Shown piece by piece: positions 1-64,000 of a DNA stretch of 64,000 bases (position 1 is its first letter; the number at the start of each line of letters is the position of its first letter). The notes beneath the pieces were generated by a model, which saw only the letters and a list, made by a program, of their open reading frames with translations, had not been told where the DNA came from and did no database searches. The stretch comes from Ensifer sp. LC163 (GTDB lineage Bacteria > Pseudomonadota > Alphaproteobacteria > Rhizobiales > Rhizobiaceae): assembly GCF_001695855.1 (NCBI RefSeq), contig NZ_MBSS01000001.1, positions 310,001 to 374,000 on the forward strand, given 5' to 3'. The translations under genes and the position numbers were made by a program.

Positions 1-138
1 CTCGGAATGCACCGGGACCCGGCACGCGACTTCAACCACCCGCGCATTCCCGCCGACAAGCCACAGCTCGTTCGCCATGTGCTCTACGCGACGACCAGGG
101 CGGACTGGCAGGCGCAGCGGGCAAAGCGCGGAGCGTGA
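1..138 (+). CDS. 3' end of an unidentified CDS (partial)
   Basis: An open frame runs from the window edge to a TGA at 136-138 and gives the last 45 residues of a protein. The fragment is basic, with the stretch NHPRIPADKPQLVRHVLY near its middle and a Lys/Arg-rich tail. G/C dominates third codon positions, as in the neighbours. I do not recognise the family from so short a tail. The start and any domains lie upstream of the window. Confidence 0.5.
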   Translation, partial: LGMHRDPARDFNHPRIPADKPQLVRHVLYATTRADWQAQRAKRGA

Positions 139-170
139 TCGCGCCATAAGCTGCGGCTTGCGGAGTTCGC

Positions 171-276
171 TGCTGCATGTTTCCTTGAATCGTAGCCGTT
201 TCAAGGACAAAAACATGCAGCAATTCAAAGTGCTACAGCGACCTTTGCGCGTCTGATAAGACGCGCGGCGCTGTAG
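171..276 (+). repeat. Two-hairpin palindromic repeat, family 1 (catgttt subtype)
   Basis: Hairpin 1 has arms CTGCATGTTTCCTTGAA and TTTCAAGGACAAAAACATGC. A short linker leads to hairpin 2, which runs from CTACAGCG to CGCTGTAG around GCGCGTC/GACGCGC. Compared with most copies, ATAATT/AATTAT in hairpin 1 is replaced by ATGTTT/AAACAT on both arms, a compensatory change. It lies downstream of the partial CDS. Confidence 0.85.
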
Positions 277-305
277 TTGCTCGCCGCTTGTCGCCTGGCG
301 CTTGC

Positions 306-460
306 CCCTCACTGTCCTGCCGGACATCTCTCCCCGCCAGCGGGGAGAGAGACGCAAGCCGCACTCATCTCGCCAACCCGCAACGTTTGAGCGGCGCCAA
401 CCGGTTGCATCCGGGCCTTCTCCCGCCTGCGGGGAGAGATGTCCGGCAGGACAGTGAGGG
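306..460. repeat. Long inverted repeat, 32-bp perfect arms (RIME-like)
   Basis: Positions 306-337 and 429-460 are perfect 32-bp inverted copies; each arm reads CCCTCACTGTCCTGCCGGAC and then ATCTCTCCCCGC. Each arm also carries a local hairpin of the form CTCTCCCC/GGGGAGAG. The 91-bp centre is not obviously coding. The CTGCCGG/CTCCCCGC vocabulary is common in rhizobial intergenic mosaic elements; that family assignment is recalled, not computed. Confidence 0.75.
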
Positions 461-499
461 CCCAATCCATTGTTTCCGTTGAAACGGTCAAGACCATCG

Positions 500-556
500 G
501 CCTTCTCCCCGTGCGCGGGGAGAAGGTGCCGGCAGGCGGATGAGGGGCAGCCCCAC
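500..556. repeat. GC-rich hairpin repeat related to the 306-460 element
   Basis: CCTTCTCCCCG and CGGGGAGAAGG form a hairpin, followed by GTGCCGGCAGGCGGATGAGG. The same words recur at 46941-47094. It lies just downstream of the LysR gene and could end its transcription, although no T-run follows on that strand. Confidence 0.65.
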
Positions 557-585
557 CCAGCGCACTTCACAGAACCACTCGAAGC

Positions 586-1488
586 TCAATTCCCGCGCCC
601 TGCCCCCGGATATGTCCGCTCGACCCACGCCACAAACGCCTGTGCCGCCTCCGACAATGCGTCGAAACGCCGGACCACCAGCCACAAGGCGCCATAGGGT
701 ACGGAGATATCGAACGGCTGCAGCAAACGCCCCGCCTCAACGTCGTCGCACACATGATCGCGGTCGATCAGTCCGACACCGTTGCCGCGCAGCGTCGCCT
801 GCAGCACCATGGCGCCATCGTTAAAGATCGCGCCGCGTTCGATGCGCACCGGCCCCGCCCCGGCGGCGGCAAACCATTGCTCCCAAAGCTCGCGATTGTC
901 CTCGGACAGGAGCGCATGCTGCATGAGATCAACCGGCGTCAAAAGCGGCCTGCCGGACCGGGTGAGCTCCGGCGCAATCACGGGGATCATCTCGACCTCA
1001 GCAAGTCGTCGCGCTTCGACGCGCGGCCAGGACGAGAACTTGACGCTGTGGCGAATGGCGATATCGGCGTCGCCGCTGCGAAACTCCACCAGCCGTGGGT
1101 CGGCGTCGATCAGCAGGTCGATCTCCGGATGCTCGCCCTGGAACTCAGCCAGATGCGGCACCAGCCAGCAACCGGCAAAGGAAGGCTCGGCGCTCACCCT
1201 CAGCACCTGGTTCGCCTTGCGCCCGGAGAGCGCCTCCAGGCTGTCGCCGACCATGTCGAAGGCAGAGGTCAGCACCGAAAGCAGCGACCGCCCCTCCGCC
1301 GTCAGGCTGACGCTGCGGTGGCGCCGTTCGAACAGCGGCCGGCCGACAAGGTCTTCCAGCTCGCGGATCTGCCGGCTGATTGCGGCCTGCGAGACGAAGA
1401 GTTCGCCCGCAGCCAGCGTGAAGCTTTCGAGCCGGCCCGCCGCCTCGAAACTCCGCAATGCTGTCAGGGGCAGACGGCCGCGCTTCAT
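586..1488 (-). CDS. LysR-family transcriptional regulator (GcvA-like)
   Basis: This encodes a 300-residue DNA-binding regulator of the usual LysR length. Residues about 8-65 form the winged helix-turn-helix (LRSFEAAGRLESFTLAA, then SQAAISRQIRELED), and about 92-295 match the periplasmic-binding-like effector domain. The opening MKRGRLPLTALRSFEAAGR is typical of the GcvA subgroup. I start at the ATG at 1486-1488 because this matches family N-termini; the open frame continues upstream but adds no recognisable sequence. The gene is divergent from a tiny ORF beginning at 1583, whose promoter region it would be expected to share. The target and effector are unknown, because no metabolic operon adjoins it inside the window. 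The family is certain and the subgroup is an inference. Confidence 0.9.
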   Translation of the reverse strand: MKRGRLPLTALRSFEAAGRLESFTLAAGELFVSQAAISRQIRELEDLVGRPLFERRHRSVSLTAEGRSLLSVLTSAFDMVGDSLEALSGRKANQVLRVSAEPSFAGCWLVPHLAEFQGEHPEIDLLIDADPRLVEFRSGDADIAIRHSVKFSSWPRVEARRLAEVEMIPVIAPELTRSGRPLLTPVDLMQHALLSEDNRELWEQWFAAAGAGPVRIERGAIFNDGAMVLQATLRGNGVGLIDRDHVCDDVEAGRLLQPFDISVPYGALWLVVRRFDALSEAAQAFVAWVERTYPGAGRGN

Positions 1489-1582
1489 GCATAACCTCAA
1501 GTCATCCGAAGCCGACTGTAAACTCGTTTGAGACCTGGCGGCAAGTGCGTTGAAATGAGGGGACAGAAAGGAGGATCCTGCC

Positions 1583-1720
1583 ATGTCTGCCATCCTCGAG
1601 ATCCTGATCGACGCGTTGCGCCTGTTGACCTTTCAGCCGCCAACGCGCCAGACACGCCACACCGGATCGGACGAGGCAGCTTGTGCGGGTGCACGCTACA
1701 GCGCCGCGCGTCAAATATGA
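1583..1720 (+). CDS. Small ORF (45 aa) divergent from the LysR gene
   Basis: An ATG at 1583 is preceded at ideal spacing by a strong Shine-Dalgarno sequence (AAAGGAGG, 1567-1574). The product begins MSAILEILIDALRLLTFQPP, an amphipathic helix-like start, followed by a polar tail. The last eight or so residues and the TGA come from the family-1 repeat starting at 1697, so the original C-terminus may have been replaced by the insertion. I do not recognise a family. Its position, divergent from a LysR regulator, suggests it could be the regulated partner. The alternative is a chance ORF, but the ribosome site is unusually good for chance. Confidence 0.45.
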   Translation: MSAILEILIDALRLLTFQPPTRQTRHTGSDEAACAGARYSAARQI

Positions 1721-1802
1721 CGCGCAAAGGACGCTGTAACTCCTTAAATCTGCTGCATAATTTTCTCCTTAAATCGATTCCGATTTAAGGAATTATGCAG
1801 TA
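1697..1802 (-). repeat. Two-hairpin palindromic repeat, family 1, complete, TA-flanked
   Basis: In the reverse orientation, hairpin 2 (CAGCGCCGCGCGTCA ... GACGCGCAAAGGACGCTG) comes first and hairpin 1 (CTGCATAATT ... AATTATGCAG) second. The element is bounded by TA at 1697-1698 and TA at 1801-1802. It supplies the C-terminus of the small ORF starting at 1583. A decayed fragment (GACGCGCAAAGGATGCTG) follows at about 1924-1941. Confidence 0.9.
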
Positions 1803-2048
1803 TGCCGGCGACTGATCTGGCTTGGCCCGCCATGCCGTCCTGCCGGCAAGATGCGGCACGGGGTACCTCAAAGTGATCGGTCGATAAGAGCCCGTCGCCG
1901 CAGCACGCGAACTGCCAAAACGGGACGCGCAAAGGATGCTGTTCACTTGCAGACAGCCGCGTGCCTCCCTCTTCAAATCGATGCCGGCTCAGCGCACGGG
2001 CCGCATTGAATCGAAATCTCAGGGATCGGAATCGACCTGCGAAAGAGT

Positions 2049-2091
2049 GGCGCGATGGACCTGAAAGGATTCAGGAAAATGCCATCGCGCC
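2049..2091 (-). terminator. Nested stem-loop downstream of degP
   Basis: GGCGCGATGG (2049-2058) and CCATCGCGCC (2082-2091) form a perfect 10-bp stem enclosing a second stem, CCTG/CAGG (2060-2063/2072-2075). It lies 9 bp beyond the degP stop. The flank on the minus strand contains CTCTTTCG, a weak U-tract, so it is either a terminator or an mRNA 3'-end stabiliser. Confidence 0.6.
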
Positions 2092-2099
2092 GCGCCGTC

Positions 2100-3608
2100 C
2101 TATTCCATGCGCACCGTGACGAAGCGCAGTTCGCCGGTCTTGTTGGAAAGCATCAGCAGCGCATTGCGCCGGCCGTCGGATTTCAGCTCTTCGACGCGCT
2201 CGGACACGTCGTCAGGCGTATCCATCGCCTCCTGGCCGACCTCGACGATAACGTCGCCCGGCTCCACCCGGCGTTCGGCCGCTGCAGATCCCGCCTGCAC
2301 CTCGGCGATCACCACGCCTTCGACATCGTCGGAGATGCCGAACTTCTTGCGGCTTTCGGCATTGAGCGTGGTCAGCTTCATGCCGAGCACCGTGTCGGTG
2401 GCGGGCAGCACGGCCGCAGGCGGCTGGTCGCCCTTCTTGTCCTCGCCGCCTTCATCATTGGTGGTCGCCGCGGCGTTGGCGATGTCCTCGCCGTCCTCCA
2501 GCCGCCCGAGCGTGACCTTGACCGTCTGCTCCTTGCCATCGCGTATGATCACCACGTCGACGGCCTTGCCGACGGTGCTTTCGGCGACCGCGCGCGGCAG
2601 GTCGCGCATCTCGCTGACATCCTTGCCGTCGAACTTGATGATGACGTCGCCGGCCTTGATCTCACCCTTGGCGATCGGCCCGCCCTCGATGATGCCCGAC
2701 ACCAGCGCGCCGCGCGGCGAGGCCATCTTCAGGCTTTCGGCGATATCGTCCGTAACCGGCTGGATGCGCACGCCGAGCCAGCCGCGCCGCGTCTCACCGA
2801 AGTCCTTCAGCTGCAGCACGACGTTAGCGGCAAGCTCGGTCGGAACGGAAAAGCCGATGCCGATCGAGCCGCCCGACGGCGAAATGATCGCCGTGTTGAT
2901 GCCGATCACTTCGCCCTGCATGTTGAACAGCGGGCCGCCGGAATTGCCGCGGTTGATGGCAGCGTCGGTCTGGATGAAATTGTCGTAGGGGCCGGCATTG
3001 ATGTTGCGGCCGCGCGCCGAGATGATGCCGACGGACACCGAACCGCCGAGGCCGAACGGGTTGCCGATCGCCATGACCCAGTCACCGATGCGCATCTTGC
3101 GGGAATCGCCGAAGGGAACCGCCTTCAACGGCGTTTTCGGCTCGACCTTGAGCACCGCGAGGTCGGTCTTGGGATCCTTGCCGACCAGCTTGGCCTTGAG
3201 CTTGCTGCCATTGGCGAAGATCACCTCGATATCGTCGGCACCTTCGATCACGTGATTGTTGGTGACGATGACGCCGGCCGGATCGATGACGAAGCCGGAG
3301 CCGAGCGAATTGACGGTGCGCTGGCGGTTGCCGCCCTTGTCGCCCTGCCCCTTGAAGAACTCATCGAAGAAGTCCTGGTAGGGCGAGCCTTCGGGCACCT
3401 GCGGCGTCGGCGCATTGTCGTCGTTCTTGACGCTCTGGGACGTCGAAATGTTCACGACCGCATCGAGCAGGCCGGCCGCAAGGTCGGCGACGGATGCGGG
3501 GCCATTGCTCGGCGGACGAACGGCGGCCGTCTGCGCCATCGCCGTGTTGGAAAGAAGCAGCGTGGCGGCCAGCGCCAGCGCGCCGAAGGTTTTCGATCGA
3601 GTGGACAA
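2100..3608 (-). CDS. degP: DegP/HtrA-family periplasmic serine protease
   Basis: This 502-residue Do-type protease degrades or refolds damaged envelope proteins. Residues 1-25 are a signal peptide ending in AMA. The trypsin-like domain carries the triad H119 (TNNHV), D149 (KTDLAVLKV) and S223 in GNSGGPLF. Two PDZ domains follow at roughly 265-355 and 400-495, joined by a Gly/Asp/Lys-rich linker. The frame opens with TTG; no in-frame ATG keeps the signal peptide, and GAGGAG lies about nine bases upstream, so a TTG start is likely. It lies downstream of hflK-hflC on the same strand, separated by about 290 bp with a decayed repeat, so it probably has its own promoter. Rhizobia have several paralogues, so the exact symbol is less certain than the family. 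Confidence 0.93.
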   Translation of the reverse strand: MSTRSKTFGALALAATLLLSNTAMAQTAAVRPPSNGPASVADLAAGLLDAVVNISTSQSVKNDDNAPTPQVPEGSPYQDFFDEFFKGQGDKGGNRQRTVNSLGSGFVIDPAGVIVTNNHVIEGADDIEVIFANGSKLKAKLVGKDPKTDLAVLKVEPKTPLKAVPFGDSRKMRIGDWVMAIGNPFGLGGSVSVGIISARGRNINAGPYDNFIQTDAAINRGNSGGPLFNMQGEVIGINTAIISPSGGSIGIGFSVPTELAANVVLQLKDFGETRRGWLGVRIQPVTDDIAESLKMASPRGALVSGIIEGGPIAKGEIKAGDVIIKFDGKDVSEMRDLPRAVAESTVGKAVDVVIIRDGKEQTVKVTLGRLEDGEDIANAAATTNDEGGEDKKGDQPPAAVLPATDTVLGMKLTTLNAESRKKFGISDDVEGVVIAEVQAGSAAAERRVEPGDVIVEVGQEAMDTPDDVSERVEELKSDGRRNALLMLSNKTGELRFVTVRME

Positions 3609-3696
3609 TTCGCGGAGCTCCTCACGTTGTCTCGGCGGTGCGGTACCGGCAGCGATACCGCGTCATGCGATGCTCTGCAGCCCCATGCGCCCGACG

Positions 3697-3776
3697 AAGC
3701 GCAAGGGTCGCTGCAGCGACTTTGGTTTGCCGCATAGCTTATCCCGCGATCGATCCAGATCGAAGGAATTATGCAG
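3697..3776 (-). repeat. Decayed copy of the family-1 repeat
   Basis: Fragments GCAAGGGTCGCTGCAGCG and GCCGCATAGCTTATCCC ... AAGGAATTATGCAGT match family 1 in the hairpin-2-first orientation with many substitutions. It fills much of the 292-bp gap between degP and the ACT-domain gene. I see no other feature in that gap. Confidence 0.6.
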
Positions 3777-3900
3777 TGGCGACAGCGACGCGATCCGGGG
3801 ATCGCGCTCCGCCCGATCTTCCAGTGAAGATACGGCGGAATTCAGAAGCGTCCAGACACGATTTTCTGATCCGCCCGAAAGAGCGGATGCTGGGCGGCGA

Positions 3901-4287
3901 TCAGATGGTGATCTCGTGCCCGTGTTCTTTCAGCGCCTGCACCGCCTTGTCGAGATCGGAACCGGCCACGAAGATATAGTCGGTGCTGAAGGTCGAATTG
4001 GCAAAGACGCCGACACCCGCGGCCGATAGCGGCCTGAGCACGGAAGAAAGCACGCCGGGCACGTCGAAGCTGAAATGCTGTTCGATGCGGAAGCAGCGCC
4101 AGCCGAGCGAACTCTGGGTGCTGGAGGGCACGCGCGCGGCGCGGCAGACGAGGGTCATTTCCTCTCGCGAGCTGGACACGGTCCAGAAACCCGGCCCCGG
4201 CAGCCATTCCGGCATCTGGGAACCGACGTTGAGACGGGTGATCGCATATTCGGCATCGACCAGCCGGATCAGCAGTTTATGTGGCAT
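3901..4287 (-). CDS. ACT domain-containing protein
   Basis: A 128-residue protein made almost entirely of a paired ACT-like fold. The second half (FDVPGVLSSVLRPLSAAGVGVFANSTF, here described rather than quoted in full, residues about 75-100) is the characteristic beta-loop-alpha-beta segment with the DVPGVLS turn. Such stand-alone ACT proteins usually bind an amino acid or small ligand and resemble the ACT_7/CASTOR-like group; the ligand here is unknown. It starts 6 bp after the DUF2065 stop, so it is probably the last gene of the hflK-hflC-DUF2065 operon. No enzyme domain is attached. A role in sensing amino acids next to the membrane protease modulator is only an inference. Confidence 0.8.
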   Translation of the reverse strand: MPHKLLIRLVDAEYAITRLNVGSQMPEWLPGPGFWTVSSSREEMTLVCRAARVPSSTQSSLGWRCFRIEQHFSFDVPGVLSSVLRPLSAAGVGVFANSTFSTDYIFVAGSDLDKAVQALKEHGHEITI

Positions 4288-4293
4288 TTCGCA

Positions 4294-4479
4294 TTATCCT
4301 CGAAGCAACCAGACAAGTCCGACCCCGGCGGCGACGGAAAATACCCCGGCCAGTCGAAGCTGATGCTCCGGGACATACGGCAAACGCTTCGCCAATTCTA
4401 CTAAAACCAAAGGGGCCAGTGCGTACACCAGCCCCTCGATGATCAGGAAAAAAGCAATCCCGGTCAGAAAGTCGGACAT
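4294..4479 (-). CDS. DUF2065 family small membrane protein
   Basis: A 61-residue protein with two predicted membrane helices, FLTGIAFFLIIEGLVYALAP (about 4-23) and AGVFSVAAGVGLVWLLRG at the C-terminus, joined by a short basic loop. This matches the DUF2065 (YjeT-like) family, which commonly sits beside hflC. I start at the ATG at 4477-4479 because the family begins MSDF-like; the frame extends upstream without conserved sequence. It begins 7 bp after hflC and ends 6 bp before the ACT-domain gene, so it is probably co-transcribed. The function is unknown; the context suggests an accessory of the HflKC-FtsH membrane complex, which is an inference. Confidence 0.85.
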   Translation of the reverse strand: MSDFLTGIAFFLIIEGLVYALAPLVLVELAKRLPYVPEHQLRLAGVFSVAAGVGLVWLLRG

Positions 4480-4486
4480 TGTCCGC

Positions 4487-5410
4487 CTAGTTCCCGGTCG
4501 TCGGTTGCGTGGTTGTCGCAGCCGGTGCGTTGCCTTCCGAGTCATTGAAGTAACGGAAGAACTCCGAATGCGGCGACAGCACGAGCGTCGTGTCCGAGCT
4601 GCCGATCGACTGCGTGTAGGCGGTCATCGAACGGTAGAATTCGAAGAACTTCGGGTCGCGCGCAAATGCGTCGGCAAAGGTCTTCGTCCGTGCGGCTTCG
4701 CCTTCACCACGCAGGATTTCCGATTCGCGCTGAGCGTCGGCGACGATCTCGACGACCTGACGGTCGGCGATGGCGCGGCGACGCTGGCCGGCTTCGTTAC
4801 CCCGGGCGCGGATCAGTTCGGCTTCTGCCAGACGCTCGGCCTTCATGCGGTCGAAGGTCTGCTGCGAGACTTCCTGCGTAAGGTCCGTGCGACGGATGCG
4901 AACGTCCTCGATGTTGAGGCCGAGCGATTCGGCGTCGGTTTTGAGGTCGGCGCGAACTTCGCGCATCATCGATGCACGCTCGTCGGACAGGGCCGCCTCG
5001 AAGCCGCGCAGACCGTAGACGCGACGCAGCGATGCGTCGAGACGGGTGCGCAGACGTGCCTCGGCAGAATCGCGATCGCCCGAAACGGTTTCGCGGAAGC
5101 GGCGGGGATCGGCGATCTTGTAGACGACGAAGGCGTCGACTTCATAGAACTTGCCGCCCGAGACCTGGACGCGGATGTTGTCGAGATCGAAGCGCAGGGC
5201 CTGTGCCTCGACATACTGAACGCGGTCGGCATCCATGAAGGCGAAGGGCAGCTTGAAGTAGAGACCCGGCTCCGTCTTGACGTCCTGGATCTGGCCGAAG
5301 CGGACGACGATCGCCTGCTGGCGCTGGTTGACCACGAAGATCGACGAATAGAGACCGACGAAGACGACGGCGAGCAGGATTAGGATGATTGAAGTACGAT
5401 TGTTGATCAC
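4487..5410 (-). CDS. hflC: HflC, membrane protease modulator subunit
   Basis: A 307-residue SPFH/Band-7 protein with one N-terminal membrane anchor (residues about 8-27) and VNQRQQAIVVRFGQI opening the periplasmic SPFH domain. With HflK it forms the cage-like HflKC complex that encloses and modulates the FtsH protease. The C-terminal third is rich in charged and Ala residues (ARGNEAGQRRRAIADRQV), the coiled-coil region of the family. Its ATG overlaps the hflK stop by 4 bp, implying translational coupling. The Thr-rich tail (ATTTQPTTGN) varies between species. The identification rests on motif, length and gene order. Confidence 0.95.
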   Translation of the reverse strand: MINNRTSIILILLAVVFVGLYSSIFVVNQRQQAIVVRFGQIQDVKTEPGLYFKLPFAFMDADRVQYVEAQALRFDLDNIRVQVSGGKFYEVDAFVVYKIADPRRFRETVSGDRDSAEARLRTRLDASLRRVYGLRGFEAALSDERASMMREVRADLKTDAESLGLNIEDVRIRRTDLTQEVSQQTFDRMKAERLAEAELIRARGNEAGQRRRAIADRQVVEIVADAQRESEILRGEGEAARTKTFADAFARDPKFFEFYRSMTAYTQSIGSSDTTLVLSPHSEFFRYFNDSEGNAPAATTTQPTTGN

Positions 5411-6492
5411 TGTGCGCCTCCCGACTGTGCCGGCCGACCGATTTCATTCAGCGGCAGATAGGGCACGACGCCCTGCCCGTTCTTCTCGTCGATGATGACC
5501 TTCTTCGACTTGCCGAGGATGCCCTGCATCGTTTCGAGATAGAGACGCTTGCGGGTTACGTCAGGCGCCTTGGAATATTCGTCATAGACCGAGATGAAGC
5601 GCTGGGCCTCACCTTCCGCTTCCTTGACGACGCGATCCTTGTAGGCGGCTGCCTCTTCGCGGATCTGCGCGCCCTGACCGCGGGCCTTGCCGAGGATCTG
5701 GTTGGCGTACTGGTTGGCTTCTTCGACGAAGCGGTCTTCGTCCTGCTCGGCGCGCTGCACTTCGTCGAACGCGTCGGCGACTTCGCGCGGCGGAGCCGCA
5801 TCTTCGATCGCCACGGTGTTGACGGAAACGCCGGCGCCGTAGCTGTCCATCGTTGCCTGGATCGTGCTCTTCACGTCGGCGGCGATCGCCTGACGGTTGT
5901 CGCGGAAAATATCCTGGGCCGGACGACGGCCGACCACTTCGCGCATCGCGCTTTCGGCGACCTGCTGCAGCGTGTCAGCCGGATTCTCGACGTTGAAGAG
6001 GTAAGCCTTCGGATCCGTGACCGAGAACAGCACCGAGAACTGGACGTTGACGATGTTCTGGTCGCCGGTGAGCATCAGGCCGGCATTGGACTGACCGCTG
6101 TTGCGGCCGCCGATATTCTGCTGCTGCTCGGTGATCTTGACGAATTCAACGGTTTCCAGCGGCCAGAAATGATAGTGCAGGCCCGGCATCGAGATCTCGT
6201 CCTTCGGCTTGCCGAAGCGCATTTCGACGCCCCGTTCATCCGGCTGGACGGTATAGATCGAGTTGATCAGGATGAAGCCGACGATCAGCAGGCCGACGAT
6301 GGCGAAGACGCCGCCGTTGAAACCGCCGGGAACGACGTTCTTCAGCTGATCCTGGCCACGGCGAATGATCTCCTCGAGATCCGGCGGGCCGCCTTTGCCG
6401 CGCGGCCGGTTCGGCCCCTGGCCCCATGGCCCCTGATTGCCGCCGCCGCCGCCCCAAGGGCCGCCGCCGCCATTCTGATTGCTCCAGGGCAT
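5407..6492 (-). CDS. hflK: HflK, membrane protease modulator subunit
   Basis: A 361-residue partner of HflC. The cytoplasmic N-terminus is Gly/Trp/Pro-rich (repeated GGGGPWG-type runs in the first 30 residues), as usual for HflK. A membrane helix follows at about 63-83 (FAIVGLLIVGFILINS), then the SPFH domain starting TVQPDERGVEMRFGK. The ATG at 6490-6492 is chosen; GAGAGG lies 5-6 bases upstream and gives the expected MPWSNQ start. It is first in the hflK-hflC-DUF2065-ACT operon and is separated from dfrA by a 250-bp gap holding a decayed repeat. It probably acts at the inner membrane, restraining FtsH access to membrane proteins. Confidence 0.95.
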   Translation of the reverse strand: MPWSNQNGGGGPWGGGGGNQGPWGQGPNRPRGKGGPPDLEEIIRRGQDQLKNVVPGGFNGGVFAIVGLLIVGFILINSIYTVQPDERGVEMRFGKPKDEISMPGLHYHFWPLETVEFVKITEQQQNIGGRNSGQSNAGLMLTGDQNIVNVQFSVLFSVTDPKAYLFNVENPADTLQQVAESAMREVVGRRPAQDIFRDNRQAIAADVKSTIQATMDSYGAGVSVNTVAIEDAAPPREVADAFDEVQRAEQDEDRFVEEANQYANQILGKARGQGAQIREEAAAYKDRVVKEAEGEAQRFISVYDEYSKAPDVTRKRLYLETMQGILGKSKKVIIDEKNGQGVVPYLPLNEIGRPAQSGGAQ

Positions 6493-6648
6493 CAAAACCT
6501 CTCTTTTGAAAACTTCTCACGATGAACTGCCGTGCGAGCGCACGTTCGTCCACGATCTGAACCCGTTATAAGTATGACAGGCATCGCTTTCAACGCGATA
6601 CGCCAGAGTTCACCGTAAATGGTTCAAAATAGTTGACGAATGGGCCAT

Positions 6649-6753
6649 TCCAGCGCCGCGCGTCGCTTATGCCGCACCAAGGACCCTGCAACACGTGAAG
6701 ATCGCTGCATAACCCCTCTTTCAACCGGCACCGACCTAAAGGGTTATGCGCCA
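6649..6753 (-). repeat. Decayed family-1 repeat overlapping the end of dfrA
   Basis: CAGCGCCGCGCGTCGC ... AAGGACCCTGCA and CTGCATAACCCCTCTTTCAA ... GGGTTATGCG match both hairpins with drift. The far arm overlaps the dfrA stop codon at 6744-6746, so the last residues of DfrA are encoded by the element. Confidence 0.7.
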
Positions 6754-7286
6754 GCGGCAACCCGGCGGCGCCAGGTCACGAAATGCATGGCATGGCTGTC
6801 TTTCTCGCCCTGCGGCAGATCTTCCTCGAACACCTTATCGAAGATGGCGGGATCGATATCAGGAAATCGGGCGTCGCCCTCGACGTCGGCCGGAACCTCG
6901 GTGATATGAAGGATATCCGCCACGCCGATCGCCTGGCGATAGATCTCGCCGCCGCCGACGACGCAGACTTCGTCGACGCCGGCCACTGAGGCGGCGCGGC
7001 GCGCCGCGGCCAGCGCATCTCCCAGCGAATGCGCGACGATCGCGCCCTCGGCGGAAAAATCGGCACTGCGGCTGATGACGATGTTCGCCCGGCCCGGCAG
7101 CGGACGGCCGATCGAGGCCCAGGTCTTGCGCCCCATGATCACGGGCTTGCCCATCGTCAGCGCCTTGAAGCGCTTGAGGTCGGTCGGAAGCCGCCACGGT
7201 AGATCGCCCTCGCGCCCGATGACGCCGTTGGCCGCAACCGCGGCGATAAGGGAGATTTTCGGCTGTTTGGTGCTGATATCAGTCAT
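6744..7286 (-). CDS. dfrA: Dihydrofolate reductase
   Basis: This 180-residue enzyme reduces dihydrofolate to tetrahydrofolate with NADPH, feeding thymidylate and one-carbon metabolism. Near the N-terminus are ANGVIGREGDLPWRLPTDL (the substrate loop with the invariant W) and PVIMGRKTWASIGRPLPGR (NADPH-binding). GGGEIYRQAI matches the later cofactor loop. The start at 7284-7286 (MTDISTKQPK) gives the normal length. It overlaps the end of the upstream GST gene by 8 bp. The stop codon and last residues lie in a decayed repeat, suggesting that an insertion trimmed or extended the original C-terminus. In this window thyA is 6 kb away, separated by the GST and the sulfatase module. Confidence 0.95.
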   Translation of the reverse strand: MTDISTKQPKISLIAAVAANGVIGREGDLPWRLPTDLKRFKALTMGKPVIMGRKTWASIGRPLPGRANIVISRSADFSAEGAIVAHSLGDALAAARRAASVAGVDEVCVVGGGEIYRQAIGVADILHITEVPADVEGDARFPDIDPAIFDKVFEEDLPQGEKDSHAMHFVTWRRRVAAGA

Positions 7287-7884
7287 GGAACCCATTCGGT
7301 TTGCTGTCGATTTCTCTTGCCCTGACATAGGCTGCCCGGTCCGTGACCACCCGGATGTAGCGGTCGACCACCTCGCTCTCGGGCAGGATCTTTCGCATCC
7401 ATTGCAGCGCGCTTGCAAGCAGCAGGTCGGCCGCGCTCATCGTCGGGCCGAGCAGATAGGTCTGCCGGCTGAGCACATCGATCACATGGGCGCACATTTC
7501 GCTGTAGAGCCGCGCCTGCGCCGGATTGTTGATCGTCGCGCCGGTGATATGCGCAAGCGCCGTCGGCTCGATCACGCCGGCATAATAGGCAAGCCAGGAG
7601 AGATAGGCGCCGCGCTCGGGATGGCCAGGCGCCCGGCCGAGGCTGCACTCCGGATGAAGATCGGTGAGGTATTGCACCACGGCCGCCGATTCCCAGATCA
7701 GCGCGCCCTTGTGCAGGAGCGCCGGCACCTGCTTGTGCGGATGCGGGTTGTCATCGTCGGGCGCGCCGGTGCCATCCCAGCGGCGGATCGAGACATAGCG
7801 GATCTCGTATTCCGCACCGATCTCCTCAAGCAGCCATACGATGCGCGACGAGCGCGACAGCGGTGCGTGGACGAGCGTCAGCAT
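7279..7884 (-). CDS. Glutathione S-transferase family protein
   Basis: A 201-residue GST-fold protein. The N-terminal thioredoxin-like domain includes APLSRSSRIVWLLEEIGAEY, PHPHKQVPAL (the cis-Pro that positions glutathione) and WESAAVVQYL (the Glu-Ser pair that binds its gamma-glutamyl group). The rest is the all-alpha C-terminal domain (YLLGPTMSAADLLLASAL, with the conserved Asp of the hydrophobic staple). The Ser/Arg positions near residue 9-12 suggest a Ser- or Cys-less class, so the catalytic group is unclear. The start is at 7882-7884; the frame continues upstream only through repeat-like DNA. Translation is probably coupled to dfrA through the 8-bp overlap. The substrate is unknown. 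Confidence 0.9.
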   Translation of the reverse strand: MLTLVHAPLSRSSRIVWLLEEIGAEYEIRYVSIRRWDGTGAPDDDNPHPHKQVPALLHKGALIWESAAVVQYLTDLHPECSLGRAPGHPERGAYLSWLAYYAGVIEPTALAHITGATINNPAQARLYSEMCAHVIDVLSRQTYLLGPTMSAADLLLASALQWMRKILPESEVVDRYIRVVTDRAAYVRAREIDSKPNGFHD

Positions 7885-7900
7885 CGAAACCTCCCGGCAG

Positions 7901-8094
7901 CGCCGCGCGCCAAACAAGACACGCAAGGAACACTGCAACGCTTGAATTATGTAAGCGGCGGCAAACCCTCCCGGTCTCCCGCCGTCACGCGAATGCCCGT
8001 ATCGACGGCCCTGCCCTCACCGCCCGGACCGGCGCCCCGTCAGAGTTGCTGCATAATTCCTTAAATCGATTTCGATCTAAGGAATTATGCAGTA
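7901..8094 (-). repeat. Split family-1 repeat: decayed hairpin 2 and intact hairpin 1
   Basis: About 7901-7950 holds a degenerate hairpin 2 (CAGCGCCGCGCGCC ... ACGCAAGGAACACTGCAA). About 8047-8094 is an intact hairpin 1 (CTGCATAATTCCTTAAATCG ... AATTATGCAG) ending in TA. Roughly 95 bp of unrelated DNA separates them, either a later insertion or two independent copies. Confidence 0.7.
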
Positions 8095-8142
8095 GCAGTA
8101 AAGACGGGACCGCGCGGTGAGCTCCGAGGATGGCGTCAATAC

Positions 8143-8406
8143 TCACCTGCCTCCCGCCTTGATCAAGCAGATCGCAAGCACGTCTTCCTCGATGCCCCGA
8201 CAGATGGATTCGAATTCGGCGATGAGATCCTTGTCGCGTCCTCCGAGGCGGCGCTGCCTTTCCAGCATCTCGCTTGCCTCGCCATAGGCCTCACACAGGC
8301 CAGCAACAGAAGCGTTGCTGGCGCTGAGAAGCTGCAACTGGCCGCGAACGCCAGGCAGTTGCAGCATGAGTCTGAGAAGTCCCAGTTGCTTGTTGTCCGA
8401 AGCCAT
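8143..8406 (-). CDS. Hypothetical protein (87 aa)
   Basis: A small, mostly helical protein rich in Leu, Glu and Arg (LGLLRLMLQLPGVRGQLQLL; EASEMLERQRRL), with no signal peptide or membrane span. GGCGGA sits upstream of the ATG at usual spacing. Third-position G/C is somewhat lower than in the neighbours. I do not recognise the family. It is divergent from the sulfatase gene, with a 470-bp intergenic region carrying operator-like repeats between them, so it could share regulation with that module. It might also be spurious. Confidence 0.5.
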   Translation of the reverse strand: MASDNKQLGLLRLMLQLPGVRGQLQLLSASNASVAGLCEAYGEASEMLERQRRLGGRDKDLIAEFESICRGIEEDVLAICLIKAGGR

Positions 8407-8876
8407 GAGTCAGTTCCGCCAAAACGATGTCAATGCCCCTTGCCGATCTGCCGTGAAGCCGTCCGACGCAACGCATCCGGGCACCTGGAGCCGCCGATTA
8501 TCGCTTGCTCTTGCCTTCAGCCGCTTCGCGCTTCCCTTGTTCTTTTCCGAGAGCATGCCGAGCCTTTGCCGGTTCCGAAAGTACGTAACGGTAACGGACC
8601 GCGTTTGCGGCGTGCAAGACGGTCGCATCGATGGCATGGCGTTCGCCCAGGTGACTGCGAGATGGCACGACGCGGGGCGAAAAAGCACCTTCTAAGCAAG
8701 GCTGGTCATCGCGACCGAACGGCCAGTCTCAGGGACGCTCCCCGCGGCGTCTTTCGGCTTTCGTTACTGTTACGTACTTGTGCGTGCGACCATTTCTCCC
8801 AAACTGCCGGCGTTCCTTCGAGACTTTACCTTCCATCACGAGAGCAACCTACTTATTGACCTCAGGGAGACACTAG
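8407..8876. promoter_or_regulatory. 470-bp divergent regulatory region with a 17-bp inverted repeat
   Basis: No convincing gene lies here. AGTACGTAACGGTAACG (8580-8596) recurs inverted with one mismatch as CGTTACTGTTACGTACT (8762-8778), about 165 bp apart. The second copy is 98 bp before the sulfatase start. The pair looks like operators for one regulator acting by looping or double occupancy. A good Shine-Dalgarno sequence (AGGGAG) precedes the sulfatase ATG. Confidence 0.55.
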
Positions 8877-10526
8877 ATGAGCATGGACTTGAAGCGTGGT
8901 CTTGCGCGGTTGGCTGCGTCCGCAGCCGCCCGTGCAGGCAAACCCAAAGCTTTGGCCTTGGCCGGGACCGTTTTGTTTTCGACCATATCGGCCACCGCCG
9001 TTTCCGCCTACGCGCAGGACGCCGCAAAGCCGAACATCCTCGTCATCTTCGGCGACGATATCGGCCAGACCAACATCAGCGCCTATTCCTTCGGCGTGAC
9101 GGGATATAACACGCCGAACATCGACCGGATCGCCAGAGACGGCATGAAGTTCACGGACTACTATGCCGAGAACAGCTGCACGGCAGGTCGCTCCACCTTC
9201 ATTACCGGGCAGACGGTGCTGCGCACGGGTATGTCGAAGGTCGGCGTGCCCGGTGCGCCAGTCGGCATTCAGGACCGTGACGTGACGATCGCCCAGGCAC
9301 TGAAGCCGCTCGGCTATGCGACCGGCCAGTTCGGCAAGAACCACCTTGGCGACCAGGACCGCTTTCTTCCGACCGCCCACGGCTTCGACGAGTTCTTCGG
9401 CAATCTCTATCATCTGAACGCCGAGGAGGAACCCGAACGACCCTACTGGCCGAAGGACGACCCGGCGTTCCTGAAGAGCTACGCGCCTCGCGGCGTCCTG
9501 CACTCCTTCGCCGATGGCAAGGTGGAGGACACCGGTGCGCTCAACACCAAGCGCATGGAGACCATCGACGACGAAACGACTGCAGCGGCGATGGAGTTCA
9601 TCAAGAAGCAGACACAGGAAAAGAAGCCCTTCTTCACCTGGATGAACACCACACGCATGCACCTCTTCACGCACGTGCGAGACCAGTACAAGGGGCAGAG
9701 CGGCATGCCGGGCAACGACTACGCCGACGGCATGATCGAGCATGACAATGATGTCGGCAAGCTGCTCGATCTGCTCGACGAGTTGAAGATCGCTGACAAC
9801 ACGATCGTCGTTTACACGACCGACAACGGCCCCAACCAGTTCTCCTGGCCGGATGCGGCAACCACGCCGTTCCGCAGTGAAAAGGACTCGAATTGGGAAG
9901 GCGCATTTCGTGTTCCCGCGATGATCCGCTGGCCGGGCAAGATCAAGCCTGGCACCAGCACCGAGATGATGTCCGGGCTCGACTGGTTCCCGACATTGCT
10001 CGCAGCCGCCGGCGACAAGGACATCAAGGAGCGCCTGCTGAAGGGAACTACGCTTGGCGACAAGGACTTCAAGGTGCACCTCGACGGCTATAACCAGCTC
10101 CCCTATCTGCTCGGTGAACAGCCGAAGAGCGCCCGCAACGAGTTCTTCTATTTCAACGATGACGCCAAGCTCGTCGGCATGCGCTACGAGAACTGGAAGT
10201 ACGTCTTCTGCGAGATGCAAGCGCCGGGTGGCTTCGCAGTTTGGCAGGACCAGTTCGCTTGCCTGCGTGTTCCGAAGGTCTTCAACCTGCGCATGGATCC
10301 TTACGAGCGCGCCGATGTCGTCTCGGACCAGTACGATGACTGGCTCACCAAGAATGCCTATCTGACCGCACAAGGCGTGACGAAGTCTGCAGCGTTCCTG
10401 GAAACCTTCATCGAGTACCCGCCGAGCCAGAAGCCGGCCAGCTTCTCGATCGACCAGATCGAGGAAGGCGTGCATGCCAAGATCGACGAAATCTTGAGCA
10501 AGGCGAAGGCCGCATCCGCGCAGTAA
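8877..10526 (+). CDS. Exported type I sulfatase (arylsulfatase family)
   Basis: A 549-residue sulfatase that would hydrolyse a sulfate ester outside the cytoplasm. An N-terminal export signal runs to about residue 46 (SAYAQ). PNILVIFGDDIG provides metal-binding D60/D61. CTAGR at 101-105 is the CxAxR signature whose Cys becomes formylglycine; GKNHLGD and YTTDNGPNQ carry further active-site and metal residues. No sulfatase-maturating enzyme gene is in the window, so maturation must be supplied from elsewhere. A stem-loop and a 53-bp gap link it to the fused transporter/aminopropyltransferase-like gene, suggesting one operon. The substrate is unknown; a polyanionic sulfate ester or choline-sulfate-like compound cannot be assigned from sequence alone. 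Confidence 0.92.
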   Translation: MSMDLKRGLARLAASAAARAGKPKALALAGTVLFSTISATAVSAYAQDAAKPNILVIFGDDIGQTNISAYSFGVTGYNTPNIDRIARDGMKFTDYYAENSCTAGRSTFITGQTVLRTGMSKVGVPGAPVGIQDRDVTIAQALKPLGYATGQFGKNHLGDQDRFLPTAHGFDEFFGNLYHLNAEEEPERPYWPKDDPAFLKSYAPRGVLHSFADGKVEDTGALNTKRMETIDDETTAAAMEFIKKQTQEKKPFFTWMNTTRMHLFTHVRDQYKGQSGMPGNDYADGMIEHDNDVGKLLDLLDELKIADNTIVVYTTDNGPNQFSWPDAATTPFRSEKDSNWEGAFRVPAMIRWPGKIKPGTSTEMMSGLDWFPTLLAAAGDKDIKERLLKGTTLGDKDFKVHLDGYNQLPYLLGEQPKSARNEFFYFNDDAKLVGMRYENWKYVFCEMQAPGGFAVWQDQFACLRVPKVFNLRMDPYERADVVSDQYDDWLTKNAYLTAQGVTKSAAFLETFIEYPPSQKPASFSIDQIEEGVHAKIDEILSKAKAASAQ

Positions 10527-10532
10527 CGGGAT

Positions 10533-10557
10533 GAGGCGGCGGGTAACCCGCCGCCTC
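10533..10557 (+). terminator. Intercistronic stem-loop between the sulfatase and fused MFS genes
   Basis: GAGGCGGCGGGT and ACCCGCCGCCTC form a perfect 12-bp stem with a one-base centre 6 bp after the sulfatase stop. There is no clear T-run, and the next Shine-Dalgarno sequence starts at 10567. This favours partial termination or 3'-end protection over a full stop. Confidence 0.6.
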
Positions 10558-10579
10558 TCGGCTTTCAAGGAGTAGAAGC

Positions 10580-13105
10580 GTGCCAACAAGGGATCTTGCA
10601 GTCTCCTCAGCACTTCCGTCATCCCGGTCGCAGAACAGAACAGTCCCTGCGATTGCCGGGGTCATGCTGCTTTTATCGGGCGCTGCGGCACTGATATTTC
10701 AAGTCCTCTGGATAAAGCAGCTTTCTATTGTCACGGGCGTTGATGTCTACGCGGTCAGTACGGGCGTCAGCGCGTTCTTCATCGGCATGGCAGCAGGCAG
10801 CCTGATTATTGGCCGCCTCATCGACCGGTCCCGGCGTCCCTTGCGCCTCTACGCCCTGTTCGAAGTGCTGGTTGCCGTCCTCGGCCTTGCCGTCACCGTT
10901 TGCCTCTCCCATATCGCTCCGCTTTTTGTCTCGCTCGAACAGGCCACGCCGCTTACCGCTTGGGGGCTTCTCATTGGCCTGGTCGCCACCCCTGCTTTCT
11001 TGATGGGCGGCACCCTGCCAGTTGTTGTGAGTTCGCTTGCGTCAGTGCCTGGCGGCGTGGGGGTGAAGGGCGGAAGGCTCTATGCCGCAAACACCCTCGG
11101 CGCGATTTTCGGTTGCCTGGCCGTTCCATTCGCGCTCATTCCGGCTTTCGGCGTCACGGGCACAGCCTTTGCCGCGGCTGGATTTGCGATTGCGGCGGCG
11201 ATGCTGGCACTGTCGCTGAATTCTTTTTCACACGCTGCTTCGCCACAACCGCCGAGCGCGACGGATCCAAAACACGGATCCATGCTCGCCCTTGTGTTGT
11301 ACGCGATCGCTGGCGCTGTCGCCTTGGGATATGAAGTCGTCTGGTCACAGGCTGTTGTTCAATTCATATCGACCCGATCCTTCGCTTTTTCCATTGTGCT
11401 CGCGACCTACCTCCTGGGCCTCGCGGGCGGCTCCTTCTTGCTCTCGAAGCGGGCCGATCGCACGCCTGATCCCTGGGGGCTGTTCGGGCTGTTTATCTCC
11501 GGCGCGGGCCTCCTGGCGCTGGCCGAAATCGCCCTCCTCGGGCCCTGGCTGATCTCGCTGCAATCACTGGCCGAGACGTGGATGGTCGAAGGGACCGGCA
11601 GTCTCTTCGTCGGGATGTGCGCCCGCTTCCTGGTTGCCTCCCTTACGATCGTCTTCGGTCCGACGCTGCTGCTCGGCGCGGCCTTCCCCGTGGTGCTTCG
11701 TCTCGCGGTCGATACCCGCCATGCCGGCCGCGACACCGGCCGCGTTCTCGCCTTCAACACGCTTGGCGGAATTCTGGGGACGCTGGTGACTGGGTTCGTG
11801 CTGGTCCCGGCGCTCGGTATCGTTACCAGCCTCGGCATTCTCGCATCGATTGCGGCGGCGATCGGCATCGTCGCCGCTTACGAGGGATCAGGACGCAACA
11901 GGTTCAAGGCTCTTGTGCTCGCTGCGGGTGCGGCCGTCGTGGTGCTGACGGTCGCCACCCCCAAAAGCCATCTCGCGGACCTTCTCAACACAACGCGGGG
12001 CAACGGGACGATCGTCTCCTACGACGAGGGCCTGGGCGCAACCGTCGCCGTGATCGAGCAGGGCAAGTCGGACAGGCGCTTCAAAAGGCTGTATATCCAG
12101 GGCGTATCAAACACTGGCGATGCGATGCCGTCGCTCCGCTACATGCGCCTTCAGGCGTTGCTGCCGTTGATCATCCAGAGCGAACAGCCGAAATCCGCCC
12201 TCGTCATCGGACTTGGGACCGGGATTACCGCAGGCTCGCTGCTCGCCTACCCGGGATTGGAGCGGCGCGTCGTGGCGGAGTTGCTTCCGGCTGTCGTGGA
12301 GGCCTCCGCGCATTTCAGGGGGAACTTCAACGCCGCCAAGGATCCGCGCATCGAAGTGCGGCTGCGGGATGGGCGACGCGAGCTTCTGGCCAGCGACGAG
12401 CATTACGACCTCATCACGCTCGAGCCGCCCCCGCCGTCGGCTGCCGGGGTGGTCAATCTCTATTCGTCGGATTTCTACCAACTGGCACGGGAAAGGCTCA
12501 CGGCGAACGGATCAGTCGCGCAATGGCTGCCGATCGCAACCCAGAACGACGAAGACACGCGGTCGCTCGTTCGCAGTTTTCTGGATGTCTTTCCCCACGT
12601 GACGCTTTGGACGACCGAGCTTCATGAAATGCTGTTGATTGGCTCCCTTGCGCCGCAGGTCCTCGCTGCAGACAAGATAGCACGCCGCTTCGATGACCCC
12701 GTCCTGGCGGCCGCCCTCGCCGAAATCGGTGTGCGCAACGAAGCCGATTTGCTGGCAACGTGGATGATGGATCGTGCGGGGCTCGAGCGTTATGCGGGAA
12801 ACGCCCTGCCCGTCACCGATGATCATCCGCGGATCGAATACGGCACCTGGGTGCGGTCCGACGAAATCCAAAGAACGCTGCCTGCCCTGATCGGGCAGCG
12901 GACCGAACTCCCGATCACGGCGGCAGATCCGGATTTCGCGAAGTTGGTCTCCAAGTCGCACAATCAGCTGATGCTGTTCTATCAGGCTTCGCTCAATGCC
13001 TATGCCGGATACCGGGATGAATGGGCTCGGGACATGGACCTGCTGCAGCGGACCGATCCGGAGAACGGCTATTTCAACTGGTTCGTCGCCAAGGCCGACG
13101 ACTGA
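10580..13105 (+). CDS. Fused MFS-like membrane protein / spermidine-synthase-like domain
   Basis: An 841-residue two-part protein. Roughly residues 20-460 are hydrophobic, with a dozen or more membrane helices in two halves (repeated GGTLP/AANTLGA and GAAFPVV/FNTLGG motifs). Residues about 480-780 form a Rossmann domain like polyamine aminopropyltransferases: ALVIGLGTGITAG (about 541-553) is the nucleotide loop and EPPPPSAAGVVNLYSSDFY (about 615-633) replaces the usual D-x-x-x-P active-site segment. The altered segment suggests the substrate is not simply putrescine. It starts with GTG after AAGGAG at good spacing. The gene follows the sulfatase, pointing to joint handling of a sulfated or cationic envelope or extracellular compound. 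That link is an inference. Confidence 0.85.
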   Translation: MPTRDLAVSSALPSSRSQNRTVPAIAGVMLLLSGAAALIFQVLWIKQLSIVTGVDVYAVSTGVSAFFIGMAAGSLIIGRLIDRSRRPLRLYALFEVLVAVLGLAVTVCLSHIAPLFVSLEQATPLTAWGLLIGLVATPAFLMGGTLPVVVSSLASVPGGVGVKGGRLYAANTLGAIFGCLAVPFALIPAFGVTGTAFAAAGFAIAAAMLALSLNSFSHAASPQPPSATDPKHGSMLALVLYAIAGAVALGYEVVWSQAVVQFISTRSFAFSIVLATYLLGLAGGSFLLSKRADRTPDPWGLFGLFISGAGLLALAEIALLGPWLISLQSLAETWMVEGTGSLFVGMCARFLVASLTIVFGPTLLLGAAFPVVLRLAVDTRHAGRDTGRVLAFNTLGGILGTLVTGFVLVPALGIVTSLGILASIAAAIGIVAAYEGSGRNRFKALVLAAGAAVVVLTVATPKSHLADLLNTTRGNGTIVSYDEGLGATVAVIEQGKSDRRFKRLYIQGVSNTGDAMPSLRYMRLQALLPLIIQSEQPKSALVIGLGTGITAGSLLAYPGLERRVVAELLPAVVEASAHFRGNFNAAKDPRIEVRLRDGRRELLASDEHYDLITLEPPPPSAAGVVNLYSSDFYQLARERLTANGSVAQWLPIATQNDEDTRSLVRSFLDVFPHVTLWTTELHEMLLIGSLAPQVLAADKIARRFDDPVLAAALAEIGVRNEADLLATWMMDRAGLERYAGNALPVTDDHPRIEYGTWVRSDEIQRTLPALIGQRTELPITAADPDFAKLVSKSHNQLMLFYQASLNAYAGYRDEWARDMDLLQRTDPENGYFNWFVAKADD

Positions 13106-13160
13106 GCGTCGGCCTGTTCAAACGGGGGAGAGCCCTGCGGACGCAGGGAGGTGTTCGGAG

Positions 13161-13200
13161 AGCGACCTTTGCGCGTCTAAACAGACGCGCAAAGGTCGCT
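13161..13200. repeat. Family-1 hairpin 2 alone; likely bidirectional terminator
   Basis: AGCGACCTTTGCGCGTCT (13161-13178) and its exact complement (13183-13200) form an 18-bp perfect stem with an AAAC loop. It lies between the convergent fused-MFS and thyA genes and matches hairpin 2 of the repeat family. No hairpin 1 is present. It probably ends transcription from both sides, although no long T-run is seen. Confidence 0.75.
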
Positions 13201-13231
13201 GTAGTACGGAGACGCTGCAGGATACTCTGCG

Positions 13232-14161
13232 TTACACCGCCACGTCTGCTTGAATTGCCGGGTGAGGCTCGTATCCGGAAACCACGAAATCGTCGATGTG
13301 GTACTCGTCCAGCGAGGCTGGCTGGCGCGACAGGCTTAGCCTGGGTAGCTGCGTCGGCGAACGCTTCAACTGCTGCTTAGCCTGTTCGACATGATTCAGG
13401 TAGAGATGGACATCACCACCTACCCAGACCAGCTCTCCCATATCCATGCCGACCTGCTGCGCTACCATGGCCAGCAAAGCCGCACCGCCGACCAGATTGA
13501 ACGGCAGTCCGAGCAACACGTCGCAGCTGCGTTGGTAAACCAGGAGGTTCAGGCGAGATCTAGGATCGGCTCCATCCTGACCGCCGTTCCTCGGCCCGGA
13601 AACATGGAACTGGTACACCATATGGCACGGCGGCAGCGCCATTTCCGGCAGCTCGGGCACGTTCCAGGCGTGGAATAACATCCGCCGACTTGTCGGGTTG
13701 GTTCGCAGCGTGGCAATCACCTCAGCGATCTGGTCATGTTCTGTTCCATTCGCATCTGCCCAACGCCGCCACTGCTTGCCGTAGACCGGGCCGAGATCTC
13801 CCCATTCCCGCGCGAAGTTCTCGTCCGCGACGATCCGCGCCTCGAAATCGGCCTGCGAGATATCACTCCCCGTGGCCTCGCGGTACTTCTTAAGCGGCCA
13901 GTCTGTCCAGATCCTCACATTCTCCTGCAGCAGCGGCCGGATGTTGGTCTGCCCCGTGAGGAACCAGAGCATCTCCTTGATGGCGAGCTTCCAGTACACG
14001 CGCTTTGTCGTCAGGATAGGAAACGACCCGTCGGACAGATCGAAACGCATCATCGCACCGAAAGACGAAAGCGTGCCCACGCCAGTTCGGTCGGTTCTCT
14101 TATCTCCCTGTTCCAGGAGATGAGCCATAAGATCAAGATATTGCGTCTCGGGGTGTCGCAT
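13232..14161 (-). CDS. thyA: Thymidylate synthase (long form)
   Basis: This 309-residue enzyme methylates dUMP to dTMP using methylenetetrahydrofolate. RTDRTGVGTLSSFG, the nucleophile C179 in PPCH, NLLVYQRSCDVLLGLPFN and GGDVHLYLNH are all present. It is longer than the common 264-residue form because of extra residues around 90-118 (before EWGDLGPVYGKQW) and about 195-208 (SGPRNGGQDGADPRSR). Codon use has more A/T at third positions than neighbouring housekeeping genes. It sits apart from dfrA, with a GST and the sulfatase module between them. Together these suggest replacement by a horizontally acquired thyA, which is an inference. It lies convergent with the fused MFS gene. Confidence 0.95.
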   Translation of the reverse strand: MRHPETQYLDLMAHLLEQGDKRTDRTGVGTLSSFGAMMRFDLSDGSFPILTTKRVYWKLAIKEMLWFLTGQTNIRPLLQENVRIWTDWPLKKYREATGSDISQADFEARIVADENFAREWGDLGPVYGKQWRRWADANGTEHDQIAEVIATLRTNPTSRRMLFHAWNVPELPEMALPPCHMVYQFHVSGPRNGGQDGADPRSRLNLLVYQRSCDVLLGLPFNLVGGAALLAMVAQQVGMDMGELVWVGGDVHLYLNHVEQAKQQLKRSPTQLPRLSLSRQPASLDEYHIDDFVVSGYEPHPAIQADVAV

Positions 14162-14502
14162 GTTGCTCCCTTGTTGACTTGCCGAACGATAGCGATTTGC
14201 GGGGCCTGCTCAACCCTGAGTATTCTTACGCTCCCGACAACCGCCGTGCGGAAATGATAACGCCATCCTTTCCGCGACGGATTTTCGCCTTGCCTGTCAA
14301 TGCGCTCGTTCGGAAGATCGAACTGTTATCCCTGAAAAGTTCGCCACGCCGAGGAAGATGCCGGTTCGGCTGGTCATCACATGGTCGAGATATTGCTGCA
14401 TGGTCTTGCGCCGCCGATTCGTGTTGCCCCAAATTTAGGGTGAAGCCGGCGGCAAACCAATGTCTTGGGGGTGTTTATCCCGCAAATTCAGCCGCGCTCA
14501 AG

Positions 14503-14634
14503 GCGGGATTAAGGAAAAGTGCGCGCGGTTTTTCCGCCCGCATCCCGCTTTCACTTGTGACAATCGATCGCGTTCATGATTTTGGGTCGATCCGACCCAA
14601 AATCCCCGACCCAAAATCAGCGTGATCTAGAGCG
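14503..14634. repeat. Rhizobial intergenic repeat, family 2
   Basis: GGAAAAGTGCGCGCGG, TTTTTCCGCCCGCATCCCGC, then GATTTTGGGTCG (14578-14589) with its perfect complement (14593-14604) and a third copy of that word at 14607-14618, ending GTGATCTAGAGCGTCTGCAG. I recall this word order from many rhizobial intergenic regions. It lies just after the DUF2853 stop, and its perfect stem could serve as that gene's terminator. The remaining 340 bp up to thyA shows no gene. Confidence 0.7.
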
Positions 14635-14935
14635 TCTGCAGCTTACCGAGGTTCTTGGCCACAAGGTAATAGAAGGTCACGCGCGACTTCGAGCGATCCG
14701 CCGACATGGCCTTCGCCGTGGCCGAAATGGCTGCATCCGCTTCCGCGCCGCTGATGCCGAGCTTTTTCTCGCACCATTTTTCCCGGACGCGCTCGAGTTC
14801 CTTCGGGTCGGTGGCCGAAACAAGCGAGGAATCCTTGTTGCGCAGTGCAATTCCGAGATGGCGCACGATCTTGTTCACAACAGCTTCGTCGGCGCCGCTG
14901 TCATACTTCTGCACATCTGCGAGATAGTCGGTCAT
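14627..14935 (-). CDS. DUF2853 family protein
   Basis: A 102-residue soluble protein starting MTDYLADVQKYDSGADEAVV. The Asp/Lys-rich helices, LVSATDPKELERVREKWCEKK and a C-terminal SRVTFYYLVAKNLGKL stretch match the DUF2853 family. The start at 14933-14935 is preferred because the family begins here. Its stop is overlapped by the end of the family-2 repeat. It lies upstream of, and divergent from, the tmRNA gene. The function is unknown; no catalytic motif, signal or membrane segment is visible. Family recognition is from overall sequence character. Confidence 0.8.
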   Translation of the reverse strand: MTDYLADVQKYDSGADEAVVNKIVRHLGIALRNKDSSLVSATDPKELERVREKWCEKKLGISGAEADAAISATAKAMSADRSKSRVTFYYLVAKNLGKLQTL

Positions 14936-15021
14936 GATGCCTCCACATTGATCTTGCTCGAAAACTGCAGCATGCCCCGGCATGCCTTGGCGAGCCGCCG
15001 GAGTTTTTCATGGCTGCCAAT

Positions 15022-15072
15022 CATGTCAAGGCTTTTGGCATGTCAGGGGTTTTGGCATGTCAGGGGTTTTGG
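15022..15072. repeat. Short tandem repeat upstream of ssrA
   Basis: The 17-bp unit TTTTGGCATGTCAGGGG occurs twice in a row, flanked by partial copies (CATGTCAAGGC before, TTTTGG after). It lies between DUF2853 and the tmRNA gene. It could be a slippage product or regulator sites for either gene; no known box is recognised. Confidence 0.7.
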
Positions 15073-15124
15073 AAAAGCAGCGATATATCCGCTTCCTCCC
15101 CCTTTTCTTGGGCGCCGGAAAGAC

Positions 15125-15475
15125 CTATATGACACATGCCGTCTTCGGGCGGCTATGGCAATAAACGGGCGGTGAAATAAACCCATTGGACCCGGGGGCG
15201 GTACCCGGCGCCTCCACCAAAAACCGGTCGATATGTCGATGACCGGCTTTTGATGGGGGCGAAATAGGATCGACAAGGGCGTAAAGATCGACTTTTTGCT
15301 CGGCATTGTACCACCGTTATCGGGCTAAACTTATAGTTGCAAACGACAACTATGCTGAAGCACGTCTCGCTGCCTAACGGCGGTGCGACACTTCAAATCA
15401 AGTCCTTCCGGGTAGCACCGTAAGGCGGGGTCCGAAGGCACCTGGCAACAGAAGCCTTCACCTTCTCCCCCGCTT
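15125..15475 (+). ncRNA. ssrA: tmRNA, circularly permuted two-piece form
   Basis: The acceptor piece comes first and ends CGGCGCCTCCACCA at 15218. A short hairpin spacer (ACCGGTC/GACCGG, 15219-15254) is expected to be removed. The coding piece begins GGGGGCGAAATAGGATCGAC at 15255, whose 5' end pairs with GCCTCC of the acceptor. The tag frame 15339-15377 reads ANDNYAEARLAA and then TAA. This permuted two-piece arrangement is typical of alphaproteobacteria. tmRNA rescues stalled ribosomes and marks the broken protein for proteolysis. The outer ends are approximate; CTATAT at 15125-15130 might be the -10 element. sspB, whose product recognises ssrA tags, starts about 100 bp downstream on the same strand. 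Confidence 0.93.
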
Positions 15476-15573
15476 CGAAATGGTCTATAGATGCTTGAAT
15501 AATTGACTCGTCATATTGAGACGGGCAATGGAAAGCCGACAGTAGAATTGAGTTCGAGAAAGACGGGAATCCC

Positions 15574-16089
15574 ATGGGCCAGGACCACATTCGCTACGAC
15601 ATTCTGGCGCAGGACGCGCTTCGCGGCGTCATCCGCAAGGTGCTGACCGAGGTTGCAGCCACCGGCCACCTGCCCGGCGAGCACCATTTCTTCATTACCT
15701 TCCTGACCGGCGCGCCGGGTGTTCGCATCTCGCAGCACCTGAAATCCAAGTATCCCGAGCAGATGACCATCGTCGTGCAGCACCAGTTCTGGGAACTCAA
15801 GGTTTCCGAAGCCGGCTTCGAGATCGGTCTCTCCTTCTCCGACACACCGGAACGGCTCGTCATTCCGTTCAATGCCATTCGCGGCTTCTACGACCCCTCG
15901 GTCAATTTCGAACTCGAATTCGACGTGGCGACGGCCGAAGAGGAAGAGGCCGAATCGGCGGAGATCACCGCCTATCCCGTGCCCGAAACCGATGGCGAAG
16001 TGCCGCCCAAGGACGCGGAGAAATCCGGCGACGCCAAGAACGGCGGCGGCTCGGTGGTCTCGCTCGACTCCTTCCGCAAGAAGAACTGA
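15574..16089 (+). CDS. sspB: SspB, ClpXP adaptor for ssrA-tagged proteins (alpha type)
   Basis: A 171-residue SspB-like adaptor. The N-terminal helix (IRYDILAQDALRGVIRKVL) and the Sm-like core (HHFFITFLTGAPGVRIS; MTIVVQHQFWELKV; ERLVIPFNAIRGFYDPS) span residues about 1-112. A disordered acidic linker and a short basic C-terminal peptide (VVSLDSFRKKN) follow, expected to dock on ClpX. It would deliver tmRNA-tagged substrates to ClpXP; the tag encoded 200 bp upstream starts AND, the end that SspB proteins usually contact. It is followed after 20 bp by a DUF4169 gene and then an RHH gene, an arrangement I associate with rhizobia. Confidence 0.92.
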   Translation: MGQDHIRYDILAQDALRGVIRKVLTEVAATGHLPGEHHFFITFLTGAPGVRISQHLKSKYPEQMTIVVQHQFWELKVSEAGFEIGLSFSDTPERLVIPFNAIRGFYDPSVNFELEFDVATAEEEEAESAEITAYPVPETDGEVPPKDAEKSGDAKNGGGSVVSLDSFRKKN

Positions 16090-16109
16090 GGCAAGCGAAA
16101 GGACGCGGC

Positions 16110-16319
16110 ATGAGTGGTGACGTCGTCAATCTACGCCAGTTCCGCAAGCGCAATGCCCGCGCCGAAAAAGAAAAGCAGGCCGAACAGAACCGTATCTCGT
16201 TCGGCCGCACCAAAGCCGAGAAATCGCTGACCGACGCCTTGAACGTGAAGGCGGCAAAGGCGCTCGACCAGGGGCGCCGCGAGCCTGCCGGCGATCGACC
16301 TGATGAGGCAGAGGACTGA
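16110..16319 (+). CDS. DUF4169 family small protein
   Basis: A 69-residue, very charged protein. It begins MSGDVVNLRQFRKRNARAE and continues with Lys/Glu-rich helix and NRISFGRTKAEKSL, the hallmark of DUF4169. No membrane or signal segment is present. It lies 20 bp after sspB on the same strand, so it is probably co-transcribed. The C-terminus of SspB (VSLDSFRKK) and the N-terminus of this protein (VNLRQFRKR) look alike, raising the possibility that both use the same short peptide to bind a partner. The function is unknown. Confidence 0.85.
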   Translation: MSGDVVNLRQFRKRNARAEKEKQAEQNRISFGRTKAEKSLTDALNVKAAKALDQGRREPAGDRPDEAED

Positions 16320-16337
16320 GCAGTCCGGCTTGACCAC

Positions 16338-16412
16338 CACTGCATAGCGCTTCTGATCGGGATCGACTTGAGGCGAGCGCCTCTTACGCGCACCATTTGA
16401 TGCGCGACACCG
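16338..16412 (+). repeat. Strongly decayed family-1 repeat
   Basis: CTGCATAGCG, ATCGGGATCGACTTGAGG and GCGCACCATTTGATGCGCGAC align with hairpins 1 and 2 of family 1 in order. It starts about 20 bp after the DUF4169 stop, a typical position for this family. Confidence 0.45.
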
Positions 16413-16495
16413 CAAAAACGATTCCGGCACAAGCGCTTACGCCCGCTTTCCGAATCAAACCGCCAACGACTTGAATCAATCTGCGAGCTCCGGCG

Positions 16496-16732
16496 ATGAT
16501 CCGAAAACACTCCGCCACCTTGCACGGACACCGCACCAGCTTCTCGCTGGAGGATCCGTTCTGGCTGGAGCTGAAGACGATCGCGGCCGCCCGTGCCATG
16601 CCGATCGCACAGCTGATCGTCGAGATCGACGATGTGCGTGGCGCCGACAGCAACCTGTCTTCGGCGCTCCGGGTCTACGTTCTCGACTGGATCAAGTCGA
16701 ATACAGAGCGGTCAGCGGCCGGCGACATGTGA
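16496..16732 (+). CDS. Ribbon-helix-helix domain protein
   Basis: A 78-residue protein of the arylsulfate-sulfotransferase-like RHH (RHH_4) type. IRKHSATLHGHRTSFSLEDP carries the beta-strand, and FWLELKTIAAARAMPIAQLI gives the first helix and turn; SSALRVYVLDWIK is the second helix. Such proteins usually dimerise and bind DNA, though many are uncharacterised. It follows sspB-DUF4169 on the same strand after a decayed repeat. Its 3' end overlaps by about 21 bp the tail of the convergent GGDEF remnant, so that pseudogene's decay leaves the RHH gene intact. The target is unknown. Confidence 0.85.
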   Translation: MIRKHSATLHGHRTSFSLEDPFWLELKTIAAARAMPIAQLIVEIDDVRGADSNLSSALRVYVLDWIKSNTERSAAGDM

Positions 16733-17420
16733 CGGCTCCTCGCCTCGATCATCAAGGCCGCTCCCGAATGCGTCTGTCAGTGCGCCGGCAAGACCCTCGC
16801 GCAGCTGGCTCGCCATCGCCCTGATGCCGCACGGCAGCCGCAAGGACTCCACCAGGCAAACCCGGTTGCGTCCCGTGTTCTTGGCGAGATAGAGCTGGTC
16901 GTCGGCGATCTTGAAGATATCCGCATACTGCGCGGGATAGGTGAACAGCGCCACACCGACGCTGACCGTCACCGGATCTGCGCCCAGCGCGATCGCCTGT
17001 CCGCGCTCTGCCACCGCCAGACGGATGCGCTCGGCCATCGCCCCGATCGTTTCGGGGCGGGCATGGAAAACGAACACGCCGAACTCCTCGCCGCCGTGAC
17101 GCCCCACGACTGCATAATTCCTCAAATCGGAATCGATTTAAGGACGAAATTATGCAGCAACTCAAAGTGTTACAGCGACCTTTGCGCGTCTAATTAGACG
17201 CGCGGCGCTGTAGACCATTGTTGGCCACCGCCTCGCGCATGCCGGTTGCTATCGCCACCAATGCCCGATCGCCGGCGAGATGGCCGTGGTGGTCGTTGAT
17301 GCGCTTGAAGTGGTCGGCATCCAGCACCATCAGCGCCGACGTGGTCGGAGAGGGTTTGACGTCCTGCTCTGCAAAGAACGCGGTGACATCCGATGTGAAG
17401 GCGGCACGATTGAGTCCTGC
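16712..17420 (-). pseudogene. Diguanylate cyclase (GGDEF) remnant interrupted by a family-1 repeat
   Basis: The upstream half (17420 to about 17213, minus) reads NRAAF, then [40 protein letters not shown], the N-terminal half of a GGDEF domain. The downstream half (17107 to 16712) continues VGRHGGEEFGVFVF, VTVSVGVALFTYPAQYAD and LYLAKNTGRNRVCLVE to a normal end. Between them lies a roughly 103-bp repeat that adds stop codons. Removing it joins the halves in frame as ...NNGLVGRHGGEEF, the expected family sequence. The 5' end is also lost: a TGA precedes NRAAF and no sensor domain is recognisable upstream. The gene once made cyclic-di-GMP and is now inactive, unless the 3' half is translated alone. 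Confidence 0.88.
17108..17212 (+). repeat. Family-1 two-hairpin repeat inserted in the GGDEF gene
   Basis: CTGCATAATTCCTCAAATCG ... AAATTATGCAG, linker, then TTACAGCGACCTTTGCGCG ... CGCGCGGCGCTG followed by TA. The right flank is TA (17211-17212) and the left flank is GA (17108-17109), read as a mutated TA. This copy interrupts a coding sequence and gives the clearest evidence that the family moves. Confidence 0.92.
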
Positions 17421-17842
17421 TCAAGAGACGTCATGCCACCCCCCGTTGCAAACCACACTGTGATGGCCGGAAGCTAACTCCGGCTCAATCAATCCATTAG
17501 AATTTTAGGGGTTTCCGCATTTCGCCCCGTGAATGCGGGCTTTCCGCGCGATGGTCGAATTCCATTGGGAATCGGCAATTGCGGCCCAGCCTCGCGAATC
17601 GACGGCACCAATCTTCGACGAGCACGGGATCCAAACGGTCAAAAACACGGACTTCTGATTGCAGATTGCCTCGACCTCAGCAGATTATGTGTGCTTGGCG
17701 CAACAGGCCTCTCAATTCCGCAAGGTGCGACGCATGGTTCAGCACGAATAGCCTTGCTTAGAATATTCTAATTCAAAACAATGACATGACTGTCGGCGGG
17801 TCGCAACCGCTGGCATTCGTGAGACACATGAGGGGTGGAATC
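17421..17842. other. Intergenic region, 422 bp, lower GC
   Basis: No convincing gene is present. This is where the 5' part of the GGDEF gene should be, but I see no sensor sequence in it. TTAGAATATTCTAA (17758-17771) is a perfect 14-bp palindrome 72 bp before the beta-barrel start and may be an operator or part of its promoter. Confidence 0.4.
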
Positions 17843-18634
17843 ATGGGACTGTATGCTCGGATTGGTCTGGCCACGTGCTTGACCCTGTCATCGGCTGTTA
17901 TCGTCAACGCCGCCGACATCACGCCGCTTCTTGCGCCTGCCGCGCAGCCGCAGGAGACGGAGAGCGGCTGGCAGTTCACCGTTGCACCTTACTTCTGGAT
18001 CGCTGGCCTTACGGGCGATACCGCGCAGTTCGGTCTCCCGGATGTGCACATCGATTCCAGTTTCAGCGATATCTTGGACAATCTCGATTTCGCCTTCATG
18101 GCCATGGGCGAGGCCCGCAACGGCCCCTACAGCATCTTCGGCGACGTGATCTATTCCAAGCTGTCGGCCGACGGCAGCACGCCGGGCGGCATTCTTGCCG
18201 ATAGCGTCGAAGTCGAATCGCAGACCTTCGTCGGGTTGCTTGGTGTCGGTTATGCGATCTACGAGGATCAATCGTCCCATCTGGATTTCGTCGGCGGCCT
18301 GAAAGTCTGGTCAGTCGATACGACGCTTTCGTTCTCCGGTGGCCTGCTCGGTGGCATCAGCCGAGACGACAGTGCGACCTGGGTCGATGCGGTCGCGGGC
18401 CTGCGCGGCGCCTACTACTTCACGCCCGAGATCTATCTGACGGGCTGGGGCCTGGTCGGCGCAGGCGGTGCAGACCTCGACTGGGATGCAGCACTCGGCC
18501 TCGGCTACAAGTTCACGGATACGATCTCGGCCGTCGCCGGCTATCGCGCACTCGGCGTCGACTACAGCAACGACGGCTTCAAATTCGACGCCGTGCAGCA
18601 CGGACCGATCCTGGGCGTCGCCATCCACTTCTGA
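17843..18634 (+). CDS. Outer-membrane beta-barrel protein
   Basis: A 263-residue exported protein. Residues 1-23 form a signal peptide ending VNA. The mature part alternates aromatic and small residues in short strands (WQFTVAPYFWIAGLTG, GPYSIFGDVIYSKL, TFVGLLGVGYAIY, HLDFVGGLKVWSV, AAYYF-like strands, ALGLGYKFTDTISAVAGYRAL) and ends in GVAIHF, a C-terminal aromatic as needed for Bam-dependent insertion. The start at 17843 follows AGGGGTGG. I cannot name a subfamily; OmpW/OmpA-like or an uncharacterised porin-like barrel are possible. It stands alone between the GGDEF remnant and the convergent asmA-like gene. Confidence 0.82.
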   Translation: MGLYARIGLATCLTLSSAVIVNAADITPLLAPAAQPQETESGWQFTVAPYFWIAGLTGDTAQFGLPDVHIDSSFSDILDNLDFAFMAMGEARNGPYSIFGDVIYSKLSADGSTPGGILADSVEVESQTFVGLLGVGYAIYEDQSSHLDFVGGLKVWSVDTTLSFSGGLLGGISRDDSATWVDAVAGLRGAYYFTPEIYLTGWGLVGAGGADLDWDAALGLGYKFTDTISAVAGYRALGVDYSNDGFKFDAVQHGPILGVAIHF

Positions 18635-18844
18635 ACTGCCGCACATGGCGGCTCGGCGATCCCTGGCGCGAGCCTGCGGACCGCCGAGTTTGACGGCGAA
18701 GCATGATGGTTCGGTTCGAGCACAGGGACGATCGGCCCACTGCCGCGGCCTTGCGTAACCGACGTCACACGCGGCGACCTCACTCCCTGTCCACGCAATG
18801 CCGCCACGCGACAGTGGCACACAGATCCACCGGGGCACACAAAT

Positions 18845-21800
18845 CTACTGGACGGTGATGTCCGGCAGCACGTCGAAATTCAGCCCCTGCCCGCCTGGCC
18901 GCTGCAGGCCTCCGCCCTCGCCCGTTCCCGGCTGCACCTGCGATGGTGCCCCCAGCTGCTGTTGCTGCTGGCGCTCGCGTTCGGCGCGTGCAGCCTCCTC
19001 GGCGGTCTTGCGCTCGGCCTCGGCGCGGGCGGCGAGATCAGCCTTTACACGCTCTGCCTCAACTGCGGCCGCCGCGCGCCGCCGCTCTTCGGCGATCGTC
19101 CGCAGGCGCTCGATTTCACGCTCCTGCGCCTTTGCCTTGTAGAGCTGCACCTCGCGGCGCAGCCGCTGCTTCTCAAGCACGTTGGCCTGCAGCGTCTCGA
19201 CGCGCCGGCGCTCACGCTCGAACGCCCGAAGCGAGAGGAAATTCGAGAGGTCGGCAACATCGAGGCTGACGCCCGGCGACGCCAGCAGGCCGGCAAACCC
19301 GAGCCGCACACGCGGCTCGGCACCGGTCAGCGCCTCGTCGCCCGCACGGAAGGTCATGTCGATGCCGGCATCGATGCGTTCCGCCGCAAGGTCGAACGAC
19401 GCCTCGCCGGCAAAGGCTGCGTTGCCGTCGGCGGCCGTCACGTTCTGCGCCCGCAGCACGCCGCCGGCGATGCTGAAGGGAACCTTGACGACACCGACGA
19501 CCGACTGGCCCGAAAACACCGCCGCCGCCGCCGTCTGACGAATGGCGTCAGCCGAAATCTCCGTCTTCAGCGCATCGGCGGTCGCCATCAGTTGCGGCAG
19601 GGCCGCGCTGTTGACGCCATTGAGCGTCACGCCGTTGAAGGTCGCGGTGCCCGAGCCGCTTGCCGAATGCGCCATGGCTTCCGCGTTCGCACCCGATGCC
19701 TCGAGCGCCACCGAGAGGTCGAAGGTGCCGGTCGCGACCGGGGCGGCCGCACGCATCCAGCCCGCCTGCGCCAGATCCCCGCCCTTGACGTCGAGCCGCG
19801 AGCGCAGGAAGCCGGAACCATTGGCATTGCCGAGCTGCACCCGGCCCTCGAGCTTGCCGCCGAGCCAGTCGCCGGTGGCTTCGGTGAAGGCGATCTCTTC
19901 GCCCTTCCACTCCATCTTGCCGGCAAAATTTCCGATGGCGCCGTAAAAGCCCGGCCAGAAATTGGCGGCCTGCACGTCGAGCGCCACGTTAAGACCGGTC
20001 CAGGCGGCCTGCGCCACCGGCGCCTCCGACAGCGCCCCGCTCGACATGTCCTGAACCGGGCCAAGGATGCCTTCGGCGAGCCAGGCGAGGTCGAGCGTCG
20101 CAAGGTTGATCTGGCCCTCCGCCTTGCCCGGGACCTTGCGGTCGATCGTCAGTGCGCCGGCAAAGCCGTTGTTGTCGGCCCTGCCTTCGAGCGTTGTCAG
20201 GGCGATCGCCTCCGGGGTCGTCGCCACATCGGCCGAAACCGAGATCGGCAGGCCGCTGCCCGTCTGCGGCAGGGCAATGCCCTGCTGCAGCAGATACGGC
20301 TCAAGGTCTTCCGTCTGGAGCGTCAGCTTGGCCTGGCCTTCAAGGAAATGGTCGCGCGAGAGATCGAAGCTGCCCTTGGCGGCAAGCGACGTCTTCTCGG
20401 TGGTAAAGGTCACAGTGCCATTGGCGTTGTTGCCATCGGTGCTCTGCAGCTTGACCGAGAGGATGCCGTTGGCATCGGCATCGAACGGCAACGGATCGAA
20501 CCCGGCCTGCCCAAGCAGCAGCAGCGTCTGCGGGTTTTCGAGCGTCGCTTCGAGCAGCATGCCCTTGCCGGCGAGCGCCTGGGCCATGTCGGGCGCCTGA
20601 TAGCTGGCGGCAATCTTGGTGCCGTTGGCCGTGCCGAATATGCCGAAGGTCGCCGGCGCGTTGCCTTCCTTGTTGCCGGCCGTCAGCGTTACGTCGAAGG
20701 CGGCGTCCGTATAGTACGGCCCTGCCTTGGTCAGGCGGCGAAGAGCGGGATGATCGACGGCGTGCCGGCCGATCATGTCCAGGAACGGCGTCAGGTCGTT
20801 GGCCGCGAGCTTCATCTTGGCCGAAATGACGGGCTTTTCGAGATCGCCGCTGGCGCGGCCGGAAAAGGCGAGTTGCGCACCGGCCAGCGAGCCGATCGCC
20901 ACGCGCTCGGCCTGTAGCTGGCCGTTTTTCAACGTAACCACCGCCTGAACGTCTCGCGCGTCTTCGCCGAAGGCGGAGAACTCGTCGGCCGAAAGGTCGG
21001 CAGCGATCGCGTGCTGCATCAGCGTCGAGGTCGAGGCGTCGCCGGCGACCAGGCCGGCAAGCGCCTGCAAGGCTTCGAGATCGATGCGATTGCCGTTCAG
21101 CTGCAGCGAAAGGTTCGGCTGCTGCTCGGCGAAGGACTGGCGCTCGAGCCGCCCCTTGAGGCTCGCATCGCCGGCGGCAACTTCCAGGTTTTCGAACTGC
21201 TGCAGCGTGTCCGTCAGGTTGACGGTTGCCGAAAAGCCCGCGGTCTTCAACTTGCGGATCGCCGGATCGACTGAGCCCGCCAGCCAGCTTGCGAGGCCCG
21301 AAGGCTGGTTGGACGCCAGCAGCAGGTCACCGCGGAAGGAACGCTGGCCCTTGAGGTTGAGCCGTCCCTTGGCCTCGAGCTGCGTGCGCCCCGGCAAAAG
21401 TGCCACGACATTGTCGATCACCCAGCCGGCGCCATCCGGTTGCACGTCGATGCGCACGTCACGCACCGTCGTATCGCCGATGACGATCGCCGGCAATTTC
21501 AGGCTAGCCCGTCCCGGCACCTGCGGAATTGGAATGTCGGCGACAATCGCCAGCATCGCTTCCAGCCGCTGGCGCATGGAGATTGCCGGGTCGCGCCCGG
21601 TCTTGCCGTCGTTGCCGGAATTGCCGATGCGGCTGACGTCGATCTGCTGGCCGTCGGCAATCAGCAGGAACTTCTGGTCCTTGCCGGTGTCGAGCGTCGC
21701 CTCGCCGGTCACCACATAGGGATCGTCCGAGGGACCGACCTCGAAGCGATATTCCGGCACGTGGATGCTCTCGTTGGTCAGCTGGAAATCGCCATTGATG

Positions 21801-22591
21801 CGCAGCGGCGCATGGCCGTCGACATCCTTCGCCTCGCCCCCCGGGCGGTTCTCCGTCAGCGTGAAACGGCCGCCGTAAAGCGGCTTGAAGTCGACGATCT
21901 TCAGTGCGCCGTCGAGCTCGATGCCGAAGGGGCGCTTGTCCGGTGTCACCCGCGCCTTGAGGCTGAGCGCGCCCGCCTCATCCACCTCGTTGCTGGAGAG
22001 GGCGAAACTGCCGGCCTCGCCGTCCAATGCCGCGCGGCCTTCCACCTTCCAGGGGCCAGCCAAGGTGCGGGCCGATAGATCGGCGGAGAGGTCGGTCACG
22101 CGCCGGGTGCGGCCGGTCTGCTCGTCGATGAATTCGATCTCGCCATGGGTGATCTCGACGTTTTCAAGCACCACGGTCTTGGCAGGGATTGCCGTGCGCG
22201 CGCCGCGCGCCCAGTCCAGCGTGCCGTCCGAAAGCAGCCGCACCTTGGCCTTCGGCCGGTCGAGACGCATGTCGAAGATCAGCGCTTCGCCGCTCAGGAA
22301 CGGCGCAAGCTCCGCACTCATCGAGAATTGCGCGACCTGGATCAGCGGTTCACGGGCATCGCTACCGCCGACGCGCACATCGTTGAGCGTCACGGTCGGG
22401 AACGGGATCAGGCGTGCGTCGACGCTGCCGTGGACGACGACGGGCTTGCCCATGATGCGGCTTGCCTCGCGCTCGAATTCCTTGCGGAATCCCGTCCAGT
22501 CGATGAACCACGGGGCGATCAGCGCCGCAAAGAGCGCAACGACCACAAGACCGCCGATGGCAACCAGAATTCGCGAAAGCACCGTGCCCAC
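18845..22591 (-). CDS. AsmA family protein (large, 1248 aa)
   Basis: A 1248-residue envelope protein with an N-terminal anchor (ILVAIGGLVVVALFAALIAP). The conserved AsmA start follows: FIDWTGFRKEFEREASRIMG, GSVDARLIPFPTVTLNDVRVGG. A very long beta-rich body continues, and the AsmA C-terminal region (GSGTATFNGVTLNGVN, LRAQNVTAADGNAAFAGEASFDLA) lies near 1000-1100. The end is unusual: a charged coiled coil (RAFERERRRVETLQANVLEK and following Arg/Glu/Ala repeats) leads into a Gln/Gly/Pro tail. AsmA-like proteins form periplasmic bridges for phospholipid transport. The frame opens with GTG. Two operator-like palindromes lie upstream at 22651-22687. Regulation and partners are unknown. Confidence 0.9.
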   Translation of the reverse strand: MGTVLSRILVAIGGLVVVALFAALIAPWFIDWTGFRKEFEREASRIMGKPVVVHGSVDARLIPFPTVTLNDVRVGGSDAREPLIQVAQFSMSAELAPFLSGEALIFDMRLDRPKAKVRLLSDGTLDWARGARTAIPAKTVVLENVEITHGEIEFIDEQTGRTRRVTDLSADLSARTLAGPWKVEGRAALDGEAGSFALSSNEVDEAGALSLKARVTPDKRPFGIELDGALKIVDFKPLYGGRFTLTENRPGGEAKDVDGHAPLRINGDFQLTNESIHVPEYRFEVGPSDDPYVVTGEATLDTGKDQKFLLIADGQQIDVSRIGNSGNDGKTGRDPAISMRQRLEAMLAIVADIPIPQVPGRASLKLPAIVIGDTTVRDVRIDVQPDGAGWVIDNVVALLPGRTQLEAKGRLNLKGQRSFRGDLLLASNQPSGLASWLAGSVDPAIRKLKTAGFSATVNLTDTLQQFENLEVAAGDASLKGRLERQSFAEQQPNLSLQLNGNRIDLEALQALAGLVAGDASTSTLMQHAIAADLSADEFSAFGEDARDVQAVVTLKNGQLQAERVAIGSLAGAQLAFSGRASGDLEKPVISAKMKLAANDLTPFLDMIGRHAVDHPALRRLTKAGPYYTDAAFDVTLTAGNKEGNAPATFGIFGTANGTKIAASYQAPDMAQALAGKGMLLEATLENPQTLLLLGQAGFDPLPFDADANGILSVKLQSTDGNNANGTVTFTTEKTSLAAKGSFDLSRDHFLEGQAKLTLQTEDLEPYLLQQGIALPQTGSGLPISVSADVATTPEAIALTTLEGRADNNGFAGALTIDRKVPGKAEGQINLATLDLAWLAEGILGPVQDMSSGALSEAPVAQAAWTGLNVALDVQAANFWPGFYGAIGNFAGKMEWKGEEIAFTEATGDWLGGKLEGRVQLGNANGSGFLRSRLDVKGGDLAQAGWMRAAAPVATGTFDLSVALEASGANAEAMAHSASGSGTATFNGVTLNGVNSAALPQLMATADALKTEISADAIRQTAAAAVFSGQSVVGVVKVPFSIAGGVLRAQNVTAADGNAAFAGEASFDLAAERIDAGIDMTFRAGDEALTGAEPRVRLGFAGLLASPGVSLDVADLSNFLSLRAFERERRRVETLQANVLEKQRLRREVQLYKAKAQEREIERLRTIAEERRRAAAAVEAERVKADLAARAEAERKTAEEAARAERERQQQQQLGAPSQVQPGTGEGGGLQRPGGQGLNFDVLPDITVQ

Positions 22592-22650
22592 ATTCCCATC
22601 AAGTTCTCAGGCGCCCGTCGGCGCCGTCTGCGCCCATATGAACGCCAAAG

Positions 22651-22687
22651 GGACGTCTCCGTCCATTACATTTGGACGTCTTCGTCC
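22651..22687. promoter_or_regulatory. Twin palindromic operators upstream of the asmA-like gene
   Basis: GGACGTCTCCGTCC (22651-22664) and GGACGTCTTCGTCC (22674-22687) are two near-identical dyads, 23 bp centre to centre, about 60-95 bp before the asmA-like start. Their spacing is close to two helical turns, as expected for a dimeric regulator (TetR-like) binding twice. The regulator is not identified. Confidence 0.55.
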
Positions 22688-22765
22688 ATACCAATTGCGC
22701 GGGCGTTGCCTGCCGCCCCGAGGGGCGGCTGCTTTGCCGCGCCTCCCCTCGCCCGTTGCCTCGCG

Positions 22766-24172
22766 TCAGGCGAAGATCTTGCCGGGGTTGAAGATGTTCT
22801 GCGGATCGAGAGAACGCTTGACCTGCCGCATCAGATCCAGCGCGTCGCCGAGTTCGGCCTCGAGAAACGGCATCTTGCCCTGACCGATACCATGTTCGCC
22901 GGTGCAGGTTCCATCCATCGACAGCGCCCGCGCATTCAGCCGCTCGACGAAGGCCTCGGCCCGCGCCACGTCGACAGCGTCCTTGTCGTTAAACAGCAGG
23001 CCGACATGGAAGTTGCCGTCGCCCGCATGCCCGACGATCGGCGCCGTCAGACCGTGCGCCGCGATATCCTCATGGGTTGCCGCAACGCAATCGGCCAGCC
23101 GCGAGATCGGCACGCAGACATCCGTGGAGAGAATTGCCGCCCCGGGGATCAGGCTCTTCTGGGCCCAGTAGGCATTGTGCCGCGCCTTCCACAGCCGCGC
23201 CCGCTCTTCCGGGTTGGTCGTCCAGAGGAAACCGCTAGAGCCGAAATCGGACGCTATTTCGGCAAAGTGCCTCGATTGCATCTCGACGCTCTCGCTGTTG
23301 CCGTGGAATTCGACGAAAAGCGTCGGCGTCTCCTCATAGGATAGGCCGGAATAGTTGTTGCAGGCCTTCATTTGCAACGCGTCCAAAAGCTCGATGCGGG
23401 CAACCGGAATGCCCGACTGGATCGTCAGGATCACCGCGTTGCAGGCGTCCGCAATCGTCGGAAACGGGCATACGCCGCCGGAGATGACTTCCGGTATGCC
23501 CTGGAGCCGGAGCGTGATCGAGGTGATGATGCCGAGCGTGCCCTCGGCGCCGACGAACAGCCGGGTCAGGTCGTAACCGGCCGACGACTTGCGCGCCCGA
23601 TGCGCGGTGCGCACCTCGCGCCCATCGGCTGTCACCACGGTCAGCGCCAGCACATTGTCCTTCATCGTGCCGTAGCGCACCGCATTGGTACCGGAGGCCC
23701 GCGTCGAGGCCATGCCGCCGATCGAGGCGTTGGCACCGGGATCGATCGGAAAGAACAGGCCGGTGTCGCGCAGATAGGTGTTCAACTCCTCGCGGGTGAT
23801 ACCCGGCTCGACCCGGCAGTCCAGATCTTCCGCGTTGACCTCGAGCACCCGGTTCATGCGCATCATGTCGACGGAGATGCCGCCGTTCGGCGCGTTGACG
23901 TGACCCTCGAGCGAGGATCCGGTGCCGAAGGGAATGAGCGGCACGGCATTCGCAGCGGCGATCGCGACGATCTCGCGCACCTCGTCGGCGCTTTCGGGGA
24001 AGACAACGCCATCGGGAAGCTGCGCCGGAATATAGGTGGTGGTGTGGGCATGCTGGGCGCGGATCGCCTCACCCGTCTGGAACCGATCGCCGAATCGGGC
24101 GGCAAGCTGCGCCTTAACGGTGTCGATCCCGGTTTCGTTTCTCGAGCCAGCTCTGATCGCCTTCAACGCCAC
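22766..24172 (-). CDS. FAD-linked oxidase (D-lactate dehydrogenase / glycolate oxidase family)
   Basis: A 468-residue flavoprotein that probably oxidises a D-2-hydroxy acid and passes electrons to cytochrome c or quinone. The PCMH FAD-binding domain (about 50-230) has VVFPESADEVREIV, LIPFGTGSSLEGHV, DPGANASIGGMAST and VGAEGTLGIITS. The C-terminal domain has VGHAGDGNFHVGLL and CTGEHGIGQGK, where His residues bind metal and substrate. No signal peptide is present, so it is cytoplasmic or peripheral. Translation probably starts with GTG at 24170-24172 after AAGGGA. It precedes the asmA-like gene on the same strand by 174 bp, which hold operator-like sites, so the two are probably separately regulated. 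The exact substrate is not determinable. Confidence 0.93.
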   Translation of the reverse strand: MALKAIRAGSRNETGIDTVKAQLAARFGDRFQTGEAIRAQHAHTTTYIPAQLPDGVVFPESADEVREIVAIAAANAVPLIPFGTGSSLEGHVNAPNGGISVDMMRMNRVLEVNAEDLDCRVEPGITREELNTYLRDTGLFFPIDPGANASIGGMASTRASGTNAVRYGTMKDNVLALTVVTADGREVRTAHRARKSSAGYDLTRLFVGAEGTLGIITSITLRLQGIPEVISGGVCPFPTIADACNAVILTIQSGIPVARIELLDALQMKACNNYSGLSYEETPTLFVEFHGNSESVEMQSRHFAEIASDFGSSGFLWTTNPEERARLWKARHNAYWAQKSLIPGAAILSTDVCVPISRLADCVAATHEDIAAHGLTAPIVGHAGDGNFHVGLLFNDKDAVDVARAEAFVERLNARALSMDGTCTGEHGIGQGKMPFLEAELGDALDLMRQVKRSLDPQNIFNPGKIFA

Positions 24173-24197
24173 GGAAAACGTCCCTTCTTCATGCCAT

Positions 24198-24299
24198 TAC
24201 AGCGCCGCGCGTCAAACATGACGCGCTAAGGACGCTGTAACACTTTAAACTTGCTGCATAATTCCTCAAATCGATTCCGATTTGAGGAATTATGCAGCA
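24198..24299 (-). repeat. Family-1 two-hairpin repeat, complete
   Basis: TTACAGCGCCGCGCGTCAAA ... GACGCGCTAAGGACGCTG, linker CACTTTAAACTTG, then CTGCATAATTCCTCAAATCG ... GATTTGAGGAATTATGCAG. The CCTCAAATC/GATTTGAGG stem replaces CCTTAAATC/GATTTAAGG of other copies on both sides, a compensatory pair change. The left flank is TA and the right is CA. It lies 26 bp upstream of the FAD oxidase start. Confidence 0.92.
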
Positions 24300-24679
24300 G
24301 CACCGCCCCGTTCCGACCTCAGGGAAGCGCTTTCATTTCAAGGCGCTACTGTGCAAATCGGAATCACTTTGTCCAGACGTTCACGCCGTCTCCGGCAGAC
24401 TATCGCGTGAAAACGCCGGCGGTGAGACCTGAGTGTCACAAAGCTTTCGTTTTGCGGCGGATAACCCGCATCCATAATCTCCTCCTGAAATCGATTCCGA
24501 GGCCGGGACCGATGCAGTTGTTGCTGTCTGCCGACGACACCGGCCCGTCACAAGGTCCTGCCAAAGCGCCGGGCGGCCCTTTTCCCGGCGCCACTCGCGA
24601 AAGATGCGATTTCAGAGAAAACACCTATCGTTTGGCCGCCCTTGGCATATTATACTGAAGGACGGGAGGAGAAGGTCAA
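24300..24679. other. Intergenic region with a decayed repeat fragment
   Basis: No gene is recognisable. About 24462-24523 (GCATCCATAATCTCCTCC ... GAAATCGATTCCGAGG ... ATGCAGTTG) is a decayed hairpin 1 of family 1. GGGAGGAGAAGG just before 24680 is the DUF1772 ribosome site, and CATATTATACTG (about 24646-24657) may hold its -10 element. Confidence 0.5.
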
Positions 24680-25120
24680 ATGCTCGGTCTGCTCGCTTTG
24701 CTCACCGCCTCGGTATTCTTCGGCGCCGCCATCTACATCAACGTGGCCGAACACCCGGCAAGGCTTCACCTCGATGATCGCGCGGCCCTGGCCCAATGGG
24801 TGCCGGCCTACCGGCGAGGTTTCGAGATGCAGGCCTCGCTCGCAATCATCTCGGGCCTGCTCGGCGCTGCCGCATGGTGGCAGAGCGACAATCCGCTCTG
24901 GGGTCTAGGGGCAGCAATCATCATCCTGAACTGGCCCTACACGATGCTGTTGATCATGCCGGTCAATCAGCGTCTTGAGACAACGCGACTGGACGAGGTG
25001 AACGAGGAAACCCACGAGCTTCTCCTTCACTGGGGCAGGCTTCACGCCGGCCGGAGTGCGCTCGGCGCGATCGCGGCGGTAGTCTTTCTTGTCGCCGCCT
25101 GGCTCGGTCTTCAGGGTTAG
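24680..25120 (+). CDS. DUF1772 family membrane protein
   Basis: A 146-residue protein with four predicted membrane helices: LLALLTASVFFGAAIYINV, ASLAIISGLLGAAAWW, GAAIIILNWPYTMLLIMPV and SALGAIAAVVFLVAAWLGL. The motif NWPYTMLLIMPVNQRLE and the acidic loop before HWGRLHAGRS are typical of DUF1772. The start follows GGGAGGAGAAGG closely. A family-1 repeat lies only 7 bp after the stop and is likely to act as a hairpin at the 3' end of the mRNA. The function is unknown. It is not clearly part of an operon, since the downstream genes are convergent. Confidence 0.85.
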   Translation: MLGLLALLTASVFFGAAIYINVAEHPARLHLDDRAALAQWVPAYRRGFEMQASLAIISGLLGAAAWWQSDNPLWGLGAAIIILNWPYTMLLIMPVNQRLETTRLDEVNEETHELLLHWGRLHAGRSALGAIAAVVFLVAAWLGLQG

Positions 25121-25126
25121 GTTTTC

Positions 25127-25184
25127 TACAGCGCCGCGCGTCGAATATGACGCGCGGCGCTGTAACACTTTAAATTATGCAGTA
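25127..25184 (-). repeat. Family-1 repeat, internally deleted, TA-flanked
   Basis: TA, then hairpin 2 (CAGCGCCGCGCGTCG ... CGCGCGGCGCTG), then the linker AACACTTTAA, then only the last arm of hairpin 1 (ATTATGCAG) and TA. The missing piece is the first arm and loop of hairpin 1. Here hairpin 2 is a perfect palindrome. Confidence 0.85.
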
Positions 25185-25236
25185 GCGCGCCGTCATCGTT
25201 GGCGTCTTGATCGACGAGGGAGCGTCGTGGTCAGGC

Positions 25237-28200
25237 TCAGCGCGTTTCGAGCGCGGCTGCGGCTTCCATTTCCTCGTGCAGCTTGCGCTCCTCGTCCGCA
25301 TGCGGCTTGGTAAGCCCGGCAATGACCAGATAGGCGACGGGCGTCAGGTAAAGCGTCACGACCACCGCAAGGCCGAGACCACCGACCAGCACCCAGCCGA
25401 GCGCAATGCGCGCCTCGGCACCGGCACCGCTCGCCATCACCAGCGGCACCGCGCCGACGATGGTGGCGATCATCGTCATCATCACCGGCCGCAGGCGAAT
25501 GTTGGCGGCGTTCTCGATCGCCGTGCGCACGTCCTGGCCGCGGTCGCGCAGCTGGTTGGCGAATTCGACGATCAGGATGCCGTTCTTCGCCATGATGCCG
25601 ACCAGCATCACCAGGCCGATCTGGCTGTAGATGTTGAGCGTGTTGCCGGTCAGGATCATCGCGAAGACGGCGCAGGCAAGCCCGAGCGGCACCGTCGCCA
25701 TGATAATCAAGCCGCTGATGAAGCTTTCGAACTGCGCCGCCAGCACCAGGAAGATGATGACAAGGGCAAAGCCGAAGGTGACGATGAGGCCGTTGGCATT
25801 CTCGTTGAGGGTCGCAGCCTCGGCCAGCGGCATGATGCGCGAGCCCGGCGGCAAGAGCGGTTCTGCCATCTGCTCGACCATCGTCAGCGCTTCGCCGAGC
25901 GCCAGGTCGGATTTGAGTCCTGCCGAAAGCGATACGGCGCGAAGCTGGGATTCCCGCGACAGCTGCGGCGCCACAGCCGTTTCCTCGACGCTGGCGATGG
26001 TCGACATCGGCACGATCTTGCCGTCGCCGGCCTTGAGGAAGATGTTCTGCAGATCCGTCGGGTCGTTGACCGGGTTGGTCGAGGACAGAAGCTTGACCGG
26101 GTAGGACTCGCCGTCGACGAAGACGTCGACGACACTGTTGCCGTCGAGCATCGCCTGCAGCGCCCAGGCAAGGCCGCCGATATCGACGCCCATGTCGGAG
26201 GCGCGCTCGCGGTCGATGGTGATCGAAAGCTGCGCCTGGTTGGCCTCGTAGTTCAGCCGCACATTCTCGAAGCGTCCGGTGTCTTCCATCTGGCGCACGA
26301 GTTTTGCCGCGGCATCGCCGAGCTTGGTGTAGTCGTTGCCGACCAGCGCCACCTGCAGGCCGCTGCCGGCGCCGCGAATGCCAAGGCTGTTGGGCTGCAT
26401 CGCAAACACCCGCACCGAGGGGATGCGCGCCGTCACCTTGTTGATCTCGGAGACGATCTGCTGCTGGCTGCGTTCGCGTTTTTCCCAGGGAGCAAGCGTC
26501 AGCACCATGAAGCCGCTATTGGCCGAGCCGCCCTGGCCGGAGATCGAAAAGATGTTGTCGATCTCGCCGGATTTGACCAGCGGCTGCAGCCCATCCTCGA
26601 TCCGGCGCATCTGCGATTGCGCATATTCGAGCGATACGCCCTGCGGCGCGTTGATGCGCATCATCACCTGCGAGCGGTCCTCGCTCGGCGTCAGCTCCGA
26701 TTTCAGCGTCATGAAGCCGACGCCGCCCATGGCGGTGAAGAAGGCGGCAACGACGAAGACGATCAGCGGCGCATTGAGGCCGCCGCGCAAGGTGACGCGG
26801 TAGAACTCGGATGCACGCGCGCCGAAGCGGCGCATCGGCCCCGGCTTCGCATGGTTTTCCTGCGTCAGCATGCGCGACGCCAGCATCGGGCAGAGCGTCA
26901 GCGACACGAAGGACGAAAGCAGGATCGAGAAGGCGAGCACGAAGCCGAACTCGCGGAAGAGACCACCGGTCTGCCCCGGCAGGAACGACAGCGGCACGAA
27001 CACGGCCGCAAGCGTCGCCGTCGTCGCCAGCACGGCGAAGAACACTTCGAGCGTGCCGTGCACGGCCGCGGCCCGCGGGCCCAGCCCCTCGGCCCGTCGC
27101 CGCACGATGTTTTCCAGCACCACGATCGCGTCGTCGACCACGAGCCCCGTCGCCAGAACGATGGCGAGCAGCGTCAGGATGTTGATCGAGAAACCGGCCA
27201 TGTAGATCGCCGCCACGGTGCCGATCAGCGCGATCGGCATGGTGATGGCCGGGATCAGCGTCGCACGCCAGTCGAGCAGGAACAGGTAGATGACGAGCGT
27301 GACGATGAAGATCGCCACACCCAGCGCGATCTCGACCTCGTGGATGGCGCCGTTGATGAACACCGCGTCGTCGCTGGTGATCTTGAGCTCGGTGCCCTCC
27401 GGCAGGATCTGCGTCTGGATCGTCTCGACGACCTTGCGCACGCCTTCGGAAATATCGACGGTGTTGGATTGCGCCTGGCGGATGATGCCGAGGCCGATGC
27501 CCTGGCGACCGTTGGAGCGAAGCGCCGTCGTGCCCGTATCCGGCCCAAGCGTCACAGTGCCGATGTCGCGCAGCCGGACATTGTTGACCAGGATCAGGTT
27601 TTCGAACTGCTCCGGCGTCTGCAGGTCGGCCGTCGCCCGCACCGAAATATCCTGGCTGGCGCTGGTCAGCTTGCCGGCCGGCACGTCATAGGAGGCGTTG
27701 GCAAGCGCCGTTCTGAGGTTTGCCACCGTCACCCCGCGCCCGGCAAGCTTGGCCTGGTCGAGGTCGATGCGGAAGATCTTTTCCTGGTCGCCGTAGACGG
27801 CAACGTCGGCGACCCCTTCGACGGCAGCCAGGCGGTCGCTGATCTCGTTTTCGACGAGCAGCGTCATGTCTTCCATCGACATGGTGTCGGAGGTCAGCGC
27901 CAGGCGCATGATCGGCTGGCTATCGGCGTCGGCCTTGACGATGCTCGGCTCGTCGACATCCTCAGGCAACTGGTTGCGCACGCGGCCGAGCGCGTCGCGG
28001 ATATCATTGGCGGCCTGGCCGATGTCGGTGGTGTCGGAGAATTGCAGCGTCACCCGGCTGCGGCCGAAGGACGAGGTCGAGGAGATATCCTTGATGCCCT
28101 GAACGCGCGACACCGCACCTTCGACCACCGAGGTGACCTCCCGGTCCATGGTCTCGGGCGCAGCGCCATCGAGCGTCGTCGTTACCGAAATGACCGGCTG

Positions 28201-28374
28201 GTCGACCTGCGGCAACTCGCGGATCTCGATGCCGTTCCAGGCCGCAAGGCCGGCAACGACGATCAGCGTATTGACCACAAGGGCGAAGATCGGCCGGCGG
28301 ATGAAAAGTGCGGTGAAGCCGGTCTTGCCGGCCTCGCGCGCGGTCTGGTGGCCCGGTTCCTTCGCGCCGCTCAC
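25237..28374 (-). CDS. RND efflux permease (HAE1/AcrB type)
   Basis: A 1045-residue inner-membrane proton-driven exporter of the usual length. N-terminal FIRRPIFALVVNTLIVVAGL is the first helix. The large periplasmic loops alternate with helix clusters at about 335-550 and 870-1030. GLVVDDAIVVLENI carries the paired Asp residues of the proton relay, and GIMAKNGILIVEFANQLRDRG is a family signature. The start is GTG at 28372-28374, overlapping the adaptor stop as GTGA, with GGAGGAGGTG upstream; longer readings in this frame have no family sequence. It works with the adaptor encoded just upstream and an outer-membrane TolC-like channel not found in the window. Exported substrates are unknown. 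Confidence 0.94.
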   Translation of the reverse strand: MSGAKEPGHQTAREAGKTGFTALFIRRPIFALVVNTLIVVAGLAAWNGIEIRELPQVDQPVISVTTTLDGAAPETMDREVTSVVEGAVSRVQGIKDISSTSSFGRSRVTLQFSDTTDIGQAANDIRDALGRVRNQLPEDVDEPSIVKADADSQPIMRLALTSDTMSMEDMTLLVENEISDRLAAVEGVADVAVYGDQEKIFRIDLDQAKLAGRGVTVANLRTALANASYDVPAGKLTSASQDISVRATADLQTPEQFENLILVNNVRLRDIGTVTLGPDTGTTALRSNGRQGIGLGIIRQAQSNTVDISEGVRKVVETIQTQILPEGTELKITSDDAVFINGAIHEVEIALGVAIFIVTLVIYLFLLDWRATLIPAITMPIALIGTVAAIYMAGFSINILTLLAIVLATGLVVDDAIVVLENIVRRRAEGLGPRAAAVHGTLEVFFAVLATTATLAAVFVPLSFLPGQTGGLFREFGFVLAFSILLSSFVSLTLCPMLASRMLTQENHAKPGPMRRFGARASEFYRVTLRGGLNAPLIVFVVAAFFTAMGGVGFMTLKSELTPSEDRSQVMMRINAPQGVSLEYAQSQMRRIEDGLQPLVKSGEIDNIFSISGQGGSANSGFMVLTLAPWEKRERSQQQIVSEINKVTARIPSVRVFAMQPNSLGIRGAGSGLQVALVGNDYTKLGDAAAKLVRQMEDTGRFENVRLNYEANQAQLSITIDRERASDMGVDIGGLAWALQAMLDGNSVVDVFVDGESYPVKLLSSTNPVNDPTDLQNIFLKAGDGKIVPMSTIASVEETAVAPQLSRESQLRAVSLSAGLKSDLALGEALTMVEQMAEPLLPPGSRIMPLAEAATLNENANGLIVTFGFALVIIFLVLAAQFESFISGLIIMATVPLGLACAVFAMILTGNTLNIYSQIGLVMLVGIMAKNGILIVEFANQLRDRGQDVRTAIENAANIRLRPVMMTMIATIVGAVPLVMASGAGAEARIALGWVLVGGLGLAVVVTLYLTPVAYLVIAGLTKPHADEERKLHEEMEAAAALETR

Positions 28375-29555
28375 TTCACCTCCTCCGCGACCTTCTGCGC
28401 GGCATCGCGGCGCTCGCGCCCGGCGATGCGGACCTCGCCGCCGTCGCGCAATCGTTGCACGCCTTCGGTGACGACTTCGTCGCCTTCGCTCAAGGCCGCA
28501 TCGACCAGCACCTTGTCGGGGTTGCGCTGGATGATCTTGACCGAAACTTTTTCGCTCTTGTCGCCATTGACGCGCCAGACATAGGAGCCTTCCGAACTCC
28601 ACTGGATGGCGAGCGGATCGACGGTCGGATAGGTGTCGCCATCGAAAGCCATGGTGACGGAGAAGGACATGCCGGCGCGCAGCGTGTCGTCAGGGTTTTC
28701 CAGCCGCGCGCGCACGCGCAGCGTGCGGCTTGCCTGGTCCAGGCGGTTGTCGATGGCGTGGATGACGCCGTCGAGCTGGCTGCCGGGCTGGGCGATGGCG
28801 TGCGCCGTCACCGGTTGGCCGACGACGATCTTGTTGGCAAAGCGCTCCGGTACCCAGAAGTCGACGAGGATTTCCGAACGGTCGTCGACCACCGCGATCG
28901 GCGTCGTCGTGGTGACGTAGTCGCCGACATTGACGGTGATGATGCCGACGACACCCTTGGAAGGCGCGACGATATCGCGACGCTTGAGGTCGAGCTCGGC
29001 GGTCTTGAGTGCCAGTTCGGCCGCCTGCATGGCGATTTCGGCGTCGCGCACTTCGACGGCGGTCATCGCGCGTGCGTTGCTCAGATTGCGGTAACGCTCG
29101 GTCTTTTCCTTCGCGCTGTCGCGCGTCAGCCGCGCCTGGTCGGCGGCAATCTTCTGGTCGTCGCTGTCGAGCCTGGCGATCACCTGGCCCTGGGATACCT
29201 TGTCGCCGGAGCGCACGAGAATTTCGGTCAGGTTGCCGGTGGCCGTCGGCGTCACGGTGACGGAATGGATCGCCTCGCCATTGCCGATCGCGTTCAGCCG
29301 GTCGTTGACGACGGATGTCGCCGACGGGCGCACCACGACGAGGATGGCGTCATTGCCGCCCTGCCTGCGTCCGCCATTGCTCTGGCCGCCTTCGCCGCCG
29401 GCGCCGCCTTCCTGCTTGGAAATGGCATCGATGAATGGATGCGAGACACCGATCGCAGCCAGCGTTTCGCCTGCTCCGGGCACGAACCGCACCCAGACGC
29501 CGGCACCCACCAAAAGCACAACGGCGCTCACCGCCAGCTGTTTCCAAACCCGCAT
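28371..29555 (-). CDS. RND efflux periplasmic adaptor (membrane fusion protein)
   Basis: A 394-residue HlyD/AcrA-like adaptor. A single N-terminal hydrophobic segment (about 7-27), without a lipobox Cys, tethers it to the inner membrane. A Gly/Gln-rich low-complexity stretch (about 48-68) follows. TATGNLTEILVRSGDKVSQGQVIARLD is the lipoyl half-motif (quoted here as two parts: TATGNLTEILV and GDKVSQGQVIARLD), then a short alpha hairpin and the beta-barrel domain (IVVGQPVTAHA; LDQASRTLRVRARLEN). Translation of the permease is coupled through a 4-bp overlap. A palindrome at 29669-29684 about 115 bp upstream resembles one at 41830 and may be the regulator site. There is no local regulator gene. 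Confidence 0.93.
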   Translation of the reverse strand: MRVWKQLAVSAVVLLVGAGVWVRFVPGAGETLAAIGVSHPFIDAISKQEGGAGGEGGQSNGGRRQGGNDAILVVVRPSATSVVNDRLNAIGNGEAIHSVTVTPTATGNLTEILVRSGDKVSQGQVIARLDSDDQKIAADQARLTRDSAKEKTERYRNLSNARAMTAVEVRDAEIAMQAAELALKTAELDLKRRDIVAPSKGVVGIITVNVGDYVTTTTPIAVVDDRSEILVDFWVPERFANKIVVGQPVTAHAIAQPGSQLDGVIHAIDNRLDQASRTLRVRARLENPDDTLRAGMSFSVTMAFDGDTYPTVDPLAIQWSSEGSYVWRVNGDKSEKVSVKIIQRNPDKVLVDAALSEGDEVVTEGVQRLRDGGEVRIAGRERRDAAQKVAEEVK

Positions 29556-29872
29556 TCATGTCTCCAAATATGCAAAGCGCGCTCCTGCGCGGCACGCGCC
29601 GGCGGAACGTTCCGATTTGCCCTGAGTATCGTTGTTCGGACCTTTGGGGGCAACGGCGGAATGCCATCATTACGCAATTGTAATAAAAGCGAATTTGTTG
29701 GCGGCATGATGACGTGCGGGCCATTATCGCACCGGCAGCCGCGACCACCGCGCTATTCCCCAGAAATGCACTAGACAATCGCCGTTTACAGCCACTGCCA
29801 CTAAGGTATCCTGCAACCGCCGACAGCCATTGCCACTCGGTTTCGACCGGTTCTTGAGAGGGGAGCAAAGAC
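29556..29872. promoter_or_regulatory. Divergent promoter region with TTAC-N6-GTAA palindrome
   Basis: This 317-bp region separates the efflux adaptor from the divergent cyclase-family gene. ATTACGCAATTGTAAT (29669-29684) is an inverted repeat nearly identical to 41830-41845. GGGGAG precedes the start at 29873. No gene is seen. Confidence 0.5.
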
Positions 29873-30694
29873 ATGTGCGATGCGTGCGTCATGGAATCCG
29901 TAAAGCAGAAAATGTTGTCCCGCCGCAGCTTCTTCAAGGCAGCAGCCGTCGGAACGGCCGGGATCGCGGCGGCAAGTGCTGGCATCGCCCCACCGGCGCT
30001 CGCCCAGGGCCACACCGGCGTCACCGATCTCACCCACGAACTCTACGAGGAATTCCCGACCTTCTTCGGCCAGCAGCAATTCTTCCGCGAGCAAAAATTC
30101 AACTACGCCAAGGACAAGTTCAACCTGTTCGAACTCAGGGTGAACGAGCATACCGGCACCCATGTCGATGCGCCGCTGCATTTTTCGGCCGATGGGTTGT
30201 CGGTCGCCGAGCTGCCGGTCGAAAAGCTGGTCGTGCCGCTGTGCGTCGTCGACATTCGCCAGAAGGCATCCACCGACGCCGATGCGCAAGTGACGCCCGA
30301 CGACATCAAGGCCTGGGTCGCCGCCAATGGTGATATTCCGGAGAACGCCTGCGTTGCCATGCTCTCGGGTTGGGACACCCATCTCGGCACCGACAAGTTC
30401 CGCAACGCCGATGGCGGCGGCAAGCTGCATTTTCCCGGCTTCCACGTCGAGGCGGCGAAGTATCTGCTGGAGGAAACCAAGGCGGCCGGCATCGCCGTCG
30501 ACACGCTTTCGCTCGACCACGGCGCCTCGCCCGATTTCGCCACCCATTATGCCTGGCTGCCGGAAGGCCGCTGGGGGCTGGAGGCGGCTGCCAACCTCGA
30601 CAAGGTGCCGGCCAAGGGCGCCACTCTCGTCCTCGGCGCTCCGAAACATCGCGGCGGCACCGGCGGCCCGGCCCGCGTCTTTGCGCTCGTCTAA
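29873..30694 (+). CDS. Cyclase family (kynurenine-formamidase-like) hydrolase, Tat-exported
   Basis: A 273-residue metal-dependent hydrolase of the PF04199 cyclase family. Residues 16-24 (SRRSFFKAA) followed by an Ala/Gly-rich segment and ALAQ form a twin-arginine signal, so the folded enzyme is exported. HTGTHVDAPLHF (93-104) is the metal-binding motif HxGTHxDxPxHF; SLDHGASPDF and the C-terminal GAPKHRGGTGGPARVFALV region complete the family pattern. It starts after GGGGAG. A 72-bp gap leads to an AhpD-like gene on the same strand, suggesting an operon. The substrate is unknown; formamide, cyclic amide or lactone hydrolysis is likely for the family. Confidence 0.88.
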   Translation: MCDACVMESVKQKMLSRRSFFKAAAVGTAGIAAASAGIAPPALAQGHTGVTDLTHELYEEFPTFFGQQQFFREQKFNYAKDKFNLFELRVNEHTGTHVDAPLHFSADGLSVAELPVEKLVVPLCVVDIRQKASTDADAQVTPDDIKAWVAANGDIPENACVAMLSGWDTHLGTDKFRNADGGGKLHFPGFHVEAAKYLLEETKAAGIAVDTLSLDHGASPDFATHYAWLPEGRWGLEAAANLDKVPAKGATLVLGAPKHRGGTGGPARVFALV

Positions 30695-30766
30695 ACCTTC
30701 GCCTGCCGATCCGGCGGCTCTCGGTCGCCGGAAGCATCCCATGACGCATCCCCTTTCGGAGAGACC

Positions 30767-31171
30767 ATGAGCACCATCGCCCCGCCCGCCAATCCGGAAT
30801 CAGACCCGCGCGTCAAGGCGGTGTTCGACGACATCCGCGCCACCCGCAAATCGGATTTCATCAACAATATGTGGCTGTGGCTGGCCTTCGATGCCGACCT
30901 GCTGGAGCAGACCTGGCGCGACGTCAAGGCGGTGATGGCAACGCCCTCCGCACTCGATCCGCTGGTCAAGGAAATGCTCTACATCGCCGTTTCCGTCAGC
31001 AATGGCTGCGGCTACTGCGCCCATTCCCATACGGCCGCCGCCAGAGCCAAGGGCATGACTGACGCCGAGCACGCCGATCTCTTGCGGGTGATCTCGCTTG
31101 CCGCCAGAACCAACCAGCTGGCAACCGCATTGCAGGTGCCGGTGGACGCCGCCTTCGACCGGACGGCCTGA
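30767..31171 (+). CDS. AhpD/carboxymuconolactone-decarboxylase family protein
   Basis: A 134-residue all-helical protein. SNGCGYCAHSHTAAARAKGM holds the redox pair C81/C84 and His88 (CxxC-x3-H), the signature of AhpD-like alkylhydroperoxidases. VKEMLYIAVSVSN and the preceding helix match the CMD domain. It is expected to be cytoplasmic, with no signal. GGAGAG precedes the ATG. It probably forms an operon with the exported cyclase-family hydrolase, although one is periplasmic and the other cytoplasmic. The reaction could be peroxide reduction or decarboxylation; the pathway is unknown. Confidence 0.9.
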   Translation: MSTIAPPANPESDPRVKAVFDDIRATRKSDFINNMWLWLAFDADLLEQTWRDVKAVMATPSALDPLVKEMLYIAVSVSNGCGYCAHSHTAAARAKGMTDAEHADLLRVISLAARTNQLATALQVPVDAAFDRTA

Positions 31172-31306
31172 TGGCGGGTGGGCGGAGAATGAGCGGCTTC
31201 GAAATCGCCTGTCTTTCCACAGGCTTGGTGCGGCTGGCGCAGAAAACGGAATAAAAGAAGAACATCCTTTCTGGCCTTTCGCCTCCGAATCACTACATTG
31301 AGCCGC

Positions 31307-33922
31307 ATGATGAGTGGTTTCGACGACATTCCCTTCTTCGACGAAGAGCCGGCCCCGCGCAAGCAGGCACCGGCAACGGGCGGCATCGCCGCGCGCGCCA
31401 TGGCGGCCCGCGACCGCCAGCAGCGCCCGGATTATCTCTCCGGCCTCAACCCGGAGCAGTCCGAAGCGGTCGAGTCGCTGGATGGCCCGGTGCTTGTTCT
31501 CGCTGGCGCCGGCACCGGCAAGACCCGCGTGCTGACCACCCGCATCGCCCATATTCTTTCCACCGGCCGCGCCTTCCCCTCGCAGATCCTCGCCGTGACC
31601 TTCACCAACAAGGCGGCGCGCGAGATGAAGGAGCGCATCGGCGTGCTTGTCGGCCATGCGGTCGAGGGCATGCCCTGGCTCGGCACCTTCCACTCGATCG
31701 GCGTCAAGCTGTTGCGTCGCCACGCCGAACTCGTGGGCTTACGCTCCGACTTCACCATTCTCGACACCGACGACGTCGTCAGATTGATCAAGCAGATCAT
31801 CCAGGCCGAAGGTCTGGACGACAAGCGCTGGCCGGCCAAGCAGTTCGCCGGCATGATCGACGGCTGGAAGAACAAGGGCCTCGACCCGGCGCAGATCCCC
31901 GAGGGCGACGCCCGCGCCTTTGCCAACGGCAAGGGCCGCGAGCTCTACGCCGCCTACCAGAACCGCCTGCGCACGCTCAACGCCTGCGACTTCGGCGACC
32001 TGCTGCTGCACCCGATCCGCATGTTCCGCACCAATCCGGATGTGCTGAAGGACTATCACGACAAGTTCCGCTACATCCTCGTCGACGAGTATCAGGACAC
32101 CAACACCGCGCAGTACATGTGGCTCCGGCTCCTGGCGCAACGGCCAAAGCCGTCGACCGCCGCCACCCATCCAGGCGAAGCCCGAGCCAGCCAAGGCGGC
32201 GTTTCATCCGGTCAAGCGGCGCATAGCGGCGAGAATACCTTTGTCGTACGCGACCCCTCCTCTGGAGATGTACGGGAAAGCTCCACGACGAAGCGGGCGC
32301 GCGTGGATGCTAGAGGCCCCACACAACAGATTAACATCTGCTGCGTCGGCGACGACGACCAGTCGATCTATGGCTGGCGCGGCGCGGAAGTGGACAACAT
32401 TCTGCGCTTCGAAAAGGATTTCCCCGGCGCCAAGGTGATCAAGCTCGAGCGCAACTACCGCTCGACCGAGCATATTCTCGGCGCCGCCGCCCATCTGATC
32501 GCCCACAACGAGGGGCGGCTGGGCAAGACGCTGTTTACCGAACGCACCGATCCGGACGACGAGAAAGTGCAGGTGCACGCCGCCTGGGATTCCGAAGAAG
32601 AAGCCCGCGCCGTCGGCGAGGAAATCGAACAGCTGCAGCGCAAGAGCCACAAACTCAACGACATGGCGATCCTGGTGCGCGCCTCGTTCCAGATGCGCGA
32701 ATTCGAAGAGCGTTTTATTACTCTAGGGCTTAACTATCGCGTGATTGGAGGGCCGCGCTTCTACGAGCGGCTCGAGGTTCGCGATGCTGTTGCCTACATG
32801 CGCGTTCTAGTAAACCCGTCAGATGACCCCGCATTCGAACGCATTGTGAATACTCCCAAGCGTGGGCTAGGCGACGCAACGATCAGTACCCTCTATCAAT
32901 TCGCACGAACTCGGGGCGTCCCAATGCTGGCGGCAGCCTCCGAGATCATCGAGACCGACGAGCTGAAGCCGAAGGCTCGCAAGGGGCTGTTCGACGTCGT
33001 CGCCGATTTCCGCCGCTGGCAGAGCCTGCTCGAAACCACGCCGCACACCGAACTTGCCGAGCAGATCCTCGACGAGAGCGGCTACACCGCGATGTGGCAG
33101 AACGACAAATCGGCCGAAGCGCCGGGTCGGCTCGAAAACCTCAAGGAACTCATCCGCTCGATGGAAGCCTTCGAGAGCCTGCGCGGCTTCCTCGAGCACG
33201 TCTCGTTGGTGATGGACGCCGAGCAGAACGAAAATCTCGATGCCGTGTCGATCATGACGCTGCATTCGGCCAAGGGGCTGGAGTTCGACACGGTCTTCCT
33301 GCCCGGCTGGGAGGAAGGCCTGTTTCCGCACCAGCGCGCTCTCGACGAGGGCGGCCGCTCCGGCCTCGAGGAAGAACGGCGCCTCGCCTATGTCGGCATC
33401 ACCCGGGCAAAACACCGCTGCCACATCTGGTTCGTCTCCAACCGCCGCATCCATGGCCTGTGGCAATCGACCATGCCCTCGCGCTTCCTCGACGAGCTGC
33501 CGATCACCCATGTCGAAGTCGCCGAAACCGAGCAGTCCTATGGCGGCTACGGCCGCGGCGGCTATGGCCAGTCACGCTTCGACAAGGCCGATCCGTTCCA
33601 GAACAACTATTCCACCCCCGGCTGGAAGCGCGCCCAGCAGCACCGCTCGGACGCGACACGCGACAACTGGGGCTCGCGCTCCGGCCACGCCGTCGAGCGC
33701 ATCGGCTACGGCGAAAGCGGCCCGCGCAGCCGCACCATCGACGGCGAGCTGGTGGCGAAATCCACCAGCACCGAGCCCTCACGCTTCACCGTCGGCGACC
33801 GCGTCTTCCACATGAAGTTCGGCAACGGCAACATCGCGGCGATCGAAGGCAACAAGCTGACGATCGACTTCGACAAGGCCGGGCAGAAGCGCGTGCTCGA
33901 CGGGTTCGTCGAGAAGGTGTGA
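31307..33922 (+). CDS. pcrA: UvrD/PcrA-type DNA helicase with an unusual insertion
   Basis: An 871-residue superfamily 1 helicase for repair and replication restart. Motifs in order: LNPEQSEAV (Q), GAGTGKT (Walker A, about 67-73), FHSIG, VDEYQDTN (motif II, about 260), GDDDQSIYGWRG (III, about 348), LERNYRST (IV), TLHSAKGLEFDTVFLPGWEE (V) and YVGITRAK (VI). The C-terminal VGDRVFHMKFGNG segment resembles the PcrA tail that contacts RNA polymerase. Two oddities: about 65 extra, low-complexity residues (about 278-344) lie between motifs II and III, and codons from about 32716 to 32935 are A/T-rich at third positions, unlike the rest. I start at ATG 31307, but TTG at 31298 is possible. Symbol pcrA versus uvrD is a judgement. 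Confidence 0.92.
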   Translation: MMSGFDDIPFFDEEPAPRKQAPATGGIAARAMAARDRQQRPDYLSGLNPEQSEAVESLDGPVLVLAGAGTGKTRVLTTRIAHILSTGRAFPSQILAVTFTNKAAREMKERIGVLVGHAVEGMPWLGTFHSIGVKLLRRHAELVGLRSDFTILDTDDVVRLIKQIIQAEGLDDKRWPAKQFAGMIDGWKNKGLDPAQIPEGDARAFANGKGRELYAAYQNRLRTLNACDFGDLLLHPIRMFRTNPDVLKDYHDKFRYILVDEYQDTNTAQYMWLRLLAQRPKPSTAATHPGEARASQGGVSSGQAAHSGENTFVVRDPSSGDVRESSTTKRARVDARGPTQQINICCVGDDDQSIYGWRGAEVDNILRFEKDFPGAKVIKLERNYRSTEHILGAAAHLIAHNEGRLGKTLFTERTDPDDEKVQVHAAWDSEEEARAVGEEIEQLQRKSHKLNDMAILVRASFQMREFEERFITLGLNYRVIGGPRFYERLEVRDAVAYMRVLVNPSDDPAFERIVNTPKRGLGDATISTLYQFARTRGVPMLAAASEIIETDELKPKARKGLFDVVADFRRWQSLLETTPHTELAEQILDESGYTAMWQNDKSAEAPGRLENLKELIRSMEAFESLRGFLEHVSLVMDAEQNENLDAVSIMTLHSAKGLEFDTVFLPGWEEGLFPHQRALDEGGRSGLEEERRLAYVGITRAKHRCHIWFVSNRRIHGLWQSTMPSRFLDELPITHVEVAETEQSYGGYGRGGYGQSRFDKADPFQNNYSTPGWKRAQQHRSDATRDNWGSRSGHAVERIGYGESGPRSRTIDGELVAKSTSTEPSRFTVGDRVFHMKFGNGNIAAIEGNKLTIDFDKAGQKRVLDGFVEKV

Positions 33923-33954
33923 GTGGGTAAAGCCCTCGGCGGCTATCGGCCGCC

Positions 33955-34401
33955 CTACAGGTGCTCGACGCGAAGACGCCCGCCCCAATGGTCGTTCAGG
34001 TATTCGCAGACGAGGCTGCGGTGGCAGCGGTGCGGCTTGTCCTCGGCGCAGAGCAGGCAGGCGCCCTGCAGCGCCTCCGGCTTGACGTGCTGCTCGACCT
34101 TGCGCTCCGCCATGAGATCGAGAAAGTCTCGCGAAAAGGTCTTCCAGTCGCCCTTGTCGGTCTTGTAGGCCTTCATGATCGCCTCGGTGGGCGCGAAGAG
34201 CGGCTGGTGCACATAGTCAATGCCGCCGATCCGTTTCAGGAAGAAGGCAAGGTCATTGGCCTTGGCGAAGCCGGCAAGCTGCGAGGTGTTGTGCAGACGC
34301 ACATCGACAACCGTCTTGACACCGGCCTTCTGCAGGCGATCGAAGAAATCTTCGGCCGATGACTTGGTGAAGCCGATCGTCGAAACCTGCACGTTCTCCA
34401 T
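33955..34401 (-). CDS. DUF488 family protein
   Basis: A 148-residue protein with the DUF488 signature: VSTIGFTKSSAEDFFDRLQK at the N-terminus, TVVDVRLHNTSQLAGFAK, the middle FFLKRIGGIDYVHQP and the C-terminal CLLCAEDKPHRCHRSLVCEYL with three or four conserved Cys/His residues. The motif ends in WGGRLRVEHL. The start at 34399-34401 follows GGGGTGAG at normal spacing; a GTG 9 bp upstream is less good. The family is uncharacterised, though the Cys/His cluster suggests metal or redox chemistry. It is convergent with pcrA and 50 bp downstream of the GNAT gene on the same strand. Confidence 0.88.
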   Translation of the reverse strand: MENVQVSTIGFTKSSAEDFFDRLQKAGVKTVVDVRLHNTSQLAGFAKANDLAFFLKRIGGIDYVHQPLFAPTEAIMKAYKTDKGDWKTFSRDFLDLMAERKVEQHVKPEALQGACLLCAEDKPHRCHRSLVCEYLNDHWGGRLRVEHL

Positions 34402-34451
34402 GGCGCTCACCCCAGTTGCCCACTGTCACACAGCCCCGGCGAAGCTGAAGC

Positions 34452-34913
34452 CTAGACCATCTTGCGGTAGACGATAAAGCCCGAACGCTCCGCCACCTTG
34501 TCGTAAAGTGCCATCGCGGTGGCGTTGGTCTCGTGCGTCTGCCAGTAGACGCGCGGCGAGCCTGCCGCTTGCGCCGCCGCATAGACGCCTTCGATCAAGG
34601 CCGCGCCGACGCCCTTGCCCCGCACAGCTTCACTGGTGAAGAGATCCTGAAGGTAGCAATTGGGGTGGATGGACGTCGTGCTGCGGTGGAAGAGATAATG
34701 CGTCAGCCCGACGAGCCGGCCTTCGCTTTCGGCCACCAGCGCATGCATCGGCTCGTAAGCATCGAAGAAGCGCGACCAGGTCATCGCGGTAATGGCGGGA
34801 TCGAGCGCCGTTGCACCGGAGCGACCATAAAAGGCGTTGTAGCCATCCCAGAGCGGCAGCCACTGCTCGTAGTCGCCGCGGGCAAGCGGGCGGATGCGAA
34901 CTGCGTCGGTCAT
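34452..34913 (-). CDS. GNAT family N-acetyltransferase
   Basis: A 153-residue acetyl-CoA-dependent acyltransferase. VRIRPLARGDYEQWLPLW opens the fold, VAESEGRLVGLTHYL is the central strand, LQDLFTSEAVRGKGVGAALI carries the acetyl-CoA loop (RGKGVG for Q/RxxGxG/A) and NATAMALYDKVAERSGFIVY ends it. ATG at 34911-34913 is chosen; the frame continues upstream without homology. It is followed by the DUF488 gene on the same strand after 50 bp. The acceptor (an amine, perhaps of a small molecule) cannot be told from sequence. Confidence 0.9.
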   Translation of the reverse strand: MTDAVRIRPLARGDYEQWLPLWDGYNAFYGRSGATALDPAITAMTWSRFFDAYEPMHALVAESEGRLVGLTHYLFHRSTTSIHPNCYLQDLFTSEAVRGKGVGAALIEGVYAAAQAAGSPRVYWQTHETNATAMALYDKVAERSGFIVYRKMV

Positions 34914-35080
34914 GTCTCTATCCTGCTCTTTGGCGGCGAATATGGCTTCGCTCCCAGCATCTGCGAATTGTGCGCGCAGCACATCTTTGAGACTGACTTT
35001 TCCCCTGCAAATTGAAATATTACACTCACCTAATGTAATTGCGAAATGCCTGTCTCAACAATCAAAATGCGAGCGGCGAC

Positions 35081-36301
35081 ATGTCTTGGACAAGCACGAC
35101 ACATTGGTTGGCGGAACTGGGCCTGACAGAAGCGCGCGAGGCCGATCGGCAAGGCATACTGGTCGCCAATCTGGCGGCAGCCGTTATTGCAGTCTCGTCG
35201 AGTGGTTTCGCTGTCATCTACGCACTCTTCCAGCAACCAAGCCTGCAGGGTTTGGTGGTTTGCAATGTTCTGCTCGCGACCGCTGCCACCATCACACCTC
35301 TGTTCCATCGGTTTGGAAAGAGAGCATCGGCACTCTGGGAGTTCACCATATGTGCCGTGGCACTCACGGTCGTCAGTGCGCATCTCGGCCGGGACTCCGG
35401 GGTTTTATTCAATCTTCTGGGCGTCACACCCGTCGCATTTGCAATATTGGGCCTGGACCATTGGCGGATGGTCGCCAGCCTCGGCCTCCTCACCGCCATT
35501 GTGATCATCGTGGGAGGCATCGCCTTTCCGACGCCACTGCCCGGTATCTATGCCGACGAGAGCTTCCTCCAGCTCGTCAACGCCTCTGCGATCCTGACCG
35601 TCACCCTTCTGATGTTCGCGACCATGCACTATGCCCTCACGCTGGCGCGCGATGCCCAGATGCGTCTGAGCAATCTCATGTTGTCGATCATGCCCGCCGA
35701 GATCGTCGACCAGTTGCGCAGAGATGACCACGCCGCCACGATCAGGAAATTCGATACGGCTGCGGTGCTGCTCATCGATATCGTGCAGTTCGTCAGGCTT
35801 TCCAACGAGCTCGGTCCGGAACGGACGGTCGCGCTGCTCGACGATTTCTTCTCGCAGCTCGACGCGGCATCAGCCTGGTTCGGCGTCGAGAAGATCAAAA
35901 CGATCGGCGACGCCTATCTGGCCGCAGCGGGCGTACCAAGCGCCCATCCCAATAGCGTAGAGGCAGCCGCCGGCTTCGGCTTCCTCGCGTTCGAGATCGC
36001 CGAAAATGTCGGCAGGACGCACGGGGTCGTGCTGCATTTGCGCATCGGCATGGCCTCGGGATCCGTCACTGCCGGAGTGCTGGGCCGCACCCGCTATGCC
36101 TACGACATCTGGGGAGCACCGGTGAACCTTGCGGCACGGCTCGAAGCGATCGGCCACGCCGGGTGCATCGTCACGACGCGCGACGTCAAGGCCGCCCTCG
36201 ACGGCAAATTCGCGTTTGAAGCCGGCGAAATCACCAACATCAAGGGATTTGGCGATACGGAAACATGGCGCATGAGCCTACAGCGCCGCGCGTCTATTTA
36301 G
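35081..36301 (+). CDS. Membrane-anchored class III adenylate cyclase; 3' end supplied by a repeat
   Basis: A 406-residue protein. Six hydrophobic helices (about 27-195) form a sensor-like membrane domain. The cyclase homology domain (about 215-395) has AAVLLIDIVQFVRLS with the first metal Asp, KIKTIGDAYLAAAG with the substrate Lys and second metal Asp, and TRYAYDIWGAPVNLAARLEA with the purine-contacting Asp and catalytic Asn/Arg. The Lys/Asp pair favours ATP as substrate. The last residues (SLQRRASI) and the stop come from a family-1 repeat starting at 36279, so the natural C-terminus was probably replaced. Start ATG at 35081 has no strong Shine-Dalgarno sequence. Sinorhizobium genomes carry many such cyclases. 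Confidence 0.9.
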   Translation: MSWTSTTHWLAELGLTEAREADRQGILVANLAAAVIAVSSSGFAVIYALFQQPSLQGLVVCNVLLATAATITPLFHRFGKRASALWEFTICAVALTVVSAHLGRDSGVLFNLLGVTPVAFAILGLDHWRMVASLGLLTAIVIIVGGIAFPTPLPGIYADESFLQLVNASAILTVTLLMFATMHYALTLARDAQMRLSNLMLSIMPAEIVDQLRRDDHAATIRKFDTAAVLLIDIVQFVRLSNELGPERTVALLDDFFSQLDAASAWFGVEKIKTIGDAYLAAAGVPSAHPNSVEAAAGFGFLAFEIAENVGRTHGVVLHLRIGMASGSVTAGVLGRTRYAYDIWGAPVNLAARLEAIGHAGCIVTTRDVKAALDGKFAFEAGEITNIKGFGDTETWRMSLQRRASI

Positions 36302-36379
36302 ACGCGCAAAGGTCGCTGTAACACTTTGAGTTGCTGCATAATTCCTTAAATCGATTCCGATTTAAGGAATTATGCAGTA
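36279..36379 (-). repeat. Family-1 two-hairpin repeat, complete, TA-flanked
   Basis: TA, CAGCGCCGCGCGTCTATTTA ... GACGCGCAAAGGTCGCTG, linker AACACTTTGAGTTG, CTGCATAATTCCTTAAATCG ... CGATTTAAGGAATTATGCAG, TA. It begins inside the adenylate cyclase gene and provides its stop codon. Confidence 0.95.
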
Positions 36380-36494
36380 GCCCGCTAGCAGCGGACTTCG
36401 CCCCTTGCGGCACGTTGCCGCCGCCGGCAGTGTCAGGCGCCCGGCGCAAATCCACGAAGCGGCGCAGCGATCTGGCGGTCGCTGACCCGGACGG

Positions 36495-37154
36495 TCAGGC
36501 GGCACCCGGCATGGCGACCTCATCTCTTGCCATCACATTGATGATCTCATCGACGCCGGTCAGGATCGCGTCGCCCATGAAGGCGATGTTGTCCATCGAG
36601 CGCTCGCCCGCCTCATGGTGTCCGGCACCGCAGGCGTCGCGGATAACGATCGGCACAAGCCCAAGGTCGGCGCCATGGCGCACGGTCGGGTCGATGCCGA
36701 TCTCTGTGGCGATGCCGCAGATGGCAAACGAGGTCAGTCCGAGATCGCGCAGGATGATGGCCAGTGGTGTGCCCTCGAAGGCCGAAAACGTAATCTTGTC
36801 CAGGATCGCTTCGCCCTCGCGCGGCGCCAGTTCCGGCACCAGCTCGAAGCCCGGCGTGCCGCGCAGGAACCAGGGCTTCACCGCATCAGGATCATCCGTG
36901 CGCTGCCAGGCCATCGCCTGGCGCAACTGGAACGCGCCCATCAGCGGTTTCGGCATCGACAGGTGCCGCAGAAAGATGACGGGATAGCCGCCGGCCGGTG
37001 CCGTCTCCAGAACCTTCAGCACCTCAGCCAGGATCGCCGGGCCATTCTTGACCTGGTTGGCGATCCCCACCTGCATGTCGTAGACGACCAGCGCCATCCG
37101 GTCCGGCCGGCAAAAATCGGCAAGCGTTTTCCCAATTTCCAGTGAAACTGCCAT
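36495..37154 (-). CDS. Isochorismatase-like hydrolase lacking the catalytic Cys
   Basis: A 219-residue cysteine-hydrolase-fold protein. VVYDMQVGIA provides the triad Asp, and the DKITFSAFEGTPL region the triad Lys. Where the nucleophile Cys is normally found (GIATE-x-C), this protein reads GIATEIGIDPTVRH, with Gly in place of Cys; PIVIRDACGAGH follows. Loss of the Cys suggests either a non-classical mechanism or a binding role. The same GIATEIGI pattern is shared by a subgroup I recall from other Rhizobiales, so it is not a simple decay mutation. The start at 37152-37154 follows GGAAGGGGGA; an adjacent ATG is 3 bp upstream. Confidence 0.85.
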   Translation of the reverse strand: MAVSLEIGKTLADFCRPDRMALVVYDMQVGIANQVKNGPAILAEVLKVLETAPAGGYPVIFLRHLSMPKPLMGAFQLRQAMAWQRTDDPDAVKPWFLRGTPGFELVPELAPREGEAILDKITFSAFEGTPLAIILRDLGLTSFAICGIATEIGIDPTVRHGADLGLVPIVIRDACGAGHHEAGERSMDNIAFMGDAILTGVDEIINVMARDEVAMPGAA

Positions 37155-37275
37155 CATTCCCCCTTCCGGCCCCCTCCTCAGGCGGCCGTCCCACGCTTCA
37201 ATCAAGCACCGGCAATGTGGCGCGGCGGTTCCAAGGTTTCAATACGGCCGGCAGCAGATGATGGCAGGCAAGACC

Positions 37276-38355
37276 TTAGGCAGCACCGTTCTTCATATAG
37301 GACTGGATCAGCGTCTGGATCTCACCCTTGACCTTGTAGATATCCGACACGCGATCGACGTCGAAGCGCGTGCCATTCTTGTCCGCGTCAAAAACGGTCA
37401 GGAATTTTGTCTTCGAATTGAAGTGCAGGCGCAGGATCGGTTTCCGATTGTTATCATCGAAATTAATGCCGCAGTAGGACTTCTGATCGCGCATGACTAT
37501 CCGGGAAATGTCAGCAAATTCTGCTCCTATCGCGCGCACAATGTTGAAACCATCGACCTCCTCCTGCGTCGTTTCAACCGCATCTTCGTCCGCGTCTTTA
37601 AGTTCTGGTGCCGAAGTCGGACTTGCCGCCGGGATACTGACGCTATCGTTGAAAGCAGCGGTCAATTTGCGCTGAATCTTCTGACGAACCAAATCGTCAA
37701 ATGCTCGCTTAATGATTGGTTTGAATTCGGTGACAACGGCCGCCGTGAGTTTGCCATCATAAATATTCTTCGAGATCAACCGCACGAATTCATCGTCGGG
37801 TTCGTTGAATTGGGCCTCGATACAACTAATGGCCGCCTTCATACGCTTCAACGTATTGGCAGAGCTCTTGATGTCTTCAATTGAGAAGCGGTCCTTGTGA
37901 AATTTCTCCAACTCGCGCAGATCGTTCTCGTCGTAGTCGAAAAGATCGAATTTGAAGAACGGATTGATGTCCAGTTTGTTCGGCGCATCAAGGTCTGTAA
38001 AGAACCAGATTTGAATGCCATTCGTGAGGATCGCAATCGAGCAATCGGTTGTCGAGAAATAGCGGTAAAGTTGGCTGTATTGTGCATCCGAAAGGTTGGC
38101 ACTCACTGCCTTCGCTTCGACAATGTACTGGATTTTGCCGTCCAGCTTGACCGCGTAATCTACCTTTTCACCCTTTTTGAGCCCGACATCTGCAACGAAT
38201 TCCGGGATAATCTGCGTGGGGTCGAACACATCAAAACCAAGCGTCCGCAAGAAGGGCATGACCAGCGCGTTCTTCGTTGCCTCTTCCGTTAGCGCAATTG
38301 TCTGCGCCGATACCGCCCGCTTCGAAAGTTCGGTTACCTGTTCTTTGAATGACAT
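37276..38355 (-). CDS. Orphan HsdR_N-type nuclease domain protein
   Basis: A 359-residue protein. Its N-terminal half resembles the type I restriction enzyme R-subunit N-terminal domain: TEEATKNALVMPFLRTLGFDVFDP and EKVDYAVKLDGKIQYIVEAKAV, where the D and E-x-K are PD-(D/E)xK nuclease residues, then SQLYRYFSTTDCSIAILTNG. There is no DEAD-box motor. The C-terminal half is uncharacterised, with a Ser/Thr/Asp-rich linker around 240-270. Codons favour A/T at third positions more than in the neighbours, pointing to horizontal origin. No methylase or specificity subunit is nearby. It could be a stand-alone defence or repair nuclease. The start follows an otherwise weak ribosome site. Confidence 0.82.
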   Translation of the reverse strand: MSFKEQVTELSKRAVSAQTIALTEEATKNALVMPFLRTLGFDVFDPTQIIPEFVADVGLKKGEKVDYAVKLDGKIQYIVEAKAVSANLSDAQYSQLYRYFSTTDCSIAILTNGIQIWFFTDLDAPNKLDINPFFKFDLFDYDENDLRELEKFHKDRFSIEDIKSSANTLKRMKAAISCIEAQFNEPDDEFVRLISKNIYDGKLTAAVVTEFKPIIKRAFDDLVRQKIQRKLTAAFNDSVSIPAASPTSAPELKDADEDAVETTQEEVDGFNIVRAIGAEFADISRIVMRDQKSYCGINFDDNNRKPILRLHFNSKTKFLTVFDADKNGTRFDVDRVSDIYKVKGEIQTLIQSYMKNGAA

Positions 38356-38555
38356 GCCGCTTTCCCCTCGATAGCGTCTGCCCGAATTAAACTCAGGAAC
38401 GAGTTACACTGCAAATACCCACAATCATTGATTGATTCCCGCTGACTTGCAAGCCGGCAGTATGCCGCTCAACGAAGCAACGTTTAGTTGCCGTTGAAAT
38501 TGATCGATTGCAGCGGAATATCGAGCGGCAGCATAACCAACAATGGCGGGTACAT

Positions 38556-39230
38556 TCACGCGCTTCCGTCCCCGCCTGTCCTCGCCTTGCTGATCAGCGC
38601 CATGACTTCGGCATCGGAGGTTTGCTCGAAGTCGCGATAATGCAGGCCGACGGCGCGGAAGAAGGCGGGGGTGGAGAGGCAGACGATGCTATCGACCGAT
38701 GACCGCAGGCGGGCGATCGCGCTGGCCGGCGCGACGGGAACCGCCACCAGCAGGCTGCGGACACCGGCCCGGCGCAGCGCCTCGATCGCCGCGCGGATCG
38801 TGCCGCCGGTGGCGATGCCGTCATCGACGAGCACCACATTGCGATCCCTTGGCGAAAGCGGTTCGCGGTCACCGAGATAGAGTATGCGCCGCCTTGCTAT
38901 CTCGGCGCGTTGGCGCTCGGTTTCGGCGGCGAGGTAGCCACGCGGCGGCCGCACCAGGCGCACGGCCTCGCGGTTCAGCACCAGTTCCGCCTCTTCGCCA
39001 TCGACCAGTGCGCCAAGGCCGAATTCCTGATGGCCCGGTGCGCCGATCTTGCGCACGATCAGCACCTCGAGCGGCGCATGAAGATGCATGGCAATCTCGA
39101 AGGCAACCGGAACGCCACCACGCGGCAGCGCCATTATCAGGGGCTCCGGCGGCGCCTCGGCCGCCACCGCCTGCGCCAGCCGGCGGCCCGCATCGGCCCT
39201 ATCCTCAAACAACACCGGTCCCGTGAACAT
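38556..39230 (-). CDS. Phosphoribosyltransferase family protein
   Basis: A 224-residue PRTase-fold protein. FEDRADAGRRLAQAVA at the N-terminus, LIMALPRGGVPVAFEIA (the first loop), VLIVRKIGAPGHQEFGLGA and the PRPP loop VVLVDDGIATGGTIRAAIEAL (the acidic pair and TGGT) are all present. Start ATG at 39228-39230 follows GGGAGAGG. Proteins of this kind often lie near erythromycin-esterase-like or alpha/beta-hydrolase domains, but none is here. The nucleobase, if any, is unknown. It is divergent from the diguanylate cyclase gene. Confidence 0.9.
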   Translation of the reverse strand: MFTGPVLFEDRADAGRRLAQAVAAEAPPEPLIMALPRGGVPVAFEIAMHLHAPLEVLIVRKIGAPGHQEFGLGALVDGEEAELVLNREAVRLVRPPRGYLAAETERQRAEIARRRILYLGDREPLSPRDRNVVLVDDGIATGGTIRAAIEALRRAGVRSLLVAVPVAPASAIARLRSSVDSIVCLSTPAFFRAVGLHYRDFEQTSDAEVMALISKARTGGDGSA

Positions 39231-39477
39231 GTCGCCTCTCCCAATCAGCGGAAAGCCTTTTGACACACTTGGCACCGCGTCGCGACCAACCAAACACCCC
39301 ACCGTCCGGCAGTTGTCATCCAGCATCGCTGGACAACCGCGCCAATCGTAGCAATCGCTAAAATTGCAGCGAATTTCGCCGGATTTCGTTAAGGCGCCAA
39401 AGCTACCAATTGACCATGCATATTTGGCTTTGTCGCAAGCCGCCTTCCTCGATTTTAGCACGACGGGCCGTTTCGAA

Positions 39478-40722
39478 ATGAGCTTTCTCCCCGCCCTATC
39501 GATCATCTCCCTGCTGCTGATGCTGCCGGTGCTGCTGTCGCTGCGGAAATCCTCGACCCCGGGCGCCGCGGAGTTCGCTTCAGGCTGCGCAACGACGGCC
39601 GTTGCCATGGCGCTGGTGATGTTGTCCGAGGTTTCGTCGCTCCGGCCGCTGGCGCTTGTCGGCTATGCGTTTCTTGCCGGCGCCTGTCTCTTCGTTCTTG
39701 CCGGGTTCCGCGCATTCTTCGCTCTACCCAGCTGGAGGTCGGCAATCCTGTCGCTCGGCGCAGCCTTGGCTGCCACCATATCGGTTCTGGCAGCCTCGGG
39801 CCCGGAGAGTGTCGCAACTCGGGCGCTGATCGCGCTCGGCATCGCGGCCGCCGTCTTCGTGATCGCTTCCATTTTTGTCCTGAGGCTGCGCACGGCCAGC
39901 GATCCGACAATACGACGGGCGATCGTCGTCGGGGCTGCCGTTGCCGGCGTGACGCTCCTGCATATCGCCGCACACCTGCCAGCCGCCACCGTGAACCAGA
40001 CCGGCCCGTTCGCGCAGGTCGCCTGGAATTTCGCGCTGGCGGCCATGTGGCTGCTCTACATGCCGATCCTGTTTCTTGGCGTCATACTCATGGCGCATGA
40101 CCGCCTTATCGCCGATCTCAAGACCACGATCGCCCGCGACGAGCTGACGGGAGCGCTGTCCCGACGCGCCTTCATCGATCTCGGCGAGCGCCTGTTCGTG
40201 TCGTGTCTCGCCCGCACGCGCCCGGCCGCCTTCCTGCTGCTCGACCTCGATTATTTCAAGCAGATCAACGATCGCTACGGCCATGCCGCCGGCGACGCCG
40301 CGCTCGGCCATTTCGCCGGTATCGTCGCAGCCTGCCTTGCCGGACGCGGCACCTTCGGGCGCATCGGCGGCGAGGAATTCGGGATCGTTCTGTCCGATCA
40401 CACGGAGGGGGAAGCGTTTCTGCTCGCCGAGGAGATCGGCCGCACGGTCCGTGACACGCCTATCGGCCGCTTCGGCCAACCGATCCGGTTGACGGTCAGC
40501 ATCGGCATTGCAAGCGCGGGTCAGGGCGACACCATGACCGACGTGATGGTCCGGGCTGACATGGCGCTCTATGCGTCCAAGGCCGACGGCCGCGACCGCT
40601 GCACGATCGCCGGCCGGCTGCAGCCGGATGCGAGCGCGCGCGTGCTTGCCGCCGCCGCCGCGCAGCTTCGCGCTGCCGAAGACTATTCGCGCGCACCGCA
40701 ACTGCTGCGCGACGCCGGCTGA
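39478..40722 (+). CDS. Membrane diguanylate cyclase (GGDEF)
   Basis: A 414-residue protein with six or seven hydrophobic helices in residues 1-215, a sensor of unknown signal. The C-terminal GGDEF domain has ARDELTGALSRRAFIDLGER, LLLDLDYFKQINDRYGHAAGD, the active GGEEF (about 298-302, RIGGEEFGIVL) and LTVSIGIASA, ADMALYASKADGRDR. The catalytic residues are intact, so it should make cyclic-di-GMP from GTP. The inhibitory I-site (RxxD five residues before GGEEF) is absent, since GRGT occurs there, suggesting no product inhibition. No EAL domain is present. ATG at 39478 has a weak ribosome site, and the sequence upstream is AT-rich and non-coding in appearance. Confidence 0.92.
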   Translation: MSFLPALSIISLLLMLPVLLSLRKSSTPGAAEFASGCATTAVAMALVMLSEVSSLRPLALVGYAFLAGACLFVLAGFRAFFALPSWRSAILSLGAALAATISVLAASGPESVATRALIALGIAAAVFVIASIFVLRLRTASDPTIRRAIVVGAAVAGVTLLHIAAHLPAATVNQTGPFAQVAWNFALAAMWLLYMPILFLGVILMAHDRLIADLKTTIARDELTGALSRRAFIDLGERLFVSCLARTRPAAFLLLDLDYFKQINDRYGHAAGDAALGHFAGIVAACLAGRGTFGRIGGEEFGIVLSDHTEGEAFLLAEEIGRTVRDTPIGRFGQPIRLTVSIGIASAGQGDTMTDVMVRADMALYASKADGRDRCTIAGRLQPDASARVLAAAAAQLRAAEDYSRAPQLLRDAG

Positions 40723-40813
40723 GGCAACCTCCGCACGGCCCGCCTCTTGCCACCCTTCTTGCAATGACAGCGGCAGAACCTATGTGAACGGGGCAGTCCA
40801 TCGGAGGAAATCC

Positions 40814-41314
40814 ATGTCCCGTTCGTTCCGCGTCTCGATCCTGGCCGGCCTCGCCGCTGTCGTGACGACCGTCTCTCCCGCCCGCGCCGAAACCGTCGGC
40901 GAAGTCGGCGTCGACTGGCTCGGCAACGACATCATCGTCGACGCGGTCAGCGACCCCAAAGTCAAGGGCGTGACCTGTCACGTCACCTATTTCGATCGCG
41001 GCGTCATCGACCGGCTGAAGAACGGCAACTGGTTCGAGGATCCCTCCAACAACTCGATTGCCTGCCGCCAGACCGGCCCGATCGAGATCGGCGACATCGA
41101 TCTCTCGAAGGAAGGCGAGGAAGTCTTCCGCTCCGGGCTGTCACTGATCTGGAAAGATTTGCTCGTCACCCGCATCTACGACCGCAAGAACGACACGCTG
41201 ATCTATCTCGCCCACTCGCGCGAACTGACCGACGGCTCGGCCAAGATGTCGATCACGACGATCCCGCTCTACGGGCAAACGGTCAATTGGCAGGAAGGCA
41301 AACCCAAGCCTTAG
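40814..41314 (+). CDS. creA: CreA family protein
   Basis: A 166-residue exported protein. Residues 1-25 are a signal peptide ending ARA. The mature part begins ETVGEVGVDWLGNDIIVDAV and continues with VKGVTCHVTYFDRG, NSIACRQTGPI (the two Cys residues are probably disulfide-bonded) and MSITTIPLYGQ, matching CreA (DUF1532-like). GGAGG lies just before the ATG. It is followed by a good terminator shared with the convergent small secreted-protein gene. The function of CreA-like proteins is unknown. Family recognition is strong. Confidence 0.9.
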   Translation: MSRSFRVSILAGLAAVVTTVSPARAETVGEVGVDWLGNDIIVDAVSDPKVKGVTCHVTYFDRGVIDRLKNGNWFEDPSNNSIACRQTGPIEIGDIDLSKEGEEVFRSGLSLIWKDLLVTRIYDRKNDTLIYLAHSRELTDGSAKMSITTIPLYGQTVNWQEGKPKP

Positions 41315-41322
41315 AAAAACGG

Positions 41323-41355
41323 ACCCTCCCGGAACGTCGTCCCAGGAGGGTTTTG
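41323..41355 (+). terminator. Terminator after creA
   Basis: ACCCTCC (41323-41329) pairs with GGAGGGT (41345-41351), followed by TTTTGTC. An A-run (41315-41319) precedes the stem, so it can also end transcripts coming from the opposite side. Confidence 0.85.
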
Positions 41356-41396
41356 TCACTCGCCAGTCCCCACACCTGGCGTCAGACCTTCAATGC

Positions 41397-41693
41397 TCAA
41401 AAGGTAGGCGGGACGATACCCTGGTAGTACTCGCCATCACCACCCTGGTAGCGATCAAAAGACGGCTGCTGGTAAATGATACGCGGCGGAGCGGTTCTGT
41501 AGATGCTGCCGGTCGGCATGCGGTCAACGGACCCAGAGTCGTACATCATCCTCGGCTGCGCCGTCGTGCGCGGCTGGATGGCATGGGGGTCGATACCCTG
41601 GTAATAGCTGTCGGCGAATGCCGGAGCAGCGACACCAGCGATCGCAGTCGATAGAACAAGTGCAGCAAGTGAGTTTCTCAGAGACATTTTCAT
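41397..41693 (-). CDS. Small secreted Tyr-rich protein with repeated YYQGI motif
   Basis: A 98-residue exported protein. Residues 1-27 are a signal peptide (AFA). The mature 70-odd residues are rich in Tyr, Gln, Pro, Arg and Gly, with YYQGI at 30-34 and again at 89-93 and RYQGG at 81-85. There is no Cys. The composition suggests a disordered, aromatic, wall- or polysaccharide-associated peptide; no family is recognised. AGGAG precedes the ATG. A 16-bp motif about 140 bp upstream is nearly identical to one upstream of the RND adaptor gene. The gene is convergent with creA. Confidence 0.75.
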   Translation of the reverse strand: MKMSLRNSLAALVLSTAIAGVAAPAFADSYYQGIDPHAIQPRTTAQPRMMYDSGSVDRMPTGSIYRTAPPRIIYQQPSFDRYQGGDGEYYQGIVPPTF

Positions 41694-42090
41694 GACATCA
41701 ACTCCTATGTCGTTGTCTTTGCATCACCCGGCCTCCGTTCGGGTACGAGCAAGAACGTACCATACACCCACTTGCTCCCCTGATGTAGTTGACGTTTCGC
41801 TCACATAATCTCGTGCAACGGTGATGAACATTACGCAACTGTAACTTGACCGGCTCGGCCATGTGGAGCCACAGGCGCCGATACATTTCAGCAAGCATCT
41901 GAAAGTTCATGATTTTTTTACAGCCGAAAGGGCGCGCGAAAACGCCGTGCCGTTTTGCGCCGTCGCCGGTTTTGACGACGAGAATGCTGAAAACCATCCG
42001 CGACCGTGGAAAGTTCCCGAAGAAAGAAAACGCAAACGGCCCGGAACTTTGTCCCGAGCCGCCTCGAATTGCGTTGCGATGTCGCTGCGA
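41694..42090. promoter_or_regulatory. Regulatory region with TTAC-N6-GTAA motif and cheW terminator
   Basis: ATTACGCAACTGTAAC (41830-41845) matches 29669-29684 except at two positions and would act on the small secreted-protein gene. GGCCCGGA (42038-42045) with TCCCGAGCC (42052-42060) forms a hairpin with a T-rich tail on the minus strand and probably ends the mcp-cheW transcript. No gene is seen in the region. Confidence 0.6.
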
Positions 42091-42555
42091 TCAGGCCGCC
42101 TGGGCCAGTTCGTCCGCAATCACCGTGTCGAGGTTGAGGAAGCAGACCATGGTCTTTTCCAGCGCGACGATGCCGCGGCAGAAGGCCCGCTGCGCCTCCG
42201 GAATGATCTCCGGTGCTGGCTGCAGGTCTTCGCTCTTGATGGTCATCATGTCGGAAACCTGCTCGACGAGCAGACCGACCAGCTTGCCGGCGATATCGGT
42301 GACGATGATCGCCGAACGCTCCGACGGTTCGGTCATCTTCATGCCGAGGCGGCAGGCCATGTCGATGACCGGGATCACCGCGCCGCGCAGGTTGATGAGG
42401 CCGAGCACATAGGGCGGCGTGTGCGGCATCGGCGTCACCGGCGCCCAGCCGCGGATTTCGCGGATCGCCATGATGTCGATGCAGAATTCCTGGTCGCCCA
42501 GATGGAACGAAACGATTTCGAGATAGGCACCCGACTGCTTGATTGCGTTGGACAT
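42091..42555 (-). CDS. cheW: CheW chemotaxis scaffold protein
   Basis: A 154-residue CheW-like coupling protein. EIVSFHLGDQEFCIDIMAIREIRG and VLGLINLRGAVIPVIDMACRLGM are the SH3-like core motifs, with VDMVS-type (VEQVSDMMTI) and ALEKTMVCFLNLD in the second half. It links methyl-accepting receptors to CheA. The ATG lies two bases after the receptor stop, so the genes are certainly coupled. No CheA, CheY or CheB is in the window, so the pair must work with a kinase encoded elsewhere. A short hairpin downstream serves as terminator. Confidence 0.93.
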   Translation of the reverse strand: MSNAIKQSGAYLEIVSFHLGDQEFCIDIMAIREIRGWAPVTPMPHTPPYVLGLINLRGAVIPVIDMACRLGMKMTEPSERSAIIVTDIAGKLVGLLVEQVSDMMTIKSEDLQPAPEIIPEAQRAFCRGIVALEKTMVCFLNLDTVIADELAQAA

Positions 42556-42557
42556 GA

Positions 42558-44690
42558 TCAGAATTCTTCCCAATTCTCACCGGAGGCCGACGTCGATGGC
42601 ACGGAGCCCGGTTGGTTGCCGAAAGCGCCCGCAAGCTTGCCCATGAGGGCCTTGGCGGGGGATGGAGCTGGACGCGACGTCGATTTCGCCGAGGCGAGGT
42701 TGCGCAAAGGCACTGCCCTGTCGGTGCCTCTCGGCACCAGCCGTGCCGATGCCGGCGTTACCGATGTCGGTGTCGCCGTCGTCTTGGTTTGGACAGGAGG
42801 AGGCGCCGCCGGCTTCACGCTGGCGGTTACCCGCGAGGGCGCGCTGGAGCGCATCGATGCGTGGGCTGCACGGCCCTCGTGGAACTGGCCGACGAGCTGC
42901 GTCAGCTTTTCAGCGTCCTGCGCCAGCGTATGGCTTGAGGCGTTGGTCTGCTCGACCATCGCGGCGTTCTGCTGAGTCATCTGGTCGAGCTGGCCGACGG
43001 CCGTGCTGATTTCGTTGAGCCCGGTCGACTGCTCGCGCGCCGCCATGACGATGGAACTCATGTGTTCGTTGATGCGGGCGACGTCGGCACCGATGCGGCC
43101 GAGCGCCTCGCCCGTCGCCTGCACCAGCCGGACGCCGGTGCCGACCTCGTTGCCCGAGCGGCTGACCAGCGTCTTGATATCCTTGGCGGCACCGGCGGCG
43201 CGCTGCGCCAGCTCGCGCACTTCCTGCGCCACGACGGCAAAACCCTTGCCGGCTTCCCCTGCCCGCGCTGCCTCGACGCCGGCGTTCAGTGCCAGAAGAT
43301 TGGTCTGGAAAGCGATCTCGTCGATGACGTTGATGATCTTGCCGATCTCGTTCGAGGCATCCTCGATGCGGGCCATGGCGCTGATCGCCTCGCCGACGAT
43401 GCGGCCGGATTCCTGCGCATTGGTGCGCGTGTCGTCGACCATGCGGCTCGCCTCTTCAGCGCGCTGTGTCGCCGTGCGCACGGTCACCGTGATCTCGTCA
43501 AGGGCGGCGGATGTCTGTTCCAGCGAGGCGGCCTGCTTTTCGGTGCGGCGCGCCAGGTCGTCGGCGGCGGTTCGCATCTGGCGGCCGTTCGATTCGATCG
43601 AGAGTGCGTTTTCCTTGACGTTGAAGAGCACGTCGCGCAGGCGCTCGACCGTCTGGTTGAAGTTGCGGCGAAGCGTGTCGAGATTGCCGTCGAAGGGCCG
43701 GTCGATGCTGACGGCCAGATCGCCTTCGGCAAGCTGCGTCAGCGCCAGGCCGAGGCTGTCGACCGCCGCCTGGATGCGGCGCACCGCCTCATCGCGTTCG
43801 CCCTGCTGCTGTTCACGTTCCTTCTCGATCTCGCGGCGGCTGGCCGCGGCATTCTGCTCGAGCGATTGCTTTTCGATGGCCGAGGCGCGGAAGAGGTCGA
43901 CGGAGCGGGCCATGACGCCGATCTCGTCGCCGCGCTCGAGCGCGTCGACCTTGGAACCGAGCTCGCCCTTCTGGATGCGCTGCATGCTGTCGCGAAGCCC
44001 GAGAATGCCGCGGCGCAGCGTGGCGCCATGGAACCAGAGCAGGCCGAGCAATGTCGCCATGGCGACGAGGCCGGCGACGCTCTGCAGCAAAAGCGCATCG
44101 GCCGAAACGGCGCGTGCTTCGTCGACCCGCGTCTGAACCAGCTGGGTCGCCGCTTCGGAGAGCTGCGAAAGTGCTGTGCCGAGCCGTTCGCCGGCGCCGT
44201 CGATCGCATCGTCGATCTTGCCGAACTCTTCGGTCGAAGCCTTGCCTTCCACCAGCGCCTTCAGGTCAACGCCGATTGCCTGGCGAAGTTCGGCCAGATC
44301 CGCGTCGAAGGTCGAAAGCGCGTCGGCCCGGCCGAGCAATGTCGCAAGGGTCTTGATATCGGCCTTGCTCGCCTCGAGGAGGCCGAGCGTGGTTGCTATG
44401 CTCGCAGCGCGTTCCGGGTGGATGACGCCTTCGTCGCGGTCGACGATCGTATCCATCGCATTGAGGACGAGATTGGTGGTGGCGAGCCGCATCTCGTCGA
44501 CGGTGGTCAACCCGCGTTGCGCGGTGATGGCGCCGTTCAGCGCCTCGTTCGAGCGCATGTCGTCATACCAGCCGACGCCGAGCACCGAGCCGAAGCCGAC
44601 GAAGGCGGCACCGGCGAGCGTGGCAAGCCGCTGGCTGACGGAGAGGTTCTTCTTCAGGGGCGCAGACGTTGCAGTCATAGAGCAGTCCAT
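42558..44690 (-). CDS. Methyl-accepting chemotaxis protein with CheR/CheB-binding tail
   Basis: A 710-residue receptor. A membrane helix at about 20-42 is followed by a helical periplasmic domain to about 200 and a second membrane helix. A HAMP segment and a second HAMP-like region (up to about 380) follow, then the signalling domain with the hairpin tip EIAFQTNLLALNAGVEAARAG (split: EIAFQTNLLALNA, GVEAARAGEAGKG). Adaptation-like Gln/Glu sites flank it. The C-terminus is a Pro/Ala linker ending NWEEF, the tethering pentapeptide pattern (xWxxF) that binds CheR/CheB. Translation probably begins at ATG 44688-44690. The ligand is unknown. Confidence 0.92.
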   Translation of the reverse strand: MDCSMTATSAPLKKNLSVSQRLATLAGAAFVGFGSVLGVGWYDDMRSNEALNGAITAQRGLTTVDEMRLATTNLVLNAMDTIVDRDEGVIHPERAASIATTLGLLEASKADIKTLATLLGRADALSTFDADLAELRQAIGVDLKALVEGKASTEEFGKIDDAIDGAGERLGTALSQLSEAATQLVQTRVDEARAVSADALLLQSVAGLVAMATLLGLLWFHGATLRRGILGLRDSMQRIQKGELGSKVDALERGDEIGVMARSVDLFRASAIEKQSLEQNAAASRREIEKEREQQQGERDEAVRRIQAAVDSLGLALTQLAEGDLAVSIDRPFDGNLDTLRRNFNQTVERLRDVLFNVKENALSIESNGRQMRTAADDLARRTEKQAASLEQTSAALDEITVTVRTATQRAEEASRMVDDTRTNAQESGRIVGEAISAMARIEDASNEIGKIINVIDEIAFQTNLLALNAGVEAARAGEAGKGFAVVAQEVRELAQRAAGAAKDIKTLVSRSGNEVGTGVRLVQATGEALGRIGADVARINEHMSSIVMAAREQSTGLNEISTAVGQLDQMTQQNAAMVEQTNASSHTLAQDAEKLTQLVGQFHEGRAAHASMRSSAPSRVTASVKPAAPPPVQTKTTATPTSVTPASARLVPRGTDRAVPLRNLASAKSTSRPAPSPAKALMGKLAGAFGNQPGSVPSTSASGENWEEF

Positions 44691-44936
44691 GGTGACGGAC
44701 CTGCCCAAAGCCAGGCGAAGTCCTCCGTTAAAATCGATGCGGAAAGCCGGGCTCGATCAAACCGGATGACGTCATGTCATGTAGAGGTGAAGCACTTCAC
44801 CCGCGTTGGCAAAACACTGGCAAACAGACCTTAAGCATTCGCTAAGGCGGGCACGCAAGTCTGAGGATAAGCCTAGGGTCACGGTCTAAAGCCTGCCGTC
44901 CCTTCCCCTCGCCGTTTCCGATGCTATGATGGGACC

Positions 44937-45095
44937 ATGAACACGAGAACGCAGAGATCGATCCGCCTCCCGCTGCTTGCGGGTCTTGCGATGGCGCTCG
45001 CTGTCGTGACGCTTGTCGCCTTTCGCGGCTGGATGTCGAACGGCGCCGATATCTTCCTGGCGCTCGCCCAGTCCGGCATTGCCTGGTGCTTCTGA
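44937..45095 (+). CDS. Small membrane protein (52 aa)
   Basis: A short ORF, MNTRTQRSIRLPLLAGLAMA, LAVVTLVAFRGWMSNGADIF, LALAQSGIAWCF, in the frame expected for a protein: one clear membrane helix (about 11-29) and a charged N-terminus. Codon use is GC3-rich like the neighbours. It lies 187 bp upstream of the sco gene on the same strand, an arrangement I recall from rhizobia. The function is unknown, but it may be a small partner of Sco or of cytochrome oxidase assembly (inference). No strong Shine-Dalgarno sequence is seen. Confidence 0.65.
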   Translation: MNTRTQRSIRLPLLAGLAMALAVVTLVAFRGWMSNGADIFLALAQSGIAWCF

Positions 45096-45114
45096 TCTGA
45101 CGAGCCTGTCGGCC

Positions 45115-45180
45115 GGAGCATTTCCAGGAAAAGTGCGAAGCGGTTTTCCGTCGGGAAATGCGTCAAAACAAAGAGATTGC
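45115..45180. repeat. Rhizobial intergenic repeat, family 3
   Basis: GCATTTCC (45118-45125) with GGAAATGC (45154-45161) enclose AGGAAAAGTGCGAAGCGG and TTTTCCGTC, followed by GTCAAAACAAAGAGAT. I recall this sequence as a common repeat of rhizobial genomes. It lies between the small membrane-protein gene and sco. Confidence 0.75.
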
Positions 45181-45281
45181 CTGCGGCAATTGTCCCATTT
45201 GCGTGGCCGCGATGGAGACGGTATCAAAAGCCGATCAACCTGATATGGCCGGCCAAGGCCCCAACAAAATCGGTAGCACGC

Positions 45282-45881
45282 ATGAAAACCATTCGCATCG
45301 CCCTTTGGGCCGCCGTCGTCGTCATGGCCGGCGTTCTCGGCTGGCTGACCTATGAGATGACCCAGTCGAAGCAGCAGGCCGCCTCCGGCCCCTTCGGCGT
45401 GCCCTTCACGCTGGTGGCGCAGGACGGCAAGGAGATCACCGAAAGGGCCTTCGCCGGTAAGCCGACCGCGCTGTTCTTCGGCTTCACCCATTGCCCCGAG
45501 GTCTGCCCGACGACACTGTTCGAGCTGAACGGCTGGCTGGAAAAGGTCGACCCGGAAGGCAACAAGCTGCAGGCCTATTTCATCACCGTCGACCCCGAGC
45601 GCGATACGCCTGAAATTCTCGGCCAGTACGTCTCCAACGTTTCCAAGCGGATCACCGGCATTTCCGGCCCGGCCGACAAGGTGCTGGATATGGTCAAGGG
45701 CTACCGCGTCTACGCCAAGAAGGTGCCGCTCGATGCGGAAAAGCCCGACGGCGACTACACCATGGACCACACCGCCTCGGTGTTCCTGCTTGACGCCGAC
45801 GGCCGTTTCTCCGGCACGATAGCCTACGAGGAAAACCCGGAGACGGCAGTCAAGAAGCTCGAGAACCTCGCTAAGGGCTAA
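45282..45881 (+). CDS. SCO1/SenC family copper chaperone
   Basis: A 199-residue thioredoxin-fold protein anchored by one N-terminal membrane helix (about 4-22), with the rest in the periplasm. FFGFTHCPEVCPTTLFEL gives the copper pair C71/C75 (CxxxC), and DHTASVFLLD the third ligand His163. TVDPERDTPEILGQYV is also typical. It probably delivers copper to the CuA site of cytochrome oxidase. The start at 45282 gives MKTIRIALW, the membrane helix. No oxidase genes are in the window. It is followed by prmA on the same strand after about 155 bp. Confidence 0.93.
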   Translation: MKTIRIALWAAVVVMAGVLGWLTYEMTQSKQQAASGPFGVPFTLVAQDGKEITERAFAGKPTALFFGFTHCPEVCPTTLFELNGWLEKVDPEGNKLQAYFITVDPERDTPEILGQYVSNVSKRITGISGPADKVLDMVKGYRVYAKKVPLDAEKPDGDYTMDHTASVFLLDADGRFSGTIAYEENPETAVKKLENLAKG

Positions 45882-45973
45882 CGTCGGCTTCAGCGCCAAT
45901 CGAACAGTTTTGAAAGCGCCGGCATCGCCCGGCGCTTTGCGTTTGCCAAGCATTCATGGTAGCGGCGGGGGCT

Positions 45974-46015
45974 TGCAGCGCCGCGCGCCGGATAGGGCGC
46001 GCGAAGATTATGCAG
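45974..46015 (-). repeat. Truncated family-1 repeat upstream of prmA
   Basis: TGCAGCGCCGCGCGCCGGAT ... GGGCGCGCG, then AGATTATGCAGT. Hairpin 2 and the last arm of hairpin 1 remain, as at 25127. The ATG in ATTATGCAG (46010) is in frame with prmA. Confidence 0.7.
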
Positions 46016-46036
46016 TGTCAGTCGAAGGACAGAGCC

Positions 46037-46912
46037 TTGAGCGAGATCAGACTTTTCGTCACCACCACCGAGAAGCAGGCGGAAGCCGTGCTCGACCGCA
46101 TGAGCGAGGTCTTCGGCGAAGAGGATTTTGCCATCGGCACGACGGAAGTCGACGAAAAGCGCGACGTCTGGGAAGCCTCGATCTACATGATGGCGGCCGA
46201 CGAGGAGAGCGTGAACGAACGGCTGGCCGACGCGCTTGCCGACGGTTTCTCCCATCTTCCAATCGCGCGTGAAGTGCTGCCGGATATCGACTGGATCGCC
46301 AAGTCGCTCGAAGGGCTGGCGCCGGTGCGTGCCGGCCGCTTCGTCGTGCATGGCTCCCATGACCGCGACAAGATCCGGACCGGTGAAATCGCCATCGAGA
46401 TCGAGGCCGGCCAGGCCTTCGGCACCGGCCACCACGGCACCACCGCCGGCTGCCTCGAAGTGCTGGCGACCGTGGCGCGCACCCGCACCGTGCGCAACGT
46501 GCTCGACCTTGGCACCGGCAGCGGCGTGCTGGCGATCGCCGCCTGGAAGCTCCTGCATGTGCCGGTGCTCGCCACCGACATCGATCCGATCGCCACCCGC
46601 GTTGCCGAGGAGAATGCCCGCCGCAACGGCGTCGTCACCGGCATGACCTTTGCGACGGCCCCAGGCTTTCATTCCACCGCCTTCAGCGGCAACGGCCCGT
46701 TCGACCTGATCATCGCCAACATTCTCGCCCGCCCGCTGATGAAGATGGCGCCGCAGCTGACGGCCAATCTCGCGCCCGGCGGCTCGGTGATCCTGTCGGG
46801 CATTCTTGCCGAGCAACGCTGGAAGGTGCTTGCCGCCTATAATGGCCAGCACCTGCGCCATGTCCGCACCATCTGGCGCAACGGCTGGGTGACGATTCAC
46901 CTGGAGAAGTGA
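46037..46912 (+). CDS. prmA: Ribosomal protein L11 methyltransferase
   Basis: A 291-residue SAM-dependent methyltransferase that trimethylates ribosomal protein L11. The N-terminal L11-binding domain (LSEIRLFVTTTEKQAEAVLD) leads to the catalytic domain: AGQAFGTGHHGTT, NVLDLGTGSGVLAIAAWKL (SAM loop), ATDIDPIA and the catalytic-loop equivalent DLIIANILARPL (NxxxxP-type). I choose TTG at 46037 because homologues begin at MSEIR, and GAAGGA sits seven bases before it. An ATG at 46010 is in frame but belongs to a repeat. The gene follows sco with a truncated repeat between them. Confidence 0.92.
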   Translation: MSEIRLFVTTTEKQAEAVLDRMSEVFGEEDFAIGTTEVDEKRDVWEASIYMMAADEESVNERLADALADGFSHLPIAREVLPDIDWIAKSLEGLAPVRAGRFVVHGSHDRDKIRTGEIAIEIEAGQAFGTGHHGTTAGCLEVLATVARTRTVRNVLDLGTGSGVLAIAAWKLLHVPVLATDIDPIATRVAEENARRNGVVTGMTFATAPGFHSTAFSGNGPFDLIIANILARPLMKMAPQLTANLAPGGSVILSGILAEQRWKVLAAYNGQHLRHVRTIWRNGWVTIHLEK

Positions 46913-46940
46913 TTTCGGCTTTCGCCGGCGCGCTCGCGGC

Positions 46941-47094
46941 TGCCCCTCATCCGCCTGCCGGCACCTACTCCCCGCAGGCGGGGCGAAGGGACCTGCCGCC
47001 CCGCTCCACCCAAAGATCAAGCTCCAAACGGCAACGGCCGCCATGGGGCACGTCCCCTCGCCCCGCCTGCGGGGAGAGGGCTAGGGTGAGGGGC
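46941..47094. repeat. RIME-like inverted element
   Basis: CCCCGCAGGCGGGGCGAAGGGAC (46970-46992; described by its ends, 23 bp) recurs inverted with one mismatch at 47052-47074. The outer ends are GCCCCTCATCCGCC and GGGTGAGGGGC. The vocabulary is shared with 306-556. It lies between prmA and a convergent hypothetical gene. Confidence 0.7.
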
Positions 47095-47162
47095 TTGGGT
47101 CGACATGAAAACGCACACTAGGTAGCAACTGCCGCCTGGGGATTGTGGGTATTGAATGGCTG

Positions 47163-47435
47163 CTACACAGCAGGATGTAGGGTTTCCATCAGCCAATCAA
47201 GCCTGACCAGCGCTTCGCGCTCGGCCAAGTCTGCACTTCCAAAGAGGCCGAAGTCACCATAAATCGGTTTCCACCCTTCTGCGACGAGTTCGCCCTCGAT
47301 CACATTTTGATACCATTCCTCAGGCTTGATGACGTACACGCCATCGTCACGCTGGACGATCCAAACGCGCCTCAGGCTGTCACCGCCTTGAAGGAGTTTG
47401 ACCGTTTTGTCTGCAGTGGCAGGCTGTGACTGCAT
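47163..47435 (-). CDS. Hypothetical protein (90 aa)
   Basis: A soluble, acidic protein with several aromatic residues (EEWYQNVIEG; WKPIYGDFGLFG; LDWLMETL). Its codons are lower in G/C at third positions than neighbouring genes. It lacks a signal or membrane segment. GAGGAG precedes the ATG, though 12 bases away. I do not recognise the family. Composition and isolation between repeats and an sRNA gene hint at recent acquisition. It could be a small antitoxin-like or phage-derived protein, but no partner is seen. Confidence 0.55.
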   Translation of the reverse strand: MQSQPATADKTVKLLQGGDSLRRVWIVQRDDGVYVIKPEEWYQNVIEGELVAEGWKPIYGDFGLFGSADLAEREALVRLDWLMETLHPAV

Positions 47436-47530
47436 CTTTCTGCCATTCTCCTCAAAAGTAGCATGGCATCCATTTAACGCATCGGAAGCACGACGAACAA
47501 TGTCGGACCCGCTGTTATACCTAGCTGCGG

Positions 47531-47570
47531 AAAAACGAAAAGGCCGCCACGTCTATCATGACGGGCGGCC
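47531..47570 (-). terminator. Rho-independent terminator of the sRNA
   Basis: On the minus strand, GGCCGCCC (complement of 47563-47570) pairs with GGCGGCC (complement of 47542-47548), followed by TTTTCGTTTTT. This fixes the sRNA strand. A second, weaker terminator (47574-47604) precedes it. Confidence 0.85.
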
Positions 47571-47750
47571 CTTCGAAACAAAGGCGATGCCAGGGGCATC
47601 GCCTGCTGGTCGGCTTGAGACCGACCATGCCCGCGAGCCTGAGGAGGAGGAGCGCTCGAGCGGGCGTCTACCGTTCCGAAATTGGCCACCCTTGAGGGAG
47701 GAGGAGAACAGAATGACCAACTATTCTCGGAACTGCAGGCTTTTGAACCA
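47531..47750 (-). ncRNA. Small RNA with two anti-Shine-Dalgarno loops (alpha-r14 / cuckoo-like)
   Basis: Read on the minus strand, five stem-loops occur in a row. Stem 1 (47733 to 47673; GTTCCGA/TCGGAAC with GTTGG/CCAA) has a loop with CTCCTCCTCCC. Stem 2 (47665 to 47629; GCCCGC/GCGGGC) has CTCCTCCTCCTC. Stems 3 and 4 are short (TGGTCGG/CCGACCA; AGGCGATGCC/GGCATCGCCT). The last stem (GGCCGCC/GGCGGCC, 47570-47542) is followed by TTTTCGTTTTT, a strong terminator. Paired CCUCCUCC loops are the signature of the alphaproteobacterial alpha-r14/cuckoo sRNA family, which binds ribosome sites of target mRNAs. The 5' end is approximate and no clear promoter is seen. Confidence 0.7.
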
Positions 47751-47998
47751 CCGGATGTTCGTCCGTGTTCGTTGAGGCGGCTTATAAACTATTATTCCGA
47801 TAGAGATAGCGGCTTCTTGGCATAGGAGCCATGCGCAAAGCGCATATGTATGGTAAATGAGCAATTGCCCTTTAATTCTGTGCACGCCTCGCTGCGGAAT
47901 TGGTGGGCAGGATCTCGCCTCTTTCCTCCCAAGGGGCGTTTCCGCTAAGATCGCGCATCTTTCCCGCGGTTCTCCGCCCAATTTACCGGAAATCCCTC

Positions 47999-49834
47999 AT
48001 GTTTCAGTCCTTTGAAGTCACCTCCACGCCGCAGTTCGGCAAGGAGCGCACCGAAGCCTTGCGTGCGTCTTTCGCCAGCCTCGGCATCGACGGTTTCCTC
48101 GTGCCGCGTGCCGACGAGTTCCAGGGCGAGTATGTGCCGGCGGCGTCGGAGCGGCTTTCCTGGCTGACGGGCTTCACCGGCTCGGCCGGCGTCGCCCTCA
48201 TCACTGAGCGTCAGGCCGTCGTTTTCGTCGATGGACGTTACGTGACCCAGCTGAAGGAGCAGGTCGACGGCCAAGTCTTTACCGGCGGCGACCTCATCGG
48301 CGAGCCGCCGCATCTCTGGCTGGAACACAACGGCACCAAGGGCTTCAAGCTCGGCATCGACCCGTGGCTCCACACCGGCGCTGAAGTGCGCCGGCTGGAA
48401 AAGGCACTGGCCACGCTTGGTGGCGCCCTCGTCTTCCTCGACCACAACCCGCTTGACCGCATCTGGACCGGGCGTCCGGCCGCCCCGCTCGGCCGCGTCT
48501 CCATCCAGCCGATCGAGCAGGCCGGCGAGCTTGCCAAGGACAAGATCGCGACGATCGCAGCCGGTCTCGAAAAGGCCGGCGCCAGCGCCGTCGTCCTGAC
48601 CGACCCCTCTTCCGTCGCCTGGACCTTCAATATCCGCGGTACCGACGTGCCGCACACGCCGCATCCGCTCGCCCGCGCCATCATCCACGCCGATGGCCGC
48701 GCCGAAATCTTCCTCGACAAGCGCAAGACCGGCATCGAGCAGGAAGCCTATCTCACCCAGATCGCCGAGATCGCCGCACCGTCGACCTTCGACGACCGCC
48801 TGTCTGCGCTGGGTAGCGCCGGCGCCGCCGTGATGATCGACCCGGACCTCGCCTCCTTCGCCATTTCCGAGCTGATCCGCGGCAAGGGCGGCAAAGTGGT
48901 CGAGGCCGTCGACCCGGCCCGCCTGCCCCGGGCCCAGAAGAACAAAGCCGAGATCGAGGGTTCGACCCGCGCGCATCTGCAGGACGGCGCCGCCATGGTC
49001 GAATTCCTCGCCTGGCTCGACAAGGCCGAGCCCGGCACGGTCACCGAGATTGGCGCTGCCAACCAGCTGGAGGCCGCCCGCGCCGCCGTCGGCGAGCGCA
49101 TGCAGAACCCGCTCAAGGACATTTCCTTCGACACCATCTCCGGCGCCGGCTCGCATGCGGCGATCATGCACTATCGCGTCACGACCGACACCGACCGCGC
49201 GATCGAAGCCGGCACGATGTTCCTGATCGATTCCGGTGCGCAATATATCAACGGCACCACCGACATCACCCGCACGGTGGCGATCGGCGCTGTTCCGGAA
49301 GAGCAGAAGCGCTTCTTCACGCTGGTGCTGAAGGGCATGATCGCCATCAGCAACGCGCGCTTCCCCAAGGGCTCGCGCGGCGTCGACCTCGACCCCTTGG
49401 CCCGCATCGCACTGTGGAAGGCGGGCGCCGACTATGCCCATGGCACCGGCCACGGCGTCGGCTCGTACCTCTCGGTCCATGAGGGACCGCAGCGCATCGC
49501 CCGGCTTTCTACCCAGGAGCTGCTGCCCGGCATGATCCTGTCGAACGAGCCGGGCTACTACCGCCCGGGCGCCTTCGGCATCCGCATCGAAAACCTGATC
49601 GTCGTGCAGCCGGCCGAAGAGATCGCCGGCGGCGACTTGACCATGCTCGGCTTCGATACGATCACCTATTGCCCGATCGACCGCCGCCTGGTGCTGCCAG
49701 CACTGCTGACTGACGAGGAGCTGGCCTGGTTCAATGCCTACCACACTGAGACGCGCGAAAAGCTGATGCCGCTGTTGGTGAGCGACGAGACCCGCGACTG
49801 GCTGAAGGCGGCAACGAAAGAAATCGCACGCTGA
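47999..49834 (+). CDS. pepP: M24 family aminopeptidase P
   Basis: A 611-residue creatinase-fold metallopeptidase, longer than bacterial PepP (about 440) and closer to the three-domain X-Pro aminopeptidases. The first two domains (about 1-320) hold GFLVPRADEFQGEYVP and WLTGFTGSAGVALI. The catalytic domain has IDSGAQY (Asp), TTDITRTVAIG (Asp), AHGTGHGVGSYL (His), SNEPGYYRPGAFGIRIENL (two Glu). It would remove N-terminal residues next to Pro. Start at 47999; the sequence before it has no homology and a poor ribosome site. Neighbours give no hint of a pathway. The family is certain, the symbol approximate. Confidence 0.92.
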   Translation: MFQSFEVTSTPQFGKERTEALRASFASLGIDGFLVPRADEFQGEYVPAASERLSWLTGFTGSAGVALITERQAVVFVDGRYVTQLKEQVDGQVFTGGDLIGEPPHLWLEHNGTKGFKLGIDPWLHTGAEVRRLEKALATLGGALVFLDHNPLDRIWTGRPAAPLGRVSIQPIEQAGELAKDKIATIAAGLEKAGASAVVLTDPSSVAWTFNIRGTDVPHTPHPLARAIIHADGRAEIFLDKRKTGIEQEAYLTQIAEIAAPSTFDDRLSALGSAGAAVMIDPDLASFAISELIRGKGGKVVEAVDPARLPRAQKNKAEIEGSTRAHLQDGAAMVEFLAWLDKAEPGTVTEIGAANQLEAARAAVGERMQNPLKDISFDTISGAGSHAAIMHYRVTTDTDRAIEAGTMFLIDSGAQYINGTTDITRTVAIGAVPEEQKRFFTLVLKGMIAISNARFPKGSRGVDLDPLARIALWKAGADYAHGTGHGVGSYLSVHEGPQRIARLSTQELLPGMILSNEPGYYRPGAFGIRIENLIVVQPAEEIAGGDLTMLGFDTITYCPIDRRLVLPALLTDEELAWFNAYHTETREKLMPLLVSDETRDWLKAATKEIAR

Positions 49835-50219
49835 GTCAGGCATTCCGAAAGGGCTGGAGAGTGTTTCCAGCCCTGCCAACGCGCGGCGCAATCGGCAATG
49901 CAGCAACCTCGAGCGGAAGAGACGCCTGAACAGCGCCTCAGGCGATCTTCGCGGCACCGATTCACGAAAAAAGGCATTCCAGGCGGCAGCCGCTTCCCGG
50001 CTATCCCTGGATCACGATGATGGAGCGGAAAACCGCACACACCTTTCCTCAGCCAGCGCTACTGCATAATTCCTTAAATCGGAATCGATTTAAGGACAAA
50101 ATTATGCAGCAACTCAAAGTGTTACAGCGACCGTTGCGCGTCTAAATAGACGCGCGGCGCTGTAACGCCGGCTTCTCGAGAAGCAGCAGAAAGGCCCGGG
50201 AAAGCCCCGGCTTTTCCGG
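49835..50219. other. Intergenic region with a complete family-1 repeat
   Basis: The region between pepP and a small exported-protein gene. No gene is seen. The repeat occupies 50060-50164, and CCCGGGAAAGCCCCGGC (50198 onwards) just before 50220 may end the transcript of that small gene. Confidence 0.5.
50060..50164 (+). repeat. Family-1 two-hairpin repeat, complete, TA-flanked
   Basis: TA, CTGCATAATTCCTTAAATCG ... AAATTATGCAG, CAACTCAAAGTGT, TACAGCGACCGTTGCGCG ... CGCGCGGCGCTG, TA. It differs from the copy in the GGDEF gene at only a few positions. Confidence 0.95.
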
Positions 50220-50459
50220 TCAGATTCCCAACAGCTTCTTAGCCTCGCCGAGCGTTGCCTCCGAAGCGGCGTGATCGCCGGCCTTGTGCTGGTCTTCGCC
50301 CTGCTGGCGCAGCTCTTTGACCTTCGCCATGTCGGCGTCGGAAAGAGAGGCGGTCGGCAAGGCCGCATCGATCGCAGCCATCAGCGTGGGGCACTGGCTG
50401 GCAAGGGCCGTCGCAGGCACAAGCGCCAGCAAAAGGGCAATCGAGATCCTGGTAATCAT
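50220..50459 (-). CDS. Small exported hypothetical protein
   Basis: A 79-residue protein. Residues 1-20 form a signal peptide (MITRISIALLLALVPATALA). The mature part starts SQCPTLMAAIDAAL and is helical and charged, with KVKELRQQGEDQHKAGDHAAS, a TPR-like helical turn, and one Cys. GGAGGAG precedes the ATG at 50457-50459. It lies between two family-1 repeats. The function is unknown; similar small exported helical proteins are common in rhizobia. Confidence 0.75.
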   Translation of the reverse strand: MITRISIALLLALVPATALASQCPTLMAAIDAALPTASLSDADMAKVKELRQQGEDQHKAGDHAASEATLGEAKKLLGI

Positions 50460-50486
50460 GGTCGCTCCTCCACCGCCGGGAGGCAA

Positions 50487-50587
50487 CTGCATGTTTCCTT
50501 AGATCCTAGACGATTTGGGGATAAAACATGCAGCAATTCAAAGTGCTACAGCGGCATTTGCGCGTCAGACAGATGCGCGGCGCAGTA
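50487..50587 (+). repeat. Family-1 repeat, catgttt subtype, drifted
   Basis: CTGCATGTTTCCTTAGATCC ... AAACATGCAG, CAATTCAAAGTG, CTACAGCGGCATTTGCGCGT ... ATGCGCGGCGCAG, TA. The ATGTTT/AAACAT arms match the copy at 171-276. Confidence 0.85.
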
Positions 50588-50717
50588 GTGCCTCTCCGGC
50601 AATCAAAAGATGATAATCCAGGACGCGCCCGCCGCCAATGCCGGTGAGCCAACAGCCTGCCCCGAGGCGTCTTCGACGAGATGACCAGCGGCAGGGATTG
50701 CCCGTGGGATGGGCGAC

Positions 50718-51032
50718 CTACAGCACCAGATGGCGGATCAGCATCACCACCACCCAGCCGATGACGAGCATGCGCAAGGTGGAAAGGTTGAGCCCGAGCG
50801 CAATCGCGAAGGCGACGAACATCGAGACCGCGACGTCGAAGCCGCCATAGACGAAGGCCGGCGCCACCAGCGTCGTCAACACGGCCGCTGGAACGGCGTT
50901 CAGCGCCGATTCGAGCCGCGGCGGAATCTGCTTCATCTGGGTGATGAGCACATAGCCTCCGATGCGGGTTATGAAGGTCGCAACCGCCGCCGCGATGATG
51001 AGGTAGATGAGGTTGAGGTGCTGCGGATCCAT
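50718..51032 (-). CDS. azlD: AzlD-family branched-chain amino acid exporter subunit
   Basis: A 104-residue membrane protein with four predicted helices (LIYLIIAAAVATFITRIGGY; LNAVPAAVLTTLVAPAFVY; VSMFVAFAIALGLNLS; MLVIGWVVVMLIRHLVL). It is the small partner of AzlC, together exporting branched-chain amino acids or analogues. It starts 3 bp after the azlC stop, so the two are co-transcribed and probably translationally coupled. AzlD proteins have THT-like motifs; here the equivalent is ATFITRIGGY. No regulator gene of the Lrp type is nearby. Confidence 0.9.
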   Translation of the reverse strand: MDPQHLNLIYLIIAAAVATFITRIGGYVLITQMKQIPPRLESALNAVPAAVLTTLVAPAFVYGGFDVAVSMFVAFAIALGLNLSTLRMLVIGWVVVMLIRHLVL

Positions 51033-51035
51033 GGC

Positions 51036-51755
51036 TCAAGCCTCCTTCTCGATGGCGACGGGCGTTGTTGTCACGGTTTCGGCCGGCGGCAGGCAGGCGG
51101 CAAGCAGAATGCCCGCCAGCGCCCCGATGCTGACATGCCAGGGCGAGCCGACGAAATGCATGCCGGCAACGGAGGCAACGGCAGAAACGGCAACGATCGG
51201 CAGGAAGCGGTCGCGCTTGCGGAAACCCATCACCAGGCCAAGGAAGTAGATCGGCAGCAGCACGTCGAGGCCGATTGCCTTGGGATCGCCGATCAGCTGG
51301 CCGAAGATCGCGCCAAGCAGCGTGTTGAAGATCCAGGGGAAATAAATCACCAGGCCGAAGCCGAGATACCAGGGGAAGGTCACCGGCAGGCCGCGCTCGC
51401 CGCGCTTCTCGGTCTCGGCATATTGCGGATCGACCAGCAGGAAGAAGGCGAAGAACTTCTGGACGAGGGTGAAATGCCGGACGTGCTTGGCGATCGAGGC
51501 GGAATAGAGCACATGGCGAAAGTTGACGGCGAAGACCGAAAGCACCACCAGCCAGGGCTGGACGTTGTTTCCGAACAGCTCGATGCCGACCATCTGGCTG
51601 GCGCCGGCATAGACCGTCGCGCTCATGAACACGGCGTCGGCGATGGTAAAACCGTTGTCGACCGCAAGCGCGCCGAACAGCGCACCGAACGGCGACGCCG
51701 CCAGCATGATCGGGAAGCCGCCGCGCACCCCTTCCCAGAATTCGTCTTTTCTCAT
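51036..51755 (-). CDS. azlC: AzlC-family branched-chain amino acid exporter subunit
   Basis: A 239-residue membrane protein with about six helices. EFWEGVRGGFPIMLAASPFGALFG at the N-terminus, FMSATVYAGASQMVGIELFG and VVLSVFAVNFRHVLYSASI (the conserved NxRH motif) identify AzlC. The predicted function is export of branched-chain amino acids with AzlD. The start at 51753-51755 gives MRKDEFWEGV; an upstream in-frame Met adds only six residues. It is first in the azlCD pair; upstream is a 390-bp region with a decayed repeat. Confidence 0.92.
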   Translation of the reverse strand: MRKDEFWEGVRGGFPIMLAASPFGALFGALAVDNGFTIADAVFMSATVYAGASQMVGIELFGNNVQPWLVVLSVFAVNFRHVLYSASIAKHVRHFTLVQKFFAFFLLVDPQYAETEKRGERGLPVTFPWYLGFGLVIYFPWIFNTLLGAIFGQLIGDPKAIGLDVLLPIYFLGLVMGFRKRDRFLPIVAVSAVASVAGMHFVGSPWHVSIGALAGILLAACLPPAETVTTTPVAIEKEA

Positions 51756-52149
51756 GGTGTCCTCCCGCGGCACCGGCCGTGGGCGCCCACGGCATGCCGC
51801 CTTTAATCGGGATCGATCAAGGCCACATGCAGCATTTCAAAACTGCAACGACCGTCGCGCGCCTGACACGGCGCGTGGCTGTCGTCCTGTGCCGGACAGA
51901 TAGGCGCTTCGCCCCTGACCAACAATTCAATTGCGCTTATGCAATGATTGAATTTTATGATGCCTGCCTGCTGCAGGCTTGAACGAAATGCGCACGGGCC
52001 GGCAAGCGGAGGCGGTTTTGTCCGCGCCGACGTTCTGTTTGCCGAAGATCACTTCCCGGTGGAATAAGGCGCAAGCCGCATGAACCTGCGCCCCACAAAA
52101 TCGCGGTGTGTTCGTTTGGCGCCGCAAAGTCGCATGAAAGCAAGATGCG
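51756..52149. other. Intergenic region with decayed family-1 repeat
   Basis: About 51800-51888 (GCCTTTAATCGGGATCGATC ... ACATGCAGCATTTC ... CAACGACCGTCGCGCGCC ... GGCGCGTGGCTGTCG) is a decayed family-1 copy. AATTCAAT (51924-51931) and ATTGAATT (51947-51954) form an 8-bp inverted repeat that may be an operator. No gene is seen. Confidence 0.5.
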
Positions 52150-52971
52150 TTAGCGCTTGACCTGGAACGTATGCTCGACGCCCGGGAAGGTGCGCGCCTT
52201 GACCTCGTTTGCGTATTCCTCGGCCGCCTTGGAGATCGCCGGCGCCAGTTCGGCGAAATGCTTGACGAAGCGCGGCTTGAAGTCGTTGAACAGGCCAAGC
52301 ATGTCGTCGGAGACCAGGATTTGGCCGTCGCAGGCCGGCGAGGCGCCGATGCCGATGGTCGGCGAGCGCAACTCGCTGGTGATTTCGCGCGCAACCGGCT
52401 CGACCGTGCCTTCGACGACGATCGCAAACGCGCCGGCATCGTCGATCGCCTTGGCGTCGCGACGGATCTTGGCCACTTCCTTCTCGTTGCGACCGACCGA
52501 GCGATAGCCGCCGGTGGTGTTGACGAGCTGCGGCATCAGCCCGACATGGCCGAGAACCGGAATGCCGCGGCTGACGAGGAACTCGACCGTCTCGGCCATC
52601 TCGGCGCCGCCCTCGAGCTTCACGGCGCTACAGCCGGTTTCCTTCAGAACGCGTGCAGCACTTCGGAAGGCCTGTTCCTTGGATTCCTGGTAGGAGCCGA
52701 AGGGCAGGTCGATGACGATGCACGAGCTTTCCGAACCGCGCATGACCGCCTGGCCATGGGCGATCATCATGTCGAGCGTGACGCCGACTGTGGTGTCGAG
52801 GCCATAGAGCACCATGCCGAGCGAATCGCCGACCAGCAGGAAATCGACATGCGGATCGAGCAGCCGGGCGATCGGTGTCGTATAGGCGGTCAGGCTGACA
52901 ATCGGGCGCTCGCCCTTCAGCGCCTCGATATTGGCAGGGCTCAGGCGGCGTCTGGAAGTTTGTACGCTCAT
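52150..52971 (-). CDS. panB: 3-methyl-2-oxobutanoate hydroxymethyltransferase
   Basis: A 273-residue TIM-barrel enzyme that adds a one-carbon unit from methylenetetrahydrofolate to ketoisovalerate, the first pantothenate step. [27 protein letters not shown] (family start, described as ISLTAY/LVGDS), [11 protein letters not shown] and metal ligands Asp/Glu in VGDSLGM and LEGGAEMAE are visible, as is [12 protein letters not shown]. It is two bases downstream of panC in transcription order, so the pair is an operon. The length matches the family. Confidence 0.95.
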
Positions 52972-52973
52972 TC

Positions 52974-53849
52974 TCAGGCAACCTTTGCAAAATGGGCTGA
53001 TTTCGGAGCAATCACGCGGTTGTCGAGCAGCTTCGTCGTGCCGAAGCGGACGAAGAGCAGCAGGAGCACCGGCTTGGCGCCGATCGCGCCAATGGTTTCG
53101 AGCGTGTCGGGGTCGCGCAGCGCCACGACCTCGGGTCGGGCCAGCGGCTCCGCGGAAAGAAAGGCCGTCACGGCCCGTTCCAGTTCGGCGACATCGGTGA
53201 TCCCGGACGCGACCAGCCGTTCGGCCTCGGCAAGCGCCTTCGGCACGATGGCAGCCGCCTGGCGCTCCTCAGTGTTGAGGTAGACATTGCGCGACGAACA
53301 GGCGAGCCCGTCGGCCTCGCGCACTGTCGGCACGCCGATAATCTCCACCGGCTGGGCGAGATCCTCGACCATGCGGCGGATGATCTGCAGCTGCTGGAAA
53401 TCCTTCTCGCCGAAATAGGCGCGGTCAGGCTGCACGATGTTGAACAGCTTGGTAACGACGGTCGCAACGCCGGCAAAATGGCCGGGGCGCACCGAGCCTT
53501 CAAGCTCGGAGCCGAGCTTCGGCACGTCGACGACCGTTTCCATCGGGCGCGGATACATGTCGGATACGCCGGGCGAAAACAGAAAGTCGACGCCGCCCTC
53601 CTCAAGCATCGCCTGGTCGCGAGCGAGATCGCGCGGATATTTGCTGAGGTCTTCGTTGGGACCGAACTGCAGCGGATTGACGAAGATGCTGGCAACGACC
53701 ACGTCGTTTTGGCCGCGCGCACGACGCACGAGCTCCATATGGCCGACATGCAGATAGCCCATGGTCGGCACGAGCCCGACCGTCTTGCCCGCCCGCCGGT
53801 ATTCGGCAAGGGCTGCGCGCAGCTCGGTGATGGTGGTGATGGTCTTCAA
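52974..53849 (-). CDS. panC: Pantothenate synthetase
   Basis: A 291-residue enzyme that joins pantoate and beta-alanine using [21 protein letters not shown] is the HIGH-like nucleotide motif, [20 protein letters not shown] binds pantoate, [17 protein letters not shown] is the lysine loop (KMSKS-like) and [13 protein letters not shown] is typical. The start is TTG at 53847-53849: GGAGGG lies seven to eight bases before it and the resulting [11 protein letters not shown] is the family N-terminus. It is first in the panC-panB operon. No panD or aspartate decarboxylase is in the window. Confidence 0.95.
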
Positions 53850-54095
53850 GTCCGGACCCTCCAATCCGCGAAGGCGCCGATCGCGCCCTGCCCCGCGGCA
53901 TAGGGCGCTCGGCCGGCTCCGCGAAAAGGCAATTGCACAAAATTTGGCTGCAAACCTCTATCTTGTGCAGCGCAAAAAGACAAACGGAATTGGTGCCGCC
54001 GCGAACGGGACGAACCCGGTCATCGCCGACCCATCGCAGATCGGCGAGCGTGCCGCGCGGCCTGAACGGGCCCAAGCCATCTGGCACGCTCGGGC

Positions 54096-54482
54096 TCACT
54101 GGCCCGTAGAACTCGGCACCCGCCACGGCGGATCAAGCCGGTTGGCTCCTGCGAAATAGAGCACGATGCGGTTGCCGGCGGGATCGAAGACTTCGGCCTC
54201 CCGCCAAAGCCAGCTCTTGTCGGCGGGGCTGCTGGCAAACAGGATGCCGGCCTCGATCAGCCGGCTGACGGTCAGATCCAGATCGTCGCACTCGAAATAG
54301 ACGGTGGTCCCGCCGCTGCCCGCTTCGCCCTGATGCAGTGAAAACGAACTGCCGCCATCCGGGCAGACGAAGCGCACGTAATGCGGCCGCGCATCGACGA
54401 TCGGCCGGAGACCGAGCGTGCGGTAGAATTCCCACCCCGCATCGAGATCGGGCATCGTCACCGTCACCTGGTTCAAACGCAT
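54096..54482 (-). CDS. VOC family (glyoxalase-like) protein
   Basis: A 128-residue vicinal-oxygen-chelate fold protein. LNQVTVTMPDLDAGWEFYRTLGLRPIV is the first beta-alpha-beta module (motif words QVTVTMPD and FYRTLGL), FSLHQGEAGSGGTTVYFECDDLD the centre, and VFDPAGNRIVLYF the second module. Metal-binding candidates are His/Glu in SLHQ and the terminal Glu/Asp. It may be a dioxygenase, a glyoxalase or a resistance protein. Start at 54480-54482. It stands alone. Confidence 0.88.
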   Translation of the reverse strand: MRLNQVTVTMPDLDAGWEFYRTLGLRPIVDARPHYVRFVCPDGGSSFSLHQGEAGSGGTTVYFECDDLDLTVSRLIEAGILFASSPADKSWLWREAEVFDPAGNRIVLYFAGANRLDPPWRVPSSTGQ

Positions 54483-54729
54483 GGTATCCCCTCACATCAT
54501 GAGCGCTGGCTGACGTCGCCAGCATTATTCGCTGCACCGCCTTTGCGCGAAGTTCAGGCCACGGAGCATCCGTCAGAACCGCTCGCTGTGCAAATGATAC
54601 GGATCCCGGCACGAACCACTGCCTTGCGAGACGGCCAAGCCGCCCCGCAATCGTCGTTGCACCAAGCCGAATGCATATCTGCGCGGCCCATCGACTTGCA
54701 CCGCTGCCGATCGGCTTAGGCTTCTCCCC

Positions 54730-55329
54730 TCACCCGAACTTGACGAGATTGAGCGCCGGCAGCGGCCCGCCCGGGAACTGCACCAGCCTGCCGCCGATCG
54801 CCAGCGACCCGAGGTCGATGCCGAAGAAACCGAGGCTGTCGATCAGCGCTGCGACCTCTGCCTTTGCGGCGTCATCATCACCGGAGAAGAACAGCACGCG
54901 GCTGCCGCCTTCGGCCTTCGGGTCGCCGGAAAGGAGCGGCGGCAGCAGGTGGTTGAATGCCTTGACGACGCGGGCGCCGGGTACGAGCCCGGCAAAGACC
55001 TCGCTCGACAATCGGCCATCGAGCTGCGCCGGCTTGAACAGCGGCGCCTCGATCGGGTTGTTGGCGTCGATGACGATGCGGCCGTTCCAGTCGGGCAGGC
55101 CCGCAAGCGCCGTCGGCAGCTTCGACCAGTTGACGGCAACGAGCACGATATCGGCGCTTGCCGCCTCTTCCCGCGTGCCGGCAGTGATGAAGGGTGCGAG
55201 TTCGCCGGCGAGCACCCTCAGGCTTTCCGGGCCGCGGCTGTTGGCGATGATTGCAGGGATCGATGCTTTGGCCAGCGCCCGGGCGAAGGCCGATCCGATA
55301 TTGCCGGATCCGATGATACCGATGGACAT
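54730..55329 (-). CDS. NADPH-dependent F420-reductase-like oxidoreductase
   Basis: A 199-residue Rossmann protein. SIGIIGSGNIGSAFARALAKA (GxGxxG at the start), IIANSRGP with Arg for NADP, ADIVLVAVNWSKLPTAL, IVIDANNPIE, VKAFNHLLPP and VLFFSGDDDAAKAEV match the NADP-binding F420 oxidoreductase-like (NPD) family. It probably reduces or oxidises an unknown small substrate. I start at ATG 55327-55329: GGAGA lies at normal spacing before it, while the ATG six bases upstream is too close. It lies upstream of nothing obvious; the SDR gene follows on the same strand. Confidence 0.88.
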   Translation of the reverse strand: MSIGIIGSGNIGSAFARALAKASIPAIIANSRGPESLRVLAGELAPFITAGTREEAASADIVLVAVNWSKLPTALAGLPDWNGRIVIDANNPIEAPLFKPAQLDGRLSSEVFAGLVPGARVVKAFNHLLPPLLSGDPKAEGGSRVLFFSGDDDAAKAEVAALIDSLGFFGIDLGSLAIGGRLVQFPGGPLPALNLVKFG

Positions 55330-55454
55330 GGACATTCTCCTTTGTGCGGCCGCTTAGGAAAGCAGCCGATCTCCAAGGGCTGCAGCGGCTGATCAGGGTT
55401 GGTAGGCGGTAGCGGGCGCCGTTTGCGCGCCCGCTGCCTGTCGATGCCGATCGG

Positions 55455-56207
55455 TCAGGCGGTAAAGCCGCCGTCGGCGACGATGTCGGCGCCGGTGACG
55501 AAGGCCGCCTCCGGGCTTGCCAGATAGGAAACGACGCTGGCGATCTCCTCCGGCTTGCCATAGCGGCCGATCGCCATGCCGGGGCCGACGATCTTGGAGA
55601 CGGGGCCGCCATCCGGGTTCATGTCGGTGTCGGTCGGGCCGGGATGCACGGTGTTGACGGTGATGCCCCGGGGGCCGAGATCGCGCACCAGGCTGCGGTT
55701 GAAGCCGGCGACAGCGCCCTTGGTCAGCGTGTAGAGCGAGGCAGTCGGAAAGGCGGCATAGCGCACCATTGACGAGCCGATGTGGATGACGCGGCCGCCC
55801 GGCTTCATGTTGCGCACCGCTTCCTGGGTGGCGACGAAGACGCCGGTGACGTTGACGGCGATCATTCGGTTGTAGTCCTCGTCGGTGATCTCGTCGATCG
55901 ACCCGCCGAGCGCGATGCCGGCATTGTTGACGAGGATATCGACACCGCCCAGCACATCTGCCGCCTGATTGACGGCAGCGCGCATCGCGCCGGCATCGCC
56001 TGCATCCGCCTTGATGGCAACGGCGCGGCCACCCTCAGCCTCGATCTCAGCCACCACGGAGGCCGCCTTCTCCGGCGAGCCGTGATAGGTGATGGCGACG
56101 GCCGCACCGTCTGTGGCCAGCCGCCTGGCGACGGCGGCGCCGATCGAGCGCGAGCCGCCGGTAACCAGCGCCACCTTGCCTGCAAGCGTCTTTCTATTCT
56201 CGGACAT
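55455..56207 (-). CDS. Short-chain dehydrogenase/reductase
   Basis: A 250-residue SDR. LAGKVALVTGGSRSIGAAVARRLA is the cofactor motif TGGSRSIG, ILVNNAGIALGG the NAG element, and ASLYTLTKGAVAGFNRSL the catalytic YxxxK, with Ser in HIGSSMV. The end, GADIVADGGFTA, is classical. Start at 56205-56207 follows AGGAG. It is divergent from a LysR-family gene across 109 bp, a layout in which the LysR protein usually controls the SDR. The substrate is unknown. Confidence 0.93.
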   Translation of the reverse strand: MSENRKTLAGKVALVTGGSRSIGAAVARRLATDGAAVAITYHGSPEKAASVVAEIEAEGGRAVAIKADAGDAGAMRAAVNQAADVLGGVDILVNNAGIALGGSIDEITDEDYNRMIAVNVTGVFVATQEAVRNMKPGGRVIHIGSSMVRYAAFPTASLYTLTKGAVAGFNRSLVRDLGPRGITVNTVHPGPTDTDMNPDGGPVSKIVGPGMAIGRYGKPEEIASVVSYLASPEAAFVTGADIVADGGFTA

Positions 56208-56316
56208 GAGCTTCACTCCTTCAGCGTTTCGATGGAGTGGATATTGCCATTTCATTCCGCTAACATAAGTCAGCAATTACTTTCATCATCTTCAACGATT
56301 GCTTGAATATTTAATC

Positions 56317-57246
56317 ATGGAAACACTGGCCAATCTCGAATCCTTCGTCCGCAGCGCCGAACTCGGCGGCTTCTCCGGTGCGGCGCGCAAGCTGGCGCTG
56401 ACGCCGGCGGCTGTCAGCCGCAACGTGGCGATGCTGGAACGGAACCTTGGCGTGCGACTGTTTCATCGATCGACCCGCAAGCTGACGCTGACGGAGCAAG
56501 GCGAACGTTTCCTCGCGGCCATCCGCGACAATCTCGAGGGGCTGCAAAGCGCGATCGCAGGCATAGCGGGCGAAAGTGGCGCGCCGGCTGGTTTGCTCAA
56601 GGTCAGCCTCAGCCCCACCTTCGGCGTCGACCATATCCTGCCGCTGATGCCGGCTTTTCTTGAGAAATACCCGTCGATCCGCATCGACTGGCAGTTCGAC
56701 AACCGGCAGGTGGATCTGGTCGCCGAAGGCTTCGACGCGGCGATCGGCGGCGGCTTCGAACTTTCGCCGGGCATCGTCTCGCGACCGATCGCGCCGGCGC
56801 ACATCATTGCCGTCGCCTCACCCGCCTTCCTCAAGAACCGCCCCCTGCCCGTCGACCCTTCAGGGCTCGCCGACCTTGATGGCATCGTCATGCGCGCCAC
56901 CCGTACCGGCCGCATCCGCCACTGGACGATGCGCAACGCCGCCGGCGACGAGATGAGCGCTGCGCCGCGCGAAACCATCGTGCTCAGCGATCCCGCCGCC
57001 ATGTGCCGGGCGGCCCTGCTCGGCCTCGGAGTTACCCTGGTGGCCGTTCCCGATGTGCTCGCCCATCTCGACAGCGGCGCCCTCGTGCGCCTAGCGCCGA
57101 AATGGTACGCCGACGCCGGCCCGATCTCGATCTATTATGGCAGCCGGACACTGTTACCGGCAAAGGCCCGCGTCTTCGTCGACTTCGTTGCCGAGCATTT
57201 CAAACGCCACCGCCTTGCCGAGCGATTTGCCGGCAGCCTCAGGTAA
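56317..57246 (+). CDS. LysR-family transcriptional regulator
   Basis: A 309-residue regulator. The HTH (METLANLESFVRSAELGGFSGAARKLALTPAAVSRNVAMLE, described as LESFVRSAELGGFS and ALTPAAVSRNVAMLE) lies at the N-terminus. The effector domain has LLKVSLSPTFGVDHILP and DAAIGGGFELSPGIV. It is the close-to-DsdC/PbrR-like AaeR or CrgA type, with ligand unknown. It is divergent from the SDR gene; the 109-bp space contains AT-rich T-N11-A-like half-sites (TCAGCAATTACTTTCAT; GATTGCTTGAATATTTAATC). Start ATG at 56317 gives the expected LysR N-terminus. Confidence 0.93.
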   Translation: METLANLESFVRSAELGGFSGAARKLALTPAAVSRNVAMLERNLGVRLFHRSTRKLTLTEQGERFLAAIRDNLEGLQSAIAGIAGESGAPAGLLKVSLSPTFGVDHILPLMPAFLEKYPSIRIDWQFDNRQVDLVAEGFDAAIGGGFELSPGIVSRPIAPAHIIAVASPAFLKNRPLPVDPSGLADLDGIVMRATRTGRIRHWTMRNAAGDEMSAAPRETIVLSDPAAMCRAALLGLGVTLVAVPDVLAHLDSGALVRLAPKWYADAGPISIYYGSRTLLPAKARVFVDFVAEHFKRHRLAERFAGSLR

Positions 57247-57396
57247 ACATGGGTGGCTGAAAGCCTCCGATTGTGCTCCACATCAGCGGGGACACATCGC
57301 ATTCCTCAAAAAAATGTCTGACCGGCTGTCGGCTGCGGGTCCCACCGAACGTCCTAGTTATGTCCAATCAAGAAAATCCCCTACGAGGAGCATTCC

Positions 57397-57807
57397 ATGC
57401 GCATGATTTTTGTGAACCTGCCCGTCAAGGACCTGAAGGCATCGCGGACCTTTTTCGCCGCACTCGGCTTCACCTTCAACGAGCAGTTCTCCGACGACAC
57501 GGCCGCCTGCACGGTGATCTCGGACAATATTTTCGTCATGCTTTTGACTGAACCGAAGTTCCGCGACTTCATCACCGGCGAGATCAGCGACGCCAGAAAG
57601 GGCACCGAGGTCATCACCGCCCTTTCCGCTTCAAGCCGCGCCGAATGCGACGACATGCTCGCCAAGGCACTCGCTGCCGGTGCCAAGCCCTGGAAGCCTG
57701 CGCTCGACTACGGCTTCATGTACGGCATCAGCTTCCAGGATCTCGACGGCCACGTCTGGGAATTCATGTGGATGGACCAGGAAGCCGCCCAGCAGCAGGC
57801 TTCCTGA
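57397..57807 (+). CDS. VOC family (glyoxalase-like) protein
   Basis: A 136-residue protein of two beta-alpha-beta-beta-beta modules. MIFVNLPVKDLKASRTFFAALGF starts it, FVMLLTEPKFRDFI is in the first module, and YGISFQDLDGHVWEFMWMDQ ends it with Asp-Gly-His and Glu, the common metal ligands. It resembles the AbrB/fosfomycin-like and bleomycin-resistance type VOC proteins. GAGGAG precedes the ATG. It is followed by a good terminator and is convergent with ligA. Confidence 0.88.
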   Translation: MRMIFVNLPVKDLKASRTFFAALGFTFNEQFSDDTAACTVISDNIFVMLLTEPKFRDFITGEISDARKGTEVITALSASSRAECDDMLAKALAAGAKPWKPALDYGFMYGISFQDLDGHVWEFMWMDQEAAQQQAS

Positions 57808-57832
57808 TCTGACGCAATGCCCCTTGGGTTGC

Positions 57833-57860
57833 GCCCGCCGCTAAAAGCGGCGGGCATTTT
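57833..57860 (+). terminator. Terminator between the VOC gene and ligA
   Basis: GCCCGCCGC (57833-57841) and GCGGCGGGC (57847-57855) form a perfect 9-bp stem with a TAAAA loop, followed by ATTTTC. It ends the VOC transcript. It may also serve the convergent ligA transcript through its opposite strand, though the T-run is weak there. Confidence 0.85.
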
Positions 57861-57868
57861 CGGGGGCA

Positions 57869-60052
<2,184 letters not shown>

Positions 60053-60053
60053 T

Positions 60054-60159
60054 TACTGCATAATTCCTTAAATCGGAATCGATTTAAGGATAAAATTATG
60101 CAGCAAGTTTAAAGCGTTACAGCGTCCTTTGCGCGTCATATTTGACGCGCGGCGCTGTA
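60054..60159 (+). repeat. Family-1 two-hairpin repeat, complete, TA-flanked
   Basis: TA, CTGCATAATTCCTTAAATCG ... AAATTATGCAG, CAAGTTTAAAGCGT, TACAGCGTCCTTTGCGCGTC ... GACGCGCGGCGCTG, TA. It separates recN from ligA and must either be read through or end the recN transcript. Confidence 0.95.
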
Positions 60160-60257
60160 GAGCAACTGCCGGGAAAGAAAAGAGCAACCGCCATTGCACG
60201 ATCATCCGGCTAAGGCGACGCTTGGCTCGATGACAGCGCCGATGCCGTCAGACGGCC

Positions 60258-61931
60258 CTAACCGTTGCCGGAAAGCAACCGGGCGGCAGCGGCCCTCGCC
60301 TCTTCGGTGATCGAGGCACCGGCGAGCATGCGGGCGATTTCCTCGGTGCGGGCCCTGTCGTCCATGCGGGCGACGCGGGTCGAGATCATCTCGGCCTTTT
60401 CCGCCGACGGTCCCTTGGAGATCAAGAGATGCGTTGCCGCGCGTGCGGCCACCTGCGGCGCGTGGGTGACCGAAAGCACCTGCACGGTGCCGGAAAGCCG
60501 TTTCAGCCGCTGGCCGATAGCATCGGCCACAGCGCCACCGACCCCGGTGTCGATTTCATCGAAGACGAGCGTCGGCGCCGAGCCGCGATCGGCAAGCGCC
60601 ACTTTCAGCGCCAGCAGGAAGCGTGAAAGTTCGCCGCCCGAAGCCACCTTCATGATCGGCCCCGGCCGGGTGCCCGGGTTGGTCTGGACATGGAATTCGA
60701 CGAGATCGATGCCATCGGCGGTCGGCTGCGCCGCATCGCTCTGAACTTCGACCATGAAGCGGGCGCGCTCGAGCTTCAGCGCCGGAAGCTCGGCCATGAC
60801 CGCAGCCGAGAGCGCCGATGCGGTGTTCTGGCGCTTTTCGGACAAGGTGCGCGCGGCAGCATCGAAGGCCACCCGTGCGGCGCCCACCTGTGCGTCGAGC
60901 TGCTTCAGCTTCTCTTCGCCGGCATCGAGGTCGGCCAGATCAGAAATCATCCGGACGGCCAGCGCCGGAAGCTCGGCGACCGGCACGGAATATTTGCGGC
61001 TGGCGCCACGAAGCGCAAACAGCCGTTCCTCCACCCGCTCCAGCTCCTTCGGGTCGAATTCGGTGTTGCGCAGCGCCCGCTCGACGGCCATCTGCGCGTC
61101 GGAAAGCTGGTTCAGCGCCCCGTCCAGAAGCTCGACGGTCTCTTCCAGCAGCCCCGGCGCCTCGTGGCTCTTGCGCTCCAGCCGGCGCACCAGCGAGGCG
61201 ATCAGCGGAACCGGCGATCCATTGCCGTTCAAGAATTCGGAGGCTTCGTTGATGTCGCCGGCGATGCGCTCGGACTTCATCATCCGGGCGCGCTTTTCGG
61301 CAAGCTCGTCCTCTTCGCCATCGCGCGGGCTGAGCTTTTCCAGCTCCTCGACCGAGGAGCGCAGATAGTCCGCCTCGCGGGCGGCGGCCTCGACACGTTC
61401 GCGGTGCTTTTTCAGTCCGCGTTCGGCATCCTTCCAGGCACGATAGAGGCCGGAGACCTGCTCGGCCTCGTCGGTGGTGCCGCCGAAGGCATCGAGCAGC
61501 GTGCGGTGGGCGTCGATATCGACCAGCGCGCGATCGTCGTGCTGTCCGTGGATTTCGACCAGCGTCTGGCCGAGCTGCCGCATCAGCTGGACGCTGACCG
61601 GCTGGTCGTTGACGAATGCCTTGGTGCGGCCATCGGCCGATTGCACCCGACGGAAAATCAGATCGCCGTCATCGTCGATGCCGTTGTCGCGCAGCATCAG
61701 CCGCGCTGAGTGCCCCATCGGCACGTCGAACACCGCCGTCACCTGCCCCTTGTCCGAGCCGTGGCGCACGAGTGAGCCGTCGCCGCGCCCACCAAGGGCC
61801 AGCGACAGGCTGTCGAGCAGAATGGATTTTCCCGCGCCGGTCTCGCCGGTCAACACGGACAGTCCGGCCTCGAACGCCAGATCAAGCCGTTCAATCAGGA
61901 CGATATCGCGGATCGAGATCTGGGCGAGCAT
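60258..61931 (-). CDS. recN: DNA repair protein RecN
   Basis: A 557-residue SMC-like protein for double-strand-break repair. LSVLTGETGAGKSILLDSL (Walker A near 28-36) opens the ATPase head; a long coiled coil follows (about 150-350), and the C-terminal half has KVASGGELSRFLLALKVAL (ABC signature), TLVFDEIDTGVGGAVADAIG (Walker B) and VLSVTHAPQVAARA. The start MLAQISIRDIVLIERLDL is typical. It is the second gene after bamD, only 20 bp from it, and is probably co-transcribed with bamD. Rhizobial genomes have this same order. Confidence 0.96.
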   Translation of the reverse strand: MLAQISIRDIVLIERLDLAFEAGLSVLTGETGAGKSILLDSLSLALGGRGDGSLVRHGSDKGQVTAVFDVPMGHSARLMLRDNGIDDDGDLIFRRVQSADGRTKAFVNDQPVSVQLMRQLGQTLVEIHGQHDDRALVDIDAHRTLLDAFGGTTDEAEQVSGLYRAWKDAERGLKKHRERVEAAAREADYLRSSVEELEKLSPRDGEEDELAEKRARMMKSERIAGDINEASEFLNGNGSPVPLIASLVRRLERKSHEAPGLLEETVELLDGALNQLSDAQMAVERALRNTEFDPKELERVEERLFALRGASRKYSVPVAELPALAVRMISDLADLDAGEEKLKQLDAQVGAARVAFDAAARTLSEKRQNTASALSAAVMAELPALKLERARFMVEVQSDAAQPTADGIDLVEFHVQTNPGTRPGPIMKVASGGELSRFLLALKVALADRGSAPTLVFDEIDTGVGGAVADAIGQRLKRLSGTVQVLSVTHAPQVAARAATHLLISKGPSAEKAEMISTRVARMDDRARTEEIARMLAGASITEEARAAAARLLSGNG

Positions 61932-61951
61932 CCGGGGTCAAATCTTCCGTG

Positions 61952-62818
61952 TCAGGCGCCGATCAGCTTCTTGCCTGCGCGCGCAATCCAGGAACTGCCG
62001 CTTTCGCGCGGTTCGAGGCCGCCCGACTGCAACAGCTTGAACGAATCATTATACCACTGGCTGTCCGGATAGTTGTGTCCGAGAACGGCGGCAGCGGTCT
62101 GCGCTTCGGAGGTCACGCCCATTGCGTAATAGGCTTCGACCAGACGGGCCAGCGCTTCTTCGACCTGGTTGGTATTGGGATACTGCTCGACGACGGTGCG
62201 GAAGCGCGACACGGCGGCAAGGTATTCCTTGCGCTCGAGGTAGTAGCGGCCGACCTGCATTTCCTTGCCGGCGAGCTGGTCGCGGGCAAAGCGGATCTTC
62301 GCCTGGGCATCCTCGACATATTGCGAGTCCGGATACTTGTCGACGACGGCCTGCATCGCCTCGATCGCCTTGAAGGCCGGCTTCTGGTCCTGCGTCACGG
62401 CCGGGATCTGCTTGGTATAGGCAAGACCCTGAATGTACTGCGCATAGGCCGCATCTTCCGACTGCGGATAGAGGTTCAGGTAGCGCCCGGTGGAGTTGAT
62501 CGCCTCCTGGTACTGGCCGTTGCGATAGCTGACGAAGGCGTTCATCACCAGCGCCTTACGAGCGTATTCGGAGAACGGATGCTGCCGGTCGAGCGCTTCG
62601 AACTTGCGCGCCGCTTCCGTGGTCTTGCCGGCATTGAGGTTGGCGAGACCCTGGTTGTACAGCACCTCCGGCGGATCGGTCTCGGCCGTCAGCTTGGTGA
62701 TATCGATATCGGGATCGTTCTGGCAGGCTGTAATCAGGGCGCTGCCGGCAACGGCCGCGACTACCACGGCGAACACACGCGCTGACTTTCTCAAATCAAC
62801 AGAAACTGCAAGAACCAT
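61952..62818 (-). CDS. bamD: Outer membrane protein assembly factor BamD
   Basis: A 288-residue lipoprotein of the Bam complex that inserts beta-barrel proteins. A signal peptide leads to the lipobox GSALITAC with Cys about residue 32. Five TPR-like repeats follow ([28 protein letters not shown] in part, [72 protein letters not shown]). The start ATG at 62816-62818 is preceded by GGGAAT at good spacing; an in-frame ATG 18 bp upstream lacks one. It is in the conserved lpxC-bamD-recN order. Confidence 0.96.
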
Positions 62819-62939
62819 CGGATATTCCCGTTCCATTCTGCGGGCATGGACCCCGCCAGACATGCGCTTTTAGAGCAAGTTGCCTCAAGACCGCAACGTC
62901 ATGATCGGTGATTCATGCAAATTTGTGGCGGCGCCGACA

Positions 62940-62964
62940 TGAAAATGCCGGCCTTTCGGCCGGC
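62940..62964 (-). terminator. Terminator after lpxC
   Basis: GCCGGCC (62947-62953) and GGCCGGC (62958-62964) form a perfect stem with a TTTC loop. On the minus strand it is followed by ATTTTCATG. It lies 27 bp past the lpxC stop, so bamD needs its own promoter in the remaining gap. Confidence 0.8.
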
Positions 62965-62990
62965 GACTGGAGGAGATAGTCCTTTTGTTG

Positions 62991-63944
62991 TTATGCGGAC
63001 CAGGGCGCGAAGCCCGGAACTGCAACCGCAACCATGTCGCGCGCACGGGTGCGCTGGCGTGGCGTGGCGGTTTCGACGACCTCGTAGGCGGTCGGATCGC
63101 TGAGCAGAGCCTTGAGCGCATTTGCGTTCATCTTGTGGCCGCCGCGATAGGAACGGTAGCAGCCGATGAACGGTGCGCCGGCGAGCGACAGGTCGCCAAC
63201 GGCGTCGAGCGTCTTGTGGCGCACGAATTCGTCGGTGTAGCGAAGGCCCTCGACATTGACGACCGTATTGTCGTCGGAGATCACGACCGAGTTCTCCAGC
63301 GACGATCCGAGCGCGTAACCGGCAGCCCAGAGGCGCTCGACATCGCGCATGAAGCCGAAGGTGCGGGCACGCGACAGTTCACGCTTGAACACCGAAGGCG
63401 TCATGTCGCCCTTCCAGGCCTGGCGACCGATGAGCGGGCAATCGAAATCGATCTCGACCTCGAAGCGCATGCCGTCATAGGGCGTGAACTCCGACCAGGA
63501 GGCGCCCGATTCGATTCGCACCGGCTTGATCACGCGGATGTAGCGACGCTTGACGGCAAGCGCGCGGACGCCAACCTGCTCGATCGCATCGATGAAGGGT
63601 TCGGAGCTGCCGTCCATGATCGGCATCTCGGCGCCGTGAACCTCGATGGTGAGGTTGTCCAGGCCGAGCGCGTAGATCGCGGCCATCACATGCTCGATCG
63701 TTGCGATCGAGGTGGCCGGCGACATGCCGAGGACAGTGCAGAGATCGGTGTTGCCGACCTGCGAGGAAACCGCCTTGAACTCGCTCACGCGGCCATTGGC
63801 GAGAACGCGCTGGAAAACGATGCCCGCATCGGCTTCGGCCGGATGAAAGGTGATCTCCACCTCGGCGCCGGAATGAACGCCAATTCCCTTGAGCGTTACC
63901 GGGCTAGCGATCGTGGTCTGAAACCCGAGCAGTTCGATTCCCAT
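62991..63944 (-). CDS. lpxC: UDP-3-O-acyl-N-acetylglucosamine deacetylase
   Basis: A 317-residue zinc enzyme that commits lipid A synthesis. LLGFQTTIASPVTLKGIGVHSGAEVEITFHPA (described as QTTIASPV and GIGVHSG) starts it. Metal ligands are His85 in ATIEHVMAAI, His243 and Asp247 in RHKTLDAVGDLSL; His270 (GGHKMN) is the general acid. ATG at 63942-63944 is the start giving MGIELLGFQTT. Its position beside bamD-recN-ligA is the end of the rhizobial division and envelope cluster; ftsZ would be expected upstream beyond the window. Confidence 0.96.
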   Translation of the reverse strand: MGIELLGFQTTIASPVTLKGIGVHSGAEVEITFHPAEADAGIVFQRVLANGRVSEFKAVSSQVGNTDLCTVLGMSPATSIATIEHVMAAIYALGLDNLTIEVHGAEMPIMDGSSEPFIDAIEQVGVRALAVKRRYIRVIKPVRIESGASWSEFTPYDGMRFEVEIDFDCPLIGRQAWKGDMTPSVFKRELSRARTFGFMRDVERLWAAGYALGSSLENSVVISDDNTVVNVEGLRYTDEFVRHKTLDAVGDLSLAGAPFIGCYRSYRGGHKMNANALKALLSDPTAYEVVETATPRQRTRARDMVAVAVPGFAPWSA

Positions 63945-64000
63945 TCTCGTCTTCACTTTCAATACCTATGGCCATGAGGCCCAAACATCAGGCGGATGCA

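Follow-up and report, generated by a model that had tools for sequence, protein, structure and literature searches.

A palindromic repeat in a doubly broken GGDEF gene of Ensifer sp. LC163, very probably a non-autonomous mobile element of the RIME1/CIR type

The Rhizobium-specific intergenic mosaic element (RIME) was reportedly named by Osteras, Stanley and Finan in 1995 from the ExoS-ChvI two-component system. RIME1 is 108 bp in size and carries two palindromes. In the parts of a 2007 review that deal with small bacterial repeats, two-arm palindromes are described as abundant in alphaproteobacteria (PMC2229807). Among the families treated there are CIR, intergenic repeats with GANTC sites found in Caulobacter and Brucella; in the passages on CIR, target duplication is entered as "?", intragenic copies are said to be absent, and the mechanism of mobility is left unsettled, three points that stand there as gaps (PMC2229807). 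RUP, ERIC and Correia elements are presented in the same review as small, strongly base-paired repeats with TA ends and target duplication, and RUP is thought to be moved by IS630-Spn1 (PMC2229807). Another intergenic repeat of the same bacterial group as the element described below is Sm-4 of S. meliloti, with a copy at 24848-25053 of pSymB listed in a table of PMC2780559. The repeat analyzed here is of a known kind, and what is added is evidence on its target site together with one puzzle at its junctions.

The window, by which we mean the whole stretch of DNA analyzed (64,000 nucleotides of Ensifer sp. LC163; GCF_001695855.1, contig NZ_MBSS01000001.1, positions 310,001 to 374,000 of the forward strand), holds a GGDEF gene on the minus strand at 17420-16712 whose two halves are separated by a 101-bp element, preceded by TA and followed by TC. 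The preliminary description had placed a palindromic repeat of about 100 bp at 17108-17212 within this gene; the 105 bp of that interval are the 101-bp core plus both flanking dinucleotides. The parts of the element are as follows.

17110..17210, minus strand: palindromic element core, CAGCGCC...ATGCAG (CAGCG...GCAG), 101 bp
17211..17212, minus strand: left flanking dinucleotide TA
17108..17109, minus strand: right flanking dinucleotide TC (TA in most copies)
17171..17212, minus strand: arm 1 hairpin (helices 1 and 2); the left TA belongs to it and is paired with an internal TA
17110..17157, minus strand: arm 2 hairpin (helices 3 and 4), with a GATTC (GANTC) site in the terminal loop

The element thus consists of two hairpin arms and a linker, and its length is insufficient for a protein gene. 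As a single strand it forms the two hairpins with a folding energy of -51.9 kcal/mol; shuffled sequences average -23.4 (z -8.98), and none of 200 folded equally well. Its two ends share only about four bases (CAGC / CTGC), that is, very short terminal inverted repeats. At gathering thresholds Rfam returned two tmRNA models alone for the whole window and no match at the element.

A strict pattern for arm 2 was found at 133 places in the 6.5-Mb genome of LC163 (G000) and at none in a reversed control; this pattern is its own reverse complement, and every place therefore enters the count once per strand. For arm 1 the strict pattern gave 165 matches in the genome and likewise 0 in the control. 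Taken with the fold energy relative to shuffles, these counts argue that the element did not arise by chance. The arm 1 pattern is present in 14 out of 151 genomes of the bacterial family (LC163 included), and 386 plasmid records match, namely 244 of Rhizobium, 105 of Sinorhizobium, 19 of Ensifer, 14 of Agrobacterium and 4 single records from other genera, Nitratireductor among them. When 30 copies were aligned, 96.4% of the cells were paired (99.3 and 98.8% in helices 1 and 2, 95.5 and 93.0% in helices 3 and 4), and sliding the partner strand lowered pairing to 29-39%. Compensatory change is evident from 33 cells altered on both sides versus 12.7 in shuffles, with 0 out of 500 shuffles as high; two further measures were unremarkable: for "further pair types" the observed value was reached in 499 of 500 shuffles, and for "pairs with a change on both sides" in 101. 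The copies fall into two subfamilies that differ at paired positions, ATAATT/AATTAT versus ATGTTT/AAACAT. Apart from the copy in the GGDEF gene, the window contains the following copies.

173..274, minus strand: full-length copy
1698..1800, plus strand: full-length copy
24199..24297, plus strand: full-length copy, site empty in G002, G005, G007 and G008
36280..36377, plus strand: full-length copy, site empty in G002
50062..50163, minus strand: full-length copy close in sequence to the one in the GGDEF gene (hereafter the window copy)
50487..50585, minus strand: more diverged copy
60056..60158, minus strand: full-length copy (site 370056), the clearest case, with a TA-empty site in G002, G005, G007 and G008

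Elsewhere in LC163, three copies in alternating orientation occupy about 2.4 kb of one locus (G000:C1:63904-66951, L010).

How does this element compare with the described families? Compared by description and not by sequence, it resembles RIME1 in measuring about 105 bp with its flanking dinucleotides, in its two large palindromes and in its many copies on Rhizobium and Sinorhizobium plasmids. It differs in that the copy here lies within coding sequence. As for the ChvI-ChvG (ExoS) two-component locus, 2 out of 16 genomes carry the element inside it, between a response regulator and a kinase beside pckA (full length in G002, decayed in G015). The best NCBIfam model for the G002 kinase is ChvG (E 6e-147, yet below its cut-off), the regulator is of the OmpR type (ChvI-like), and the gene order agrees with that in PMC3687685. 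In LC163 the corresponding site is empty, and TC stands at the position of the G002 element. The ChvI/ChvG-like copy, together with build, size and distribution, thus points to RIME1.

The likeness to CIR is also one of description, not of sequence: as characterized in those passages of the review, CIR are about 110 bp long, with two long arms, a linker, TA ends and GANTC at the terminal loop, as in the window copy (PMC2229807). GANTC occurs in 38 out of 79 copies of our element, 30 of them at the loop position of the window copy, a frequency some five times the local density; the site is therefore missing from about half of the copies, unlike CIR as portrayed there. A second difference is that the window copy sits inside a GGDEF frame (of a gene otherwise broken too), whereas CIR are reportedly not intragenic. 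RUP, ERIC and Correia elements are likewise small, strongly base-paired and bounded by TA, but the review gives them a stem built from both ends and terminal inverted repeats measuring 7 to 24 bp (PMC2229807), in contrast to the separate hairpin at each end and the roughly four shared bases found here. Sm-4 was rejected as a relative: the element profile has no match in pSymB 20001-70000, which holds the Sm-4 copy. Five profile hits lie in pSymB 320001-370000, and none overlaps the Sm-5 copy at 334401-334598.

We then consider the empty alleles. The locus was searched against 16 genomes of the genus (LC163 included), and six orthologous loci were among the matches listed: G002 (Ensifer adhaerens SD006), G005 (E. 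adhaerens Lc04), G007, G008 (E. oleiphilus HO-A22), G013 (Sinorhizobium sp. A49) and G015 ("Rhizobiales bacterium AFS045263"). All six lack the element and align without a break through the insertion point, where they have two bases instead (GG in G002, TG in the other five), and the interruption is absent from every orthologue seen within the genus. The frames are open for 294 codons in G002 and G007 and over the aligned 275 to 277 codons in G005, G008, G013 and G015. The preliminary description had held that the two gene halves rejoin in frame, had called for a relative with an empty site, and had named an empty allele without a continuous frame as evidence to the contrary; no such allele was found, all six being continuous as far as aligned, and the insertion and the in-frame relation of the halves are accordingly correct.

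Its proposal that the repeat family is, or recently was, mobile is supported by 46 clean comparisons with empty sites in relatives, by 26 distinct sites of the two-base kind, and by the distribution of close copies. Of 26 full-length copies scored in 420 kb of LC163, 6 reach 93% identity or more with the window copy (which is itself one of the six), and of 19 scored in a 1.15-Mb sample of four relatives none does; these figures are for unselected stretches only, and with five loci chosen for likeness they become 12/45 and 0/23. Genome-wide, 40 of the 44 matches listed for LC163 reach at least 93%, and the best among the matches listed for G002 reach 95 and 94%. This enrichment points to a recent burst in the LC163 lineage. 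We consider that a non-autonomous mobile palindrome of the RIME1/CIR type inserted into a diguanylate cyclase gene of a Sinorhizobium/Ensifer species, with a probability of about 85%, and a non-autonomous transposable element moved in trans is the best functional reading. A transposase supplied in trans would recognize the arms, and insertion would proceed by a 2-bp staggered cut and duplication, as for TA-targeting MITEs. The copy number relative to controls, the empty orthologues, the two-base gaps, the compensatory changes, the ChvI/ChvG-like copy and the excess of close copies all speak for this reading; against it stand the lack of an autonomous partner among the loci examined below, the short terminal inverted repeats, a TA in only 9 out of 26 empty sites and the TC to the right of the window copy.

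The host gene has a second lesion, the loss of its 5' part, which was overlooked in the preliminary description. The features of the gene are listed here.

17211..17420, minus strand: upstream GGDEF remnant, AGLNRAAF...NNGL, 70 codons, with an in-frame stop immediately 5' (Pfam GGDEF, E=3e-12)
16712..17107, minus strand: downstream GGDEF remnant, from VGRHGGEEF to the stop (Pfam)
17414..17415, no strand: junction of a 265-bp deletion, by alignment to the orthologues
17432..17434, minus strand: old start codon of the GGDEF gene, whose frame now stops after 34 codons

The downstream half belongs to an open frame at 17125-16712 (Pfam GGDEF, E=3e-13), the initial codons of which lie within the element. 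Between 17415 and 17414, 265 bp are absent that are present in all six relatives, with G002 as the reference. The missing piece comprises the N-terminal part beyond the initial codons, which in G002 looks hydrophobic when judged by eye, together with the beginning of the GGDEF domain, and its loss shifts the reading frame. The G002 orthologue encodes a full GGDEF domain (Pfam E 7e-33), and by the look of the orthologues the host gene would be a membrane-anchored diguanylate cyclase. Either lesion alone breaks the gene, which is therefore a pseudogene whichever event came first. The statement that the repeat had killed this diguanylate cyclase accordingly goes further than the evidence, since the independent, frame-shifting 5' deletion is sufficient on its own. 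For the GGDEF gene itself, this amounts to a routine, lineage-level loss of one diguanylate cyclase.

The insertion may predate or postdate the deletion. The deletion may have come first, the element landing later in a gene already dead and inactivating nothing, and we give this order slightly less than an even chance. It agrees with the fact that the deletion by itself removes the N-terminal part and shifts the frame, and with the apparent rarity of insertions into working genes: among 13 distinct tested sites with an empty allele (15 entries), only 2 lie in frames whose substitutions follow a coding-like pattern, the window site (third-position mismatch share 0.64) and site 307608 (0.60), so intragenic copies are the exception. 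It is not helped by the substitutions private to LC163, which show no clear pseudogene decay (10 out of 20 at third positions, versus 7 out of 12 in G002, with 15 unassigned), although these are too few, and dating of the insertion through codon-position decay was abandoned on the same ground. The reverse order, which extends the earlier reading, has the element inactivate the cyclase and the deletion follow in the dead gene; its odds, too, fall just short of even. Beyond the two lesions the frames of both halves are uninterrupted, which suggests that inactivation is probably not old, and a frame that enters the element from the upstream half first meets a stop, by eye, at a TAG in the loop of arm 1. 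Against this order it must be said that the two events carry no relative date.

Regarding the landing sites, the copy at G000:C1:307507-307608, just before the window, perhaps falls in a frame, 145 aa long in G005, that looks coding. Three plasmid copies (H1, H11 and H50) were considered as further intragenic insertions and rejected, as all three overlap only the end of a gene.

For the target site, 83 full-length hits from stretches of five genomes and from single loci were reduced to 78 distinct copies. TA precedes the core in 71 out of 78 and follows it in 60 out of 78 (TC in 5); the base before the left dinucleotide is a pyrimidine in 76 and the base after the right one a purine in 72. When anchors were set 8 bases away from the junction, 63 clean comparisons were obtained for 77 copies, 46 of them empty, 10 filled and 7 other; each of the 46 is a pairing of copy and relative, so some sites are counted repeatedly. 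With the flanks placed independently, the gap at the empty junction is exactly two bases in 33 out of 46 cases, and in the remaining 13 it is 3 bases (6), 1 base (2), 4 bases (1), 0 bases (1) or a small deletion (3). Selection for a two-base gap left 27 copies and, after one sharing a locus was dropped, 26 distinct sites. Because these 26 were preselected, the two-base target rests on the 33/46 comparison and not on them; they have a pyrimidine before the two bases in 21 cases and a purine after them in 24. Together, the two-base empties and the flanking bases indicate that the target of insertion is two bases long and lies in a YTAR-like context. Among the top-ranked literature matches on RIME and CIR, no report of a target site came up. 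The filled/empty pairs point to such a target and give one clear insertion inside a coding frame, and the target evidence makes the question of mobility answerable by a transposition assay.

A plain duplication of TA is seen at some sites. It is clearest at site 370056, where the empty allele reads ctcTAaaaaac in four relatives. In the best-matching relative, the 26 empty alleles have TA (9), AA (4), CA (4), TG (3), CG (3), GG (1), TC (1) or TT (1). Elsewhere, TA in YTAR or CTAG contexts is kept in 53 to 88% of cases between LC163 and G002, depending on the class; given this retention, 9 out of 26 is low and falls below the prediction from TA turnover on most background estimates, yet is indecisive at the lower bound. 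An unlikely alternative is that RIME1-type elements choose YNNR-like sites and show TA on both sides only afterwards, with the flanking TA either carried in by the element or written anew from its hairpin. Such a process would fit the 17 out of 26 empty alleles that are not TA, and site 610241, which is CG in two relatives with all 24 nearest bases matching. It would fit also with the mismatches between filled and empty alleles, which number 11, 12 and 9 out of 26 at the preceding base, the T and the A of the left junction, as against between 0 and 5 at each of the remaining 23 positions. Further, the nucleotide preceding the left TA tends to be the complement of internal base 43, which lies at the foot of arm 1: in 66 of the 78 copies the pairs of preceding base and base 43 are C-G 26, C-A 18, T-G 3 and T-A 19 (Fisher p 0.0005, for copies that are not independent). 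The trend is weaker in the few empty alleles with a readable base 43 (C in 5 out of 10 with G43, T in 5 out of 12 with A43), as though the junction had been rewritten, either on insertion or through subsequent template switching at the hairpin. The non-independence of the copies and the high background loss of TA in some contexts weigh against this alternative.

A search for the mobilizing transposase covered 44 DDE_3 matches in the 16 genomes, and none of the 30 DDE_3 loci examined is bracketed by element ends; nor is any of 8 IS5-type loci in LC163. The transposases of the IS630 (DDE_3) and IS5 types at these examined loci were thus rejected as partners, as they have no ends in common with the element. 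The element profile does match five stretches at three DDE_3 loci, twice at L124, once at L131 (E 3e-9) and twice at L136, and a further place shared by L200 and L203, but never at both ends of a transposase. At L131 (in G009), near position 141, an element-like stretch ends at the start of an IS-sized segment flanked by inverted repeats and lying beside a DDE_3 gene, as if an insertion sequence had targeted the end of the element. The sole three DDE_3 (IS630-type) matches of the LC163 genome lie within 8 kb (G000:C37:9024-16770).

Two other explanations of the polymorphic element were weighed against insertion in LC163. An ancestral element lost from the relatives by precise excision would leave the same empty alleles, but it requires loss with the frame restored in all six orthologues, the closest included, and sits badly with close copies enriched in LC163 and missing from the sampled parts of the relatives; we regard it as very improbable. 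A mere transcription terminator or an assembly artefact is hardly credible, for although the hairpins are strong and the locus was judged from the assembled sequence, more than 100 copies that share a linker, fall into two subfamilies, vary in presence between genomes and point to a two-base target would not be expected of a terminator.

Two observations concern the neighborhood of the gene. In the interval 16450-18600, LC163 is 96% identical to G002 across the downstream end of the GGDEF gene and the sequence past it, while the neighboring gene (DUF481, just below cut-off) and the upstream region reach only 79%; for G007 the two figures are 90 and 79%. The drop near the deletion may reflect faster evolution or recombination. 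On the other side, a permuted alphaproteobacterial tmRNA gene, recognized by the two Rfam models, occupies 15099-15462; an SspB gene (Pfam E 5e-49) comes next, at 15574-16089.
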